Assembly: GCA_021809105.1 (NCBI GenBank)
Contig: JAKBAM010000006.1
Location: forward strand, 1-39,932
Direction: 5' to 3'
Length of the DNA: 39,932 bases
Source of the DNA: Actinomycetes bacterium
GTDB taxonomy: Bacteria > Actinomycetota > Acidimicrobiia > Acidimicrobiales > Palsa-688
The notes under the pieces are model-generated. The model was given only the letters and a program-made list of their open reading frames with translations. It did no database searches and was not told the DNA's origin. Shown here piece after piece: positions 1-39,932 of the stretch (positions within the stretch are counted from its first letter, which is position 1; each line of letters begins with the position of its first letter). Position numbers and translations under genes: made by a program.

Positions 1-191
1 CTCCGAGAGCATCCGACAAAGGCTCCACTTTCATACATACTCCCCGAACTTCGACCCGGCGCTCTTGATGACTTTACTCGGGCTGGAGAGGGCGCGACCT
101 CGCTGGGCAAACTCAGAACCCGGGCATGTCGGGACGACAGGGGCCTACCGCCAAAGGGCTGGCTAGTCGAGGGCCTGCCCTGGTCAAGGTT

Positions 192-205
192 GTGCGAGTG
201 CGCAC
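192..205. repeat. Inverted repeat upstream of the SnoaL-like gene
   Basis: The arms GTGCG and CGCAC flank a 4-base spacer. A wider TGTGC...GCACA pair (191-195 and 213-217) surrounds the same site. It lies about 55 bases before the start at 261 and could be an operator for that gene. No cognate regulator is adjacent. The rest of bases 1-260 shows no convincing gene, only A+T-richer promoter-like patches. Confidence 0.3.
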
Positions 206-260
206 GCTATGAGCACAGCACTAACTTGATCGCAGCGTTAACGACTCAGGGGGTGGCCGC

Positions 261-764
261 ATGGACGGTTCGGTGCAGGACGATAAGGTCGCGGCATTGG
301 AGGAGCGCGTCCGGGCCTTGGAGGATCAGTTGGCGGTGTGCCGCCTGATCAGCATATGGGGACCGGCGGCCGACACTGGTAACGGGCAGGCTGCCTCGTC
401 GATCTGGACTGATGACGCAGTGCTCCAAACGGAGACGGGACAGCTCGAGGGCGCGCCGGCCATCGGAGCGATGATCGAAGGCGCCGGCCAGGCACAGCTG
501 GTCGAACGTGGATGTGCCCACGTCCACAGCTTTCCCTTGGTCCAGGTCGACGGTGATCGGGCCAGCGCGGTCAACTACGGGCGGGTGTACCTCCACGCCG
601 ACGACGGCTATGAGCTTTGGCGGGTATCGGTGAACAGCTGGGAGTTCCGCCGAACGGGAGAAAGATGGCGGGTGTCGCGCCGGCAGGTCCACGTCATCGA
701 CGGTGGTCCCGAGGCGCGTGAGCTGCTCGGCCGGGCTGTGGGCGCTGAAGGGCACGCCAGTTGA
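261..764 (+). CDS. SnoaL-like / NTF2-fold protein
   Basis: This 167-residue protein has the layout of the SnoaL-like branch of the NTF2 superfamily. A charged helical start (KVAALEERVRALEDQLAV, residues about 10-27) is followed by alternating strands and helices. These include IWTDDAVLQT near residue 47 and a final antiparallel sheet with SWEFRRTGERWRVSRRQV. Family members are small cone-shaped barrels that act as cyclases, isomerases, dehydratases or unexplained ligand binders. The substrate cannot be read from the sequence. The ATG at 261 follows a purine-rich CAGGGGGTGG. The gene stands alone and converges on the aldo/keto reductase, with a palindromic repeat between them. The fold assignment is fairly sure and the function is unknown. 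Confidence 0.75.
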   Translation: MDGSVQDDKVAALEERVRALEDQLAVCRLISIWGPAADTGNGQAASSIWTDDAVLQTETGQLEGAPAIGAMIEGAGQAQLVERGCAHVHSFPLVQVDGDRASAVNYGRVYLHADDGYELWRVSVNSWEFRRTGERWRVSRRQVHVIDGGPEARELLGRAVGAEGHAS

Positions 765-857
765 CAGTCCGTTCCAAGGGCCGGTGTGGGCCCGCCCGGT
801 TCCAGTAGTTGCCGTCCCTAGCGCTTCGGAGCGCTCGGAGCCTCTCCAACGGTCCAG

Positions 858-881
858 TTGGGTACCGCATAGGTCACCCAA
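858..881. repeat. 24-bp palindromic intergenic element, copy 1
   Basis: The outer arms are TTGGGT (858-863) and ACCCAA (876-881). Read on the minus strand, the element matches the copy at 10440-10463 at 21 of 24 positions, including a shared ATGCGGTACCCAA half and a following CTG. It lies 94 bases after the SnoaL-like stop, between convergent genes. It is a candidate 3'-end hairpin or REP-like repeat. Confidence 0.6.
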
Positions 882-912
882 TGGGTTGTTGCAGGGAACG
901 GGGTGGTTGGGG

Positions 913-1839
913 TCAGGGCTGGGGTGCCAGCGCGTCGACCTCGGCCACTTCCGCCGGGCTGAGCCTCCAGGCGCCGGCGGCCGCGTTGGCGGCGACCTGC
1001 TCCGGCTTGGTGGCGCCGGCAATGACCGACCCTACCCCGGGCTTGGCTATCAACCACGCAAACGCCAGCTCCAAAAGGCTGTGGCCCCTCTCAGCCGCCC
1101 AGCCGGCGAGGGCGTCGACGGCGTCGAAGTTATCGCTGCTCAGCATCCCGCCCATCCGATCACCCCACCGTTGCAGGCGAGTCCCCTCGGGGGGCGCGAC
1201 ATCGCGCTCGTACTTGCCCGTGAGGAGTCCGCTGGCCAGTGGGAAGTACGGCAGGTAGCTGATGCCGAGCCGCTCGCACTCCGGCAGCACATCTGTCTCG
1301 TCGCTTCGGCGGAGGAGGTTGTAGTGGTTCTGCACGCTGACAAAGCGTGCCGATTCCGGCGTTCCCGCGCCCTGCGCGTCGCGCAGTTGCTGGGCGGAGA
1401 AGTTCGAGCAGCCGATCTCCCGCACCTTGCCGGCCGCCACGAGATCGTGGAGTACGGCGAGAGTGTCACCGATTGGAGTGGAAGGATCCGGACGGTGCAG
1501 CTGGTACAGATCGATGCGGTCTGTCCCGAGCTTCTCGAGGCTCCTTTCCACTGCGGCCCGCACGTACTCCGGCCGCGCCCCCCCGGTGTTCTCCTGGCCG
1601 ATTAGCGGGCTGCCGAACTTGGTGGCGATGAGCACGTCGTCACGTCGGGTGCCGAGGGCGCGACCGAGCCGCTCCTCGCTGTCGCCGTACGAGTCTGCAG
1701 TATCGAAGAAGTTGACGCCCGATTCGATGGCGGCGTCCACGACGGGGCCGACCTCGTCCTCGCCCATCAGCAGCCCGAAGTTGTTGGTGCCCAACCCGAC
1801 GACGGTGACTTCGAGTGAACCGACGGTGCGCGTCTGCAT
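913..1839 (-). CDS. Aldo/keto reductase
   Basis: This is a 308-residue, full-length aldo/keto reductase with an (alpha/beta)8 barrel, which would reduce carbonyls with NADPH in the cytoplasm. The catalytic tetrad is visible: D46 and Y51 in FFDTADSYG, K74 in IATKFGSP and H115 in LYQLHRPDP. The C-terminal cofactor-binding segment reads PGVGSVIAGATKPEQVAANA. The overall pattern is that of the oxidoreductase branch related to YhdN and Tas-type proteins. The ATG at 1839 is divergent from mscR across 127 bp, so the two may share a control region. A role in detoxifying aldehydes beside mscR is plausible but inferred; the substrate is unknown. Confidence 0.93.
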   Translation of the reverse strand: MQTRTVGSLEVTVVGLGTNNFGLLMGEDEVGPVVDAAIESGVNFFDTADSYGDSEERLGRALGTRRDDVLIATKFGSPLIGQENTGGARPEYVRAAVERSLEKLGTDRIDLYQLHRPDPSTPIGDTLAVLHDLVAAGKVREIGCSNFSAQQLRDAQGAGTPESARFVSVQNHYNLLRRSDETDVLPECERLGISYLPYFPLASGLLTGKYERDVAPPEGTRLQRWGDRMGGMLSSDNFDAVDALAGWAAERGHSLLELAFAWLIAKPGVGSVIAGATKPEQVAANAAAGAWRLSPAEVAEVDALAPQP

Positions 1840-1966
1840 CTGACTTGCATAGCAATTCTAGGGCAATCCGTCCATCCCGGGGGCGTAGGCCGCCCGGCGG
1901 CCGGGGTAACTACGCCTCCCCACCGGCGCCGGCGAATCCCCGTTAGGTTGTCGATGGGAGGTCGGG

Positions 1967-3064
1967 ATGAGCCAGAAGGTACGTGGGGTTGTTGCCCGGG
2001 GGAGGGGGGAGCCGGTCGTCATCGAGACGGTCGTGGTGCCCGATCCCGGTCCGGGCGAGGCGGTGGTCATGGTCCAGGCGTGCGGGGTGTGCCACACCGA
2101 CCTGCACTACCGGGACGGCGCCATCAGCGACGATTTTCCGTTTTTGCTCGGCCATGAGGCGGCGGGTGTGGTGGAGTCGGTCGGTGACGGAGTGACCAAC
2201 GTCGTGCCGGGCGACTACGTGGTGCTGGCCTGGAGGGCGCCGTGCGGCATCTGCCGGTCCTGTCTTCGGGGTCGGCCTTGGTACTGCTTCGACAGCGCGA
2301 ATGCCGCACAACCGATGACTCTGGAGGACGGGACGGCCCTGTCGCCGGCGCTGGGCATCGGCGCCTTCGCGGAGAAGACTCTCGTAGCTGCCGGTCAGGC
2401 TGTCAGGATCGACCCGATGGCCAGGCCAGAGGCGGCCGGCCTGATTGGCTGCGGGGTGATGGCGGGATTCGGCTCGGCCGTGTACACCGGCGCGGTGCGC
2501 CTCGGCGACACCGTGGCGGTGTTCGGCTGCGGAGGGGTCGGTGATGCGGCGATCGCTGGCGCGGCTATCGCCGGCGCCCGGACGATCATCGCAGTGGATC
2601 TCGATGATCGTAAGCTGGAGTGGGCCCGACGGTTCGGCGCCACCGATGTGGTCAACGCCGGGAGGGTCGACCCGGTCGAGGCGGTCAGGGAGCTCACCGG
2701 CGGCTTCGGAGCGGATGTGGTCATCGAGGCGGTGGGGCGGCCCGAGACCTACCGTCAGGCGTTCTTCGCTCGGGATCTGGCGGGCACCCTCGTCCAGGTC
2801 GGGGTGCCTGACCCGTCGATGCGGATCGAGCTGGCGATGATCGATTTGTTCGGACGAGGCGGAGCCCTCAAGTCCTCCTGGTACGGCGACTGCCTGCCCA
2901 GCCGGGACTTCCCGATCCTGATCAATCTTTACCTATCCGGTCGACTCGACCTCGACGGCTTCGTGACCGAGACCATCGGCATGGGAGAGGTGGAAGGGGC
3001 GTTTGCCAGGATGCAGAAAGGCGAGGTCCTGCGCTCGGTCGTCACCCTTGAGGACCAGGCCTGA
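1967..3064 (+). CDS. mscR: S-(hydroxymethyl)mycothiol dehydrogenase
   Basis: This 365-residue zinc-dependent medium-chain alcohol dehydrogenase has the features of the mycothiol-dependent formaldehyde dehydrogenase (MscR/AdhE2). That enzyme oxidises S-hydroxymethyl-mycothiol to S-formyl-mycothiol. Catalytic zinc ligands are C42 (ACGVCHTDL) and H63 (GHEAAG). The structural zinc site is C93, C96, C99 and C107. The Rossmann motif is GCGGVG, and the [14 protein letters not shown] segment near residue 300 is characteristic of the MscR group. A GGGAGG Shine-Dalgarno precedes the ATG at 1967. The gene converges on the TetR gene 47 bp downstream. It implies that the cell makes mycothiol, the actinobacterial thiol. 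A less specific NDMA-type alcohol dehydrogenase is the main alternative. Confidence 0.9.
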
Positions 3065-3111
3065 CGCTGCGCGGGGACCAACGGGAACTGCGGTTCACGG
3101 CTCTGCTGCGG

Positions 3112-3783
3112 TCAGGGTTGTAGAGCGCTGAGGGTGAGGGCCCAAAATCTGTCGAGTCGCCGCTTCAAGCCTTGCCGTTCGGAGCGTCGCCGGTCCATCT
3201 CCTGCGCGCCGAGAAAGAAAGAGATGATGACGTCGGCCGTGGTGGGTGCGGATATATTCCGACTGATCTCGCCGTTGCGCTGACCGGCTTTGATCAGCTT
3301 GGTGATCCGGTCCCGCCATTCTACGAGAGGGGGGTGCAGCTCGGCTTTGATCAGGTTGCGTTCAGCTGACAGGCGCTCGCCGGCGCGTACGATGATGTTG
3401 TCCTCGAATGCTTCGCCGACGCGGTAGGTGAGGGCTACCAATGAGTCGAGGCGGTTGGCGTGGGTGGCCAGTACCTCGTCGGTCAGCGAGAGACAGGTGG
3501 CGTAATGCCGTTCGATGATCTCCGCCGCCAGGACTTCCTTGGATTTGAAGAAATAGTAGAGGGCGCCGCTGGTGAGTCCCAGCTCCTCGACCACGTCTTT
3601 CAAGTTGACACCCATGTAGCCGCGGACGTCGAACGCTGCCGCCGCGGCCACCAGGATACGTTCCCTGGTCTCGGCCGCTTTCAGGTTGCGAGGCGTGAGG
3701 CGGCGGTGCCCGGGACCGCCGGTTACGGGGAAGGCGGCGGGTGCCCTAGTGGCTTGCTCCGCGTCGGACCTGGTCATCGGCAT
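3112..3783 (-). CDS. TetR-family regulator, gamma-butyrolactone-receptor-like
   Basis: This 223-residue one-component repressor has an N-terminal helix-turn-helix that reads RERILVAAAAAFDVRGY, DVVEELGLTSGALYYFFKSK. The ligand domain ends in FFLGAQEMDRRRSERQGLK and RFWALTLSAL. The arrangement of both ends resembles the ScbR/ArpA butyrolactone-receptor group, but no key ligand residue can be confirmed by eye. The open frame extends to 3930; I chose the ATG at 3783 because the added residues are not conserved-looking. Two inverted repeats lie at or just upstream of this start and could be autoregulatory. It is downstream of murD2 on the same strand and convergent with mscR. Its target is unknown. 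Confidence 0.85.
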   Translation of the reverse strand: MPMTRSDAEQATRAPAAFPVTGGPGHRRLTPRNLKAAETRERILVAAAAAFDVRGYMGVNLKDVVEELGLTSGALYYFFKSKEVLAAEIIERHYATCLSLTDEVLATHANRLDSLVALTYRVGEAFEDNIIVRAGERLSAERNLIKAELHPPLVEWRDRITKLIKAGQRNGEISRNISAPTTADVIISFFLGAQEMDRRRSERQGLKRRLDRFWALTLSALQP

Positions 3784-3837
3784 ACCAAATGGTACCCGCA
3801 CGTAGTTGTGTATGGGCTTGCGTAGCCCAAGCGCTTG
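3783..3837. promoter_or_regulatory. Candidate operators of the TetR gene
   Basis: Three symmetric sites are crowded upstream of the TetR gene. TACCA-AA-TGGTA (3783-3794) touches the first base of the ATG. GGGCT-N5-AGCCC is at 3814-3828. A perfect palindrome CAAGCGCTTG is at 3828-3837. TetR regulators often bind such sites in their own promoter. Assignment to this regulator is inference. Confidence 0.4.
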
Positions 3838-3970
3838 TGGCGGCGCTGCCTGGGTGACCGAGTTGGTCCCCCTGCACCGGCTCGCCGTCTCGGAGCTGTG
3901 CGCGCGCCCGGGCGATGGCCGGTACGGCAAGGGCGTGCGATCGGAGCAGGAGCGGGTGCGCTGCCTCCAC

Positions 3971-5302
3971 CTATCCGAGCGATCTCGGCGGGTGGATCAC
4001 CCGGCGTACTTCGATAGCGTTAACGGCAGATCGGAACGCATCACCTCTGGCTGCGTAGTTGCGAAATTTGCCGTAGCTGGCGGCTGCCGGCGATAGCAGC
4101 ACCACCCCCCCGGGCCGTGCCCAGACGGCAGCTTGTTGCACGGCGTCGGCGATGTCCGAGCAGTGCACGGCGCTGCCGCCCGCCTCTATGACCGACCGGC
4201 CGATATGACCGCCATTGTCCGGCAGGGTGAAGGCGAGGGTCGGAGCTTTCCGCGCGGCCACGACAGCAGCTAGGGGACTGTAGTCGATGTTTCGCTCGAA
4301 GCCGCCGACCAGCAGAGCGAGCTGCCGATCCTCGAAAACGTCGACCGCCGTGATGGTGGTCAGGACGTTCGTGGAGAGCGAGTCGTCGACGTACTCGACC
4401 CCGGCGATGGTGGCAATCGTCTCGAGCCGGTGAGCGAGGGGCTGGTAGCCCTCGGCGGCTTCAGCCAGGAGGACGGGGTCGGCGGCCGCATCGACGCCGA
4501 ACTGTTCGAGGGAAGCGGCAGCGATGAGGGCGTTCGTCAGGTTGTGACGGCCCCGGAGCTTCAGGGCCTTAGTCCAGGACGAATCGGCAGCCGAGGGATC
4601 GACCCAGAACGGTCCGGGCTTCAGCAGCTCGGCTCTTGCCCGTAGGCGATGATCGGCCCCGTTGGCCACGGTCATGACTGCGCCTGTACGGCCGCATGCG
4701 CCCAGCTTGTCCGTGTAGTAGCGCTCCGCGTCGCCATGCCAGTTGAGATGGTCCTCATGCAGGGAGGTCACGGCCATCACTTTGGGGGAGGACCACAGAT
4801 CGGTGGCCTGATAGCTAGAGATCTCGATGGCCCACAGGTCGACACGTGACGGGGCGCCGGGCGACCAAGGCACCGCTCCGAGGTTGCCGCCCGTGAAGCA
4901 GCGCAATCCCAGACGCGTAGCAAGATGGCCGACCAGGGAGGTGGTGGTGCTCTTGCCCTTCGTACCGGTAACGCCGATCACCCGGTCGGGGCCTACCTCC
5001 TCCAGCCAGAGGCCGAGGCCGCCGGCGACGACCGCACCTGCATCCTCCACCATTCGAACCTCAGGCGAGTAGCGCGAGATCCCCGGCGATTTCACGACTA
5101 CCTCGCAGCGAGCCAGGGCCTCGAGGCCGCCTTGCTCGGTCTGCAGGACGTCTGGGCTGCAAGGCGAATCATCGACTACGGCTGCAGGTGTGATCCCGAG
5201 CGCCGCCAGCTTGGCCAGGGTGGCACGGCCTTCCACTCCGACACCCCAAACGCCTACGGCGCATGAGGCCAGATCAGACCAGCGCAGCGCCGGCGATTGC
5301 AT
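3971..5302 (-). CDS. murD2: UDP-MurNAc-L-alanine--L-glutamate ligase (MurD2-type)
   Basis: This Mur ligase has the three expected domains. They are an N-terminal nucleotide-sugar domain (GVWGVGVEGRATL), an ATP-binding domain with VIGVTGTKGKSTTTSLVG, and a C-terminal domain with DDSLSTNVLTT and LLVGGFERNIDYSPL. The family adds glutamate to UDP-MurNAc-L-Ala in the cytoplasm. Direct overlap with murL makes the MurD2 variant, which uses L-Glu, much more likely than ordinary MurD. The open frame reaches an upstream ATG at 5362; I prefer the ATG at 5302 (443 residues), which places the glycine-rich motif at about residue 19 as in relatives. The start then lies 29 bases inside murL, which suggests translational coupling. 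No clear Shine-Dalgarno is seen. Confidence 0.88.
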   Translation of the reverse strand: MQSPALRWSDLASCAVGVWGVGVEGRATLAKLAALGITPAAVVDDSPCSPDVLQTEQGGLEALARCEVVVKSPGISRYSPEVRMVEDAGAVVAGGLGLWLEEVGPDRVIGVTGTKGKSTTTSLVGHLATRLGLRCFTGGNLGAVPWSPGAPSRVDLWAIEISSYQATDLWSSPKVMAVTSLHEDHLNWHGDAERYYTDKLGACGRTGAVMTVANGADHRLRARAELLKPGPFWVDPSAADSSWTKALKLRGRHNLTNALIAAASLEQFGVDAAADPVLLAEAAEGYQPLAHRLETIATIAGVEYVDDSLSTNVLTTITAVDVFEDRQLALLVGGFERNIDYSPLAAVVAARKAPTLAFTLPDNGGHIGRSVIEAGGSAVHCSDIADAVQQAAVWARPGGVVLLSPAAASYGKFRNYAARGDAFRSAVNAIEVRRVIHPPRSLG

Positions 5303-6737
5303 CAGGTATGTGATGGGGCCCGAGGACGGATAGGAGGCGGCCTGCATCTTCGCGGGCGGCAAGCGAACTGTCTCCCAGGTCGGCCAAGAGCCTCTGGATC
5401 AGCAAGTTGCCGGATCGATCTTCACGCTCGCTTGCCAGCGTCAGCGCGGTCCGGCATTCGTCGACGTCACCAACGCACTCGAAGGGCTTGGTGCCTTCCC
5501 CGATGCCAAGGAGGTCGCGGAACGACGGGAGGAGCGACGGGTCCGACAGCGGCTCGTTGCCGTGGAAGAGCGTGTCCAACTGGACACGCTCCATGAAGGG
5601 GGCGAGGATCAGGTCGATGAAGCAGCACTTGTCGCAGCGACCACACCAAGTCTCGAGGCGCTTTTCGGCATCAAGGCTGAAGGCTCGGTTGCAGCTGTGG
5701 ACGACCGCATGGAACTGCGGTAGGCGTGAGAACCGCTCGGCGACCCATAACTCGCTGAACGGACGAAGAAAAGAGAAGTACTCCAACTCGGGCCCAAAAG
5801 CCGCCGCCAGCACCGAGCGAAAAGAGGTCTCGAAAGCCTCGCTTTTCGAAAACTGGTGGTTTATCGGGCGGCCATCGAAGATAATGTTTCCCCGTGATGC
5901 CGACCACTCGTTCGACATTACAACCATCCCGCGACCATCGAGAATCGCGACTAGCACTGCGATTGCGGAAAGGATGCCGGTGATCGGTACGTGGCCGTTG
6001 AAGTAGGAGTCGGGGCTGCCTGGATTGAGGATCCGCTTGTCGATCTCCCGCTCGGCACGGAGCACCGGGAGACTGGTTGCTGCCGCCGATCGTTCGATGG
6101 CTTGAAAACGGTCGTTGGCTCGGTTGGCAATGAAGAGGGAGATGTCGTCGAACTGTCGCGCGAGGGAGTCGACGGTCACGAGGGAGTCGATGCCACCACC
6201 AAACGGGATCAGCACGCGGCTCGTGTCGAGCGAGGCGCCGCCACGAGCGCCAGGTTCGCGCGCGTCGGGCTCATGGCCCCCTGTGAACTCCAGGGCATCG
6301 AGCGAAATGCCGTTCGTGTAGGAGAACTCGCCGAGGCCGTGGATGTAGAAGGCCCGGAGGAACTGCTCCTCTCCGGGACGAAGGACGTTGTTGCCGAGAT
6401 CGATCACGCGGGGGGCGCCGGCCTTGAAGTACGAGACACCGGCCAGGAGGTGTACCAAGCGGGCGGCTTCGTGGGCTGCAGCTGTCCAGGTGCGACCCGG
6501 GCCCAGCAGCACCGTCTCCACGAAAGCCTGGTCATCGAGGAGGTAGTGGCACTGGACGACGCCGGCCGCCTCGTCGACTGCGACGTCTCCGTAGCGGAAG
6601 CGGGCGGATCGCTCCGGTCGGGCAGCCACGCCAAGCGAGGAGGACCTGGACAAGGAGATCAGGTTAGCACCGCCCTTGGGGGATCCCGCCCTGGGTGCCA
6701 GGGGTTCGGTCCATGACGATGGGGACTGAGGGATCAC
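5274..6737 (-). CDS. murL: UDP-MurNAc-L-Ala-L-Glu epimerase MurL
   Basis: The 487-residue protein matches the layout of MurL, which inverts the terminal L-glutamate of UDP-MurNAc-L-Ala-L-Glu to D-Glu and so replaces glutamate racemase. An N-terminal region (FRYGDVAVDEAAG...) precedes a PP-loop-like ATP-pyrophosphatase motif, FGGGIDS, at residues 179-185. Next come SNEWSASRGN near 275-284 and a cysteine cluster CGRCDKCC at 365-372. Coupling to a MurD-family gene is the genomic signature of the pathway first worked out in Xanthomonas. The start at 6737 is a GTG without a strong ribosome site; internal TTG (6653) or GTG (6629) starts are possible. The family call is strong; activity is inferred. 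Confidence 0.88.
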   Translation of the reverse strand: MIPQSPSSWTEPLAPRAGSPKGGANLISLSRSSSLGVAARPERSARFRYGDVAVDEAAGVVQCHYLLDDQAFVETVLLGPGRTWTAAAHEAARLVHLLAGVSYFKAGAPRVIDLGNNVLRPGEEQFLRAFYIHGLGEFSYTNGISLDALEFTGGHEPDAREPGARGGASLDTSRVLIPFGGGIDSLVTVDSLARQFDDISLFIANRANDRFQAIERSAAATSLPVLRAEREIDKRILNPGSPDSYFNGHVPITGILSAIAVLVAILDGRGMVVMSNEWSASRGNIIFDGRPINHQFSKSEAFETSFRSVLAAAFGPELEYFSFLRPFSELWVAERFSRLPQFHAVVHSCNRAFSLDAEKRLETWCGRCDKCCFIDLILAPFMERVQLDTLFHGNEPLSDPSLLPSFRDLLGIGEGTKPFECVGDVDECRTALTLASEREDRSGNLLIQRLLADLGDSSLAAREDAGRLLSVLGPHHIPDAIAGAALV

Positions 6738-6761
6738 CCGGAACAGCCCCAGCTGTCGAGG

Positions 6762-7049
6762 TCAGACGCCGCGGTCGTCCTCCGGAGCCTCCTCGTCGGA
6801 GTAGGTGACGGGGTGGTTGCGGCCGAGCTCGGAGAGGCGCTCGTTGAGGGCTTGGGCGATCACGTCGTGGTCATGGGCGGAGGGTCGGAGGGCGCCGCCG
6901 GCGAACGCCTCGAGTTGCAGGCCGGTACTCATCCAGCCGAGCTCGAAGTATCGCATCCACAGCTCGCCGTGGCTGAGCCCTGCATCCTGGCGGCCCCGGT
7001 CTACGTAGCCGTGGCAGCCGGTATGGGGTTGATCATCCAGGCGCCGCAC
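6762..7049 (-). CDS. Small protein of unknown function upstream of murL
   Basis: The conserved-looking core is LSHGELWMRYFELGWMST, then LEAFAGGALRPSAHDHDVIA and LNERLSELGRNHPVTY. It is helical with an acidic tail. I do not recognise a characterised family. The frame is open to 7181, but the N-terminal part is Arg/Pro-rich and looks like antisense noise; a GTG at 7049 (95 residues) or the ATG of WMRYF are more likely starts. It ends 24 bases before the murL start on the same strand, so co-transcription with murL-murD2 is likely. It is cytoplasmic with no membrane segment. The gene is likely real, but its start is uncertain. Confidence 0.55.
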   Translation of the reverse strand: MRRLDDQPHTGCHGYVDRGRQDAGLSHGELWMRYFELGWMSTGLQLEAFAGGALRPSAHDHDVIAQALNERLSELGRNHPVTYSDEEAPEDDRGV

Positions 7050-7126
7050 GACCCACCGCCCGGTCGTGACGGGCCAGCTTGCGCGCGATCGGCTAGCGCG
7101 TACCCAGGGGGGTAGAGTTCGGGTAA

Positions 7127-7453
<327 letters not shown>

Positions 7454-7478
7454 TGCCCGCTTCGCCCGCCTCAGGGAA

Positions 7479-8459
7479 GTGAACCCTATCGAGACGGCTG
7501 TCCGTCGCATCGATAGGTTCCAGCAGCGACACGCTCTTGTCGCCTTTCCGTTCGCGGTGATGCAGAAATACGGCAACGACCAAGCCGGTGGCAAGGCGGT
7601 CGTGGTCGCCTACTACGCGCTGTTCTCGCTCTTTCCCCTGCTGTTGCTGTCGACCACCATCTTGGGGTTCCTGCTGTCGGGCGACCCGAGCTTGCAGCAT
7701 CAAATCCTCAACTCCGCGCTGGCCAATTTCCCTGTCATCGGAACCCAGTTGCGCAGCGCAACCCATCCCCTGACCGGCAACGCCCTGGCGCTGGTGGTAG
7801 GCGTGACCGGCACGCTCTACGGGGTGCAAGGAGTGGGCCAAGCGGCCTTGAACGCCATGCACACGGTGTGGAACGTGCCCTACCGGAGATGGCCCAACTT
7901 CTGGCTACGCCGGCTTCGCGGCTTCTTGGTCCTCGGCGCGCTGGGCTTCGGCACCGTCGTGGCCACCGCGTTGACGAGCGTGATGCCCGTCGTCCTCCAC
8001 GGGCCGCTGGCGGCAGCGGGGGCCGTGGCGGCGGCCGTGGCGGTGAACTTCGGGGTCTTCACCGCGGCCTTCATCGTCCTCACTTCCGAGCGGCTCGGGT
8101 GGCGCGACGTGGCCGTCGGAGCCGGATTGGCGACGGTGTTCTGGGAGGCGCTGCAGGCGCTCGGCGGATGGTACGTCCGCCGCGAAGTCGCCCATTCCAC
8201 CCCCGTGTACGGCACCTTCGCCCTGGTAATTGCCCTGATGTCCTTCCTCTTCCTCGCTGCTCAGCTCACGCTCCTCGCCGCCGAGATCAATGTCGTGCGG
8301 CGATACCGGCTATGGCCGCGGACCATCACCCAGCCTCCACTCAGCGAGGGGGACCGGCGGACCTTCCTCCGCCTGGCAAGCATGGAGGAGCGCCGCCCGG
8401 AGGTGCATGTGGATGCCGGCTTCACCGCAGAGGCCGATCGCGACCCTCTCGACGACTGA
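7479..8459 (+). CDS. YihY/BrkB-family membrane protein
   Basis: The protein is about 326 residues from a GTG at 7479, with about six membrane segments. Family hallmarks are [40 protein letters not shown], the [18 protein letters not shown] loop, and [20 protein letters not shown]. The YihY/BrkB (once called RNase BN) family sits in the inner membrane and has no settled function. The open frame begins at 7386 inside the csoR-like gene; ATGs at 7386 and 7419 are alternatives, but residue 32 onward ([17 protein letters not shown]) is where family similarity seems to start. The soluble tail after residue about 285 is acidic. Its 3' end is overlapped by the open frame of the phosphoesterase remnant. 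Confidence 0.88.
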
Positions 8460-9026
8460 GACCGTTCGCCGAGGGTGCGGGCGCGGAGCCTGCGAGAGGT
8501 CGAAGTCGTTGACCAGGTTGCCGAGGATCGGCGAGCTTTCCCTAACCGTGGGTCGGGAGTCGGGTCGGCCGTCGGTCTTCGAATCGAGGCGGGCGTCCCC
8601 GAGGAAGTCGTCTTCGATGAACTTCAGGTAGGCGTCGAAGCTGAGGGTCGGGTGGTCGACGTAGCCGAACCTGGCGTAAGGGCTGATCACGAGGCCCGGG
8701 ACCCGGATTCCGTAGCCGAGGTTGTCGGCGTGGGGGGGCACCACCTGGTCGTAGAAGCCACCCCAGTCATCCCAGGTGAGGAAGATCGCCGTTGAGCTCC
8801 ACTCGGTGCTTTTCATGACCGAGTTGTCGATTTTGGTGACATAGGACTGGCCCACCGACACCGGGGCGGGCAGGTGCTCGCTGTCGTAGGGGTTGGGCAG
8901 GAGCCAAGACGCCGACGGTAGCTTGCCGGCTGCGGTCCGGGCGAAGCCATCGTTCGGCTTGCCTTTGGCGCGGAGGAGAGCGTGATGGAGCGGCGAAGCG
9001 GCCATGAGCGTCGGCGTCCCCGCCAT
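8310..9026 (-). pseudogene. 3' remnant of a phosphoesterase (phospholipase C/acid phosphatase family)
   Basis: Only the last third or so of a phosphoesterase-family (PF04185-type) protein remains. The recognisable part runs from about 8954 to 8478 and contains [55 protein letters not shown] and [13 protein letters not shown]. Family members are usually over 400 residues and begin with a catalytic metal-binding domain that is absent here. After [11 protein letters not shown] the normal stop is lost and the frame runs on antisense into the YihY gene until 8310. Upstream of residue about 22 the sequence is unrelated. A deletion ending near 8960 best explains this. The fragment cannot be a working phosphatase. 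Confidence 0.75.
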
Positions 9027-9102
9027 CGGCCGGTGGGGACGTACTGACGCTTGTGTCTAAAGTGCTTGACGACCACCCCCTTAGACCAAGCCGGAGAGGC
9101 CA

Positions 9103-10383
9103 GTGACCGACCTCGACAGCGTCGACTTCTTCCGAGGCGACGAGCTGACCGTTGACCCGTACCCGTACTTCGAGCACCTTCGCCAGAAATGTCCGGTGCA
9201 GCGCGAGCCCCACCACGGCGTGGTGATGGTGACCGGATACCGAGAGGCTGTCTCGGTGTACACCGACCCGGAGACCTTTTCCTCCTGCAACGCGGTCACC
9301 GGCCCATTCCCTGGGTTCCCCGTCCCCCTGGAGGGCTCCGACGTCAGCGAGATCGTCGAGCAGTACCGCGACCAGCTGCCGTTCAGCGACCAGGTCACGA
9401 CCATGGATCCCCCCAAGCACAAGGCCCACCGAGGCCTGCTGATGCGGCTTTTGACCCCGAAGCGCCTCCGGGAGAACGAGGACTTCATGTGGCGCCGGGC
9501 CGACCGGCAGATCGACGAGTTCGTCGGGGATGGGAGGTGCGAGCTGATAAGCGCCTACGCCGGTCCCTTCACTCTGTATGTGATCGCCGACCTCCTTGGC
9601 GTGCCTGAGTCCGACCACGAGTGGTTCCGCAGGGAACTGCAGGGAGGCCACCGGGAGGACCAGTCATTGGGCAGCACCGCTTCGAAGTCCCTCGGTCATT
9701 CGCCGCTGGAGTTCCTCTACGAGAGGCTGACGGGCTACATCGAGGAGCGTCGCCGGGAGCCCCGTGACGACGTCCTGACCGCCCTGTCCACCACGGCATT
9801 CCCCGACGGGTCCATGCCGGAGGTGATCGACGTGGCGCGCGTCGCCGCCAACCTGTTCTCGGCCGGCCAGGAGACCACCGTTCGGCTTCTGGCCGCCGCA
9901 TTGCAGCTGCTCGGAGAACGACCGGACCTACAGGACCTGCTCCGCTCGGACCGTAGCTGCATTCCCGACTTCATCGAGGAATGCTTGCGCTTCGAGAGCC
10001 CGGTCAAGGGAGACTTCCGCTTGGCTCGCCGGGACACCAAGGTTGGGGACATCGACGTCCCGGCCGGGACCACGATCATGGTGCTGAACTCGGCGGCCAA
10101 CCGCGATCCCAACCGATTCGATGACCCCGGTGAGTTCCGGATGGGGCGCGACAATGCGGGCTCCCACCTCACCTTCGGGCGAGGGATCCACGCCTGTCCC
10201 GGAGGCCCGCTCGCCCGCTCCGAGGGCCGCGTGAGCCTCGAGCGGATGCTCGACCGCATGGCCGACATCAAGATCGCGGAACCGGAGCACGGGCCGGCCG
10301 GGGCCCGGCGCTACGAGTACGCCCCGACGTACATACTCAGGGGTCTCCAGAAGCTGCACCTGGAGTTCACGCCGATCGGCTGA
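9103..10383 (+). CDS. Cytochrome P450 (1)
   Basis: This is a soluble bacterial class I P450 of 426 residues. The oxygen-activating I-helix motif is AGQETT (254-259). The ExxR pair is E293/R296 in EECLRF. The haem loop is FGRGIHACPGGPLAR with ligand C365. The N-terminal DPYPYFEHLR and the MDPPKHKAHRGLLMRLLTP segment are standard. It closely resembles P450 (2) at 13.2 kb in the N-terminal SSCN...GPFPGFP segment and the C-terminal YILRGLQKLHLEF, so the two are paralogues. The GTG at 9103 follows GGAGAGG. No ferredoxin or reductase lies nearby, so electrons come from elsewhere. The substrate is unknown; steroid, terpenoid or fatty acid hydroxylation are all possible. Confidence 0.95.
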   Translation: MTDLDSVDFFRGDELTVDPYPYFEHLRQKCPVQREPHHGVVMVTGYREAVSVYTDPETFSSCNAVTGPFPGFPVPLEGSDVSEIVEQYRDQLPFSDQVTTMDPPKHKAHRGLLMRLLTPKRLRENEDFMWRRADRQIDEFVGDGRCELISAYAGPFTLYVIADLLGVPESDHEWFRRELQGGHREDQSLGSTASKSLGHSPLEFLYERLTGYIEERRREPRDDVLTALSTTAFPDGSMPEVIDVARVAANLFSAGQETTVRLLAAALQLLGERPDLQDLLRSDRSCIPDFIEECLRFESPVKGDFRLARRDTKVGDIDVPAGTTIMVLNSAANRDPNRFDDPGEFRMGRDNAGSHLTFGRGIHACPGGPLARSEGRVSLERMLDRMADIKIAEPEHGPAGARRYEYAPTYILRGLQKLHLEFTPIG

Positions 10384-10427
10384 TCGAGGCGGTCGAGGAT
10401 CTGGGCCAGCCGCGGGCTACCGGCGGC

Positions 10428-10475
10428 TTCAGATGGCAGTTGGGTACCCGATGCGGTACCCAACTGCCACCTGAA
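10428..10475. repeat. Long hairpin containing palindromic element, copy 2
   Basis: Inverted arms of about 21 bases with one mismatch flank a 6-base loop (CGATGC, 10449-10454). The core arms GGCAGTTGGGTACC and GGTACCCAACTGCC are perfect. It lies 45 bases after the P450 stop and has no T-run. The central 24 bp (10440-10463) is shared with the elements near 858 and 29630. The rest of the 10384-10663 gap shows no gene. It could act as a terminator or mRNA 3'-end stabiliser, or be a REP-like repeat. Confidence 0.7.
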
Positions 10476-10663
10476 GTTCGAGCCTCAGCGGCCCGCCCCC
10501 GGCGAGGAGGCGGCCAGAGCCACTCGGCCATTGATCACCGTCCCTCCGCAGGCGGCGAGCTCTCACCAGCTTTTCAGGATGCCTGGAGCCAGCCACGAGG
10601 TTGGGGCCGTTCAATGACTATTGCGAGGCGCCCGCCCCGCTCGTATCTCGACGGAGGTCCCCC

Positions 10664-10864
10664 ATGTTCACGTTCAGGAAGGCCCTGCTGGCTCTGGCAG
10701 TGGTCGGAGGCACGGCCGGGGTCGGTCTCGGCGCCGCCACGGCCGTATCCAGCGCGGCGACGACTTCAACCACCACGCCGGGTACTTCGACCACGGCGCC
10801 GTCCACCACGACTCATCCACCGTGCCCCAACGGGTCTGCGTCGTCGAGCTCGACCGCCGGCTGA
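10664..10864 (+). CDS. Small secreted Thr/Ser-rich peptide
   Basis: The 66-residue product begins with a clear signal peptide: MFTFRKALLALAVVGG, then a hydrophobic AGVGLGAATA and a likely cleavage site after AVSSA-A. The mature part is only about 35 residues, dominated by Thr, Ser and Pro (TTPGTSTTAPSTTTHPPCPN), with one cysteine and a SSSSTAG tail. A GGAGG Shine-Dalgarno lies 6 bases before the ATG, which supports real translation. The longer frame from 10601 has no such signal. No family is recognised. It may be an exported, possibly glycosylated, wall-associated peptide. It follows the P450 on the same strand across a hairpin and converges on the MFS gene. Confidence 0.6.
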   Translation: MFTFRKALLALAVVGGTAGVGLGAATAVSSAATTSTTTPGTSTTAPSTTTHPPCPNGSASSSSTAG

Positions 10865-10953
10865 ATACCCCCGCCTCGCCGGACGGGCCAACCGCCAGCC
10901 TGTCCGGCGAGGTGTGAGCGCCTGGCCGTGCGGCACGCTGCGCTCCTGGCGGC

Positions 10954-12423
10954 TCAGGCCATGACCAGGGCCGCTTCGCTGTCCACGACCTCGTCGCGCC
11001 CAGCGCGGATCAGCAGGAGGGTGGACGCGAGCCCGACGGCCAGGATCACGGCGCTGAAGACGAATGCGGTGGTGTAGCCGTGGACGAGGCCGATGGCAGT
11101 TGCCCCCCGGTGGGCGACGAGGTAGCTGGCCGTGGCCGAGGCAGCAATGGTGTTGAGCAGCGCGGTGCCGAGTGAGCCACCGACCTGCTGTGTGGTGTTG
11201 ACCAGGGCGCTCGCGACCCCGGCGTCGTGGTCGGCGACACCTATGAGGGCCGTGCTGCTGAGCGGCACGAAGACCAGTCCCATGCCTACGCTCATGATGA
11301 TCTCGGCAGGCAGCACGTGGATTGCGTAGCTCGATTCCACCGCCAGCTGGGTGAACCACACCATCCCGAGGGTTGCCATGGCTAGACCGGCTGCCATCAG
11401 GTTCCGGGGGCCGAACCGGGGTAGGAGGCTGCTGGCCAGCCCTGCGCTCACAATGATGCCGAGCGAGAACGGCAGGAAGGCGAAGCCGCTCTTGAGTGCC
11501 GAGTAATGAAGCGTGCCTTGCAGGTAATAGGTGAGGAACAGGAACATTCCGAACAGGGCGGACCCGACCAGCAGCGATGCCAGGAACGACCCGCCCCGGT
11601 TGCGATCCAGCACCACTCGCAGTGGCAGCAAAGGGTGCGAGCTGCGCACCTCGATGAGCACGAACGAGGCGAGGAGGATGATCGCCGCCGCCAGGAGGGC
11701 GATCGTGGTCGACGAGGCCCAGCCGTCGGTCTCGGCCTTGGTGAAACCGTAGACGAGAGCTACAAGTCCGAGGGTCACGGTGACCGCGCCGGGCACGTCG
11801 TAATGAGCCCGGCCCTCGGCCCTGCTCTCACGCACGACCCGAGTGGCGGCGAAGGCTGCCCCGAGCGCTACGGGCACGTTGACCAGCAGGCACCAGCGCC
11901 ACGAGGCGTATTGGGTCAACAGGCCGCCGAGCACCAGGCCGATGGCGGCGCCCCCGCCGGCGATACCGCCGTAGACACCGAAGGCGCGGGCGCGCTCGCG
12001 CGGCTCGGTGAAGGTCACGGTGAGCAGTGACAGGGCGGCGGGAGCCATCAGCGCCGCGAACGCCCCCTGTAGGGCACGGGCTCCGAAGAGCAGTGCGGAG
12101 TTGGGGGCGAGGCCCCCGAGGGCCGATGACGCCGCGAAGCCGATGAGCCCGACCACGAAGACCCGCTTGCGGCCCAGGTAGTCGGAGATGCGACCGCCGA
12201 GCAACAGCAGCCCACCGAAGGCGAGGGTGTAGGCGGTCACGACCCACTGGCGGTCGGCGTTGGAGATGTGGAGGGCGCGCTGGGCCGAGGGCAGGGCTAT
12301 GTTGACGATCGACGCGTCGAGCACGATCATCAGCTGGGAGATGGCGATCACGACCAGCGCCAGCCAGCGCTTGGAGTCGGGAGCCGCAGGGGCGTCGACT
12401 TGTTCGAGTTGGGGCAGGCTCAT
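10954..12423 (-). CDS. MFS drug-efflux transporter, DHA2 (EmrB/QacA) type
   Basis: The 489-residue membrane protein has about 14 hydrophobic segments, typical of proton-coupled DHA2 exporters. It opens with RWLALVVIAISQLMIVLDAS and NIALPSAQRALHIS, the usual DHA2 first helix. It has the motif-A loop GGRISDYLGRKRVF and the helix-5 region VYGGIAGGGAAIGLVLGG. The gene starts 43 bp after the stop of the TetR gene on the same strand, and a near-perfect operator sits upstream of that TetR gene, so the pair is probably an autoregulated efflux module. Substrates are not predictable. It lies between P450 genes but its regulator makes it look like an independent drug- or metabolite-responsive unit. Confidence 0.93.
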   Translation of the reverse strand: MSLPQLEQVDAPAAPDSKRWLALVVIAISQLMIVLDASIVNIALPSAQRALHISNADRQWVVTAYTLAFGGLLLLGGRISDYLGRKRVFVVGLIGFAASSALGGLAPNSALLFGARALQGAFAALMAPAALSLLTVTFTEPRERARAFGVYGGIAGGGAAIGLVLGGLLTQYASWRWCLLVNVPVALGAAFAATRVVRESRAEGRAHYDVPGAVTVTLGLVALVYGFTKAETDGWASSTTIALLAAAIILLASFVLIEVRSSHPLLPLRVVLDRNRGGSFLASLLVGSALFGMFLFLTYYLQGTLHYSALKSGFAFLPFSLGIIVSAGLASSLLPRFGPRNLMAAGLAMATLGMVWFTQLAVESSYAIHVLPAEIIMSVGMGLVFVPLSSTALIGVADHDAGVASALVNTTQQVGGSLGTALLNTIAASATASYLVAHRGATAIGLVHGYTTAFVFSAVILAVGLASTLLLIRAGRDEVVDSEAALVMA

Positions 12424-12466
12424 CGGGGCTCCCTCGGTCAGGGGGTCGGGGAAAGGGTTCGGTAAG

Positions 12467-13120
12467 TCAGTCGGTAGATGCGGTTTTCCCGGTCATCAGC
12501 GGCAGGAGGACCTCGTCGACCAGCTGGCGCCGGAACGCCCCTCCGGTCGGGCGGCCGAGCAGGAGCGAGGTGGTCAGGATGGCGGCAGGTGCCAGTGAGA
12601 AGACGAAGTAGGAATCGACGGCGGCGACCACCTCGCCACGGCTTCTCGCCCGGCTGATCAAGGTGGCGGTGATCTCACGACCGTCGTCCTCCAGCTGCGC
12701 GCGTATCAGCGCGGCGAGCGCCGGGTCCGTGCGCATGGCCACGATCAGGCCCGCCAGCCGTAGCCCGGCGTCGCCGCTCAGACTGTCGGCCAGCACGTCG
12801 ACGGTGGCCAGCAGGTCCCCGCGGAGACTGCCGGTGTCCGGCGGGCACGACACCTCGGCGCACTCGTTGCAGCGGAACGCCTCGGCGACGAGCTGGGCCT
12901 TGTCGGGCCAGCGCCGGTACATGGTGGCCTTGGACGCCTTGGCGCGAGCGGCGATTGCGCCCATGGTCATCCGGTCGTAGCCGACCTCGGCGATGAGCTC
13001 GACCGCGGCGTCGAGGATGGCCTGGGTGCGGAGGCCCCCGCGACCGGGGTTAGCCGCAGCAGCCTCTTCGCGGCCGATGCGCTCTTGGTCGGGGATGGCG
13101 GCGGTCGTCGAGAGCTTCAT
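12467..13120 (-). CDS. TetR-family repressor of the adjacent MFS gene
   Basis: This 217-residue TetR regulator has an N-terminal DNA-binding domain, TQAILDAAVELIAEVGYDR, with the recognition region AIAARAKASKATMYRRWPDK. Its C-terminal domain resembles the TetR_C group that follows LVAEAF and ends with LLGRPTGGAFRRQLVDEV. CNECAEVSCPP (residues 75-85) carries three cysteines near the domain junction, which could be incidental. A 23-bp palindrome ends 15 bases upstream of the ATG. The MFS exporter follows 43 bp downstream, the classic arrangement of a ligand-relieved repressor and its pump. The ligand is unknown. Confidence 0.9.
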   Translation of the reverse strand: MKLSTTAAIPDQERIGREEAAAANPGRGGLRTQAILDAAVELIAEVGYDRMTMGAIAARAKASKATMYRRWPDKAQLVAEAFRCNECAEVSCPPDTGSLRGDLLATVDVLADSLSGDAGLRLAGLIVAMRTDPALAALIRAQLEDDGREITATLISRARSRGEVVAAVDSYFVFSLAPAAILTTSLLLGRPTGGAFRRQLVDEVLLPLMTGKTASTD

Positions 13121-13134
13121 GGCTGTTGGTCCAA

Positions 13135-13157
13135 GTGAACGAAACGGTATCGTTCAC
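13135..13157. promoter_or_regulatory. TetR operator
   Basis: The half-sites GTGAACGAAAC and GTATCGTTCAC surround a central G, giving a 23-bp palindrome with one mismatched pair. It lies 15-37 bases upstream of the TetR start at 13120. The length and the ACGAAAC/GTATCGT core are typical of TetR operators, so autoregulation of the TetR-MFS operon is likely. Confidence 0.75.
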
Positions 13158-13240
13158 ATCAGGTTACGGCCGGAGACTCGGGAGCGGCGGATCTTGCTCT
13201 GTGGTATGCGTCACTCCAGGCCGGGCTGAGCCTTCTGGGG

Positions 13241-14500
13241 CTAGCCGGCGACGGGCGTGAAGTCGATGTGCAGCGCCTGGATGCCGCGCAGCATGAACGA
13301 AGGGTCGTAGCTGTAGCGGCGCGCCCCCGGTGGCCCGTGGTGGGCGTCACTGATCTTGATATCTCTCATGCGGTCGAGGAGCCGTTCCAGGCTGATGCGC
13401 GCCTCGGCGCGGGCCAGCGCCGCGCCGGGGCAGGCGTGGGTGCCGCGGCCGAAGGCGATGTGGTCGCGGGAGTTGCGGCGATCGAGGCAAAAGGCACCCC
13501 CGTCCTCGAACCGCCGTCCATCTCGGTTGGCTGCGCCCGGCATGATCATCACCGTCGTTCCCGCCGGCACCTCGACGCCGCCGAGGACGGTAGACCGTCG
13601 CACCATCCGGAAGTTGGCCTTGACCGGGCTCTCGATCCGGAGGGTCTCCTCGATGAAGGCGGGAATGCGTCCCCGGTCGTCTCGAAGTGCCGCCTGCAGA
13701 TCAGAGTGCTCCGCCAGGGCTTGGATGAGGGAACCGAGAAGGTGAGCGGTCGTGCCCTGACCCGCGGCGAAGAGGAACACGGCGATACGGACCACGTCGA
13801 GGAGGTCTGGTTGGGAGCCGTCAGGGAAGGTGGCCTGCGCCAGCTTGGTGAGCACGTCTCCGCGCGGTGCGCGCCGCCGGTCGTCGATGTACCCGGCGAA
13901 GAGATCGTCCAAGAACGCGAACGGATTCCCTTGCTCATGGGTTCCGAGGGCCCCGGCAACGTGCGCTTCGAGCTGCGCGCGGAACAGGTGGTGGTCGGCT
14001 TCTGGGACTCCCAGCAGGTCGGCGATGGTGAGCCATGCCATGGGGGTGGCGAAGGCCTGGACGAAGTCACACTTTCCGTCCGAGACGAAGGTGTCCATCT
14101 GGCGGTCGGCCAGCCGCCACATCGACGCCTCGTTCTCCACGAGACGCCGCGGCGTCATCAGCCGCATGAGCAGGGCGCGGTGCTTCGTGTGCTCCGGCGG
14201 ATCGAAGGTGACCATGTGCTCGCTGATGGGATAGGCATTTCTGCACTCCTCGATCAGCTCCGAGATGTCGTCGTCGCCCGGTGCGGTGGGAAGGCCGGGG
14301 AACGGACCGCCGAACGAATTGCACGACGAGTACGCGTCATCGTCCTGCCAGATCGCGCGGGCTTCGTCATAGCCGGTGACTGCCACCATTTCGTGGGGCG
14401 GGACTCGACGTACCGGGCACTCGCGCAAGAAGTCGTAGTACGGGTAAGGGTCATCGACGAGGGACGCATCCGTCAAGAAGTCGACGGTCTCAAAGGTCAT
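13241..14500 (-). CDS. Cytochrome P450 (2), I-helix acid replaced by Gly
   Basis: The 419-residue P450 is paralogous to P450 (1). The haem loop is FGRGTHACPGAALAR with C357, and the ExxR is E285/R288 in EETLRI. The I-helix reads FAAGQGTTAHLL: the normally acidic residue of the AGxE/DT motif is G249 (codon GGC), while T250 and T251 remain. The ATG at 14500 shares one base with the stop of the upstream P450 gene (TGATG), so the two are translationally coupled. The frame extends to 14581, but that part overlaps the neighbour and lacks the conserved start. It is the last gene of a PPOX-P450-P450 operon. The substrate is unknown. Confidence 0.94.
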   Translation of the reverse strand: MTFETVDFLTDASLVDDPYPYYDFLRECPVRRVPPHEMVAVTGYDEARAIWQDDDAYSSCNSFGGPFPGLPTAPGDDDISELIEECRNAYPISEHMVTFDPPEHTKHRALLMRLMTPRRLVENEASMWRLADRQMDTFVSDGKCDFVQAFATPMAWLTIADLLGVPEADHHLFRAQLEAHVAGALGTHEQGNPFAFLDDLFAGYIDDRRRAPRGDVLTKLAQATFPDGSQPDLLDVVRIAVFLFAAGQGTTAHLLGSLIQALAEHSDLQAALRDDRGRIPAFIEETLRIESPVKANFRMVRRSTVLGGVEVPAGTTVMIMPGAANRDGRRFEDGGAFCLDRRNSRDHIAFGRGTHACPGAALARAEARISLERLLDRMRDIKISDAHHGPPGARRYSYDPSFMLRGIQALHIDFTPVAG

Positions 14501-15696
14501 CAGGTAAACACCGGAAGGGTTTCCCAGCCCCGCACCGTCGAGGTGGGGGCGAGCTTCGCGTTGTCCAAGTCGACCTCCCACTCCGGGAACCGCTTGAGCA
14601 CCTCCGCCAGTGCCACGCGTCCCTCGAGGCGAGCGAGTGCGGCCCCGAGGCAGAAGTGGGCGCCATAGCCGAAAGTCAGGTGTTGTGTGACCTTGCGGTG
14701 GATGTCGAAGCGGTCGCCGTCAGGGAAGCGCCGGTCGTCACGGTTGGCGGAGCCGAGCAGGAGCATCATGACGCTGCCTTCGGGGACCGTTCGGCCGTAG
14801 TGCTCGACGTCGCTCGCCACACACCTGGCGACGTGTGGAGCCGGCGGCTCGAAGCGCAGGAGCTCCTCGATGGCATTGGGTATGAGAGCAGGGTCCTGCA
14901 CCAGCTGCTGGCGCTGCTCGGGGTGCTCGGCGAGCACCTTGCCCGCCCAGCCGATGAGGCGAGTCGTCGTCTCGTTGCCGGCGCCGGCCACGACGTTGAT
15001 GTAGGTGAGGATCTCCTCACGTGTGAGGCGACGCGTCGTGCCGGTCTCATCCTCGAACTCCGCGTTCAGCAGTTCGGTCATCAAATCGTCGGAGGGGTGG
15101 TCTGTGCGCCAATCGATGTATTCTGCGTAGGCCTCGCCACTGACGAAGCCGCTCTGGGAGTAGCGCATCGGTTCGCCCGGCTCGGTGCGCAGGTCGGCAT
15201 TTACCTTGTCGCGCACCGCCTCCTGGTCACGCTCGGGGATCCCTAGGAGCATTCCGATCACCCGCATTGGCATCTGGGCACCGAGATCGGCCACGAAGTC
15301 GAACCGCCCGGCGCCGATCAACGGGTCGAGGCTTTGGGCGCAAAGGTCACGAATCTGCGGCTCGAGAGCGTTCATCTTCTTGGGAGTGAACACTCGTGAA
15401 AGAAGGCTCCTGTGGACGGTGTGGAGCGGTGGGTCCTCGAAGATCAAGACGCCGGGGGGCATCGTGATCCCCGCCTTGATCAGCTCCAGGATGCCGCCGC
15501 GCCCGGAGATGTAAGCCTGGCGATCCACGAGTCCCCGCTCTACGTCCTCGTAGCGGCTCAGCGCATAGAAGTCGTGCCGCTCGTTGTAGTAGAGCGGGGC
15601 CTCTTCTCGCAGCCGGCGGAACACCGGATACGGGTCGGCGTCGATGCCGACGTCGTAAGGGTCGTAGTAGACGTCACTCGAGTTGGTCACTGTCAC
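14500..15696 (-). CDS. Cytochrome P450 (3)
   Basis: The 398-residue P450 is of a different subfamily from the other two. The I-helix motif is AGAGNETTT (237-245), the ExxR is E278/R281 in EELLRF and the haem loop is FGYGAHFCLGAALAR with C349. The FEDPPLHTVHRSLLSRVFTP segment is a common C-helix signature of actinobacterial P450s active on lipids and terpenoids, but the substrate cannot be read. It starts at GTG 15696, only 3 bases after the PPOX gene stop, and its own stop overlaps the next P450 start by one base. The three genes form one tight minus-strand operon. No redox partner is encoded here. Confidence 0.95.
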   Translation of the reverse strand: MTVTNSSDVYYDPYDVGIDADPYPVFRRLREEAPLYYNERHDFYALSRYEDVERGLVDRQAYISGRGGILELIKAGITMPPGVLIFEDPPLHTVHRSLLSRVFTPKKMNALEPQIRDLCAQSLDPLIGAGRFDFVADLGAQMPMRVIGMLLGIPERDQEAVRDKVNADLRTEPGEPMRYSQSGFVSGEAYAEYIDWRTDHPSDDLMTELLNAEFEDETGTTRRLTREEILTYINVVAGAGNETTTRLIGWAGKVLAEHPEQRQQLVQDPALIPNAIEELLRFEPPAPHVARCVASDVEHYGRTVPEGSVMMLLLGSANRDDRRFPDGDRFDIHRKVTQHLTFGYGAHFCLGAALARLEGRVALAEVLKRFPEWEVDLDNAKLAPTSTVRGWETLPVFT

Positions 15697-15699
15697 GGG

Positions 15700-16164
15700 T
15701 CACGCTCCCCCCGGGAGCTTGCGGAAGTCCCAGCTCGTCATCTTCTCGATATTGATGCGCAACCAGGCGTGCCTCCCGTCGTGGTGGATACGGCCCCCGC
15801 CGTACTTGTCAGCGAAAAGCCGCTCGGGAACTTCCAGATCAGCCATTGGCTCCCCCGTGCGGGGCACCTCGCCCACGGGCGTGGCCGAACCGCGGAGCTC
15901 GACACCTCGCAACTCCATGTAGTCGTCCCCCGTGTCGACGATCACGCTGATCCGGGGGTCGCTCTGGAGGTCGACCCAGCGCTGGCTCTTCACGATGGAG
16001 GTCAGCCACAACGAGGTGCCGTCCCAGGCGAACCATAGAGGTGTCACGTGCGGGGCGCCGTCGCTGCGGACGGTGGCGACGCGGCATGTCCGCTGGGACC
16101 TGAGGAAGTCGTCCCGCTCCTCGGTGGTCATGGCGATCTTCCTGCCGCGGCGTTGCTCTGCCAT
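15700..16164 (-). CDS. PPOX-fold (split beta-barrel) protein, probably F420-dependent
   Basis: The 154-residue product has the split barrel of the pyridoxamine-phosphate-oxidase-like superfamily. The markers are FLRSQRTCRVATVRSDG, PHVTPLWFAWDGTSLWLTSI, and SQRWVDLQSDPRISVIVDTG. Actinobacterial members of this size often bind coenzyme F420 or flavin and reduce small molecules. The ATG at 16164 follows AGGGGAAAAC. The frame continues upstream to 16494, but that stretch is the divergent promoter and the antisense of the SDR gene. It is the first gene of the operon with P450 (3) and P450 (2), so it may act on the same compound class. The cofactor is inferred. Confidence 0.85.
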   Translation of the reverse strand: MAEQRRGRKIAMTTEERDDFLRSQRTCRVATVRSDGAPHVTPLWFAWDGTSLWLTSIVKSQRWVDLQSDPRISVIVDTGDDYMELRGVELRGSATPVGEVPRTGEPMADLEVPERLFADKYGGGRIHHDGRHAWLRINIEKMTSWDFRKLPGGA

Positions 16165-16281
16165 ATGTTTTCCCCTGTCTGCTCTTGCCACCGGTGAGCG
16201 TAGCTGGGGCGGCTGTATGCTCGTCGGCTCAGGCCAGTGTTGGGGAGGAGGGCGTTCCTGCTGTGGGACAGACGTCATGAC

Positions 16282-17049
16282 ATGCGAGCGCCTAGTCCGG
16301 CCTTGACGGCTCGTTTCGCCGGCAAGGTGGCTTTGGTCACGGGGGCGGGCTCCGGCATGGGGCGCGCCATCACGCTCCGTCTCGCTGCGGAGGGGGCTTC
16401 GGTCTTCGCGGTCGACATCGACGCTCCGCGCCTGGAGGAAACCGGGCGGCTGGCTGCGGGGACGGTGTCGACCTACGCGACCGACGTGAGCCACCCGTCA
16501 TCGTGCGCGGCCGCAGTGGCGGCCTGCATCGACGGGTTCGGACGTATGGACATCCTCGGGAACGTGGCCGGGATCTACCTCGCCTGTCACGTCACGGACA
16601 TGTCATTGGAGCAGTACCGGCGCATCATGGCGGTCAACCTTGATGCATACTTCTTCCTGGCCCAGTCAGCGATCCCGCACCTACTGGAGGCCGACGGCAA
16701 CATCGTCAACATCGCCTCCAACGCCGCCCTCCAAGGCGTTCCCTACTCCGTCGCCTACTCCATGAGCAAGGGCGGGGTCTTGCAGCTGACCCGGTCACTG
16801 GCCGTCGAGTTCTTGAAAAGGCCTTTGCGGGTGAACGCCATCGCCCCCGCCGGGACCAACACGAACATCGCCGCGTCCACGGAGTTCCCGCCCGATATGG
16901 ACCCCGACCTGGCCAGGCGCATGGGCGGCCTGCGTGGCATGGCCGAGCCGGAGGAGGTCGCTGCTCTGTTCTGCTTCCTCGCCTCTGCTGAAGCCCGGTC
17001 CGTGACCGGCGCGGTCTACACGCTCGACAACGGCATCACCGCCAGCTAG
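16282..17049 (+). CDS. Short-chain dehydrogenase/reductase
   Basis: A classical SDR of 255 residues. The cofactor motif TGAGSGMG begins at residue 20, and an Asp after the second strand (D45 in FAVDID) suggests NAD(H). The usual NNAG motif appears as GNVAG (93-97). Catalytic residues are N119, S146 in [10 protein letters not shown], and Y159/K163 in YSMSK. The C-terminal [15 protein letters not shown] is also typical. I prefer the ATG at 16282 to one at 16237. It diverges from the PPOX gene across 117 bp and is followed after 24 bases by the cupin gene. It probably oxidises an alcohol, perhaps a product of the nearby P450s (inference). Confidence 0.92.
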
Positions 17050-17073
17050 CAACCGAACGAGGAGGATCCCAAG

Positions 17074-17469
17074 GTGGAGGAGCATTCCCAGCCGTTCTTC
17101 TACGACCTCGCTGACCTTCCCGGGCAGACGATCGTCGACTTGATGGGTGAAGGCGAGCAGGCTGAGCAGATGTACGAGCTGTTCGGGAGGGACCTCGTGA
17201 CCAAGACGATCCTCCACTCGACCAAGCTCAGCGTCTACCACGAGCGAGCCAAGCCGGGTGAGCGCGTCAAGCCGCACCGCCACGGCACCCATCAGCTGAC
17301 CCACGTGCTGAGCGGGGAGCTCGTCTTCGGAGCCCGGCGGGTGGGGCCGGGCATGGGCTATTTCAGTCCCGACAAGCTCTATTCCTGGCGGGCTGGCGAC
17401 GAGGGCGCCGAATGGATCGAGATCCACGCCGGCGAGCCCGGCATCTTCGTCGATCGCCCCGACGCCTAG
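17074..17469 (+). CDS. Cupin-domain protein
   Basis: This 131-residue single-domain cupin has its first motif in KPGERVKPHRHGTHQLTHVL, with metal-ligand histidines in the HRHGTHQ region, and SGELVFGARRVGPGMGYFSP following. The second motif is weak (EWIEIHAGEPG), so metal binding may be partial. The GTG at 17074 follows a strong GAGGAGG. It lies 24 bases after the SDR and is surely in the same transcript. Small cupins of this type serve as dioxygenases, isomerases or binding proteins; the role here is unknown. It converges on yaaA. Confidence 0.85.
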   Translation: MEEHSQPFFYDLADLPGQTIVDLMGEGEQAEQMYELFGRDLVTKTILHSTKLSVYHERAKPGERVKPHRHGTHQLTHVLSGELVFGARRVGPGMGYFSPDKLYSWRAGDEGAEWIEIHAGEPGIFVDRPDA

Positions 17470-17510
17470 GTTTGCCGGAGGCGCAGCAACCGCCCATTGG
17501 TCGCCTCGGT

Positions 17511-18266
17511 TCAGGACACCGGGGGTCGGCTCGCTGCGGTGATGGTGATGATCCGGCTGTCATCGACAGTGCCGACCCAGCCTTTCCACCTGAACGAGGC
17601 GCCTGCGTCCTGCGGTCGACCGCCGTGTTCGAGCAGGTGGCGGGCGAATCTACCCTTCGCCGCCTTGGCGTCGTGGCCGCCAGCGCGCCCGCTGGCCGTG
17701 CGAAACTCGACGTATACACGCGTGACCTCGGGTGGGAGCGCCCTGCGGTGCTCGTCGGGCAGGAGATCGACGATGGGTGCTTTCCCGGCGTGACGGAGGA
17801 GGGCTTCGCCGATCGCCGGTTGCCAAAAGCGCGAGAGGACATCGAGCGGCGGCAGGTTCGCCCCCATCTTCAGCTTGTAGTCGGGCACCGGGTCGCCGAA
17901 GGCGAAGAGGCCACCGACAGCCGACACGACGACGATCCGAGCGGCACGACGGCGGGCGGCGGCACCGAGGCTGGCTGGCTGCAGATGCTCCCAGACCACT
18001 CCGCTGTAGCGCTTCCAGGCGGGGAGTGTTGGCCCGCCACAGATGCTCCGGTTGCCGTGGAGCGCCTCGAGGTGCCGGCGCCCCTGCACCCCCGTGAGCT
18101 TGGCGGCTAGCAGGGGGTCGGCCATCGCCGCTGCGAGGGCCTCGGCGACGGTGCGCCGGCGGGTGGCGAGCTGCGGGAAGGTTCCCGAGCCGAGCTCCCA
18201 CGGCCGGGTACCTCCCGGCCGCTTGCCTTCTGAGGGGGGAAGGAGGAGGACAGGAGCCACGCCCAA
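17511..18266 (-). CDS. yaaA: YaaA/DUF328 peroxide-stress protein
   Basis: The 251-residue product is close to the usual length of YaaA (about 258). It begins with the family hallmark LLLPPSEGKR. It continues with GNRSICGGPTLPAWKRYSGV, RIVVVSAVGGLFAFGDPVPDYKLKMGANLPP and DLLPDEHRRALP. In E. coli YaaA lowers free iron and limits Fenton damage during hydrogen peroxide stress and binds DNA. It is cytoplasmic. The ATG/GTG region at 18266 is preceded by a G-rich stretch; small shifts in start are possible. The gene stands between the convergent cupin gene and the YeiH-like gene upstream on the same strand (49-bp gap). Confidence 0.9.
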   Translation of the reverse strand: MGVAPVLLLPPSEGKRPGGTRPWELGSGTFPQLATRRRTVAEALAAAMADPLLAAKLTGVQGRRHLEALHGNRSICGGPTLPAWKRYSGVVWEHLQPASLGAAARRRAARIVVVSAVGGLFAFGDPVPDYKLKMGANLPPLDVLSRFWQPAIGEALLRHAGKAPIVDLLPDEHRRALPPEVTRVYVEFRTASGRAGGHDAKAAKGRFARHLLEHGGRPQDAGASFRWKGWVGTVDDSRIITITAASRPPVS

Positions 18267-18315
18267 TCGTCGCCGTACCGGGGGGGCAGGGGCCAGCCGG
18301 CCCTCACGGGGAAGC

Positions 18316-19404
18316 TCAGAGCCCGCCGGTCAAGCTCTGCAACGCGAGGCTGGTCAAACCCACTGTGGCCCAGAGGACAGCCCCGAGCACCATCGGCTTC
18401 GCTCCTGCGGCACGGATCGCCCGAGGGCGGGTCGACAACCCGATCGCAGCCAACGCGGCGGTGATCATCCAGGTGGCGACGTCAGCCAGGCCTTGGTGCC
18501 AGGCGGCGGGTACCGCTCCCACGCTGTTGATCGCCACGGCCACGACGAACCCGATGATGAAGTAGGGGAAGATGCGCCACACCGCGGTAGCCCCCGCTGA
18601 TTGGCTAAGGCCCGAGGTCTGCCGGTGGCGCCACGCCGCCAACGCCAGGCATATCGGGATGATAGCGAGGGTACGGGTCAGCTTGACGACGACGCCGTAC
18701 TGGAGGGCGCCGTGGCCGTAGACGGTCGTCGATGCCACCACCGACGACATGTCGTTGACCGCGGTGCCGGCCCACAGCCCGAACGCGTGCTGGGAAAGGC
18801 CGAGGACGTGCCCGAGCGTCGGATAGGCCAGCACCGCAACGACGTTGAACGTGAAGATGGTTGCGATGGCGTAGCTGACGTCGGCGTCGTCGGCATCGAT
18901 CACCGCGTCGGTGGCGGCGATGGCCGACGCGCCGCAGATGGCGGTCCCCACCCCGATCAGCAGCTGCAGGTCGCCGCGGAGGCCGAGGATCCTTCCGGCG
19001 ACTGCCGCCACCGCCAAGCCCAGCACCAAGGTCCCGATCAGCACGGGAAGCGAGGACCTCCCGGTGGCCAGGACCTGTGAGAGGGAGAGGTTGAGCCCGA
19101 GTACCACGATCGACCCCTGGAGGACCGCCTTGCTGGTGAAGGCCACGCCGGGCACCATTCGGGGCGGGACCGGTCTGACGCCGGCCACGGCTATCCCCGC
19201 CACGATGGCGATCACCGGGGCGCCGACCACTGGCAGGAGGCCACCAGCGGCGGTGGCGGCCGCGGCGATCGCTGCCGCAGCTGCGATGCCAGGGACCAGT
19301 CCCGCCCAGCGCGCCCCCGCCGGGCCCGGTGCTGCAACCCGGCTCGGTGATGAGGCGCGGGTGTCTTGGCGGACGGCTTGGTGGGTGGTCTGCTCAGCGC
19401 TCAC
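18316..19404 (-). CDS. YeiH/UPF0324-type membrane transporter (putative sulfate exporter family)
   Basis: The 362-residue membrane protein has about ten helices. Family features are GSIVVLGLNLSLSQVL, the GVGTAICGASAIAAT motif, FTFNVVAVLAYPTLGHVLGL, FGLWAGTAVNDMSSVVA and VVKLTRTLAIIPICLALA. The UPF0324 (YeiH) family is annotated as putative sulfate exporter; direct proof of substrate is weak. The frame is open to 20316, but the GTG at 19404 is preceded by a strong GGAGGAGGTA and marks the true start. It is divergent from a LysR gene across 85 bp, the standard arrangement for YeiH and its YeiE-like regulator. Confidence 0.9.
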   Translation of the reverse strand: MSAEQTTHQAVRQDTRASSPSRVAAPGPAGARWAGLVPGIAAAAAIAAAATAAGGLLPVVGAPVIAIVAGIAVAGVRPVPPRMVPGVAFTSKAVLQGSIVVLGLNLSLSQVLATGRSSLPVLIGTLVLGLAVAAVAGRILGLRGDLQLLIGVGTAICGASAIAATDAVIDADDADVSYAIATIFTFNVVAVLAYPTLGHVLGLSQHAFGLWAGTAVNDMSSVVASTTVYGHGALQYGVVVKLTRTLAIIPICLALAAWRHRQTSGLSQSAGATAVWRIFPYFIIGFVVAVAINSVGAVPAAWHQGLADVATWMITAALAAIGLSTRPRAIRAAGAKPMVLGAVLWATVGLTSLALQSLTGGL

Positions 19405-19476
19405 GACGGTTGTACCTCCTCCACCACGTTGGCCCGGCATGAGGCCCGGGCCTAGAGGCGTTCTCGTGATGGGCTT

Positions 19477-19491
19477 ATAAGGTGTACTTAT
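19477..19491. promoter_or_regulatory. LysR-type box overlapping a leaderless start
   Basis: ATAAG-GTGTA-CTTAT is an inverted repeat containing the T-N11-A pattern of LysR binding sites. It overlaps the ATG of the LysR gene at 19490. TATAAG (19476-19481) also resembles a -10 box placed to start the transcript at the ATG, so the message may be leaderless. It probably controls both yeiH-like and lysR-like genes. Confidence 0.5.
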
Positions 19492-20449
19492 GCCGTTGGC
19501 CCAACCTCTCCCTGATGTGGCTGCTCTCGATCTCTTGCGGACCGTGGGTGATCTGGGCTCCATCAACGCCGCCGCCGAGGTCCACGGCGTGACCCAGCCG
19601 GCGGCGAGCATGCGGCTGCGTTCCCTGGAGCGGGTGCTCGGGCTGCCGCTGCTCGAGCGGGCGAGGACCGGTTCGCGCTTGACGCCTGCCGGCCACGCCA
19701 CGGTCGAGTGGTCGGCCTCGATACTCGATGGCATGAGGGCCCTGCAGGCGGGCACCATCGCGTTGCGACGCGACGCGCGGTCCCATCTGCGCCTCGGTGC
19801 CAGTCTCACCGTCGCCGAGTACCTCGTGCCCGGCTGGCTCCGCCAGCTCGGGGTTGCGCTACCGGACGTGGCGGTGTCGCTCGAGATGGGCAACTCGAGC
19901 CACATCCTCGATCTGGTGTCCCAAGGGGACGTCGAGCTGGGCTTCACCGAGGGTCCTGGCGTGTCCCGGCGCCTGCGCTCATGCGATCTGCGGGTCGATG
20001 AGCTGGTAGTGGTGGTCGGCGCCGGCCACGCTTGGTCACGCCGCCGCCGGCCGCTCACCGCCAGCGAGCTGGCAGCCACCCCGTTGGTGCTCCGCGAGCA
20101 GGGCTCGGGTACCCGGGACACCTTGACCGTCGAGATGGGTGAGCTCGGCCTGGAGGTCACCCCGCTGATGGAGCTCGCCAGCACGACCGCCATCAAGGGG
20201 GCGACCATCGCCGGTACGGCCCCGGCCGTGCTCTCGACCCTGGCGGTGGAGGCGGAGATCAGGGCCGGCCAGCTGCTCGTCGTCCCGTGCCGGGACCTGG
20301 TACTCCGAAGGACCATCAGGGCTGTGTGGTCGCCTGAGCGGCCACCTGGCCCGATCGCTCACCGGCTGCTGGCGTTGGCCGGGGCGGTCGCCACGACGAA
20401 GACCCTCCGGAAGGGCAGGAGCGTTTCGCCGGTGGGCCCGGGCGGGTAG
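19490..20449 (+). CDS. LysR-family regulator (YeiE/CysB-like group)
   Basis: The 319-residue regulator has an N-terminal winged helix, LDLLRTVGDLGSINAAAEVH, GVTQPAASMRLRSLERVLG and LLERARTGSRLTPAGHA. A C-terminal periplasmic-binding-like ligand domain follows (LRLGASLTVAEYLVPGWL...). It is divergent from the YeiH-type gene, which is its likely target; LysR proteins next to yeiH usually activate it in response to a small anion or amino acid. An inverted repeat overlaps its start. No ribosome site is visible, in line with leaderless translation. Its last 91 bases overlap the 3' end of the convergent methyltransferase gene. Confidence 0.92.
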   Translation: MPLAQPLPDVAALDLLRTVGDLGSINAAAEVHGVTQPAASMRLRSLERVLGLPLLERARTGSRLTPAGHATVEWSASILDGMRALQAGTIALRRDARSHLRLGASLTVAEYLVPGWLRQLGVALPDVAVSLEMGNSSHILDLVSQGDVELGFTEGPGVSRRLRSCDLRVDELVVVVGAGHAWSRRRRPLTASELAATPLVLREQGSGTRDTLTVEMGELGLEVTPLMELASTTAIKGATIAGTAPAVLSTLAVEAEIRAGQLLVVPCRDLVLRRTIRAVWSPERPPGPIAHRLLALAGAVATTKTLRKGRSVSPVGPGG

Positions 20450-21177
20450 GCGCTGCGCAGTGCCTCGGCATAAGCGCCGGTGAACTCGTCGGCCTCGGCG
20501 TCGTCGAGGACGCTGAGATAGGGCCGCAGGGCGGTTCCCCGCACCCATTCCAGGACCGGATCAGGCCCGTGCAGCACGTGGAGGTAGGTCGTCTCCCACG
20601 CGTCCACCGTCGCTCCGAGCGCCCGAAGAGTCCTGTGGTAATCGACCGGTTGGAGCGAATGGACGCCCTGATCGACTGTCGCCAGTCTCGGACCCCAGCG
20701 CGCGGACGAAGCAAGGTCGCGCAGCCGCGTGTGGGTCGGCGCGTCGAAGTTGCCCGGCACCTGGAAGGCCAAGGCGCCCCCCGGCCGAAGGGCGGCCAGC
20801 CAGCGGCCGAAGTGCTCCACATGTCGCGGGAGCCACTGCAAGGTGGCATTGGAGATGACGACATCCAGGCTCGAGGGCTCCGGTGCCCAAGTGGCCGCGT
20901 CAGCGAGCCCGAAATCCAGCCGGCTCGTGCTGCCCGGCGGCTGGACGAGGCTCGAGGCCAGCTCGATCATCTCCGGAGAGCTGTCGAGGCCGAGGATGCT
21001 TGCCTCGGGCCAGCGCTGGAGCAGGCCCGCGGTTGCCGTGCCCGGCCCGCAGCCGAGATCGACCACCGCTCGGGGCCGGTCAACGGCGATACGCGCGACG
21101 AGATCCCAAAACGGGCGCTCGCGCTCAGCGGCGAAGCGCAGGTACTGGGAGGGATCCCAGCGGGTGGTCAGGGTCAG
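20359..21177 (-). CDS. tam: Trans-aconitate 2-methyltransferase-like (Tam) protein
   Basis: The 272-residue class I SAM methyltransferase matches Tam, which methylates trans-aconitate. The N-terminal WDPSQYLRFAAERERPFWDL is the family signature. The SAM loop is VVDLGCGPGTATAGLL, followed by GLDSSPEMIELA, DVVISNATLQWLP and GGALAFQVPGNFDAPTH. No ATG, GTG or TTG exists in frame near the conserved start; the likely start is CTG at 21177, which overlaps the SDR stop as CTGA. That implies coupling to the upstream SDR. Its 3' end overlaps the LysR gene antisense. A related SAM-dependent methyltransferase acting on another acid is the alternative. Confidence 0.87.
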   Translation of the reverse strand: MTLTTRWDPSQYLRFAAERERPFWDLVARIAVDRPRAVVDLGCGPGTATAGLLQRWPEASILGLDSSPEMIELASSLVQPPGSTSRLDFGLADAATWAPEPSSLDVVISNATLQWLPRHVEHFGRWLAALRPGGALAFQVPGNFDAPTHTRLRDLASSARWGPRLATVDQGVHSLQPVDYHRTLRALGATVDAWETTYLHVLHGPDPVLEWVRGTALRPYLSVLDDAEADEFTGAYAEALRSAYPPGPTGETLLPFRRVFVVATAPANASSR

Positions 21178-22073
21178 CCCGCGAAGGGGTTGCGCAGTTC
21201 GAAGGGGACCTCGGCCAGCCTTGCCCCCTCCTTCTGCAGCTCCTCGACCGTCCAGCGCCCGTCCTTCTCGATCCCGTCGATGATGGCGAACGGCTGGAAC
21301 AGCTGCACCTTCCCGCCCCAGACGAGGAAGACGCGGCCATTCACCGGACAGTCCTGCGTGCCGAGATAGGCGACCCACGGGGAGATGTTCGCCGGGTCCA
21401 TCTCGTCGAACTGGTCGGCGGGCACCTCCTGGCCGCCCAGGCCCACCGCGGCGGTGAGGCGCGTCCTTGCAGCAGGGGCGATGGCGTTGACCCTGACGCC
21501 GTAGCGGATCAACTCCATGTTGGTGATGATCGTCATCGCCGCGATGCCCATCTTGGCTGCGCCGTAGTTGGTCTGGCCCACGTTGCCGAACAGCCCCGAA
21601 GTCGACGACGTGTTGACCACTGAGGCGTGGACGGTCCCGCCGGCTTTGACCTTCTCGCGCCAGTACCCGGCGGCGTGGCGGGTCGGGCAGAAGTGGCCGC
21701 GCAGGTGGACGTGGATGACGGCGTCCCACTCTTCGATGGTCGAGTTGGCGAACATGCGGTCACGGAGGATCCCCGCGTTGTTGACCAGCACGTCGAGGCC
21801 GCCGAAACCTTCTATGGCAGTGTCCACCAAGCGCTTCGCGCCGTCCCAGTCGGCGACGTTGTCATGGTTGGCCAGGGCCTCGCCGCCCAATGCCCTTATC
21901 TCTGCGGCGACCTCCTCGGCGGGCGAGGAGTCGCCACCGGTACCGTCGGCCGCACCTCCGAGATCGTTGACGACGACCTTGGCTCCCTCGCTGGCGAAGA
22001 GCAGAGCGTGCTCCCGTCCGATCCCTCGTCCGGCGCCTGTGATGATGGCCACCCGTCCGTCGAGCGTACCCAT
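21174..22073 (-). CDS. SDR resembling (3R)-hydroxyacyl-CoA dehydrogenase
   Basis: The 299-residue SDR carries TGAGRGIG near residue 12, an unusual long loop NDLGGAADGTGGDSSPAEEV after the second strand, NNAGILRDR at 98, and catalytic S157, Y170 and K174 in TSSTSGLFGNVGQTNYGAAK. The loop and the NAGILRDRMF motif are typical of the dehydrogenase part of multifunctional enzyme type 2 and of actinobacterial steroid or fatty acid side-chain oxidation enzymes. The C-terminal segment (FLVWGGKVQLFQPF) is extended. The ATG at 22073 follows GGAGGG. It is coupled to tam. The substrate is probably a hydroxyacyl-CoA, by family inference. Confidence 0.88.
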   Translation of the reverse strand: MGTLDGRVAIITGAGRGIGREHALLFASEGAKVVVNDLGGAADGTGGDSSPAEEVAAEIRALGGEALANHDNVADWDGAKRLVDTAIEGFGGLDVLVNNAGILRDRMFANSTIEEWDAVIHVHLRGHFCPTRHAAGYWREKVKAGGTVHASVVNTSSTSGLFGNVGQTNYGAAKMGIAAMTIITNMELIRYGVRVNAIAPAARTRLTAAVGLGGQEVPADQFDEMDPANISPWVAYLGTQDCPVNGRVFLVWGGKVQLFQPFAIIDGIEKDGRWTVEELQKEGARLAEVPFELRNPFAG

Positions 22074-22239
22074 GATCGGTCCCTCCTGCTGTCGTGGTGC
22101 TGTCGTGGTGTGAGACCATTCCGCACTCGCGAGGCGCGGCGCCAATCTGCGGCCCACGGCCACGCAGAGAGGCAAGTCGTTCCGGTGCACCGTCACCACC
22201 CCGGATGTGACTGCCGGCGGGCCGGGTAGGCAGTCGGCT

Positions 22240-23139
22240 CTACGCAGGAGCCGGTGCCAAGGGCCAGTCGACGCCCGTCAACTGCTCGGAGAGGTCCCAC
22301 AGCCGGCGGGCCATGTCCCCGTCCAGGGCGGCGTGCGACGGCGGCTCGAGGGCGGGGTACCCCCGGAGGTGGTTGACTCCACCGGGACCGGCCAGGCTCC
22401 CGCCCGGCACGTCGGCCGTGGACGCGTAGAGGGTGGGTAGGGCCCCCATCTGGTCGCTTTGGGCGATGAGCCGGTTGCCTACGGCCCCCATCAGGTTGGC
22501 CAGTGGGTTGCCGGTGCGCCCCTGGAGGTTGGTGGCGGCGTACCCGGGGTGGGCCGCGGTGGCGCGCACCGGCGAGCCGGCGGCCACGAGGCGCCGCTCC
22601 AGCTCCAAGACGAACAGCAGGTTGGCCAGCTTCGACTGCGAGTACGCCGCCCACGGCCGGTAGCGGCGGCTCTCCCAGTTGAGGTCGTCGAGATCGACCT
22701 TCCCGGAGCGGTGCAGGCCGGAGGTGACCACCACGATCCGGTCGGTGACGCTAGGGAGGAGCAGGTTGGTCAAGGCGAAGTGGCCCAGGTGGTTGGTGCC
22801 GATCTGCAGCTCGAAGCCGTCGGCGGTGCGCCTCAGCGGCGTGGCCATCACACCGGCATTGTCGATCAGGATGTCGACGGGATCGGTGGTGGCGGCGGCG
22901 AACACCCGCACCGACGACAGGTCGGTCAGGTCGAGAGGACGGACATCCACCGTCCCGGTCATGCCCTGGGCGGCGGAGCGGCCCTTGGCGATGTCCCGGA
23001 CGGCCAATGTCACCGATGCTCCAGCCCGGGCCAGCTCAGCGGCGGCGACCCGTCCGATCCCACTGTTGGCCCCGGTGACGACGGCATGCCGGCCGTGGAG
23101 GTCCGGCAGGTCGGCGGCGGTCCAGCGCGGGGAGCCCAT
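22240..23139 (-). CDS. SDR oxidoreductase (retinol dehydrogenase/protochlorophyllide reductase-like)
   Basis: The 299-residue protein has the cofactor motif VVTGANSGIGR, then VTLAVRDIAKG, whose Arg suggests NADP(H). It continues with DILIDNAGVMATP, NHLGHFALTNLLLP, VVVTSGLH and the catalytic YSQSK. This pattern is that of the large actinobacterial group annotated as light-dependent protochlorophyllide reductase-like or retinol dehydrogenase-like SDRs, whose natural substrates are mostly unknown. The ATG at 23139 has GCGATGGGC context without a strong ribosome site. A long hairpin separates it from the F420-type gene upstream on the same strand, so the two may be separate transcripts. Confidence 0.9.
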   Translation of the reverse strand: MGSPRWTAADLPDLHGRHAVVTGANSGIGRVAAAELARAGASVTLAVRDIAKGRSAAQGMTGTVDVRPLDLTDLSSVRVFAAATTDPVDILIDNAGVMATPLRRTADGFELQIGTNHLGHFALTNLLLPSVTDRIVVVTSGLHRSGKVDLDDLNWESRRYRPWAAYSQSKLANLLFVLELERRLVAAGSPVRATAAHPGYAATNLQGRTGNPLANLMGAVGNRLIAQSDQMGALPTLYASTADVPGGSLAGPGGVNHLRGYPALEPPSHAALDGDMARRLWDLSEQLTGVDWPLAPAPA

Positions 23140-23160
23140 CGCGCCAACCTATGCTGCCGA

Positions 23161-23203
23161 CGCTGCGCGTTTCGTGTGAGACGCTGACACAAAACGCGCA
23201 GCG
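23161..23203. terminator. Long hairpin between two minus-strand genes
   Basis: Arms of 17 bases (23161-23177 and 23187-23203) with one mismatch enclose a 9-base loop. Each arm contains GCTGCGCGTTT or its complement. It begins 15 bases after the stop of the nitroreductase-like gene on the minus strand. No T-run follows, so intrinsic termination is uncertain; mRNA stabilisation or an operator for the downstream SDR are alternatives. Confidence 0.45.
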
Positions 23204-23217
23204 AACCTCGAATGGCG

Positions 23218-23631
23218 TCACACCGGCTCGAGGATGAGAACGGGAATGGTCCGCTCGCCGGCCTTCTCTTCGTACTCAGCGAAGCCGGGCATGGTTGCCT
23301 TGTGGGCGCCCCAGATGTCGTCGCGCTCGGCGCCGGCGGCCTCCCGACTGCGCACCTTCACCTTCTCGGCCCCGACCTCGATGGTGGTCTCGGGGGCGGC
23401 CGCGAGGTTGTGGTACCAGGCCGGGTTGGTCGCGGCGCCGGCATAGGAGGCGAAAACAGCCCAGCCTCCCTCCACCTTGCGGTAGACGACCGGGTTGACC
23501 CGCTCCACGCCGCTCTTGCGTCCGACACTGTGGAGCAGCAACAAGGGCGCCCCCTGGAAGTTGCCACCGACCACTCCGCCATGGCTTCGGAACTCGTCGA
23601 TAATCTCCTGGTTGAAGTCGTTGGCTTCCAT
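23218..23631 (-). CDS. Deazaflavin (F420)-dependent nitroreductase-family protein
   Basis: The 137-residue split-barrel protein belongs to the Ddn-like family of mycobacteria and relatives. Key stretches are FNQEIIDEFRSHGGVVGG, APLLLLHSVGRKSGVERVNP, WAVFASYAGAATNPAWYHNL and TIEVGAEKVKVRSREA. These proteins bind F420 and reduce quinones or nitro compounds at the membrane. The ATG at 23631 is preferred to the longer frame from 23694, since MEANDFNQEI is where family members begin. It is divergent from the acyl-CoA synthetase gene. F420 use is inferred from the family. Confidence 0.9.
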   Translation of the reverse strand: MEANDFNQEIIDEFRSHGGVVGGNFQGAPLLLLHSVGRKSGVERVNPVVYRKVEGGWAVFASYAGAATNPAWYHNLAAAPETTIEVGAEKVKVRSREAAGAERDDIWGAHKATMPGFAEYEEKAGERTIPVLILEPV

Positions 23632-23774
23632 GACAGGACCGTACCCCGCTGTGTACCCGCAGACCCAGGGACATGCCGAGGTCAGCACCAGCACCAGCAG
23701 CGGCGGTGGCGGTGGCCGGGTGGAGTGACCAGTGGGTACGTTGGGTCACCCTTCCCGACGATGCGGGGGCATTC

Positions 23775-25277
23775 GTGAACCTCATGATGTTGTTGCAGAT
23801 GGCGGCTGAGGCGTCCCCCGAGCGGGTCGCCGTCGGCTCGCTCCAAGGTGGCCTCACCTACAAGCAGCTCTACCAGCATGCCGGTCACGGCGCGGGCTGG
23901 CTGCAGGCGCACGGGGCCGGCCGCCTCGTCTATGCCGACGAGGCCACGGCGGCCCTGCCGATCGGCCTGTACGCCTGCGGGTGGGCAGGCGTGCCGTTCG
24001 TTCCCGTCTCCTACCGCCTGGCCGACGACCGGCTGCGGGCGCTGGTCGAGCAGCAGGCGCCGGCGCTCCTCCTCCACCCGCCGGCGGGTGGAGAGCGTAC
24101 GACCGGGATCGCCGGGGTCGACCAGATGGGCACGGACGACTTTCTCCACCTGCTGGACGGACTGACCGAGGAATGCGGTGACTGGGACGCCTTCGGCGAA
24201 TCAGCGGCGGTCCTCCTGCACACATCGGGCACCTCCGGCACGCCCAAGGTCGCCATCCTCCGGCACCGGCATCTGGTGTCGTACGTACTGGGGTCAGTGG
24301 AGTTCATGGGCGCCGGCGAGGACGAGGCCACCCTCGTCTCCGTCCCGCCCTACCACATCGCCGGCATGGTGGCGATCCTCACCGCTACCTACGGCGGGCG
24401 CCGACTCGTCCAGCTCCCGCGCTTTACCCCCGAGAGCTGGGTGGAGCTGGTCCGGGCGGAAAGCGTGACCCACGCCATGGTCGTCCCGACGATGCTGGCG
24501 CGGATCCTCGAGGTCCTCCAGGCCGATGGGCAGGGCCTTCCTCGCCTGCGCCACCTTTCTTACGGCGGTGGCCGGATGCCCCGCCCGGTTGTCGAGCACG
24601 CCATGCGGTTGTTGCCCGATGTGGACTTCGTCAACGCCTACGGGTTGACCGAGACCTCTTCGACAGTCGCCGTCCTTACCGCTGAAGACCACCGGGCCGC
24701 CTTCGGGTCCAGCGACCCGGAGGTGGAGGCTCGCCTCGGATCCGTGGGGCGCCCGGTCCCCTCCGTCGAGGTCACGATCCGCGGGCCGGAAGGGGAGGAG
24801 GTGCCTGCCGGCGCTACCGGCGAGGTGTGGGTCCGCGGCGACCAGGTCGCCGGCGAGTACGGCCACGCCAGTGTCCTCAACGAGGAGGGTTGGTTCGCCA
24901 CCAAGGATGCTGGCCACCTCGACCCAGACGGCTATCTCTTCTTGGAGGGGCGCGTCGACGACGTGATCGTGCGGGGCGGTGAGAACCTTTCCCCCGGCGA
25001 GATCGAGGACGTCCTGCTCGAGCACCCCGGCATCCGCGAAGCCGTGGTGTGCGGGATCCGCGACCTGGAGTGGGGAGAGGTGGCGGCCGCGGCCGTTGTG
25101 CCCCACGAGGGCGCCACCCTGGACGAGGAGGAGGTGCGGTCGTGGGTGATCAGCCGGCTGCGCTCCTCCCGTGCGCCGGCAGTGGTCGATATCCGCGCCG
25201 AGCTTCCTTATACCGACACCGGGAAGGTCCTCCGCCGGATCGTCAAGCCCCAGCTCGAAGCGCGCCACCCCCACTGA
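23775..25277 (+). CDS. AMP-forming acyl-CoA synthetase
   Basis: The protein is about 500 residues from the GTG at 23775 and activates a carboxylic acid with ATP and CoA. The adenylate-forming motifs are all present: LLHTSGTSGTPK (phosphate loop), VNAYGLTETSS, GYLFLEGRVDDVIVRGGENL, and the catalytic lysine in TDTGKVLRR near the end. The N-terminal MLLQMAAEASPERVAV is typical. The frame extends to 23673, but those residues are Ala/Pro-rich and lie in the divergent promoter. Chain-length preference cannot be read. It could feed the hydroxyacyl-CoA-type SDR at 21-22 kb. Confidence 0.92.
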   Translation: MNLMMLLQMAAEASPERVAVGSLQGGLTYKQLYQHAGHGAGWLQAHGAGRLVYADEATAALPIGLYACGWAGVPFVPVSYRLADDRLRALVEQQAPALLLHPPAGGERTTGIAGVDQMGTDDFLHLLDGLTEECGDWDAFGESAAVLLHTSGTSGTPKVAILRHRHLVSYVLGSVEFMGAGEDEATLVSVPPYHIAGMVAILTATYGGRRLVQLPRFTPESWVELVRAESVTHAMVVPTMLARILEVLQADGQGLPRLRHLSYGGGRMPRPVVEHAMRLLPDVDFVNAYGLTETSSTVAVLTAEDHRAAFGSSDPEVEARLGSVGRPVPSVEVTIRGPEGEEVPAGATGEVWVRGDQVAGEYGHASVLNEEGWFATKDAGHLDPDGYLFLEGRVDDVIVRGGENLSPGEIEDVLLEHPGIREAVVCGIRDLEWGEVAAAAVVPHEGATLDEEEVRSWVISRLRSSRAPAVVDIRAELPYTDTGKVLRRIVKPQLEARHPH

Positions 25278-25303
25278 GGCGGCCCCGGCCGGGGATCAGT
25301 TGC

Positions 25304-26686
25304 CTAGAAGCGCCGGCGGCCGGTGCCGATACCCGTCTCGCCGGCGCGCGCAGCCCGGCACGCGCCGGGCAGGGACGCCAGCAACCCGTCTGCCTCCGAC
25401 CGGTCCCGGTCGCGAGCGACGGCAAAGATCATCCTCCCCGCTGTATCGAGGTGAACGCTGGCCAGACCGATTCGCCGTTGCAGGGGTCCTTCGGTCCGCC
25501 GGACGCTCTGAACCTTGCCTAACGGCACCCAGTCCGTCACCACCCGCAGGCGCCCGCTGACGGTGACGGCGTAGCGGTCGTTCAGCCCGTAGGACAGGTG
25601 CCGAAACCGTAGCGGCGCCTTCCAGCGGGCTCGGGCCGGGGGTCGCCGGCGCTCGGTCGGGACATCCGGCATGACGCGCTCTATCAGGGCTTGCGCCTGT
25701 GCCAGGGTGCCGACCGGCAGTAGGGCCCGCCCGGCCCGTTTCGCCGCCCGGTTCCTCCGGCCGCCGGTTGCCCGTCCGGCGAGATCCACCTCTATCCGGC
25801 ACCACCCGAACGGCCTCCAGGTCAGCGGCTGCACCAGGCGAAGCGCCTGCACCCGGCCCCGGGGGATCGTCTCCGCGGACGTCTCGATCAGGCCCGCTCT
25901 GACCCGGAGGCCATCGGGTGCTTCGGCCACGACCAACCGGTACTCGCCGTTGAACCGCTGCCAGAGAGCGCTCGATACACCCAGGAAAGCGGTGGCGCCA
26001 CTGGCCAGCACGGCGCCGGCCGCACCGGGCTTGATCAACGCCACCAAGACGAGGACCACGATCGCCAACTCGAGCGCCATCGCTGGTCCCGATATCAGTA
26101 GCGACGCGATCAGTCGCTTGGGGTCGACCTGGTATAGCGGTCGCTCTGGCGGCGCCGGCTCGTGCTCGTCGAGTCCGTGGGCCATGGCCAGGAGCCGAGC
26201 CCGCAACTGCTCCGCCGAGACTGACGACAGGTATGCCAGGCGCCCCGAGGATCCTTTCGCTCCTGCCATCCGCAGCCGCAGCTCCGCCATCCCGAGCACG
26301 CGGGCCAGGCCCGGGCGGACCACGTCGATGGCCTGGATCTGGGTCAACGGGTAGCGCAGCGACGATCGGCGCAGCAGCCCCGTGTCGACCTGCAGCACCC
26401 CGTCGGAGACACGCCATCGGGTCACCAGCCAGGAGACCAAGCCGACCAGTAACACCACGGCGACGAGGCCCAGGCGCACGAGGTCCTGGGTGCCGCTCCC
26501 GTTGCGGCTGACGGCCGACACGGCCATTACAACCAGGAGCGCCAGGGTGCCCCTCCCGGCCCGGACGACTGCCGACAGCGGGTGGAGTCGTTCCCACCCA
26601 CCTGCCAGCGCCGAGGTCCCGGCGCCGGCGTTCGGTGGGGTGGGTGCTGGCGGACGGGCGGGAGGGTTGTCCCCGATCGAGGTCAC
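25304..26686 (-). CDS. Large bPH2 (DUF304) membrane protein, YdbT-like
   Basis: The 460-residue protein carries repeated bacterial pleckstrin-homology-like (bPH2) modules, each after a pair of membrane helices. The first module reads WRVSDGVLQVDTGLLRRSSL, TQIQAIDVVRPGLARVLGMA. A second is YRLVVAEAPDGLRVRAGLIE, GRVQALRLVQPLTWRPFG. A third is YAVTVSGRLRVVTDWVPLGK, VQSVRRTEGPLQRRIGLASV. The order small bPH2 then large bPH2 matches YdbS-YdbT of Bacillus, part of the sigma-W envelope-stress regulon. The GTG at 26686 overlaps the stop of the small gene (GTGA), so both are co-translated. The N-terminal 35 residues are Pro-rich and cytoplasmic. Its biochemical role is unknown. Confidence 0.88.
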   Translation of the reverse strand: MTSIGDNPPARPPAPTPPNAGAGTSALAGGWERLHPLSAVVRAGRGTLALLVVMAVSAVSRNGSGTQDLVRLGLVAVVLLVGLVSWLVTRWRVSDGVLQVDTGLLRRSSLRYPLTQIQAIDVVRPGLARVLGMAELRLRMAGAKGSSGRLAYLSSVSAEQLRARLLAMAHGLDEHEPAPPERPLYQVDPKRLIASLLISGPAMALELAIVVLVLVALIKPGAAGAVLASGATAFLGVSSALWQRFNGEYRLVVAEAPDGLRVRAGLIETSAETIPRGRVQALRLVQPLTWRPFGWCRIEVDLAGRATGGRRNRAAKRAGRALLPVGTLAQAQALIERVMPDVPTERRRPPARARWKAPLRFRHLSYGLNDRYAVTVSGRLRVVTDWVPLGKVQSVRRTEGPLQRRIGLASVHLDTAGRMIFAVARDRDRSEADGLLASLPGACRAARAGETGIGTGRRRF

Positions 26687-27225
26687 AGTCCGGTCGCCTG
26701 GCTCTCCCCGAGCGCCGACAGCTGGTCGCGCAGGCGGGCCGCCTCGGCTTGCGGCAGGCCGGGGATCCTCGCGTCGCTGGCCGCCGCCGCGGTGTGCATC
26801 CTCACCGAGGCCAGGCCGAAGGCCCGCTCGAAAGGTCCGGCGGTGACGTCCACGTACTGCATGCGACCGTAGGGGATGACCGACAGCCGCCGGAACATCA
26901 CACCCCGTCGCACGATCAGGTCCTGCTGCCGCTCGGTGAAGCCCCAGGCCCGCACCCGCCGCCCGAGCAGTAGGTCGAGGATCGCGGCGCCGGCAAGCAC
27001 CGCGACCGACGCGATCCCCCCGACGGCTGCGCCGCTGGCGGCGGCGCCCGTGCCGGCGGCGATCGCCAGTACTGGAATGGTGGCCGCCGCCAGCTGCGCC
27101 CGGCGGACGCCTCGCAGTCGCGGCGACGGGGACTTCCACTCGAGCTCCGCCGCCCAGCTCGCGCCGTCTGCCGAGCTCGCGCCGTCTGCTGAGCTCGCGC
27201 CGTCTGCTGGGGCTCCTTGAGGCAT
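26683..27225 (-). CDS. Small bPH2 (DUF304) membrane protein, YdbS-like
   Basis: This 180-residue protein has two hydrophobic helices (AQLAAATIPVLAIAAGTG and GGIASVAVLAGAAILDLLLG) followed by one bPH2 module. The module reads GFTERQQDLIVRRGVMFRRL, SVIPYGRMQYVDVTAGPFER and FGLASVRMHTAAAASDARIP, the family signature. The N-terminus contains an in-frame triplicated SADGAS peptide from an 18-bp DNA repeat, so its length may vary between strains. It is the first gene of a two-gene operon with the larger bPH2 gene and diverges from the ada/alkA gene. The ATG at 27225 precedes the repeats. Confidence 0.88.
   Translation of the reverse strand: MPQGAPADGASSADGASSADGASWAAELEWKSPSPRLRGVRRAQLAAATIPVLAIAAGTGAAASGAAVGGIASVAVLAGAAILDLLLGRRVRAWGFTERQQDLIVRRGVMFRRLSVIPYGRMQYVDVTAGPFERAFGLASVRMHTAAAASDARIPGLPQAEAARLRDQLSALGESQATGL
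27156..27209. repeat. 18-bp tandem repeat, three copies, in-frame
   Basis: Three head-to-tail units of the form AGCTCGCGCCGTCTGC plus two bases occupy 27156-27173, 27174-27191 and 27192-27209. They differ at one or two bases. They encode Ser-Ala-Asp-Gly-Ala-Ser repeats at the N-terminus of the small bPH2 protein. Slippage would change length without breaking the frame. Confidence 0.85.
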
Positions 27226-27272
27226 GGCGCCACGGTAGCCAGCGGCGTGGCGGGGACCACGCGGTGTTTGGA

Positions 27273-27308
27273 CATCAGAAACCCGTGCCCCCGTGCGGGT
27301 TACTGATG
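27273..27308. repeat. Hairpin between divergent bPH2 and ada/alkA genes
   Basis: Arms CATCAGAAACCCG and CGGGTTACTGATG pair with a single mismatch around a 10-base loop rich in C. It sits 47 bases upstream of the small bPH2 start and 74 bases upstream of the ada/alkA start. It may be a binding site or a leader-RNA structure for either gene. Confidence 0.55.
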
Positions 27309-27382
27309 GACGAAGCGCTAGGGTCAGCTCGATGTCGGAATTCCGCTAGTGCGGGCCCGCGCCGTGGGCCACACTGCCAGGC

Positions 27383-28942
27383 ATGCACGCGGACGCCGAG
27401 GCTTGCCTGCGGGCGGTGAGATCGAAGGATGCTCGCTTCGACGGGTGGTTCTTCACGGCAGTGACCACGACCCGTATCTACTGCCGGCCGAGTTGCCCGG
27501 TCGTGGCGCCAAAGGCGGCGCACATGCGCTTCTATCCGAGCGCGGCGGCGGCTCAGCAAGCCGGGTACCGGGCGTGCAAGAGGTGTCGCCCCGACACCAG
27601 CCCTGGATCGCCCGAATGGGATCCTCGCGCCGATGCTGTGGCTCGGTGCATGCGGTTGATTGCCGACGGCGTCGTCGACCGAGAGGGTGTCGCAGGCCTA
27701 GGTAGGCGCTTGGGCTACAGCGTCCGCCAGATCGAGCGGCTGATGACCGCCGAGCTCGGAGCCGGCCCATTGGCGCTGGCCCGGGCGCAACGGGCTCAGA
27801 CCGCCCGGCTCCTGATCGAGACCACTGATCTGGCCATGACCGACGTCGCCTTCGGGTCCGGTTTCGCCAGCATCCGCTCCTTCAACGACACCGTTCAGGC
27901 GGTGTTCGCCGTCGCCCCGACGGAGATGCGCCGCAAGGCCCAGTCCCGCCCGGCCACCGGGGAGGGTGGTGGCACGGGGTGGTTGTCGCTCCGGCTGCCC
28001 TTCCGTCAGCCGTTCCCTGCAGGCGATCTCTTCGGACACCTCGCCCGAACTTCTGTGCCAGGGGTGGAGGAGTGGCGTGATGGCTCCTACTGGCGGACCC
28101 TCGACATGCCCCGCGGCCCAGGCGTGGTCGGCTTGGCTCTCCCCACAGGCAGTCCTTTGTCGGACCGTCCCGGGCCGAACCGATCGGGGGCCGCCCACGT
28201 GACGTGCCGGCTGCAGCTGGCCGACCTGCGGGACCTGGCCGCGGCCATCAACCGGTGCCGGCGCCTCCTCGACCTCGACGCCGATCCGGTGGCCATCGAC
28301 GAGGTCCTCGGGGCCGACCCGATTCTGGCATCGGCTGTGGCCACTGCGCCCGGCCGCCGCGTACCGCGCTGCGTCGACGGTGACGAGATGGCGATCCGCG
28401 CCGTCCTCGGTCAGCAGGTCTCGACCGAGGCCGGCCGGACCCACGGAGCGCGCTTGGTCCAGGATCACGGTCCGAGACTCGACACCCCTGTTGGCGGCCT
28501 GACCCACCTCTGGCCTGGGGCTGCCGCCCTGCAGGAGGTCGACCCGGCGCGCCTGGCGCTGCCCGCCGCCCGGCGCGCTACGTTCGCAGCGCTGGTCGCC
28601 GCTCTGGCGTCGGGAGCGGTGGATCTCGGTCCGGGCGCCGACTGGGAGCGAGCCCGAGCCTCGCTGCGCCAGATTCCCGGGGTCGGTCCCTGGACCGTGG
28701 AGACTGTGGCCATGCGGGCGCTCGGCGACCCGGACGCTTTCGCGGCCACCGATCTCGGTGTGCGGTCGGCGGCGGCCCACTTGGGCCTGCCCGCCGGCGC
28801 CGGGCTCGCCGCCCATGCCGCAGCTGCCTGGCGCCCTTGGCGAGCCTACGCCGTGCAACACCTGTGGGGTGTCAGGGGTCACGCCGTCAGAGACCACGCT
28901 GTCAATCAGATACCCGTCCTTCGAGCGCGCCGCAGCGCGTGA
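27383..28942 (+). CDS. Ada-AlkA fusion: methylphosphotriester sensor and 3-methyladenine glycosylase
   Basis: This 519-residue DNA-repair protein fuses three modules. Residues 1-80 form the Ada zinc domain with C34, C38, C65 and C68 (YCRPSCP and CKRC); C34 would accept methyl groups from phosphotriesters. Residues about 85-185 are an AraC-type helix-turn-helix (LGRRLGYSVRQIERLMTAEL). Residues about 200-510 are an AlkA-type glycosylase with the helix-hairpin-helix IPGVGPWTVETVAMRALG and a catalytic Asp in FAATDLGVRS. It excises alkylated bases and probably activates its own operon when methylated. The ATG at 27383 begins MHADAEACLRAV. Ogt follows 25 bases later. This architecture is common in actinobacteria. 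Confidence 0.93.
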   Translation: MHADAEACLRAVRSKDARFDGWFFTAVTTTRIYCRPSCPVVAPKAAHMRFYPSAAAAQQAGYRACKRCRPDTSPGSPEWDPRADAVARCMRLIADGVVDREGVAGLGRRLGYSVRQIERLMTAELGAGPLALARAQRAQTARLLIETTDLAMTDVAFGSGFASIRSFNDTVQAVFAVAPTEMRRKAQSRPATGEGGGTGWLSLRLPFRQPFPAGDLFGHLARTSVPGVEEWRDGSYWRTLDMPRGPGVVGLALPTGSPLSDRPGPNRSGAAHVTCRLQLADLRDLAAAINRCRRLLDLDADPVAIDEVLGADPILASAVATAPGRRVPRCVDGDEMAIRAVLGQQVSTEAGRTHGARLVQDHGPRLDTPVGGLTHLWPGAAALQEVDPARLALPAARRATFAALVAALASGAVDLGPGADWERARASLRQIPGVGPWTVETVAMRALGDPDAFAATDLGVRSAAAHLGLPAGAGLAAHAAAAWRPWRAYAVQHLWGVRGHAVRDHAVNQIPVLRARRSA

Positions 28943-28967
28943 TGATCAACTACAGGTAGGAGCACAC

Positions 28968-29480
28968 GTGACATCTCGCAACCACATGGAAGTCGACAGC
29001 CCGGTCGGCCCGCTCACCCTCGTAGCGGAAGAAGGGGCCCTTTGTGGCTTGTACATGCAACTCCAGCGGCACCGACCCGACGATGGAAGGTTTGGATCGC
29101 CGGCGCCCGAGGGCCTGGAGGTCGTAGCGGAGCAGCTCGGGGAGTACTTCGCCGGCGAGCGCCGGGACTTCGACCTCACGCTTCGGGCTGCAGGGAGCGC
29201 CTTCCAGCATGAGGTGTGGACCGCTCTGCGCCAGATTCCCTACGGCGAGACCGAGTCCTACGGTGATCTGGCGGCCCGGATCGGACGCCCTGGGGCGGCC
29301 CGGGCCGTCGGCCTGGCCAACGGCCGCAATCCCATCAGCATCGTCGTCCCTTGCCACCGCGTCATCGGCGCGGACGGCAGGCTCGCTGGCTATGGCGGGG
29401 GCTCCGAGCGCAAACGGGCTCTCCTCGACCTCGAGCGGACCACCGCCGGCACCGGTGGGCCGGCGCTCTTCGTTCGCTGA
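28968..29480 (+). CDS. ogt: Methylated-DNA-[protein]-cysteine S-methyltransferase
   Basis: This 170-residue protein removes methyl groups from O6-methylguanine in a suicide reaction. The active-site motif VVPCHRVIGADG is intact. It is preceded by the DNA-binding helix region YGETESYGDLAARIGRPGAA and AVGLANGRNPISI, and followed by GRLAGYGGGSERKRALLDLE. The GTG at 28968 has AGGAG six bases upstream. It lies 25 bases after the Ada/AlkA gene, so the two make an alkylation-damage operon. The stop TGA is the start of the first unit of a 14-bp tandem repeat. Confidence 0.95.
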   Translation: MTSRNHMEVDSPVGPLTLVAEEGALCGLYMQLQRHRPDDGRFGSPAPEGLEVVAEQLGEYFAGERRDFDLTLRAAGSAFQHEVWTALRQIPYGETESYGDLAARIGRPGAARAVGLANGRNPISIVVPCHRVIGADGRLAGYGGGSERKRALLDLERTTAGTGGPALFVR

Positions 29481-29573
29481 CGCCACGCGGCTGACGCCAC
29501 GCGGCTAACGCCACGCGGCTGACGCCACGCGGCTAACGCCACGCGGCTAACGCCACGCGGCTGACGCCACGCG
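29477..29573. repeat. 14-bp tandem repeat, seven copies, beginning in the ogt stop codon
   Basis: The unit is CTGACGCCACGCGG or CTAACGCCACGCGG, repeated seven times with only the G/A change (order G,G,A,G,A,A,G); the last unit lacks one base. The first unit contains the ogt stop TGA. Since the period is not a multiple of three, each unit puts a TGA or TAA in a different frame. It probably arose by slippage. Confidence 0.9.
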
Positions 29574-29629
29574 CAACGCTGCGGCGCGGCCCCGGCTGGG
29601 GGCGGCCCCGGCGCCGATCCAATGTCCAC

Positions 29630-29653
29630 TTGGATACCGTATGTGTCATCCAA
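29630..29653. repeat. 24-bp palindromic intergenic element, copy 3
   Basis: The arms TTGGAT and ATCCAA enclose a CCGTATG centre. It matches the 10440-10463 copy at 17 of 24 positions, and the G-to-A change in the left arm is matched by C-to-T in the right arm. It is followed by CTGCACCTTGAAG, like CTGCCACCTGAAG after copy 2. It lies between convergent genes, 150 bases after ogt. Confidence 0.55.
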
Positions 29654-29678
29654 CTGCACCTTGAAGGCGTCGCGCTCT

Positions 29679-30170
29679 TCAGTGCAGGCGGGAAGCCAGC
29701 GATCGGACCAGGAGGTCGATCTCGACGGCGGCGGCGGTGAAGTGCGCCACGTCACCCCCGCCGGGGTCCACCACCTCCTCCCAAGGTTCGAGCTCTACAG
29801 CAGCCAGGCACAAGTCGGCTACCCGCCCTGGGAGCGGCCCGGTCGGGGCAAGGTCCCGTGCCAGCCGGCGCAGGGTGGCAGTGCGCGCTGCGGCGTCAGG
29901 GTGCTCCCGACGGACCCAGGCGACGTGCTCGGGCGCCAGACCGATGACCAGCGTGGCCCGCTCGAGATGGGAGCGGCTGGCTTGACGGCTCCGATGGCTG
30001 CCCGGCTCCCGGCCTATGGCTGTCAGCGCGGCTCGGGTACGGGAGCTGACCGGCTGTCCTTCGACGGTCAGGGTCCCTGCGGTCTCCACCGCAACCGTTG
30101 GTGCAACCGCAGCCAAGACGGCGCCCGCCATCACCGACCGCGCCGCGTTGCCGGTGCAGAGGAACAACAC
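29679..30170 (-). CDS. Low-molecular-weight protein-tyrosine-phosphatase/arsenate reductase fold
   Basis: The 163-residue protein starts with the phosphate loop CTGNAARS (C-X5-R), directly after VLFL, as in LMW phosphatases and ArsC-type arsenate reductases. Other features are GTLTVEGQPVSSRTRAAL, a helix with RQASRSHLERATLVIGLAPE, and a late VVDPGGGD that may supply the catalytic Asp. The best start is GTG at 30170; no ribosome site is seen, and the frame is open far upstream to 30602, so a longer form is possible. It lies 95 bases after the amidohydrolase on the same strand. Whether it acts on phosphotyrosine or arsenate cannot be told. Confidence 0.8.
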   Translation of the reverse strand: MLFLCTGNAARSVMAGAVLAAVAPTVAVETAGTLTVEGQPVSSRTRAALTAIGREPGSHRSRQASRSHLERATLVIGLAPEHVAWVRREHPDAAARTATLRRLARDLAPTGPLPGRVADLCLAAVELEPWEEVVDPGGGDVAHFTAAAVEIDLLVRSLASRLH

Positions 30171-30265
30171 GGACGGGGTGGGGGAACGGCGCAGGCGAAG
30201 ATGATGGCACGGTTGCGGTCGGCCTCCTCGGCTCCAGACTCGACCGAGTCGCCTGGCTGCGTGCT

Positions 30266-31738
30266 TCAGGAGTCGGCTCGATGGAGGACCACGCCCCGTG
30301 CCACGGTCAGCATCACGTCGGTCGGGGCCGCACCGTCGCGGTTCGAGCCCTGCAAAGCGCACAGGTCGGGGGGTTGTCCGGGCGACAGGCGACGGGCGAT
30401 CCACGGGGCGGCGGCAAGCCCTGACCAAAGGCCGATCGCCGCGCGCCGACCGATGGCCTCGTGGCCGCCGAGTACGGCGCCACTTACGGTGCGGCGACTC
30501 AGCGAGGCGCTCACCCCGCACCAGGGGTCCCAAGGGCCGAGGGGAGCGTCGGTGCCCGCCGCTGTACGTACCCCGGCCCGGAGCAGGGACCGTAGGCGCC
30601 ACAGATCGGGCTGGTCGGAGGGTTCGACATCGGTCAGGTAGCTGTCCCCGCGGGCGGCCACGAAGCCGGGTTGTGTGACTACCGTCATGCCTAGCCGCCG
30701 GATCTGGGAGAGCTGTTCGGATGCCAGCAGCGCGCCGTGCTCGATGCGGTCGCCGCCTACGGTTCCGGCTGCTTCGAAAGCGGCCAGCGCAACGACGGAC
30801 TGGACTCTGGTCACGCAGTGAACGGCCACGGCGCGCTCGCCGAGGTGGGCGGCTCTGATCCCAGCAGCCAGGTCCTCTATGGAGGGCAGCTGGTCGTCGT
30901 CCAAGAGCACCTTGACGGGGCCCACGGTGACGGCCGGGTGGGCCTCGTGCGACGCAGCGTCGAAAGCTGCGGCACCGAGCGGGGCCATGAGGTGGAGGCG
31001 TTGGCCGATCAAGCCCCGGTCGGTGATCTCGGCCAGTGCCTGCATTTCGATGTCATCTCGATCGGGAGTGGCGTCGGTGAACCCGGTCACGCCGCGGGCG
31101 GCCGCCACGCGGCTGATGGCGCCCAAGTGCTCGTCTTGGCCCGAAGGGAGAGCCGGGAGGCGGCCGCGGAGCCATCCGTCAGCTCGCCATAGCCTTCCGG
31201 TCGGCCGACCTGCGCCATCGCGCTCGACTCCGTCGGGGATCTCGGTGATCGCGCCGGCGGGCTCGGCGATCTCGTGGCGATCACCAGCCAGCCCGACGGC
31301 GCGCAGTGCTGCGCCGTTCAGAACCCAGAGTGCCCCGCTCCGATGCTGCAGGCGCACGGGCCGCTCCTTCACTAGCCGGTCGAGCCCCAACCGATCCAGG
31401 TTTCCCGCCACGCTCTGGTGGTAGCCCACCGCCCGGATCCAGCCGCCGGGGGCCTCGGGGGCGGAGCGCAGGGCTGCTGCGAGGCCATAGGCGTCGACGA
31501 TTGCCGGGGGTCCAGCGTGCACCGAAGCGCGGGCGGCGGCCCATGCCCGGAGGTGCACGTGATGGTCGTGGAGGCCCGGGAGGAGGGTGGCCCCCGCCAC
31601 ATCGACGACCGAGGTGGAAGGTCGCGAGCGAGGCGATGGTGCGGTGACGGCGGTGATCTCCTCTGTGTTCATGTGAACGTCGACCGCTCGACCGTTCAAC
31701 AGGCCTCCGACGACGACAAGTCCTTCTCTGCCCCTCAC
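30266..31738 (-). CDS. YtcJ-like amidohydrolase
   Basis: The 490-residue metal-dependent hydrolase belongs to the amidohydrolase superfamily. The metal motif is LLPGLHDHHVHLRAW (H60, H62). Later features are GVTGFTDATPDRDD, a His in AVHCVTRVQ, RIEHGALL, and the terminal Asp region GTDAPLGPWDPWCGVSASLS, which is the YtcJ/NfdA-like signature. The N-terminal small beta domain reads GREGLVVVGGLLNGRAVDVH. The GTG at 31738 overlaps the CaiB-like stop (GTGA), so translation is coupled. The frame extends to 32041, but that overlaps CaiB antisense-free coding and is not needed. The substrate is probably an amide or cyclic amide and is unknown. Confidence 0.88.
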   Translation of the reverse strand: MRGREGLVVVGGLLNGRAVDVHMNTEEITAVTAPSPRSRPSTSVVDVAGATLLPGLHDHHVHLRAWAAARASVHAGPPAIVDAYGLAAALRSAPEAPGGWIRAVGYHQSVAGNLDRLGLDRLVKERPVRLQHRSGALWVLNGAALRAVGLAGDRHEIAEPAGAITEIPDGVERDGAGRPTGRLWRADGWLRGRLPALPSGQDEHLGAISRVAAARGVTGFTDATPDRDDIEMQALAEITDRGLIGQRLHLMAPLGAAAFDAASHEAHPAVTVGPVKVLLDDDQLPSIEDLAAGIRAAHLGERAVAVHCVTRVQSVVALAAFEAAGTVGGDRIEHGALLASEQLSQIRRLGMTVVTQPGFVAARGDSYLTDVEPSDQPDLWRLRSLLRAGVRTAAGTDAPLGPWDPWCGVSASLSRRTVSGAVLGGHEAIGRRAAIGLWSGLAAAPWIARRLSPGQPPDLCALQGSNRDGAAPTDVMLTVARGVVLHRADS

Positions 31739-33024
31739 GAGGACGGACGTCCCGGGGGCGGTATGGGCGGCGCGGCGACCGGCGCGGCAATCGGAGCGGC
31801 GAGGCCGTCCGCTTGCAGTTCCCAGCGGCCGTCGGGGTCTGGGCGCACCGCTGGTGAGGCCGGCGGTGCGCCCCATCTCCCGCCGGCCGCCAGCCACGCC
31901 GCCGCCGAAGACAGCGCCACGTCGAGGAGCAAGCCCCCACCGCTGCGGAGGGCTTCGAGCACTGCCGTCGCGGCGACCATGCCGGTGACGGGGTCGGCGA
32001 TGGCGTCCGCGAGGAAGACCGGTCGGTCTGGGCCTTCCCATCCGACGAGGCCGCCGGCCACCGCTGCGTCATCACCAAAGCCGACGAGCCTGGCGCCAGC
32101 ACCGCGACCGTGCCCCGAGACCGCCAGCCAGACCCGCCCCCGACTTGGGGGGATGTCTTCGGGGCCGGCGCCGAGTTGCGAAAGGGCGCGAGGTCGGGAG
32201 GATTCGACGACTACGTCGGCGCTAGCCAAGAGGGTGCGCAGCCGGACGAGGCCCGCTCCGCTGGAGGCGTCGATGGTGCACTGTTGTTGATGGTCCTCGT
32301 GGAGCCACCGGTACAGGTCCGGCTGACCTCGGGCGCCGTCGGGTCTACCGCTGAGCTCGACTTTGACCACCTCGGCGCCGGCCGCTGCCAGGATGCGGGT
32401 GGCCAGGGGGGCCGCCCACATGGAGGACAGATCGACGACCCGCACCTTGTCGAGCGCGATTGGCGAGCGCGGCGACCACCGGCGCTCGACGCGGAATGGC
32501 TCGACGGAGGCCGGCGGGGGCCGAAGTGCAGCGGCGGGGATCCCCAAGAGCGCCGCTTGAAGCAGAAGCTGGCGCCGCGGCAACCGGACCGCTCCCTCGG
32601 TGACGGCCGGCCACGGGTCGTCAGAGTCGATCTCGGACGCATCCATGCCGGCTGGCGCCAGCAAGGCTGGGACCGCAGCTACGTCATCTGCTCTCGGGAG
32701 GTTGACGGCCAGCCACCCGTCGGTACTGCGTAGCAGCCGGGCGGACCCGTTGGCCGACGCGGTCCCTGCGCGCCGCAGCCCGAGCAGCGCCGCCCGCCCG
32801 GTGAGAACGTTGCCCCAGTCGAGGACCACGCTCCGCCCTCCTTCGGCGGTGAGGCTGGCGATCCTCCCGACCAGTGACCCCAGTCGGCCGGCGAGCGCGG
32901 TCGGAGGTGTGACGGGTGGGCCACCGTCCCGGCCGGTAAGGGCGGGGACGCCGCTGGCGGCTAGAGCCCGGAGGGCGACCCCACGCTCCGGCGGCGGGTC
33001 GCCAAAGCTCGGAGAGGCCGGCAT
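31735..33024 (-). CDS. CaiB/BaiF-type CoA transferase with long N-terminal region
   Basis: The 429-residue protein contains the class III CoA-transferase start motif LDKVRVVDLSSMWAAPLATR only from residue 191, followed by LAAAGAEVVKVELSGRPDGA. A candidate catalytic Asp lies in LVGFGDDAAVAGG (D318/D319). In ordinary CaiB proteins that start motif is at the N-terminus. Here about 190 residues precede it, including RLLRSTDGWLAVNLPRADDV, which looks like the small-domain segment normally found later, so the order may be permuted. The ATG at 33024 is only 26 bp from the divergent hydratase start. TAACCT at 33037-33032 on the minus strand could be a -10 box for a leaderless transcript. The substrate is unknown. 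Confidence 0.82.
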   Translation of the reverse strand: MPASPSFGDPPPERGVALRALAASGVPALTGRDGGPPVTPPTALAGRLGSLVGRIASLTAEGGRSVVLDWGNVLTGRAALLGLRRAGTASANGSARLLRSTDGWLAVNLPRADDVAAVPALLAPAGMDASEIDSDDPWPAVTEGAVRLPRRQLLLQAALLGIPAAALRPPPASVEPFRVERRWSPRSPIALDKVRVVDLSSMWAAPLATRILAAAGAEVVKVELSGRPDGARGQPDLYRWLHEDHQQQCTIDASSGAGLVRLRTLLASADVVVESSRPRALSQLGAGPEDIPPSRGRVWLAVSGHGRGAGARLVGFGDDAAVAGGLVGWEGPDRPVFLADAIADPVTGMVAATAVLEALRSGGGLLLDVALSSAAAWLAAGGRWGAPPASPAVRPDPDGRWELQADGLAAPIAAPVAAPPIPPPGRPSS

Positions 33025-33050
33025 CGACGAGAGGTTACGCTCAGTGTGCC

Positions 33051-34115
33051 GTGATCGACCTGCCCGACGCCTGGGAGCCGGCGGCCGCTGCGGCGGCCAT
33101 GCGGGCCGTAGCCACCGGGCGCCTGGACGGAATCGACGAGTTCGGGCCGCTCGGCGTGGTAGCGGTGGACTTGGATGGGCGCGACTCGGGGGCCGCGCCA
33201 CCGCACCTGCCGCCCCCCGCCGGGTTGTTGCCGATCGGGTTTGGCTGGATCGTGGTCGGGGTCAGCCGGCTGGCCGCTCCCGCCACCACTGTCGACTGCG
33301 ACATCGCCCTCACGAGCGCGCCGGGAGCCCGCCGGCCGTGGGTGACAGTCGACGACCTCGGAGCAGCGATCGAGAGGTTGCGGGCTGCGGTGGCTGCCAG
33401 TCCGGAAGCCGCTCTCGTCGCCGCCCAGCTCTTGCGAAGGGGCGGGACCGGCCCGCCCGACGACGACCTGTTCTGCGAGTCCCTCGCATACTCGACGCTG
33501 CAGGGCGGCCCGAAGTTTCGCGCCTGGCTGGCGGCCCGGCCTGCCAAGCCTCCCCGGCCTCCGACCGCTTCGCCGGTGCTGGTCGAACGGCGTGACGACG
33601 AGCTGCACGTCACGCTGAACCGTCCCGAGGTTCGCAACGCCTACGACGCCGCCACCCGAGACGGGCTGATCGGCGCGTTGCAGCTGGCGGTTGCCGACCG
33701 CAGCGTCAAAACAGTGCTCCTCCGGGGCCGGGGACCGGCTTTTTGCAGTGGGGGCGACCTCCAGGAGTTCGGGTCGGCACCCGACCCGGCGACCGCCCAC
33801 CTCGTCCGGACGAGCCGCAGCGGTGGCTGGTGGTTGGCGCAGTGCGCCGGCAAGGTCACCGCTCACATCCACGGCGCCTGCGTCGGCGCTGGGATCGAGC
33901 TTCCCGCTTTCGCCGGGCGAGTCGTCGCCGCCCCCGGGACCGAGTTGAGACTCCCCGAGGTGGGCATGGGGTTGGTGCCTGGGGCCGGGGGCACGGCCAG
34001 CATCCCCCGGCGCATCGGTCGCCACCGGAGCGCTTGGATGGCTCTCACTGGGGCTGTGATCTCTGCTCCGACGGCATTGGCGTGGGGGTTGCTCGACGCC
34101 ATCGGCGATCCTTGA
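33051..34115 (+). CDS. Enoyl-CoA hydratase/isomerase with extra N-terminal domain
   Basis: The 354-residue protein has a complete crotonase domain from residue about 175. It carries the oxyanion loop FCSGGDLQEF and two catalytic glutamates spaced by 20, E283 (GAGIELPAFAG) and E303 (LPEVGMGLVPGAGG). The first 170 residues are unusual; they include LRAAVAASPEAALVAAQLLR and DLFCESLAYSTLQGGPKFRA, patterns seen in the tail of crotonases, so this may be a degenerate partner domain. The GTG at 33051 leaves only 26 bp to the divergent CaiB-like gene. The two presumably work on the same acyl-CoA. The C-terminus is short after WGLLDAIGDP. Confidence 0.87.
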   Translation: MIDLPDAWEPAAAAAAMRAVATGRLDGIDEFGPLGVVAVDLDGRDSGAAPPHLPPPAGLLPIGFGWIVVGVSRLAAPATTVDCDIALTSAPGARRPWVTVDDLGAAIERLRAAVAASPEAALVAAQLLRRGGTGPPDDDLFCESLAYSTLQGGPKFRAWLAARPAKPPRPPTASPVLVERRDDELHVTLNRPEVRNAYDAATRDGLIGALQLAVADRSVKTVLLRGRGPAFCSGGDLQEFGSAPDPATAHLVRTSRSGGWWLAQCAGKVTAHIHGACVGAGIELPAFAGRVVAAPGTELRLPEVGMGLVPGAGGTASIPRRIGRHRSAWMALTGAVISAPTALAWGLLDAIGDP

Positions 34116-34136
34116 CCCGGAGCGGGCCGACAGCGC

Positions 34137-34162
34137 GGAACAGAGTGGAAGGAAGACCGCTT
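34137..34162 (+). promoter_or_regulatory. Possible ECF-sigma promoter before htrA
   Basis: GGAAC (34137-34141), 16 bases, then CGCTT (34158-34162) resembles the GGAAC-N16-CGTT pattern of envelope-stress ECF sigma factors, which commonly control htrA genes. It is 174 bases upstream of the start codon. The match in the second box is imperfect, so this is tentative. Confidence 0.2.
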
Positions 34163-34335
34163 CGGCCCGGGCCCGTGGCACCATGTAGGAGGAACCCGCC
34201 GGGCCTGCAGTTCTCAGCGCTCGTTCAGGGTTGTCTTAGGTGCCTGCGGCACAGTTACTTACCGAGGGACGATTATCTCGGCGACAGCCCGCACGCGACA
34301 CGCGGTCGGATCCGGTGGCGTGGAGGAAAGGAACG

Positions 34336-36039
34336 ATGAGCAACGACCAGCATGACCACGGAGGGGGCCACGGGGGTGGCTGGCATTCGACGGCGCCTAC
34401 GGCGGGGTGGTACCAGGACCCTTGGGACAATCAGCGTCGGCGCTACTGGGACGGGCAGCAATGGACTGGCGATGTCTCCTTCGAGCCCCCCGGCAGCTGG
34501 GGCGGGGACGCGGTTGGCGGCGAGCAGGCCCCCGCCCAGGGCGGCGCCGGCTACGGCCGTGATCCGTACTCCGGCCAGAGCTCGAACCCTTACTCCGCCG
34601 TGCAGGGCCAGCCGCAGGCCCAGGCGCAGGCCCAGGCACAGGGCCAGCCACAGCCGCCGGCGACGGCGCCCCAACACAACCCACCGCAGCCCCAGGGCTG
34701 GGTCCAGCATCCCGCCCAGACGCAGGCGGCGCAGTGGCCCGCGACGCCTTCCGAGCACCCGACCCAGGCGGGGTGGGGCGGTTGGGGACAGCCTCCGCAG
34801 GTCCCCGGCGCGTGGGCCGGAGGTCCGACGTGGCAGCACTCTCCCCAGGGCAGCGCGCAGACCAACCGGGTCCACGTCGCGGTCGTGGCAGTCCTCACGG
34901 CCATCGCCGTCCTCGCGGGGATCGGGATAGGGAGCCAGATCAACAACTCCTCGACGCCGACCGCTGCGTCGTCCAACAACGGCGGGACGGGGAGCGTGAC
35001 GAACCCGTTCGGAGGGGGTGTGGGAACCGTGCCGAGCGTCGGCGGCACCAGCGGTTCCAGCAATCTCTCGACGGCCCAGAAGGCCCTCGTCGCGCGCGTC
35101 GACAGGTCGCTGGTCGACATCAATACCCAGCTCAGCTATCAGAATGGGGCCGCTGCCGGCACCGGCATGGTTCTGACCAGCAATGGCGCCATCCTGACCA
35201 ACAACCACGTGATCGACGGCGCCACGTCGATCTCGGTGACGCTCGTCTCTACCGGGAAGGTCTACAAGGCGACCGTGGTCGGTACCGATGTCACGGAGGA
35301 CGTCGCGGTCCTGCAGATGCAGGGTGCGACCGGGCTGACGCCTGTCAGCATCGGCAACTCATCGAGCGTCGCCCGCGGTGACTCGGTGGTCGCCATCGGC
35401 AACGCCGGGGGCGCTGGTGGCACTCCTTCCGCAGTGACCGGCACGGTCCAAGCCCTCGACCAGACCATCACCGCCAGCGACGCGAACGGAGCCAACGCAG
35501 AGGTGCTCAACGGTCTGATCCAGACCGACGCCCCGATCCAGGCCGGTGACTCCGGCGGGCCGCTGGTTAACACCTCGGGGCAGGTCGTGGGGATGGACAC
35601 TGCCGCCTCCTCTTCCAACCAGATCAATGGTGCGGCCAGCGTCGGCTTCGCCATCCCGATCTCGAGCGCCACGACGATCGCCGCTGAGATCCAACAGGGC
35701 AAGGCCAGTGCAAAGATCCACATCGGGCAAACAGGGTTCTTGGGGGTGAGCGTAAGCACCGGATCGACTGGCTCGGGCCTCGGCCTCGGCGGAGGTGCCG
35801 GCACCGTCAACGGCGCTGCGGTGGCCCAGGTGATCCCCAACTCGCCGGCTGACAAGGCCGGGATCGTCGCGGGGGACATCATCACCGCCGTCGACGGCGC
35901 GACTATCGACTCTGCCGCAGCGCTCACCGCCAACCTGAGAGTGCATCATCCCGGTGACCAGGTGAACGTCACATGGGTCGATGCCAGCGGCACGTCTCAC
36001 AGCGCCAACGTCACGCTCACCGTCGGGCCCGCCGCCTGA
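34336..36039 (+). CDS. DUF2510-HtrA/DegP-type membrane serine protease with PDZ domain
   Basis: This 567-residue envelope protease begins with a His/Gly-rich start and a DUF2510 motif (GWYQDPWDNQRRRYWDGQQW). A cytoplasmic Gln/Pro-rich linker (about 60-175) with QAQAQAQ runs follows. A single membrane helix at about 181-201 leads to an external trypsin-like domain. The catalytic triad is H291 (LTNNHVIDGA), D322 (TEDVAVLQ) and S406 (AGDSGGPL). One C-terminal PDZ domain contains VIPNSPADKAGIVAGDIITA. HtrA proteases degrade or refold damaged exported proteins. The ATG at 34336 has GGAGGAAAGGAACG upstream. The long frame from 34240 adds no conserved residues. The gene appears to be monocistronic. 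Confidence 0.94.
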   Translation: MSNDQHDHGGGHGGGWHSTAPTAGWYQDPWDNQRRRYWDGQQWTGDVSFEPPGSWGGDAVGGEQAPAQGGAGYGRDPYSGQSSNPYSAVQGQPQAQAQAQAQGQPQPPATAPQHNPPQPQGWVQHPAQTQAAQWPATPSEHPTQAGWGGWGQPPQVPGAWAGGPTWQHSPQGSAQTNRVHVAVVAVLTAIAVLAGIGIGSQINNSSTPTAASSNNGGTGSVTNPFGGGVGTVPSVGGTSGSSNLSTAQKALVARVDRSLVDINTQLSYQNGAAAGTGMVLTSNGAILTNNHVIDGATSISVTLVSTGKVYKATVVGTDVTEDVAVLQMQGATGLTPVSIGNSSSVARGDSVVAIGNAGGAGGTPSAVTGTVQALDQTITASDANGANAEVLNGLIQTDAPIQAGDSGGPLVNTSGQVVGMDTAASSSNQINGAASVGFAIPISSATTIAAEIQQGKASAKIHIGQTGFLGVSVSTGSTGSGLGLGGGAGTVNGAAVAQVIPNSPADKAGIVAGDIITAVDGATIDSAAALTANLRVHHPGDQVNVTWVDASGTSHSANVTLTVGPAA

Positions 36040-36112
36040 CCGGCACAGCATCCCAGCGGTCGGCTCTGCGCGGGGCCGGCCGCTCGGTGGGTTTCGCCCG
36101 CCCCGCGGAAGA

Positions 36113-36670
36113 TCAGCGATGGGAGGCGTGCGAGGCGTGCGAGGCGTGCGGGCTGAACCTGACCGCCGGCGCGGGTTGGCCCCACCATTCAGCGTGGCGG
36201 ATCGCCTTCATGGCCTCTTTGCGGGTGCCGGCGTCCAGGCGATCGATGAAAATGACCCCGTCCAGGTGATCTGTCTCATGCTGGAAGCAGCGGGCCAGCT
36301 TGTCGGTGCCGACTACCTGCACGGGCCGCCCGTGCATATCGGAGCCCTTGGCGACGGTGTGGAGGCGCCGCTTGGTGTCGAAGTACAGGCCGGGCACCGA
36401 TAGGCATCCCTCCGGTCCGTACTGCTCTTCGTCGTCCGGGAAGTCCAGCACCGGGTTGACGATGTGGGCTTCGGTGTCGCCGTCATGCCACACGAACACC
36501 CTTTGCAGCACACCGAGCTGCGTCGCCGCCAAGCCGTAGCCGTCCTCGTCGCGCAGGGTCTCGTGGAGGTCTTTGACGAGGGTCTGCAAGGAGCGGTCGA
36601 AGTCGACGACCTCGTCGGCGCGTTGGCGGAGCACAGGGTCGCCAAAGAGGCGGACGGGACGCACGGTCAT
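36113..36670 (-). CDS. def: Peptide deformylase
   Basis: The 185-residue metalloenzyme removes formyl groups from nascent proteins. All three motifs are intact: GYGLAATQLG, EGCLSVPG with the metal-binding Cys, and QHETDHLDG with both metal histidines and the catalytic Glu. The N-terminal VRLFGDPVLRQRADEV is typical. The ATG at 36670 is chosen; the upstream frame to 37105 is antisense to the YbaK-like gene. The C-terminus ends in an odd HASHASHASHR tail from a 9-bp DNA repeat. It lies between the convergent htrA gene and the divergent YbaK-like gene. Confidence 0.95.
   Translation of the reverse strand: MTVRPVRLFGDPVLRQRADEVVDFDRSLQTLVKDLHETLRDEDGYGLAATQLGVLQRVFVWHDGDTEAHIVNPVLDFPDDEEQYGPEGCLSVPGLYFDTKRRLHTVAKGSDMHGRPVQVVGTDKLARCFQHETDHLDGVIFIDRLDAGTRKEAMKAIRHAEWWGQPAPAVRFSPHASHASHASHR
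36123..36149. repeat. 9-bp tandem repeat, three copies, at the end of def
   Basis: Three exact GAGGCGTGC units encode His-Ala-Ser three times on the minus strand just before the stop codon. They lengthen the C-terminus of peptide deformylase without touching the active site. Confidence 0.85.
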
Positions 36671-36772
36671 GACCCAGGATATCCGGACGACCCATCGGGA
36701 CCTGCTGCGAACAGGACAAGGTGCCGGAGGGGTCGCCGACGCCCGCAGGCCGAAGCAAGCAATACTCGGGGT

Positions 36773-37297
36773 ATGCCCTTCGCTCTCCGGCCCGGGCCTG
36801 CCCCGGCGGTCACCGCGCTCGTACGGGGTGAGGTCGACTTCGACCTGCACCCCTTCAGTCCCGATGACGTGGGCGACGGCGTCGATCTGGCGGAGTTGCT
36901 CGGTGTCGAGCCTGAGCGAGTGTTGGAGACCGTCGTGATCGAAGCAGGCGGTCGGCTGGTCGCATGCATCCTCCCCGCGGGCTGGGACCTTGACGACCAG
37001 GCGGTAGCCGAAGCGCTCGGCGCCGCCAGCGTTCGTCCCGCACTGGAAGCGATGGCGGAGAGGGCGACCGGCCATCCGGCGGAGGCTGTGAGCCCTGTGG
37101 GCCATCGCCGGCGCCTCCCCGTCCTCGTCGACCGAGCAGTCACCGCCCTTCAGCTGTCCGCTCCCGGCGTCACGGTCTTCGTCGGCAGCGGCCAGCCGGG
37201 ACTCGAGGTAGAGGTGGCCCTGCGTGATCTCATGGCGGTCACCCGGGCGACGGAGGCTTCCCTCACCGGGGAAGGGCCGGGAGACTCCGAGGTCTGA
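36773..37297 (+). CDS. YbaK/ProX-like aminoacyl-tRNA deacylase domain, catalytic Lys missing
   Basis: The 174-residue single-domain protein aligns with the YbaK/EbsC family, which edits mischarged tRNAs such as Cys-tRNA(Pro). Features are LRPGPAPAVTALVRGEVDFD, ELLGVEPERV, GGRLVACILPAGWDLD, and VSPVGHRRRLPVLVDRAV, followed by GLEVEVALRDLMAVT. The family lysine normally found in a VxKTL-type motif is E52 here (VLETVVI, codon GAG). Loss of that lysine would abolish standard deacylase chemistry. The ATG at 36773 is close to an AATACT -10-like box, so the message may be leaderless. It diverges from def. The fold call is good; catalytic activity is doubtful. Confidence 0.82.
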   Translation: MPFALRPGPAPAVTALVRGEVDFDLHPFSPDDVGDGVDLAELLGVEPERVLETVVIEAGGRLVACILPAGWDLDDQAVAEALGAASVRPALEAMAERATGHPAEAVSPVGHRRRLPVLVDRAVTALQLSAPGVTVFVGSGQPGLEVEVALRDLMAVTRATEASLTGEGPGDSEV

Positions 37298-37349
37298 CGT
37301 CTGCTGCAGCCCGGCCCGGTTGGAGGGGTAGCGCCTCTACGCTGAGCCG

Positions 37350-38210
37350 ATGCCCAGCGAGCCCCTGACCCTGATGGCCGTCCACGCCCATCCCGACGAC
37401 GAGGCGACCAGCACCGGCGGGGTGCTGGCTCGCTATGGCGCCGAGGGGATCCGCACGGTGGTTGTTACCTGCACCGATGGGAGCTGCGGTGACGGCCCGG
37501 GTGGCGTCAAGCCGGGCGAGCCTGGTCACGACCGGGACGAGGTAGCCAGGTTGCGCACTGTCGAGCTCGAGCGGGCCTGCGACGTGCTGGGTGTCGGCAC
37601 GCTTGAGCAGCTCGGCTACCGGGACTCGGGGATGATGGGCTGGGCTGCCAACGACGAGCCTGGCGCTTTCTGGGGGATGGATGCTATCGAGGCCGCCCGG
37701 CCGCTGGAGGATCTGATCCGCAAGCACCGGCCTCAAGTGGTTGTCACCTACGACGCCAACGGGTTCTACGGCCACCCCGACCACATCATGGCCCACCGCA
37801 TCGCGATGATCGCTGCCTCGGCCTCCGGGATTCCGGTGAAGCTGTACTACACCGCTATAGCCCGTGCGGGACTCGCCACCCTCGCTGAGGAGCTGCGCAA
37901 GGTGGGCATCGACCCGCCCGGCGCCAGCGACAGGGAGGAGGGCCGCTATGCGGAGGCGCCGGCGCGTCCGCCTTTCGGCACGCCCGACGCGCTGATCACC
38001 ACCGCCGTGGACGTGGATGCCTACACGGGGGCGAAGCGGCGGGCGCTCGCCGCGCACGGCAGCCAGGCCGACAACATCTTCTTCTTGCAGCTCGGTGAGG
38101 AGTTGTTCGGGCGGGTGTTCGGTACGGAGCGGTTCATCCGGGCCGTCGATCGCACCGATGCCGAGGTCCCCGAGACCGACCTGTTCGCGGGGGTTCGCCC
38201 GACGCAGTGA
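37350..38210 (+). CDS. PIG-L family deacetylase, possible mycothiol S-conjugate amidase
   Basis: The 286-residue zinc hydrolase has the family motif AHPDDEATSTGG (H14, D17) and the second metal site NGFYGHPDHIMAH (H145). Other markers are VVVTCTDGSCGDGPGGVKPG and LGYRDSGMMGW. PIG-L enzymes remove acetyl groups from N-acetylglucosamine conjugates; actinobacterial members include MshB (mycothiol synthesis) and Mca (cleavage of mycothiol conjugates for detoxification). With mscR in the same window, a mycothiol role is plausible, but the sequence cannot separate MshB, Mca and general PIG-L enzymes. The ATG at 37350 has a GGAGGGG-like site upstream. The stop overlaps a possible GTG of the next gene at 38207. 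Confidence 0.87.
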   Translation: MPSEPLTLMAVHAHPDDEATSTGGVLARYGAEGIRTVVVTCTDGSCGDGPGGVKPGEPGHDRDEVARLRTVELERACDVLGVGTLEQLGYRDSGMMGWAANDEPGAFWGMDAIEAARPLEDLIRKHRPQVVVTYDANGFYGHPDHIMAHRIAMIAASASGIPVKLYYTAIARAGLATLAEELRKVGIDPPGASDREEGRYAEAPARPPFGTPDALITTAVDVDAYTGAKRRALAAHGSQADNIFFLQLGEELFGRVFGTERFIRAVDRTDAEVPETDLFAGVRPTQ

Positions 38211-38311
38211 CGTCGCGGGTCGCTTCGACCCTGCTACCGTTCCGGGATCGGATCTTGATCGGGTCCCGGGGCGGCTGGACAGTCGTCGGGGGTCCGGGAG
38301 GAGGGACCGCC

Positions 38312-39886
38312 ATGCCGGGCCAACTCATTGACGCGCCTGTAACCACCGACTCCCGCCCTCTCGGGAGGGATCGCACCCGCCGCCCGACCGGGTCGGCCGC
38401 GCGGCGGCGCCAGGTGTTCGCCGCGCTGGCCACCGCGACGGTTTTGACGGGGGCACTCAGCGTTGTGCTCTCCTCGCTGAAGTGGGTGGCGGCGGCCGCC
38501 GCCGTGTTGACCATCGGGTACGTCGCCGCGATTGCCCGAGCTCGCCATCTGGCGGTCCAGAGAGAGATGGCCCGGGCTTTCGGGGCTCCCGGTGGCGGGT
38601 TCGACTGGGCCGCGCTGGCCGAGCCAGGGGAGACGCCGATGACCGCCGAGGAGAAGCTGGTCGCAGTGACCGGCGGCGGTCCTCTCACGGTCGTCCGCTT
38701 CGCCTTCGCTTACCTGTTGGGCTGGGTACTGACACCCGTCGCCGTGGCGATCCACCTCCTTGCTGGCGACCGGCGGGACCTCGAGGGAGAAGGGGTGCTG
38801 GCCCGGATCGTGGCTCTGCAGCGCCGCGGGCGGGCCCACTCGTTCCGGGCGCTGGCGGTCTCGCTGGCGACCACGGCGGGCGTAACGGCAGTGGGAGGCT
38901 TGACGGGCATGGTGGCGGCCCCCGCCGCTTCGGCCGCTCCGGCACCCGGCACTTATACCGTCCAGCCCGGCGACACGCTGGCGACTATCGCTGCGGCCCA
39001 TGCTACGACGATCGAAGCGATGGTCGCCGCCAACCACCTGGCCGATCCGAACCTCATCTTTCCGGGTCAGGTGCTGGTGGTCGGTGGGGGCGCGTCGGTC
39101 ACATCGGGTGCTCTGGCGGGAGCCGGCAGCGGGAGCTACACGGTCCAGGCTGGCGACACGCTCGGCTCTATTGCCGGTCGGTTCGGCACCAGTTGGGAGG
39201 CTTTGGCGGCGGCCAACCACCTGGCGGATCCCAACATGATCATGCCTGGCCAGGTGCTGTCAGTCAGCGGCTCGCCGGCGCCGGCCGCGAGTGGGGGCGC
39301 AGCCGGCAGCGGGAGCTACACGGTCCAGGCTGGCGACACGCTCGGCTCTATTGCCGGTCGGTTCGGCACCACTTGGGAGGCTTTGGCGGCGGCCAACCAC
39401 CTGGCGGACCCGAACGTGATCTTCACGGGAGATGTCTTGTCGGTCGACGGCTCGGCGGTCGGCACGGTCGCCGCCTCACCTGCAGTCCCGTCTCCGGCGG
39501 CACCGCCAAGCGCGGCACCGCCGGCGGCCTCCTCCTTGGGTGCCGGAGCACTGAGTGTTGCCCTCCAGCAGCTGGGCAAGCCGTACCAATGGGCGGGAGC
39601 AGGGCCCAACAGCTTCGATTGCTCCGGCCTGGTCATGTACGCGTACGAGGCGGTCGGGGTATCGCTGGCCCATTACACCGTAACCCAGCAGGCCGAGACC
39701 GCCCGGATCACCGAGAGCCAGCTCGAGCCGGGCGACCTGGTGTTCTACGGGGGCGCAGCTCCCAGCCACGTGGCCATGTACGACGGCAATGGCAACGTGG
39801 TGACCGCTGACACGACCGGCACTCCGGTGCGGGTCGAGCCGATCACCTGGGACGGCACCCCGACCGCCTTCGGACGCGTCGGGTAG
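38312..39886 (+). CDS. LysM-NlpC/P60 cell-wall hydrolase with membrane-domain N-terminus
   Basis: The protein is about 524 residues. Residues 35-75 and 124-150 are hydrophobic membrane segments. Residues 167-208 look like a second signal sequence (VALQRRGRAHSFRALAVSLA... ending APAASAAP). Three LysM peptidoglycan-binding repeats start near 211, 274 and 334. A Pro/Ala linker leads to an NlpC/P60 peptidase from about 410, with catalytic C437 (FDCSGLVMYAY) and H486 (PSHVAMYDG). It would cut cross-linked stem peptides outside the cell. The ATG at 38312 has GGAGGAGGG upstream; GTG at 38207 (overlapping the PIG-L stop) or GTG at 38810 (giving a clean secreted form) are alternatives. Confidence 0.9.
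   Translation: MPGQLIDAPVTTDSRPLGRDRTRRPTGSAARRRQVFAALATATVLTGALSVVLSSLKWVAAAAAVLTIGYVAAIARARHLAVQREMARAFGAPGGGFDWAALAEPGETPMTAEEKLVAVTGGGPLTVVRFAFAYLLGWVLTPVAVAIHLLAGDRRDLEGEGVLARIVALQRRGRAHSFRALAVSLATTAGVTAVGGLTGMVAAPAASAAPAPGTYTVQPGDTLATIAAAHATTIEAMVAANHLADPNLIFPGQVLVVGGGASVTSGALAGAGSGSYTVQAGDTLGSIAGRFGTSWEALAAANHLADPNMIMPGQVLSVSGSPAPAASGGAAGSGSYTVQAGDTLGSIAGRFGTTWEALAAANHLADPNVIFTGDVLSVDGSAVGTVAASPAVPSPAAPPSAAPPAASSLGAGALSVALQQLGKPYQWAGAGPNSFDCSGLVMYAYEAVGVSLAHYTVTQQAETARITESQLEPGDLVFYGGAAPSHVAMYDGNGNVVTADTTGTPVRVEPITWDGTPTAFGRVG
39121..39420 (+). repeat. Near-identical LysM-coding duplication
   Basis: Bases 39121-39240 and 39301-39420 agree at 116 of 120 positions, offset by exactly 180 bases. 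Each encodes a LysM repeat beginning SGSYTVQAGDTLGSIAGRFG. The first LysM (from about 38947) has diverged. The similarity at DNA level points to recent duplication or gene conversion. Confidence 0.9.
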
Positions 39887-39932
39887 TCGAGCCCCGCGTC
39901 CCGACCCGAGCTGCGACTACCCGAGGCCTGCG

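Follow-up and report, generated by a model that had tools for sequence, protein, structure and literature searches.

How the ends of messages are defined between genes that face each other is poorly understood in high-GC actinobacteria with few U-tracts. The window analysed here, a 39,932-nt stretch of actinobacterial DNA, raises this question at one locus in particular, where a 48-bp palindrome lies between two converging genes and belongs to a family (family A) with three copies in the window (Table 1). What kind of element is this, and what might it do there? The initial annotation saw in it either a REP-type repeat or a dispersed regulatory or mRNA 3'-end element.

Table 1. Palindromic elements of the window, with strand, core and setting
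Element	Position	Strand	Core	Description and neighbouring genes
Family A copy 1	846..893	(-)	858-881	Most diverged among the three; between genes 261-764 (+) and 913-1839 (-)
Family A copy 2	10428..10475	(+)	10440-10463	Near-perfect 48-bp palindrome; between genes 9103-10383 (+) and 10954-12423 (-)
Family A copy 3	29618..29665	(-)	29630-29653	Between genes 28986-29480 (+) and 29679-30170 (-)
Family B copy	27267..27314	(+)	AACCCGTGC-NNNN-GTGCGGGTT	48 bp, as in family A; between divergent genes by gene calls
Candidate type C	23161..23203	(.)		20-bp arms, 3-nt loop

The palindrome in the window

All three annotated copies proved real. The exact TTGGGTACC-N6-GGTACCCAA palindrome is found in the core of copy 2 only; the core of copy 1 has two mismatches to it, and that of copy 3 reads TTGGATACC...GTCATCCAA, a G-to-A change that is balanced, as had been claimed, by C-to-T in the other arm. 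The CTG..ACC flank described as common to the copies is present in copies 2 and 3 and lacking from copy 1. Cores begin 93, 56 and 149 bases after the genes ending at 764, 10383 and 29480, close to the 57–150 bases past plus-strand stops originally given, and our gene calls put all three copies, rather than two, between convergent genes. When one base is added on each side, copy 2 has 22-base arms with 95% complementarity. A tandem repeat with a unit of about 14 bases (gccacgcggctaac-like) occupies the window at about 29480-29575, between the gene end and copy 3, and short tandem runs also adjoin the family A copies at loci L020 and L037.

Copy number and anatomy of family A

A pattern search of the genome to which the window belongs (G000; 3.65 Mb in 118 contigs, 92% complete), with up to three mismatches allowed, returned 16 sites, compared to 2 for the reversed control pattern. 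A covariance model built from 16 family A copies (R1) gave 62 two-strand matches in G000, corresponding to at least 32 places and 31 distinct sequences, with scoring done for 150 of 993 candidates. Family A is thus present beyond chance, both by its excess over the control sites and by its 32 places under the covariance model. The claim was to fall if the genome held no further copies; many were found, and this test did not refute it. One identical family A sequence sits at two contig ends, L035 (end of C65) and L036 (start of C94), which suggests that these contigs overlap there.

The consensus of the family, TTCAGGTGGCAG-TTGGATGACnCATGCGGTACCCAA-CTGCCACCTGAA, is a 48-bp imperfect palindrome. 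Its central 24 bases are conserved in G000, including positions that are not Watson-Crick pairs (A.C in 16/31 sequences, G.T in 24/31, A.G in 21/31), and in the outer 12 bases pairs are exchanged for different pairs at the same columns. For the 16 aligned copies, 82.1% of cells are paired, 26 cells carry double changes and the covariation score is 0.200, values each reached by none of 500 shuffles. Two weaker measures fell within the shuffled range (pairs with a double change, 62/500 as high; further pair types, 11/500). Pairing falls to 22–45% when the partner is slid by 1–3 columns. With three rows added from the sister species (G001), double-change cells number 48 (0/500 shuffles as high), and the weaker measures stand at 20/500 and 64/500, respectively. 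One caveat here is that related sequences inflate these covariation tests, for family A as well as for family B below. The 48-bp edge is visible when the two families are pooled: the outermost pair is complementary in 34/46 cases and the next one outward in 14/46, with 8 to 23/46 beyond.

A second family with the same layout

Hairpins with a different core surfaced in a palindrome search of G000 contigs, and we refer to these as family B. The core pattern, at up to one mismatch, matched G000 at 33 sites (20 of them exact), compared to 5 for the control. Eighteen of the 20 exact matches were read, and paired arms were seen in 15 and not in the other 3. The family B alignment (15 G000 plus 3 G001 rows), from which a second covariance model (R2) was made, has the layout TTCAGRCATCASW-AACCCGTGC-NNNN-GTGCGGGTT-WSTGATGYCTGAA. 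Pairing holds in 93.7% of its cells and double changes are present in 40; on each of the five measures the alignment surpasses every one of the 500 shuffles. R2 places family B at no fewer than 18 positions in G000, with 91 of 1582 candidates scored. The core retains mismatch-type pairs (U.G in 14/18 rows, G.U in 15/18). Families A and B share a layout, in that both have variable arms of 12–13 bases, a conserved core and a small loop, and their cores are unlike. The window contains one family B hairpin, which was missing from the initial annotation's listing for this finding. It also contains a candidate third type (type C, GCGnTTCGTGYGAG-nnn-CTSACACAAAnCGC), for which two copies were seen in the part of G000 scanned by script, one in the window and one in L085 at ~11685 (contig C108).

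In family A, arm types recur as multi-base blocks (AGGTGGCA in 18/62 arms, AGGGTCCA in 7/62), and 11/31 elements have unlike arms (at least 3/8 bases differ), with 13/22 of such arms exactly matching an arm in another copy. Arms differing by at most 1/8 bases occur in 14/31 elements, compared to a shuffled mean of 7.8 and maximum of 15 (2000 shuffles). The recurrent blocks and the unlike-arm elements suggest exchange or template switching. Template switching, which has been proposed as a creator and keeper of hairpin stems (PMC8794818, in the accessible text), would at replication copy one arm onto the other, so that stem pairing could be kept by this process instead of by selection for a hairpin. 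We consider this explanation doubtful: the recurrent core mismatches of both families should have been corrected too, and the bias toward convergent genes, described below, is left unexplained by it.

Gene context in G000

Genes were called by a simple codon-usage script, with a retrained gene model used for context, and hence the counts that follow depend on the gene caller (family A site L021, for example, is co-directional under the first gene model and convergent under the retrained one). Six of the 32 family A places are flanked by a gene on a single side, and 2 more fall within called genes. The remaining 24 comprise 10 convergent, 10 co-directional and 4 divergent cases, and 3 of these 24 copies overlap a called gene end by 8–20 bases. 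For family B (n = 15), 9 are convergent, 2 co-directional and 4 divergent; the co-directional copy L077 overlaps a called gene, and the convergent copy L291 extends 15 bases into the end of a gene. Among 271 background gaps of the 375-kb contig C108, 44 are convergent, 182 co-directional and 45 divergent. Relative to this background, the convergent excess has Fisher P values of 0.005 (A), 0.0003 (B) and 0.00002 (both). Both families are mostly intergenic, and they are over-represented where two genes end face to face. Divergent gaps are not depleted in G000 (A 4/24, B 4/15, compared to 45/271), which counts against a 3'-end reading and a REP-like one alike. Judged by eye, the canonical strand of family B shows no preference with respect to the nearer gene.

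Long palindromes (score 12 or more) were found in 6/98 convergent, 9/361 co-directional and 4/101 divergent gaps examined. A general requirement for a long palindrome at convergent gaps was rejected, since only those 6/98 carry one.

A proposed hairpin for two facing transcripts

As the leading reading, held at about even odds, we infer that A and B act as two-way mRNA 3'-end hairpins, which would be transcribed, take part in end formation and protect RNA. A stem of ~20 bp would form in transcripts coming from either direction, since a palindrome folds on both strands. Once RNA polymerase had been released, by Rho or by U-poor termination, the hairpin would mark the 3' end or shield it from 3' exonucleases, and it would also restrict read-through into the opposing gene.

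Several observations bear on this proposal. Mean predicted RNA folding energies lie between -23 and -37 kcal/mol, with both strands counted. The outer stem has similar numbers of G-U and A-C mismatches (24/23 in A, 6/5 in B, 4/5 in G001 B), which is what a need for folding on both strands would predict. These near-equal counts, together with the paired stems and the position between facing genes in two species (see below), fit a hairpin formed by both transcripts. Other observations count against it. In family B one strand is the more stable in 13/15 copies, indicating that the strands are not fully equal, an asymmetry that probably stems from the tandem U.G/G.U pairs. Called genes contain two family A copies and are overlapped by one family B copy, and at three conserved junctions G001 has no element.

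A stable, GC-rich hairpin past stop codons, often between facing genes, is also what a family of canonical intrinsic terminators would offer. Yet the U-tract is absent: downstream 10-mers with at least 5 T number 0/62 for A, 0/30 for B and 0/20 for G001 B (0/112 in total), and the mean T content of the 10 nt past the stem is 1.23, 1.17 and 1.85, respectively, compared to a background of 1.52. We regard this explanation as extremely unlikely, and the missing U-tract weighs on the two-way hairpin as well. A nearer precedent for a two-way 3'-end hairpin comes from Streptomyces, where Term-seq revealed covarying hairpins that surpass those of the other species compared in length and stability and are poorer in U than their counterparts in other bacteria (PMC12207403, in the accessible part of the article). 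Those hairpins resemble A and B in belonging to high-GC actinobacteria and in being long, stable and covarying. The precedent is partial because they still carry 3–4 U in the 10 nt past the stem (same source and extent), compared to ~1.2 T in G000; nor does the accessible part of that article describe them as dispersed sequence families.

A and B offer dozens of naturally occurring, related test sites within a single genus, for which the empty orthologous junctions can serve as controls.

The sister species and the turnover of arms

The sole other genome of the window's genus reached is G001. R1 detected one weak family A place there (E 0.0055), and a palindrome search of G001 stretches gave two further ones. 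A family A model that includes these three G001 copies (R3, threshold E <= 0.01) yielded at least 19 places, with 150 of 2624 candidates scored, of which the weakest may be chance matches. R2 yielded 16 family B places. With genes around the family A copies called using the G000 codon table, 8 of 9 readable copies are convergent and 1 is co-directional, compared to 151 convergent among 836 background gaps; for family B, 10 readable copies comprise 7 convergent and 3 co-directional. Leaving out the three model-training rows of each family, 5/6 (A) and 5/7 (B) are convergent. None of the 19 readable copies in G001 (A+B) is divergent.

In family B, arms and core differ in how well they are kept between the species. 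Arm identity is 76% within G000 (15 copies) and 77% within G001 (10 copies), compared to 39% between the species; the corresponding values for the core are 96%, 93% and 92%. For family A (31 and 9 copies), arms are 63% identical in G000, 74.5% in G001 and 54.5% between species, and the core 86%, 78% and 52.5%. Family A thus shows no core/arm split between species, and the split is a family B result. Family B in this way separates the parts of a hairpin repeat, the core being kept between species and the arms turning over while still paired, and it allows a direct test, in bacteria, of whether hairpins evolve under selection or by template switching.

These values also bear on a DNA-level explanation. 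Positive supercoils concentrate at convergent junctions, and a cruciform or a protein-binding dyad (for gyrase or a nucleoid protein) could be sited where the supercoils of facing genes meet. The lack of strand preference in the outer-stem G-U and A-C counts and the strong core conservation in G000 would suit such a site. A classical dyad operator, however, would cover the core alone, and here the outer arms vary; moreover, the family A core is poorly kept between species, and the recurrent core mismatches would impede cruciform extrusion from the centre. A DNA-level site seems to us quite improbable.

Synteny was compared for 47 element places against 1.19 Mb of G001 (~23% of that genome). 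At 5/47 places the neighbours on both sides are conserved close together in G001, and four of these junctions were aligned. Three aligned junctions keep the gene pair and have no element in G001 (A, C89:33.7 kb; B, C58:62.6 kb and C77:85.8 kb), gain and loss being indistinguishable because the spacers are too diverged for a clean edge. At the fourth (B, C59:46.5 kb), a family B hairpin is present in both species, with cores 94% and arms 42% identical, and the arms resemble those of family B in their own genome (75% in G000, 80% in G001). At the fifth (A, C77:60.1 kb), the neighbours are ~1.5 kb apart in G001, and this junction was left out of the alignment.

Most convergent junctions lack a long palindrome and some conserved ones are empty, and for this reason the main rival to the two-way hairpin is a mobile palindrome, REP-like or MITE-like, spread by some enzyme, without host function and tolerated between convergent genes as the place of least harm. 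Presence or absence at conserved junctions, species-specific family B arms and the lack of divergent copies in G001 all accord with such an element. So does its distribution: two genomes of a single genus carry it at tens of places, compared to 0/23 other genomes of the taxonomic family for A (R1, E <= 0.01) and 0/30 for B (R2, E <= 0.001), in scans with stricter filters and part of the candidates scored. Target-site duplications, on the other hand, show no clear excess at 45 sites (observed and shuffled: >=3 bp, 16 and 13.6; >=4 bp, 6 and 4.7; >=5 bp, 2 and 1.5; >=6 bp, 2 and 0.48). A Y1 transposase is absent from 5 of 6 genomes, the sixth, G000, having a contig-end fragment only; divergent gaps in G000 are not depleted; and paired arms would not be maintained by neutral decay alone. 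On balance we take a tolerated mobile palindrome to be possible and on the unlikely side.

One further idea, to which we give little weight, is a class of self-copying hairpin repeats in which the folded core would prime synthesis over the outer arm, each copying would rewrite one arm and no RAYT transposase would be involved. If this were true, arm sequences would be replaced throughout a genome, and separately in each species, and yet remain paired; the core would stay as it is, uncorrected mismatches included; and the elements so made would come to rest where genes end face to face, as signals for the ends of both messages.

Comparison with known elements

The annotated picture of a dispersed, structure-conserved repeat associated with 3' ends is supported by the additional copies, by double changes exceeding those of all shuffles and by the convergent excess in two species. 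Membership in the tagged REP super-families, also suggested, is not: there is no GTAG/CGTC tag, the length is 48 rather than 20–40 bp, dimers are lacking and 5/6 genomes have no Y1 transposase.

Traits shared with REP sequences include being dispersed, palindromic, mostly intergenic and often near gene 3' ends, with some species-specific families, and family A is indeed a multi-copy, mainly intergenic palindrome (32 places, 31 sequences, 2/32 in called genes). REPs are 20–40 bp long according to the accessible part of PMC3733652, whereas the elements here measure 48 bp, pairing dropping from 34 to 14/46 at the edge; variable arms around a conserved core are a further trait of A and B that sets them apart. 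The unpaired GTAG or CGTC motif that such REPs carry at one end has no counterpart here, flanking columns 1–5 and 54–58 containing no conserved tetranucleotide in either family A alignment (A1, 16 copies; A2, 18 copies). Inverted dimers, typical of many REP families, were not seen in the fragmented assembly, where the smallest distance between A copies sharing a contig is ~2.3 kb (C49). PF01797 (RAYT/Y1 transposase) was not found in G001, G028, G031, G136 or G052, and no intact RAYT was found in G000, an uncertain absence in a genome 92% complete; a RAYT gene accompanies REPs of the GTAG type, and CGTC REPs are, in the accessible text of PMC3733652, apparently without one. The one IS200/IS605-type TnpA fragment in G000 is cut by a contig end (L054, 1450-1615; end of C89), and the small hairpin upstream of it is unlike A and B.

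Rickettsia palindromic elements are likewise short dispersed palindromes, described in the accessible part of PMC3733652 as interrupting genes, whereas family A lies inside called genes at 2/32 places. Solitary half-words, as in a DNA uptake sequence, were not found among the 20 exact G000 matches to GCGGTAYCCAASTG, 20/20 of which lie at family A places; allowing one mismatch added 15 more, and the three outliers read (L172, L174, L179) have no element. Two other candidates were dropped by eye, namely an integron attC, for which the GTT...AAC order is reversed, and a protein-coding reading of the arms. The RNIE work reportedly defined TRIT, a sequence-conserved terminator motif of Mycobacterium tuberculosis; TRIT would, like A and B, be an actinobacterial gene-end hairpin conserved in sequence. 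In our reading, A and B work like a 3'-end hairpin and are scattered as a REP is, and we file them as neither.

Other genomes and databases

The exact family A consensus had no match in a genome-contig database from which very near genomes may be absent, and R1 had none at E <= 1 in 80 named loci around MFS homologues. At the gathering score, Rfam 15 gave no match in the window and one tRNA alone in 8 related loci. Searches of open-licence papers listed no description of Acidimicrobiales repeats of this sort; a table in the accessible part of the RepRanger paper includes Acidimicrobium ferrooxidans (PMC12306157).

Hairpins of similar size and genome-specific sequence occur in G136 (6 exact-pattern places), G052 (1), G028 (2), G031 (1) and G038 (5 R2 matches). 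The first four genomes have CAGTTG...CAACTG in common, at the same place as in many family A copies, and their hairpins are possibly homologous to family A. An order-wide pattern search used a gap range of 8–14, shorter than the 16 of family A, and even so picked up the family in G136 and a single copy in G052; at most of the remaining loci, judged by eye, the palindrome did not extend past the pattern itself. G136 has another family of long palindromes, with three copies within the 218,133 bases scanned (L138 at 9222 and 19823, L141 at 11740; two have TTCTGGTCGTGA-like arms and the third is related). In G038, a genome from a different family of this order, hairpins with the form GTTCTGGTCCGG..AATCCCGCGC-nnTG-GCGCGGGATT lie near called gene edges in mixed contexts (L338, L342, L344, L347 and L350).
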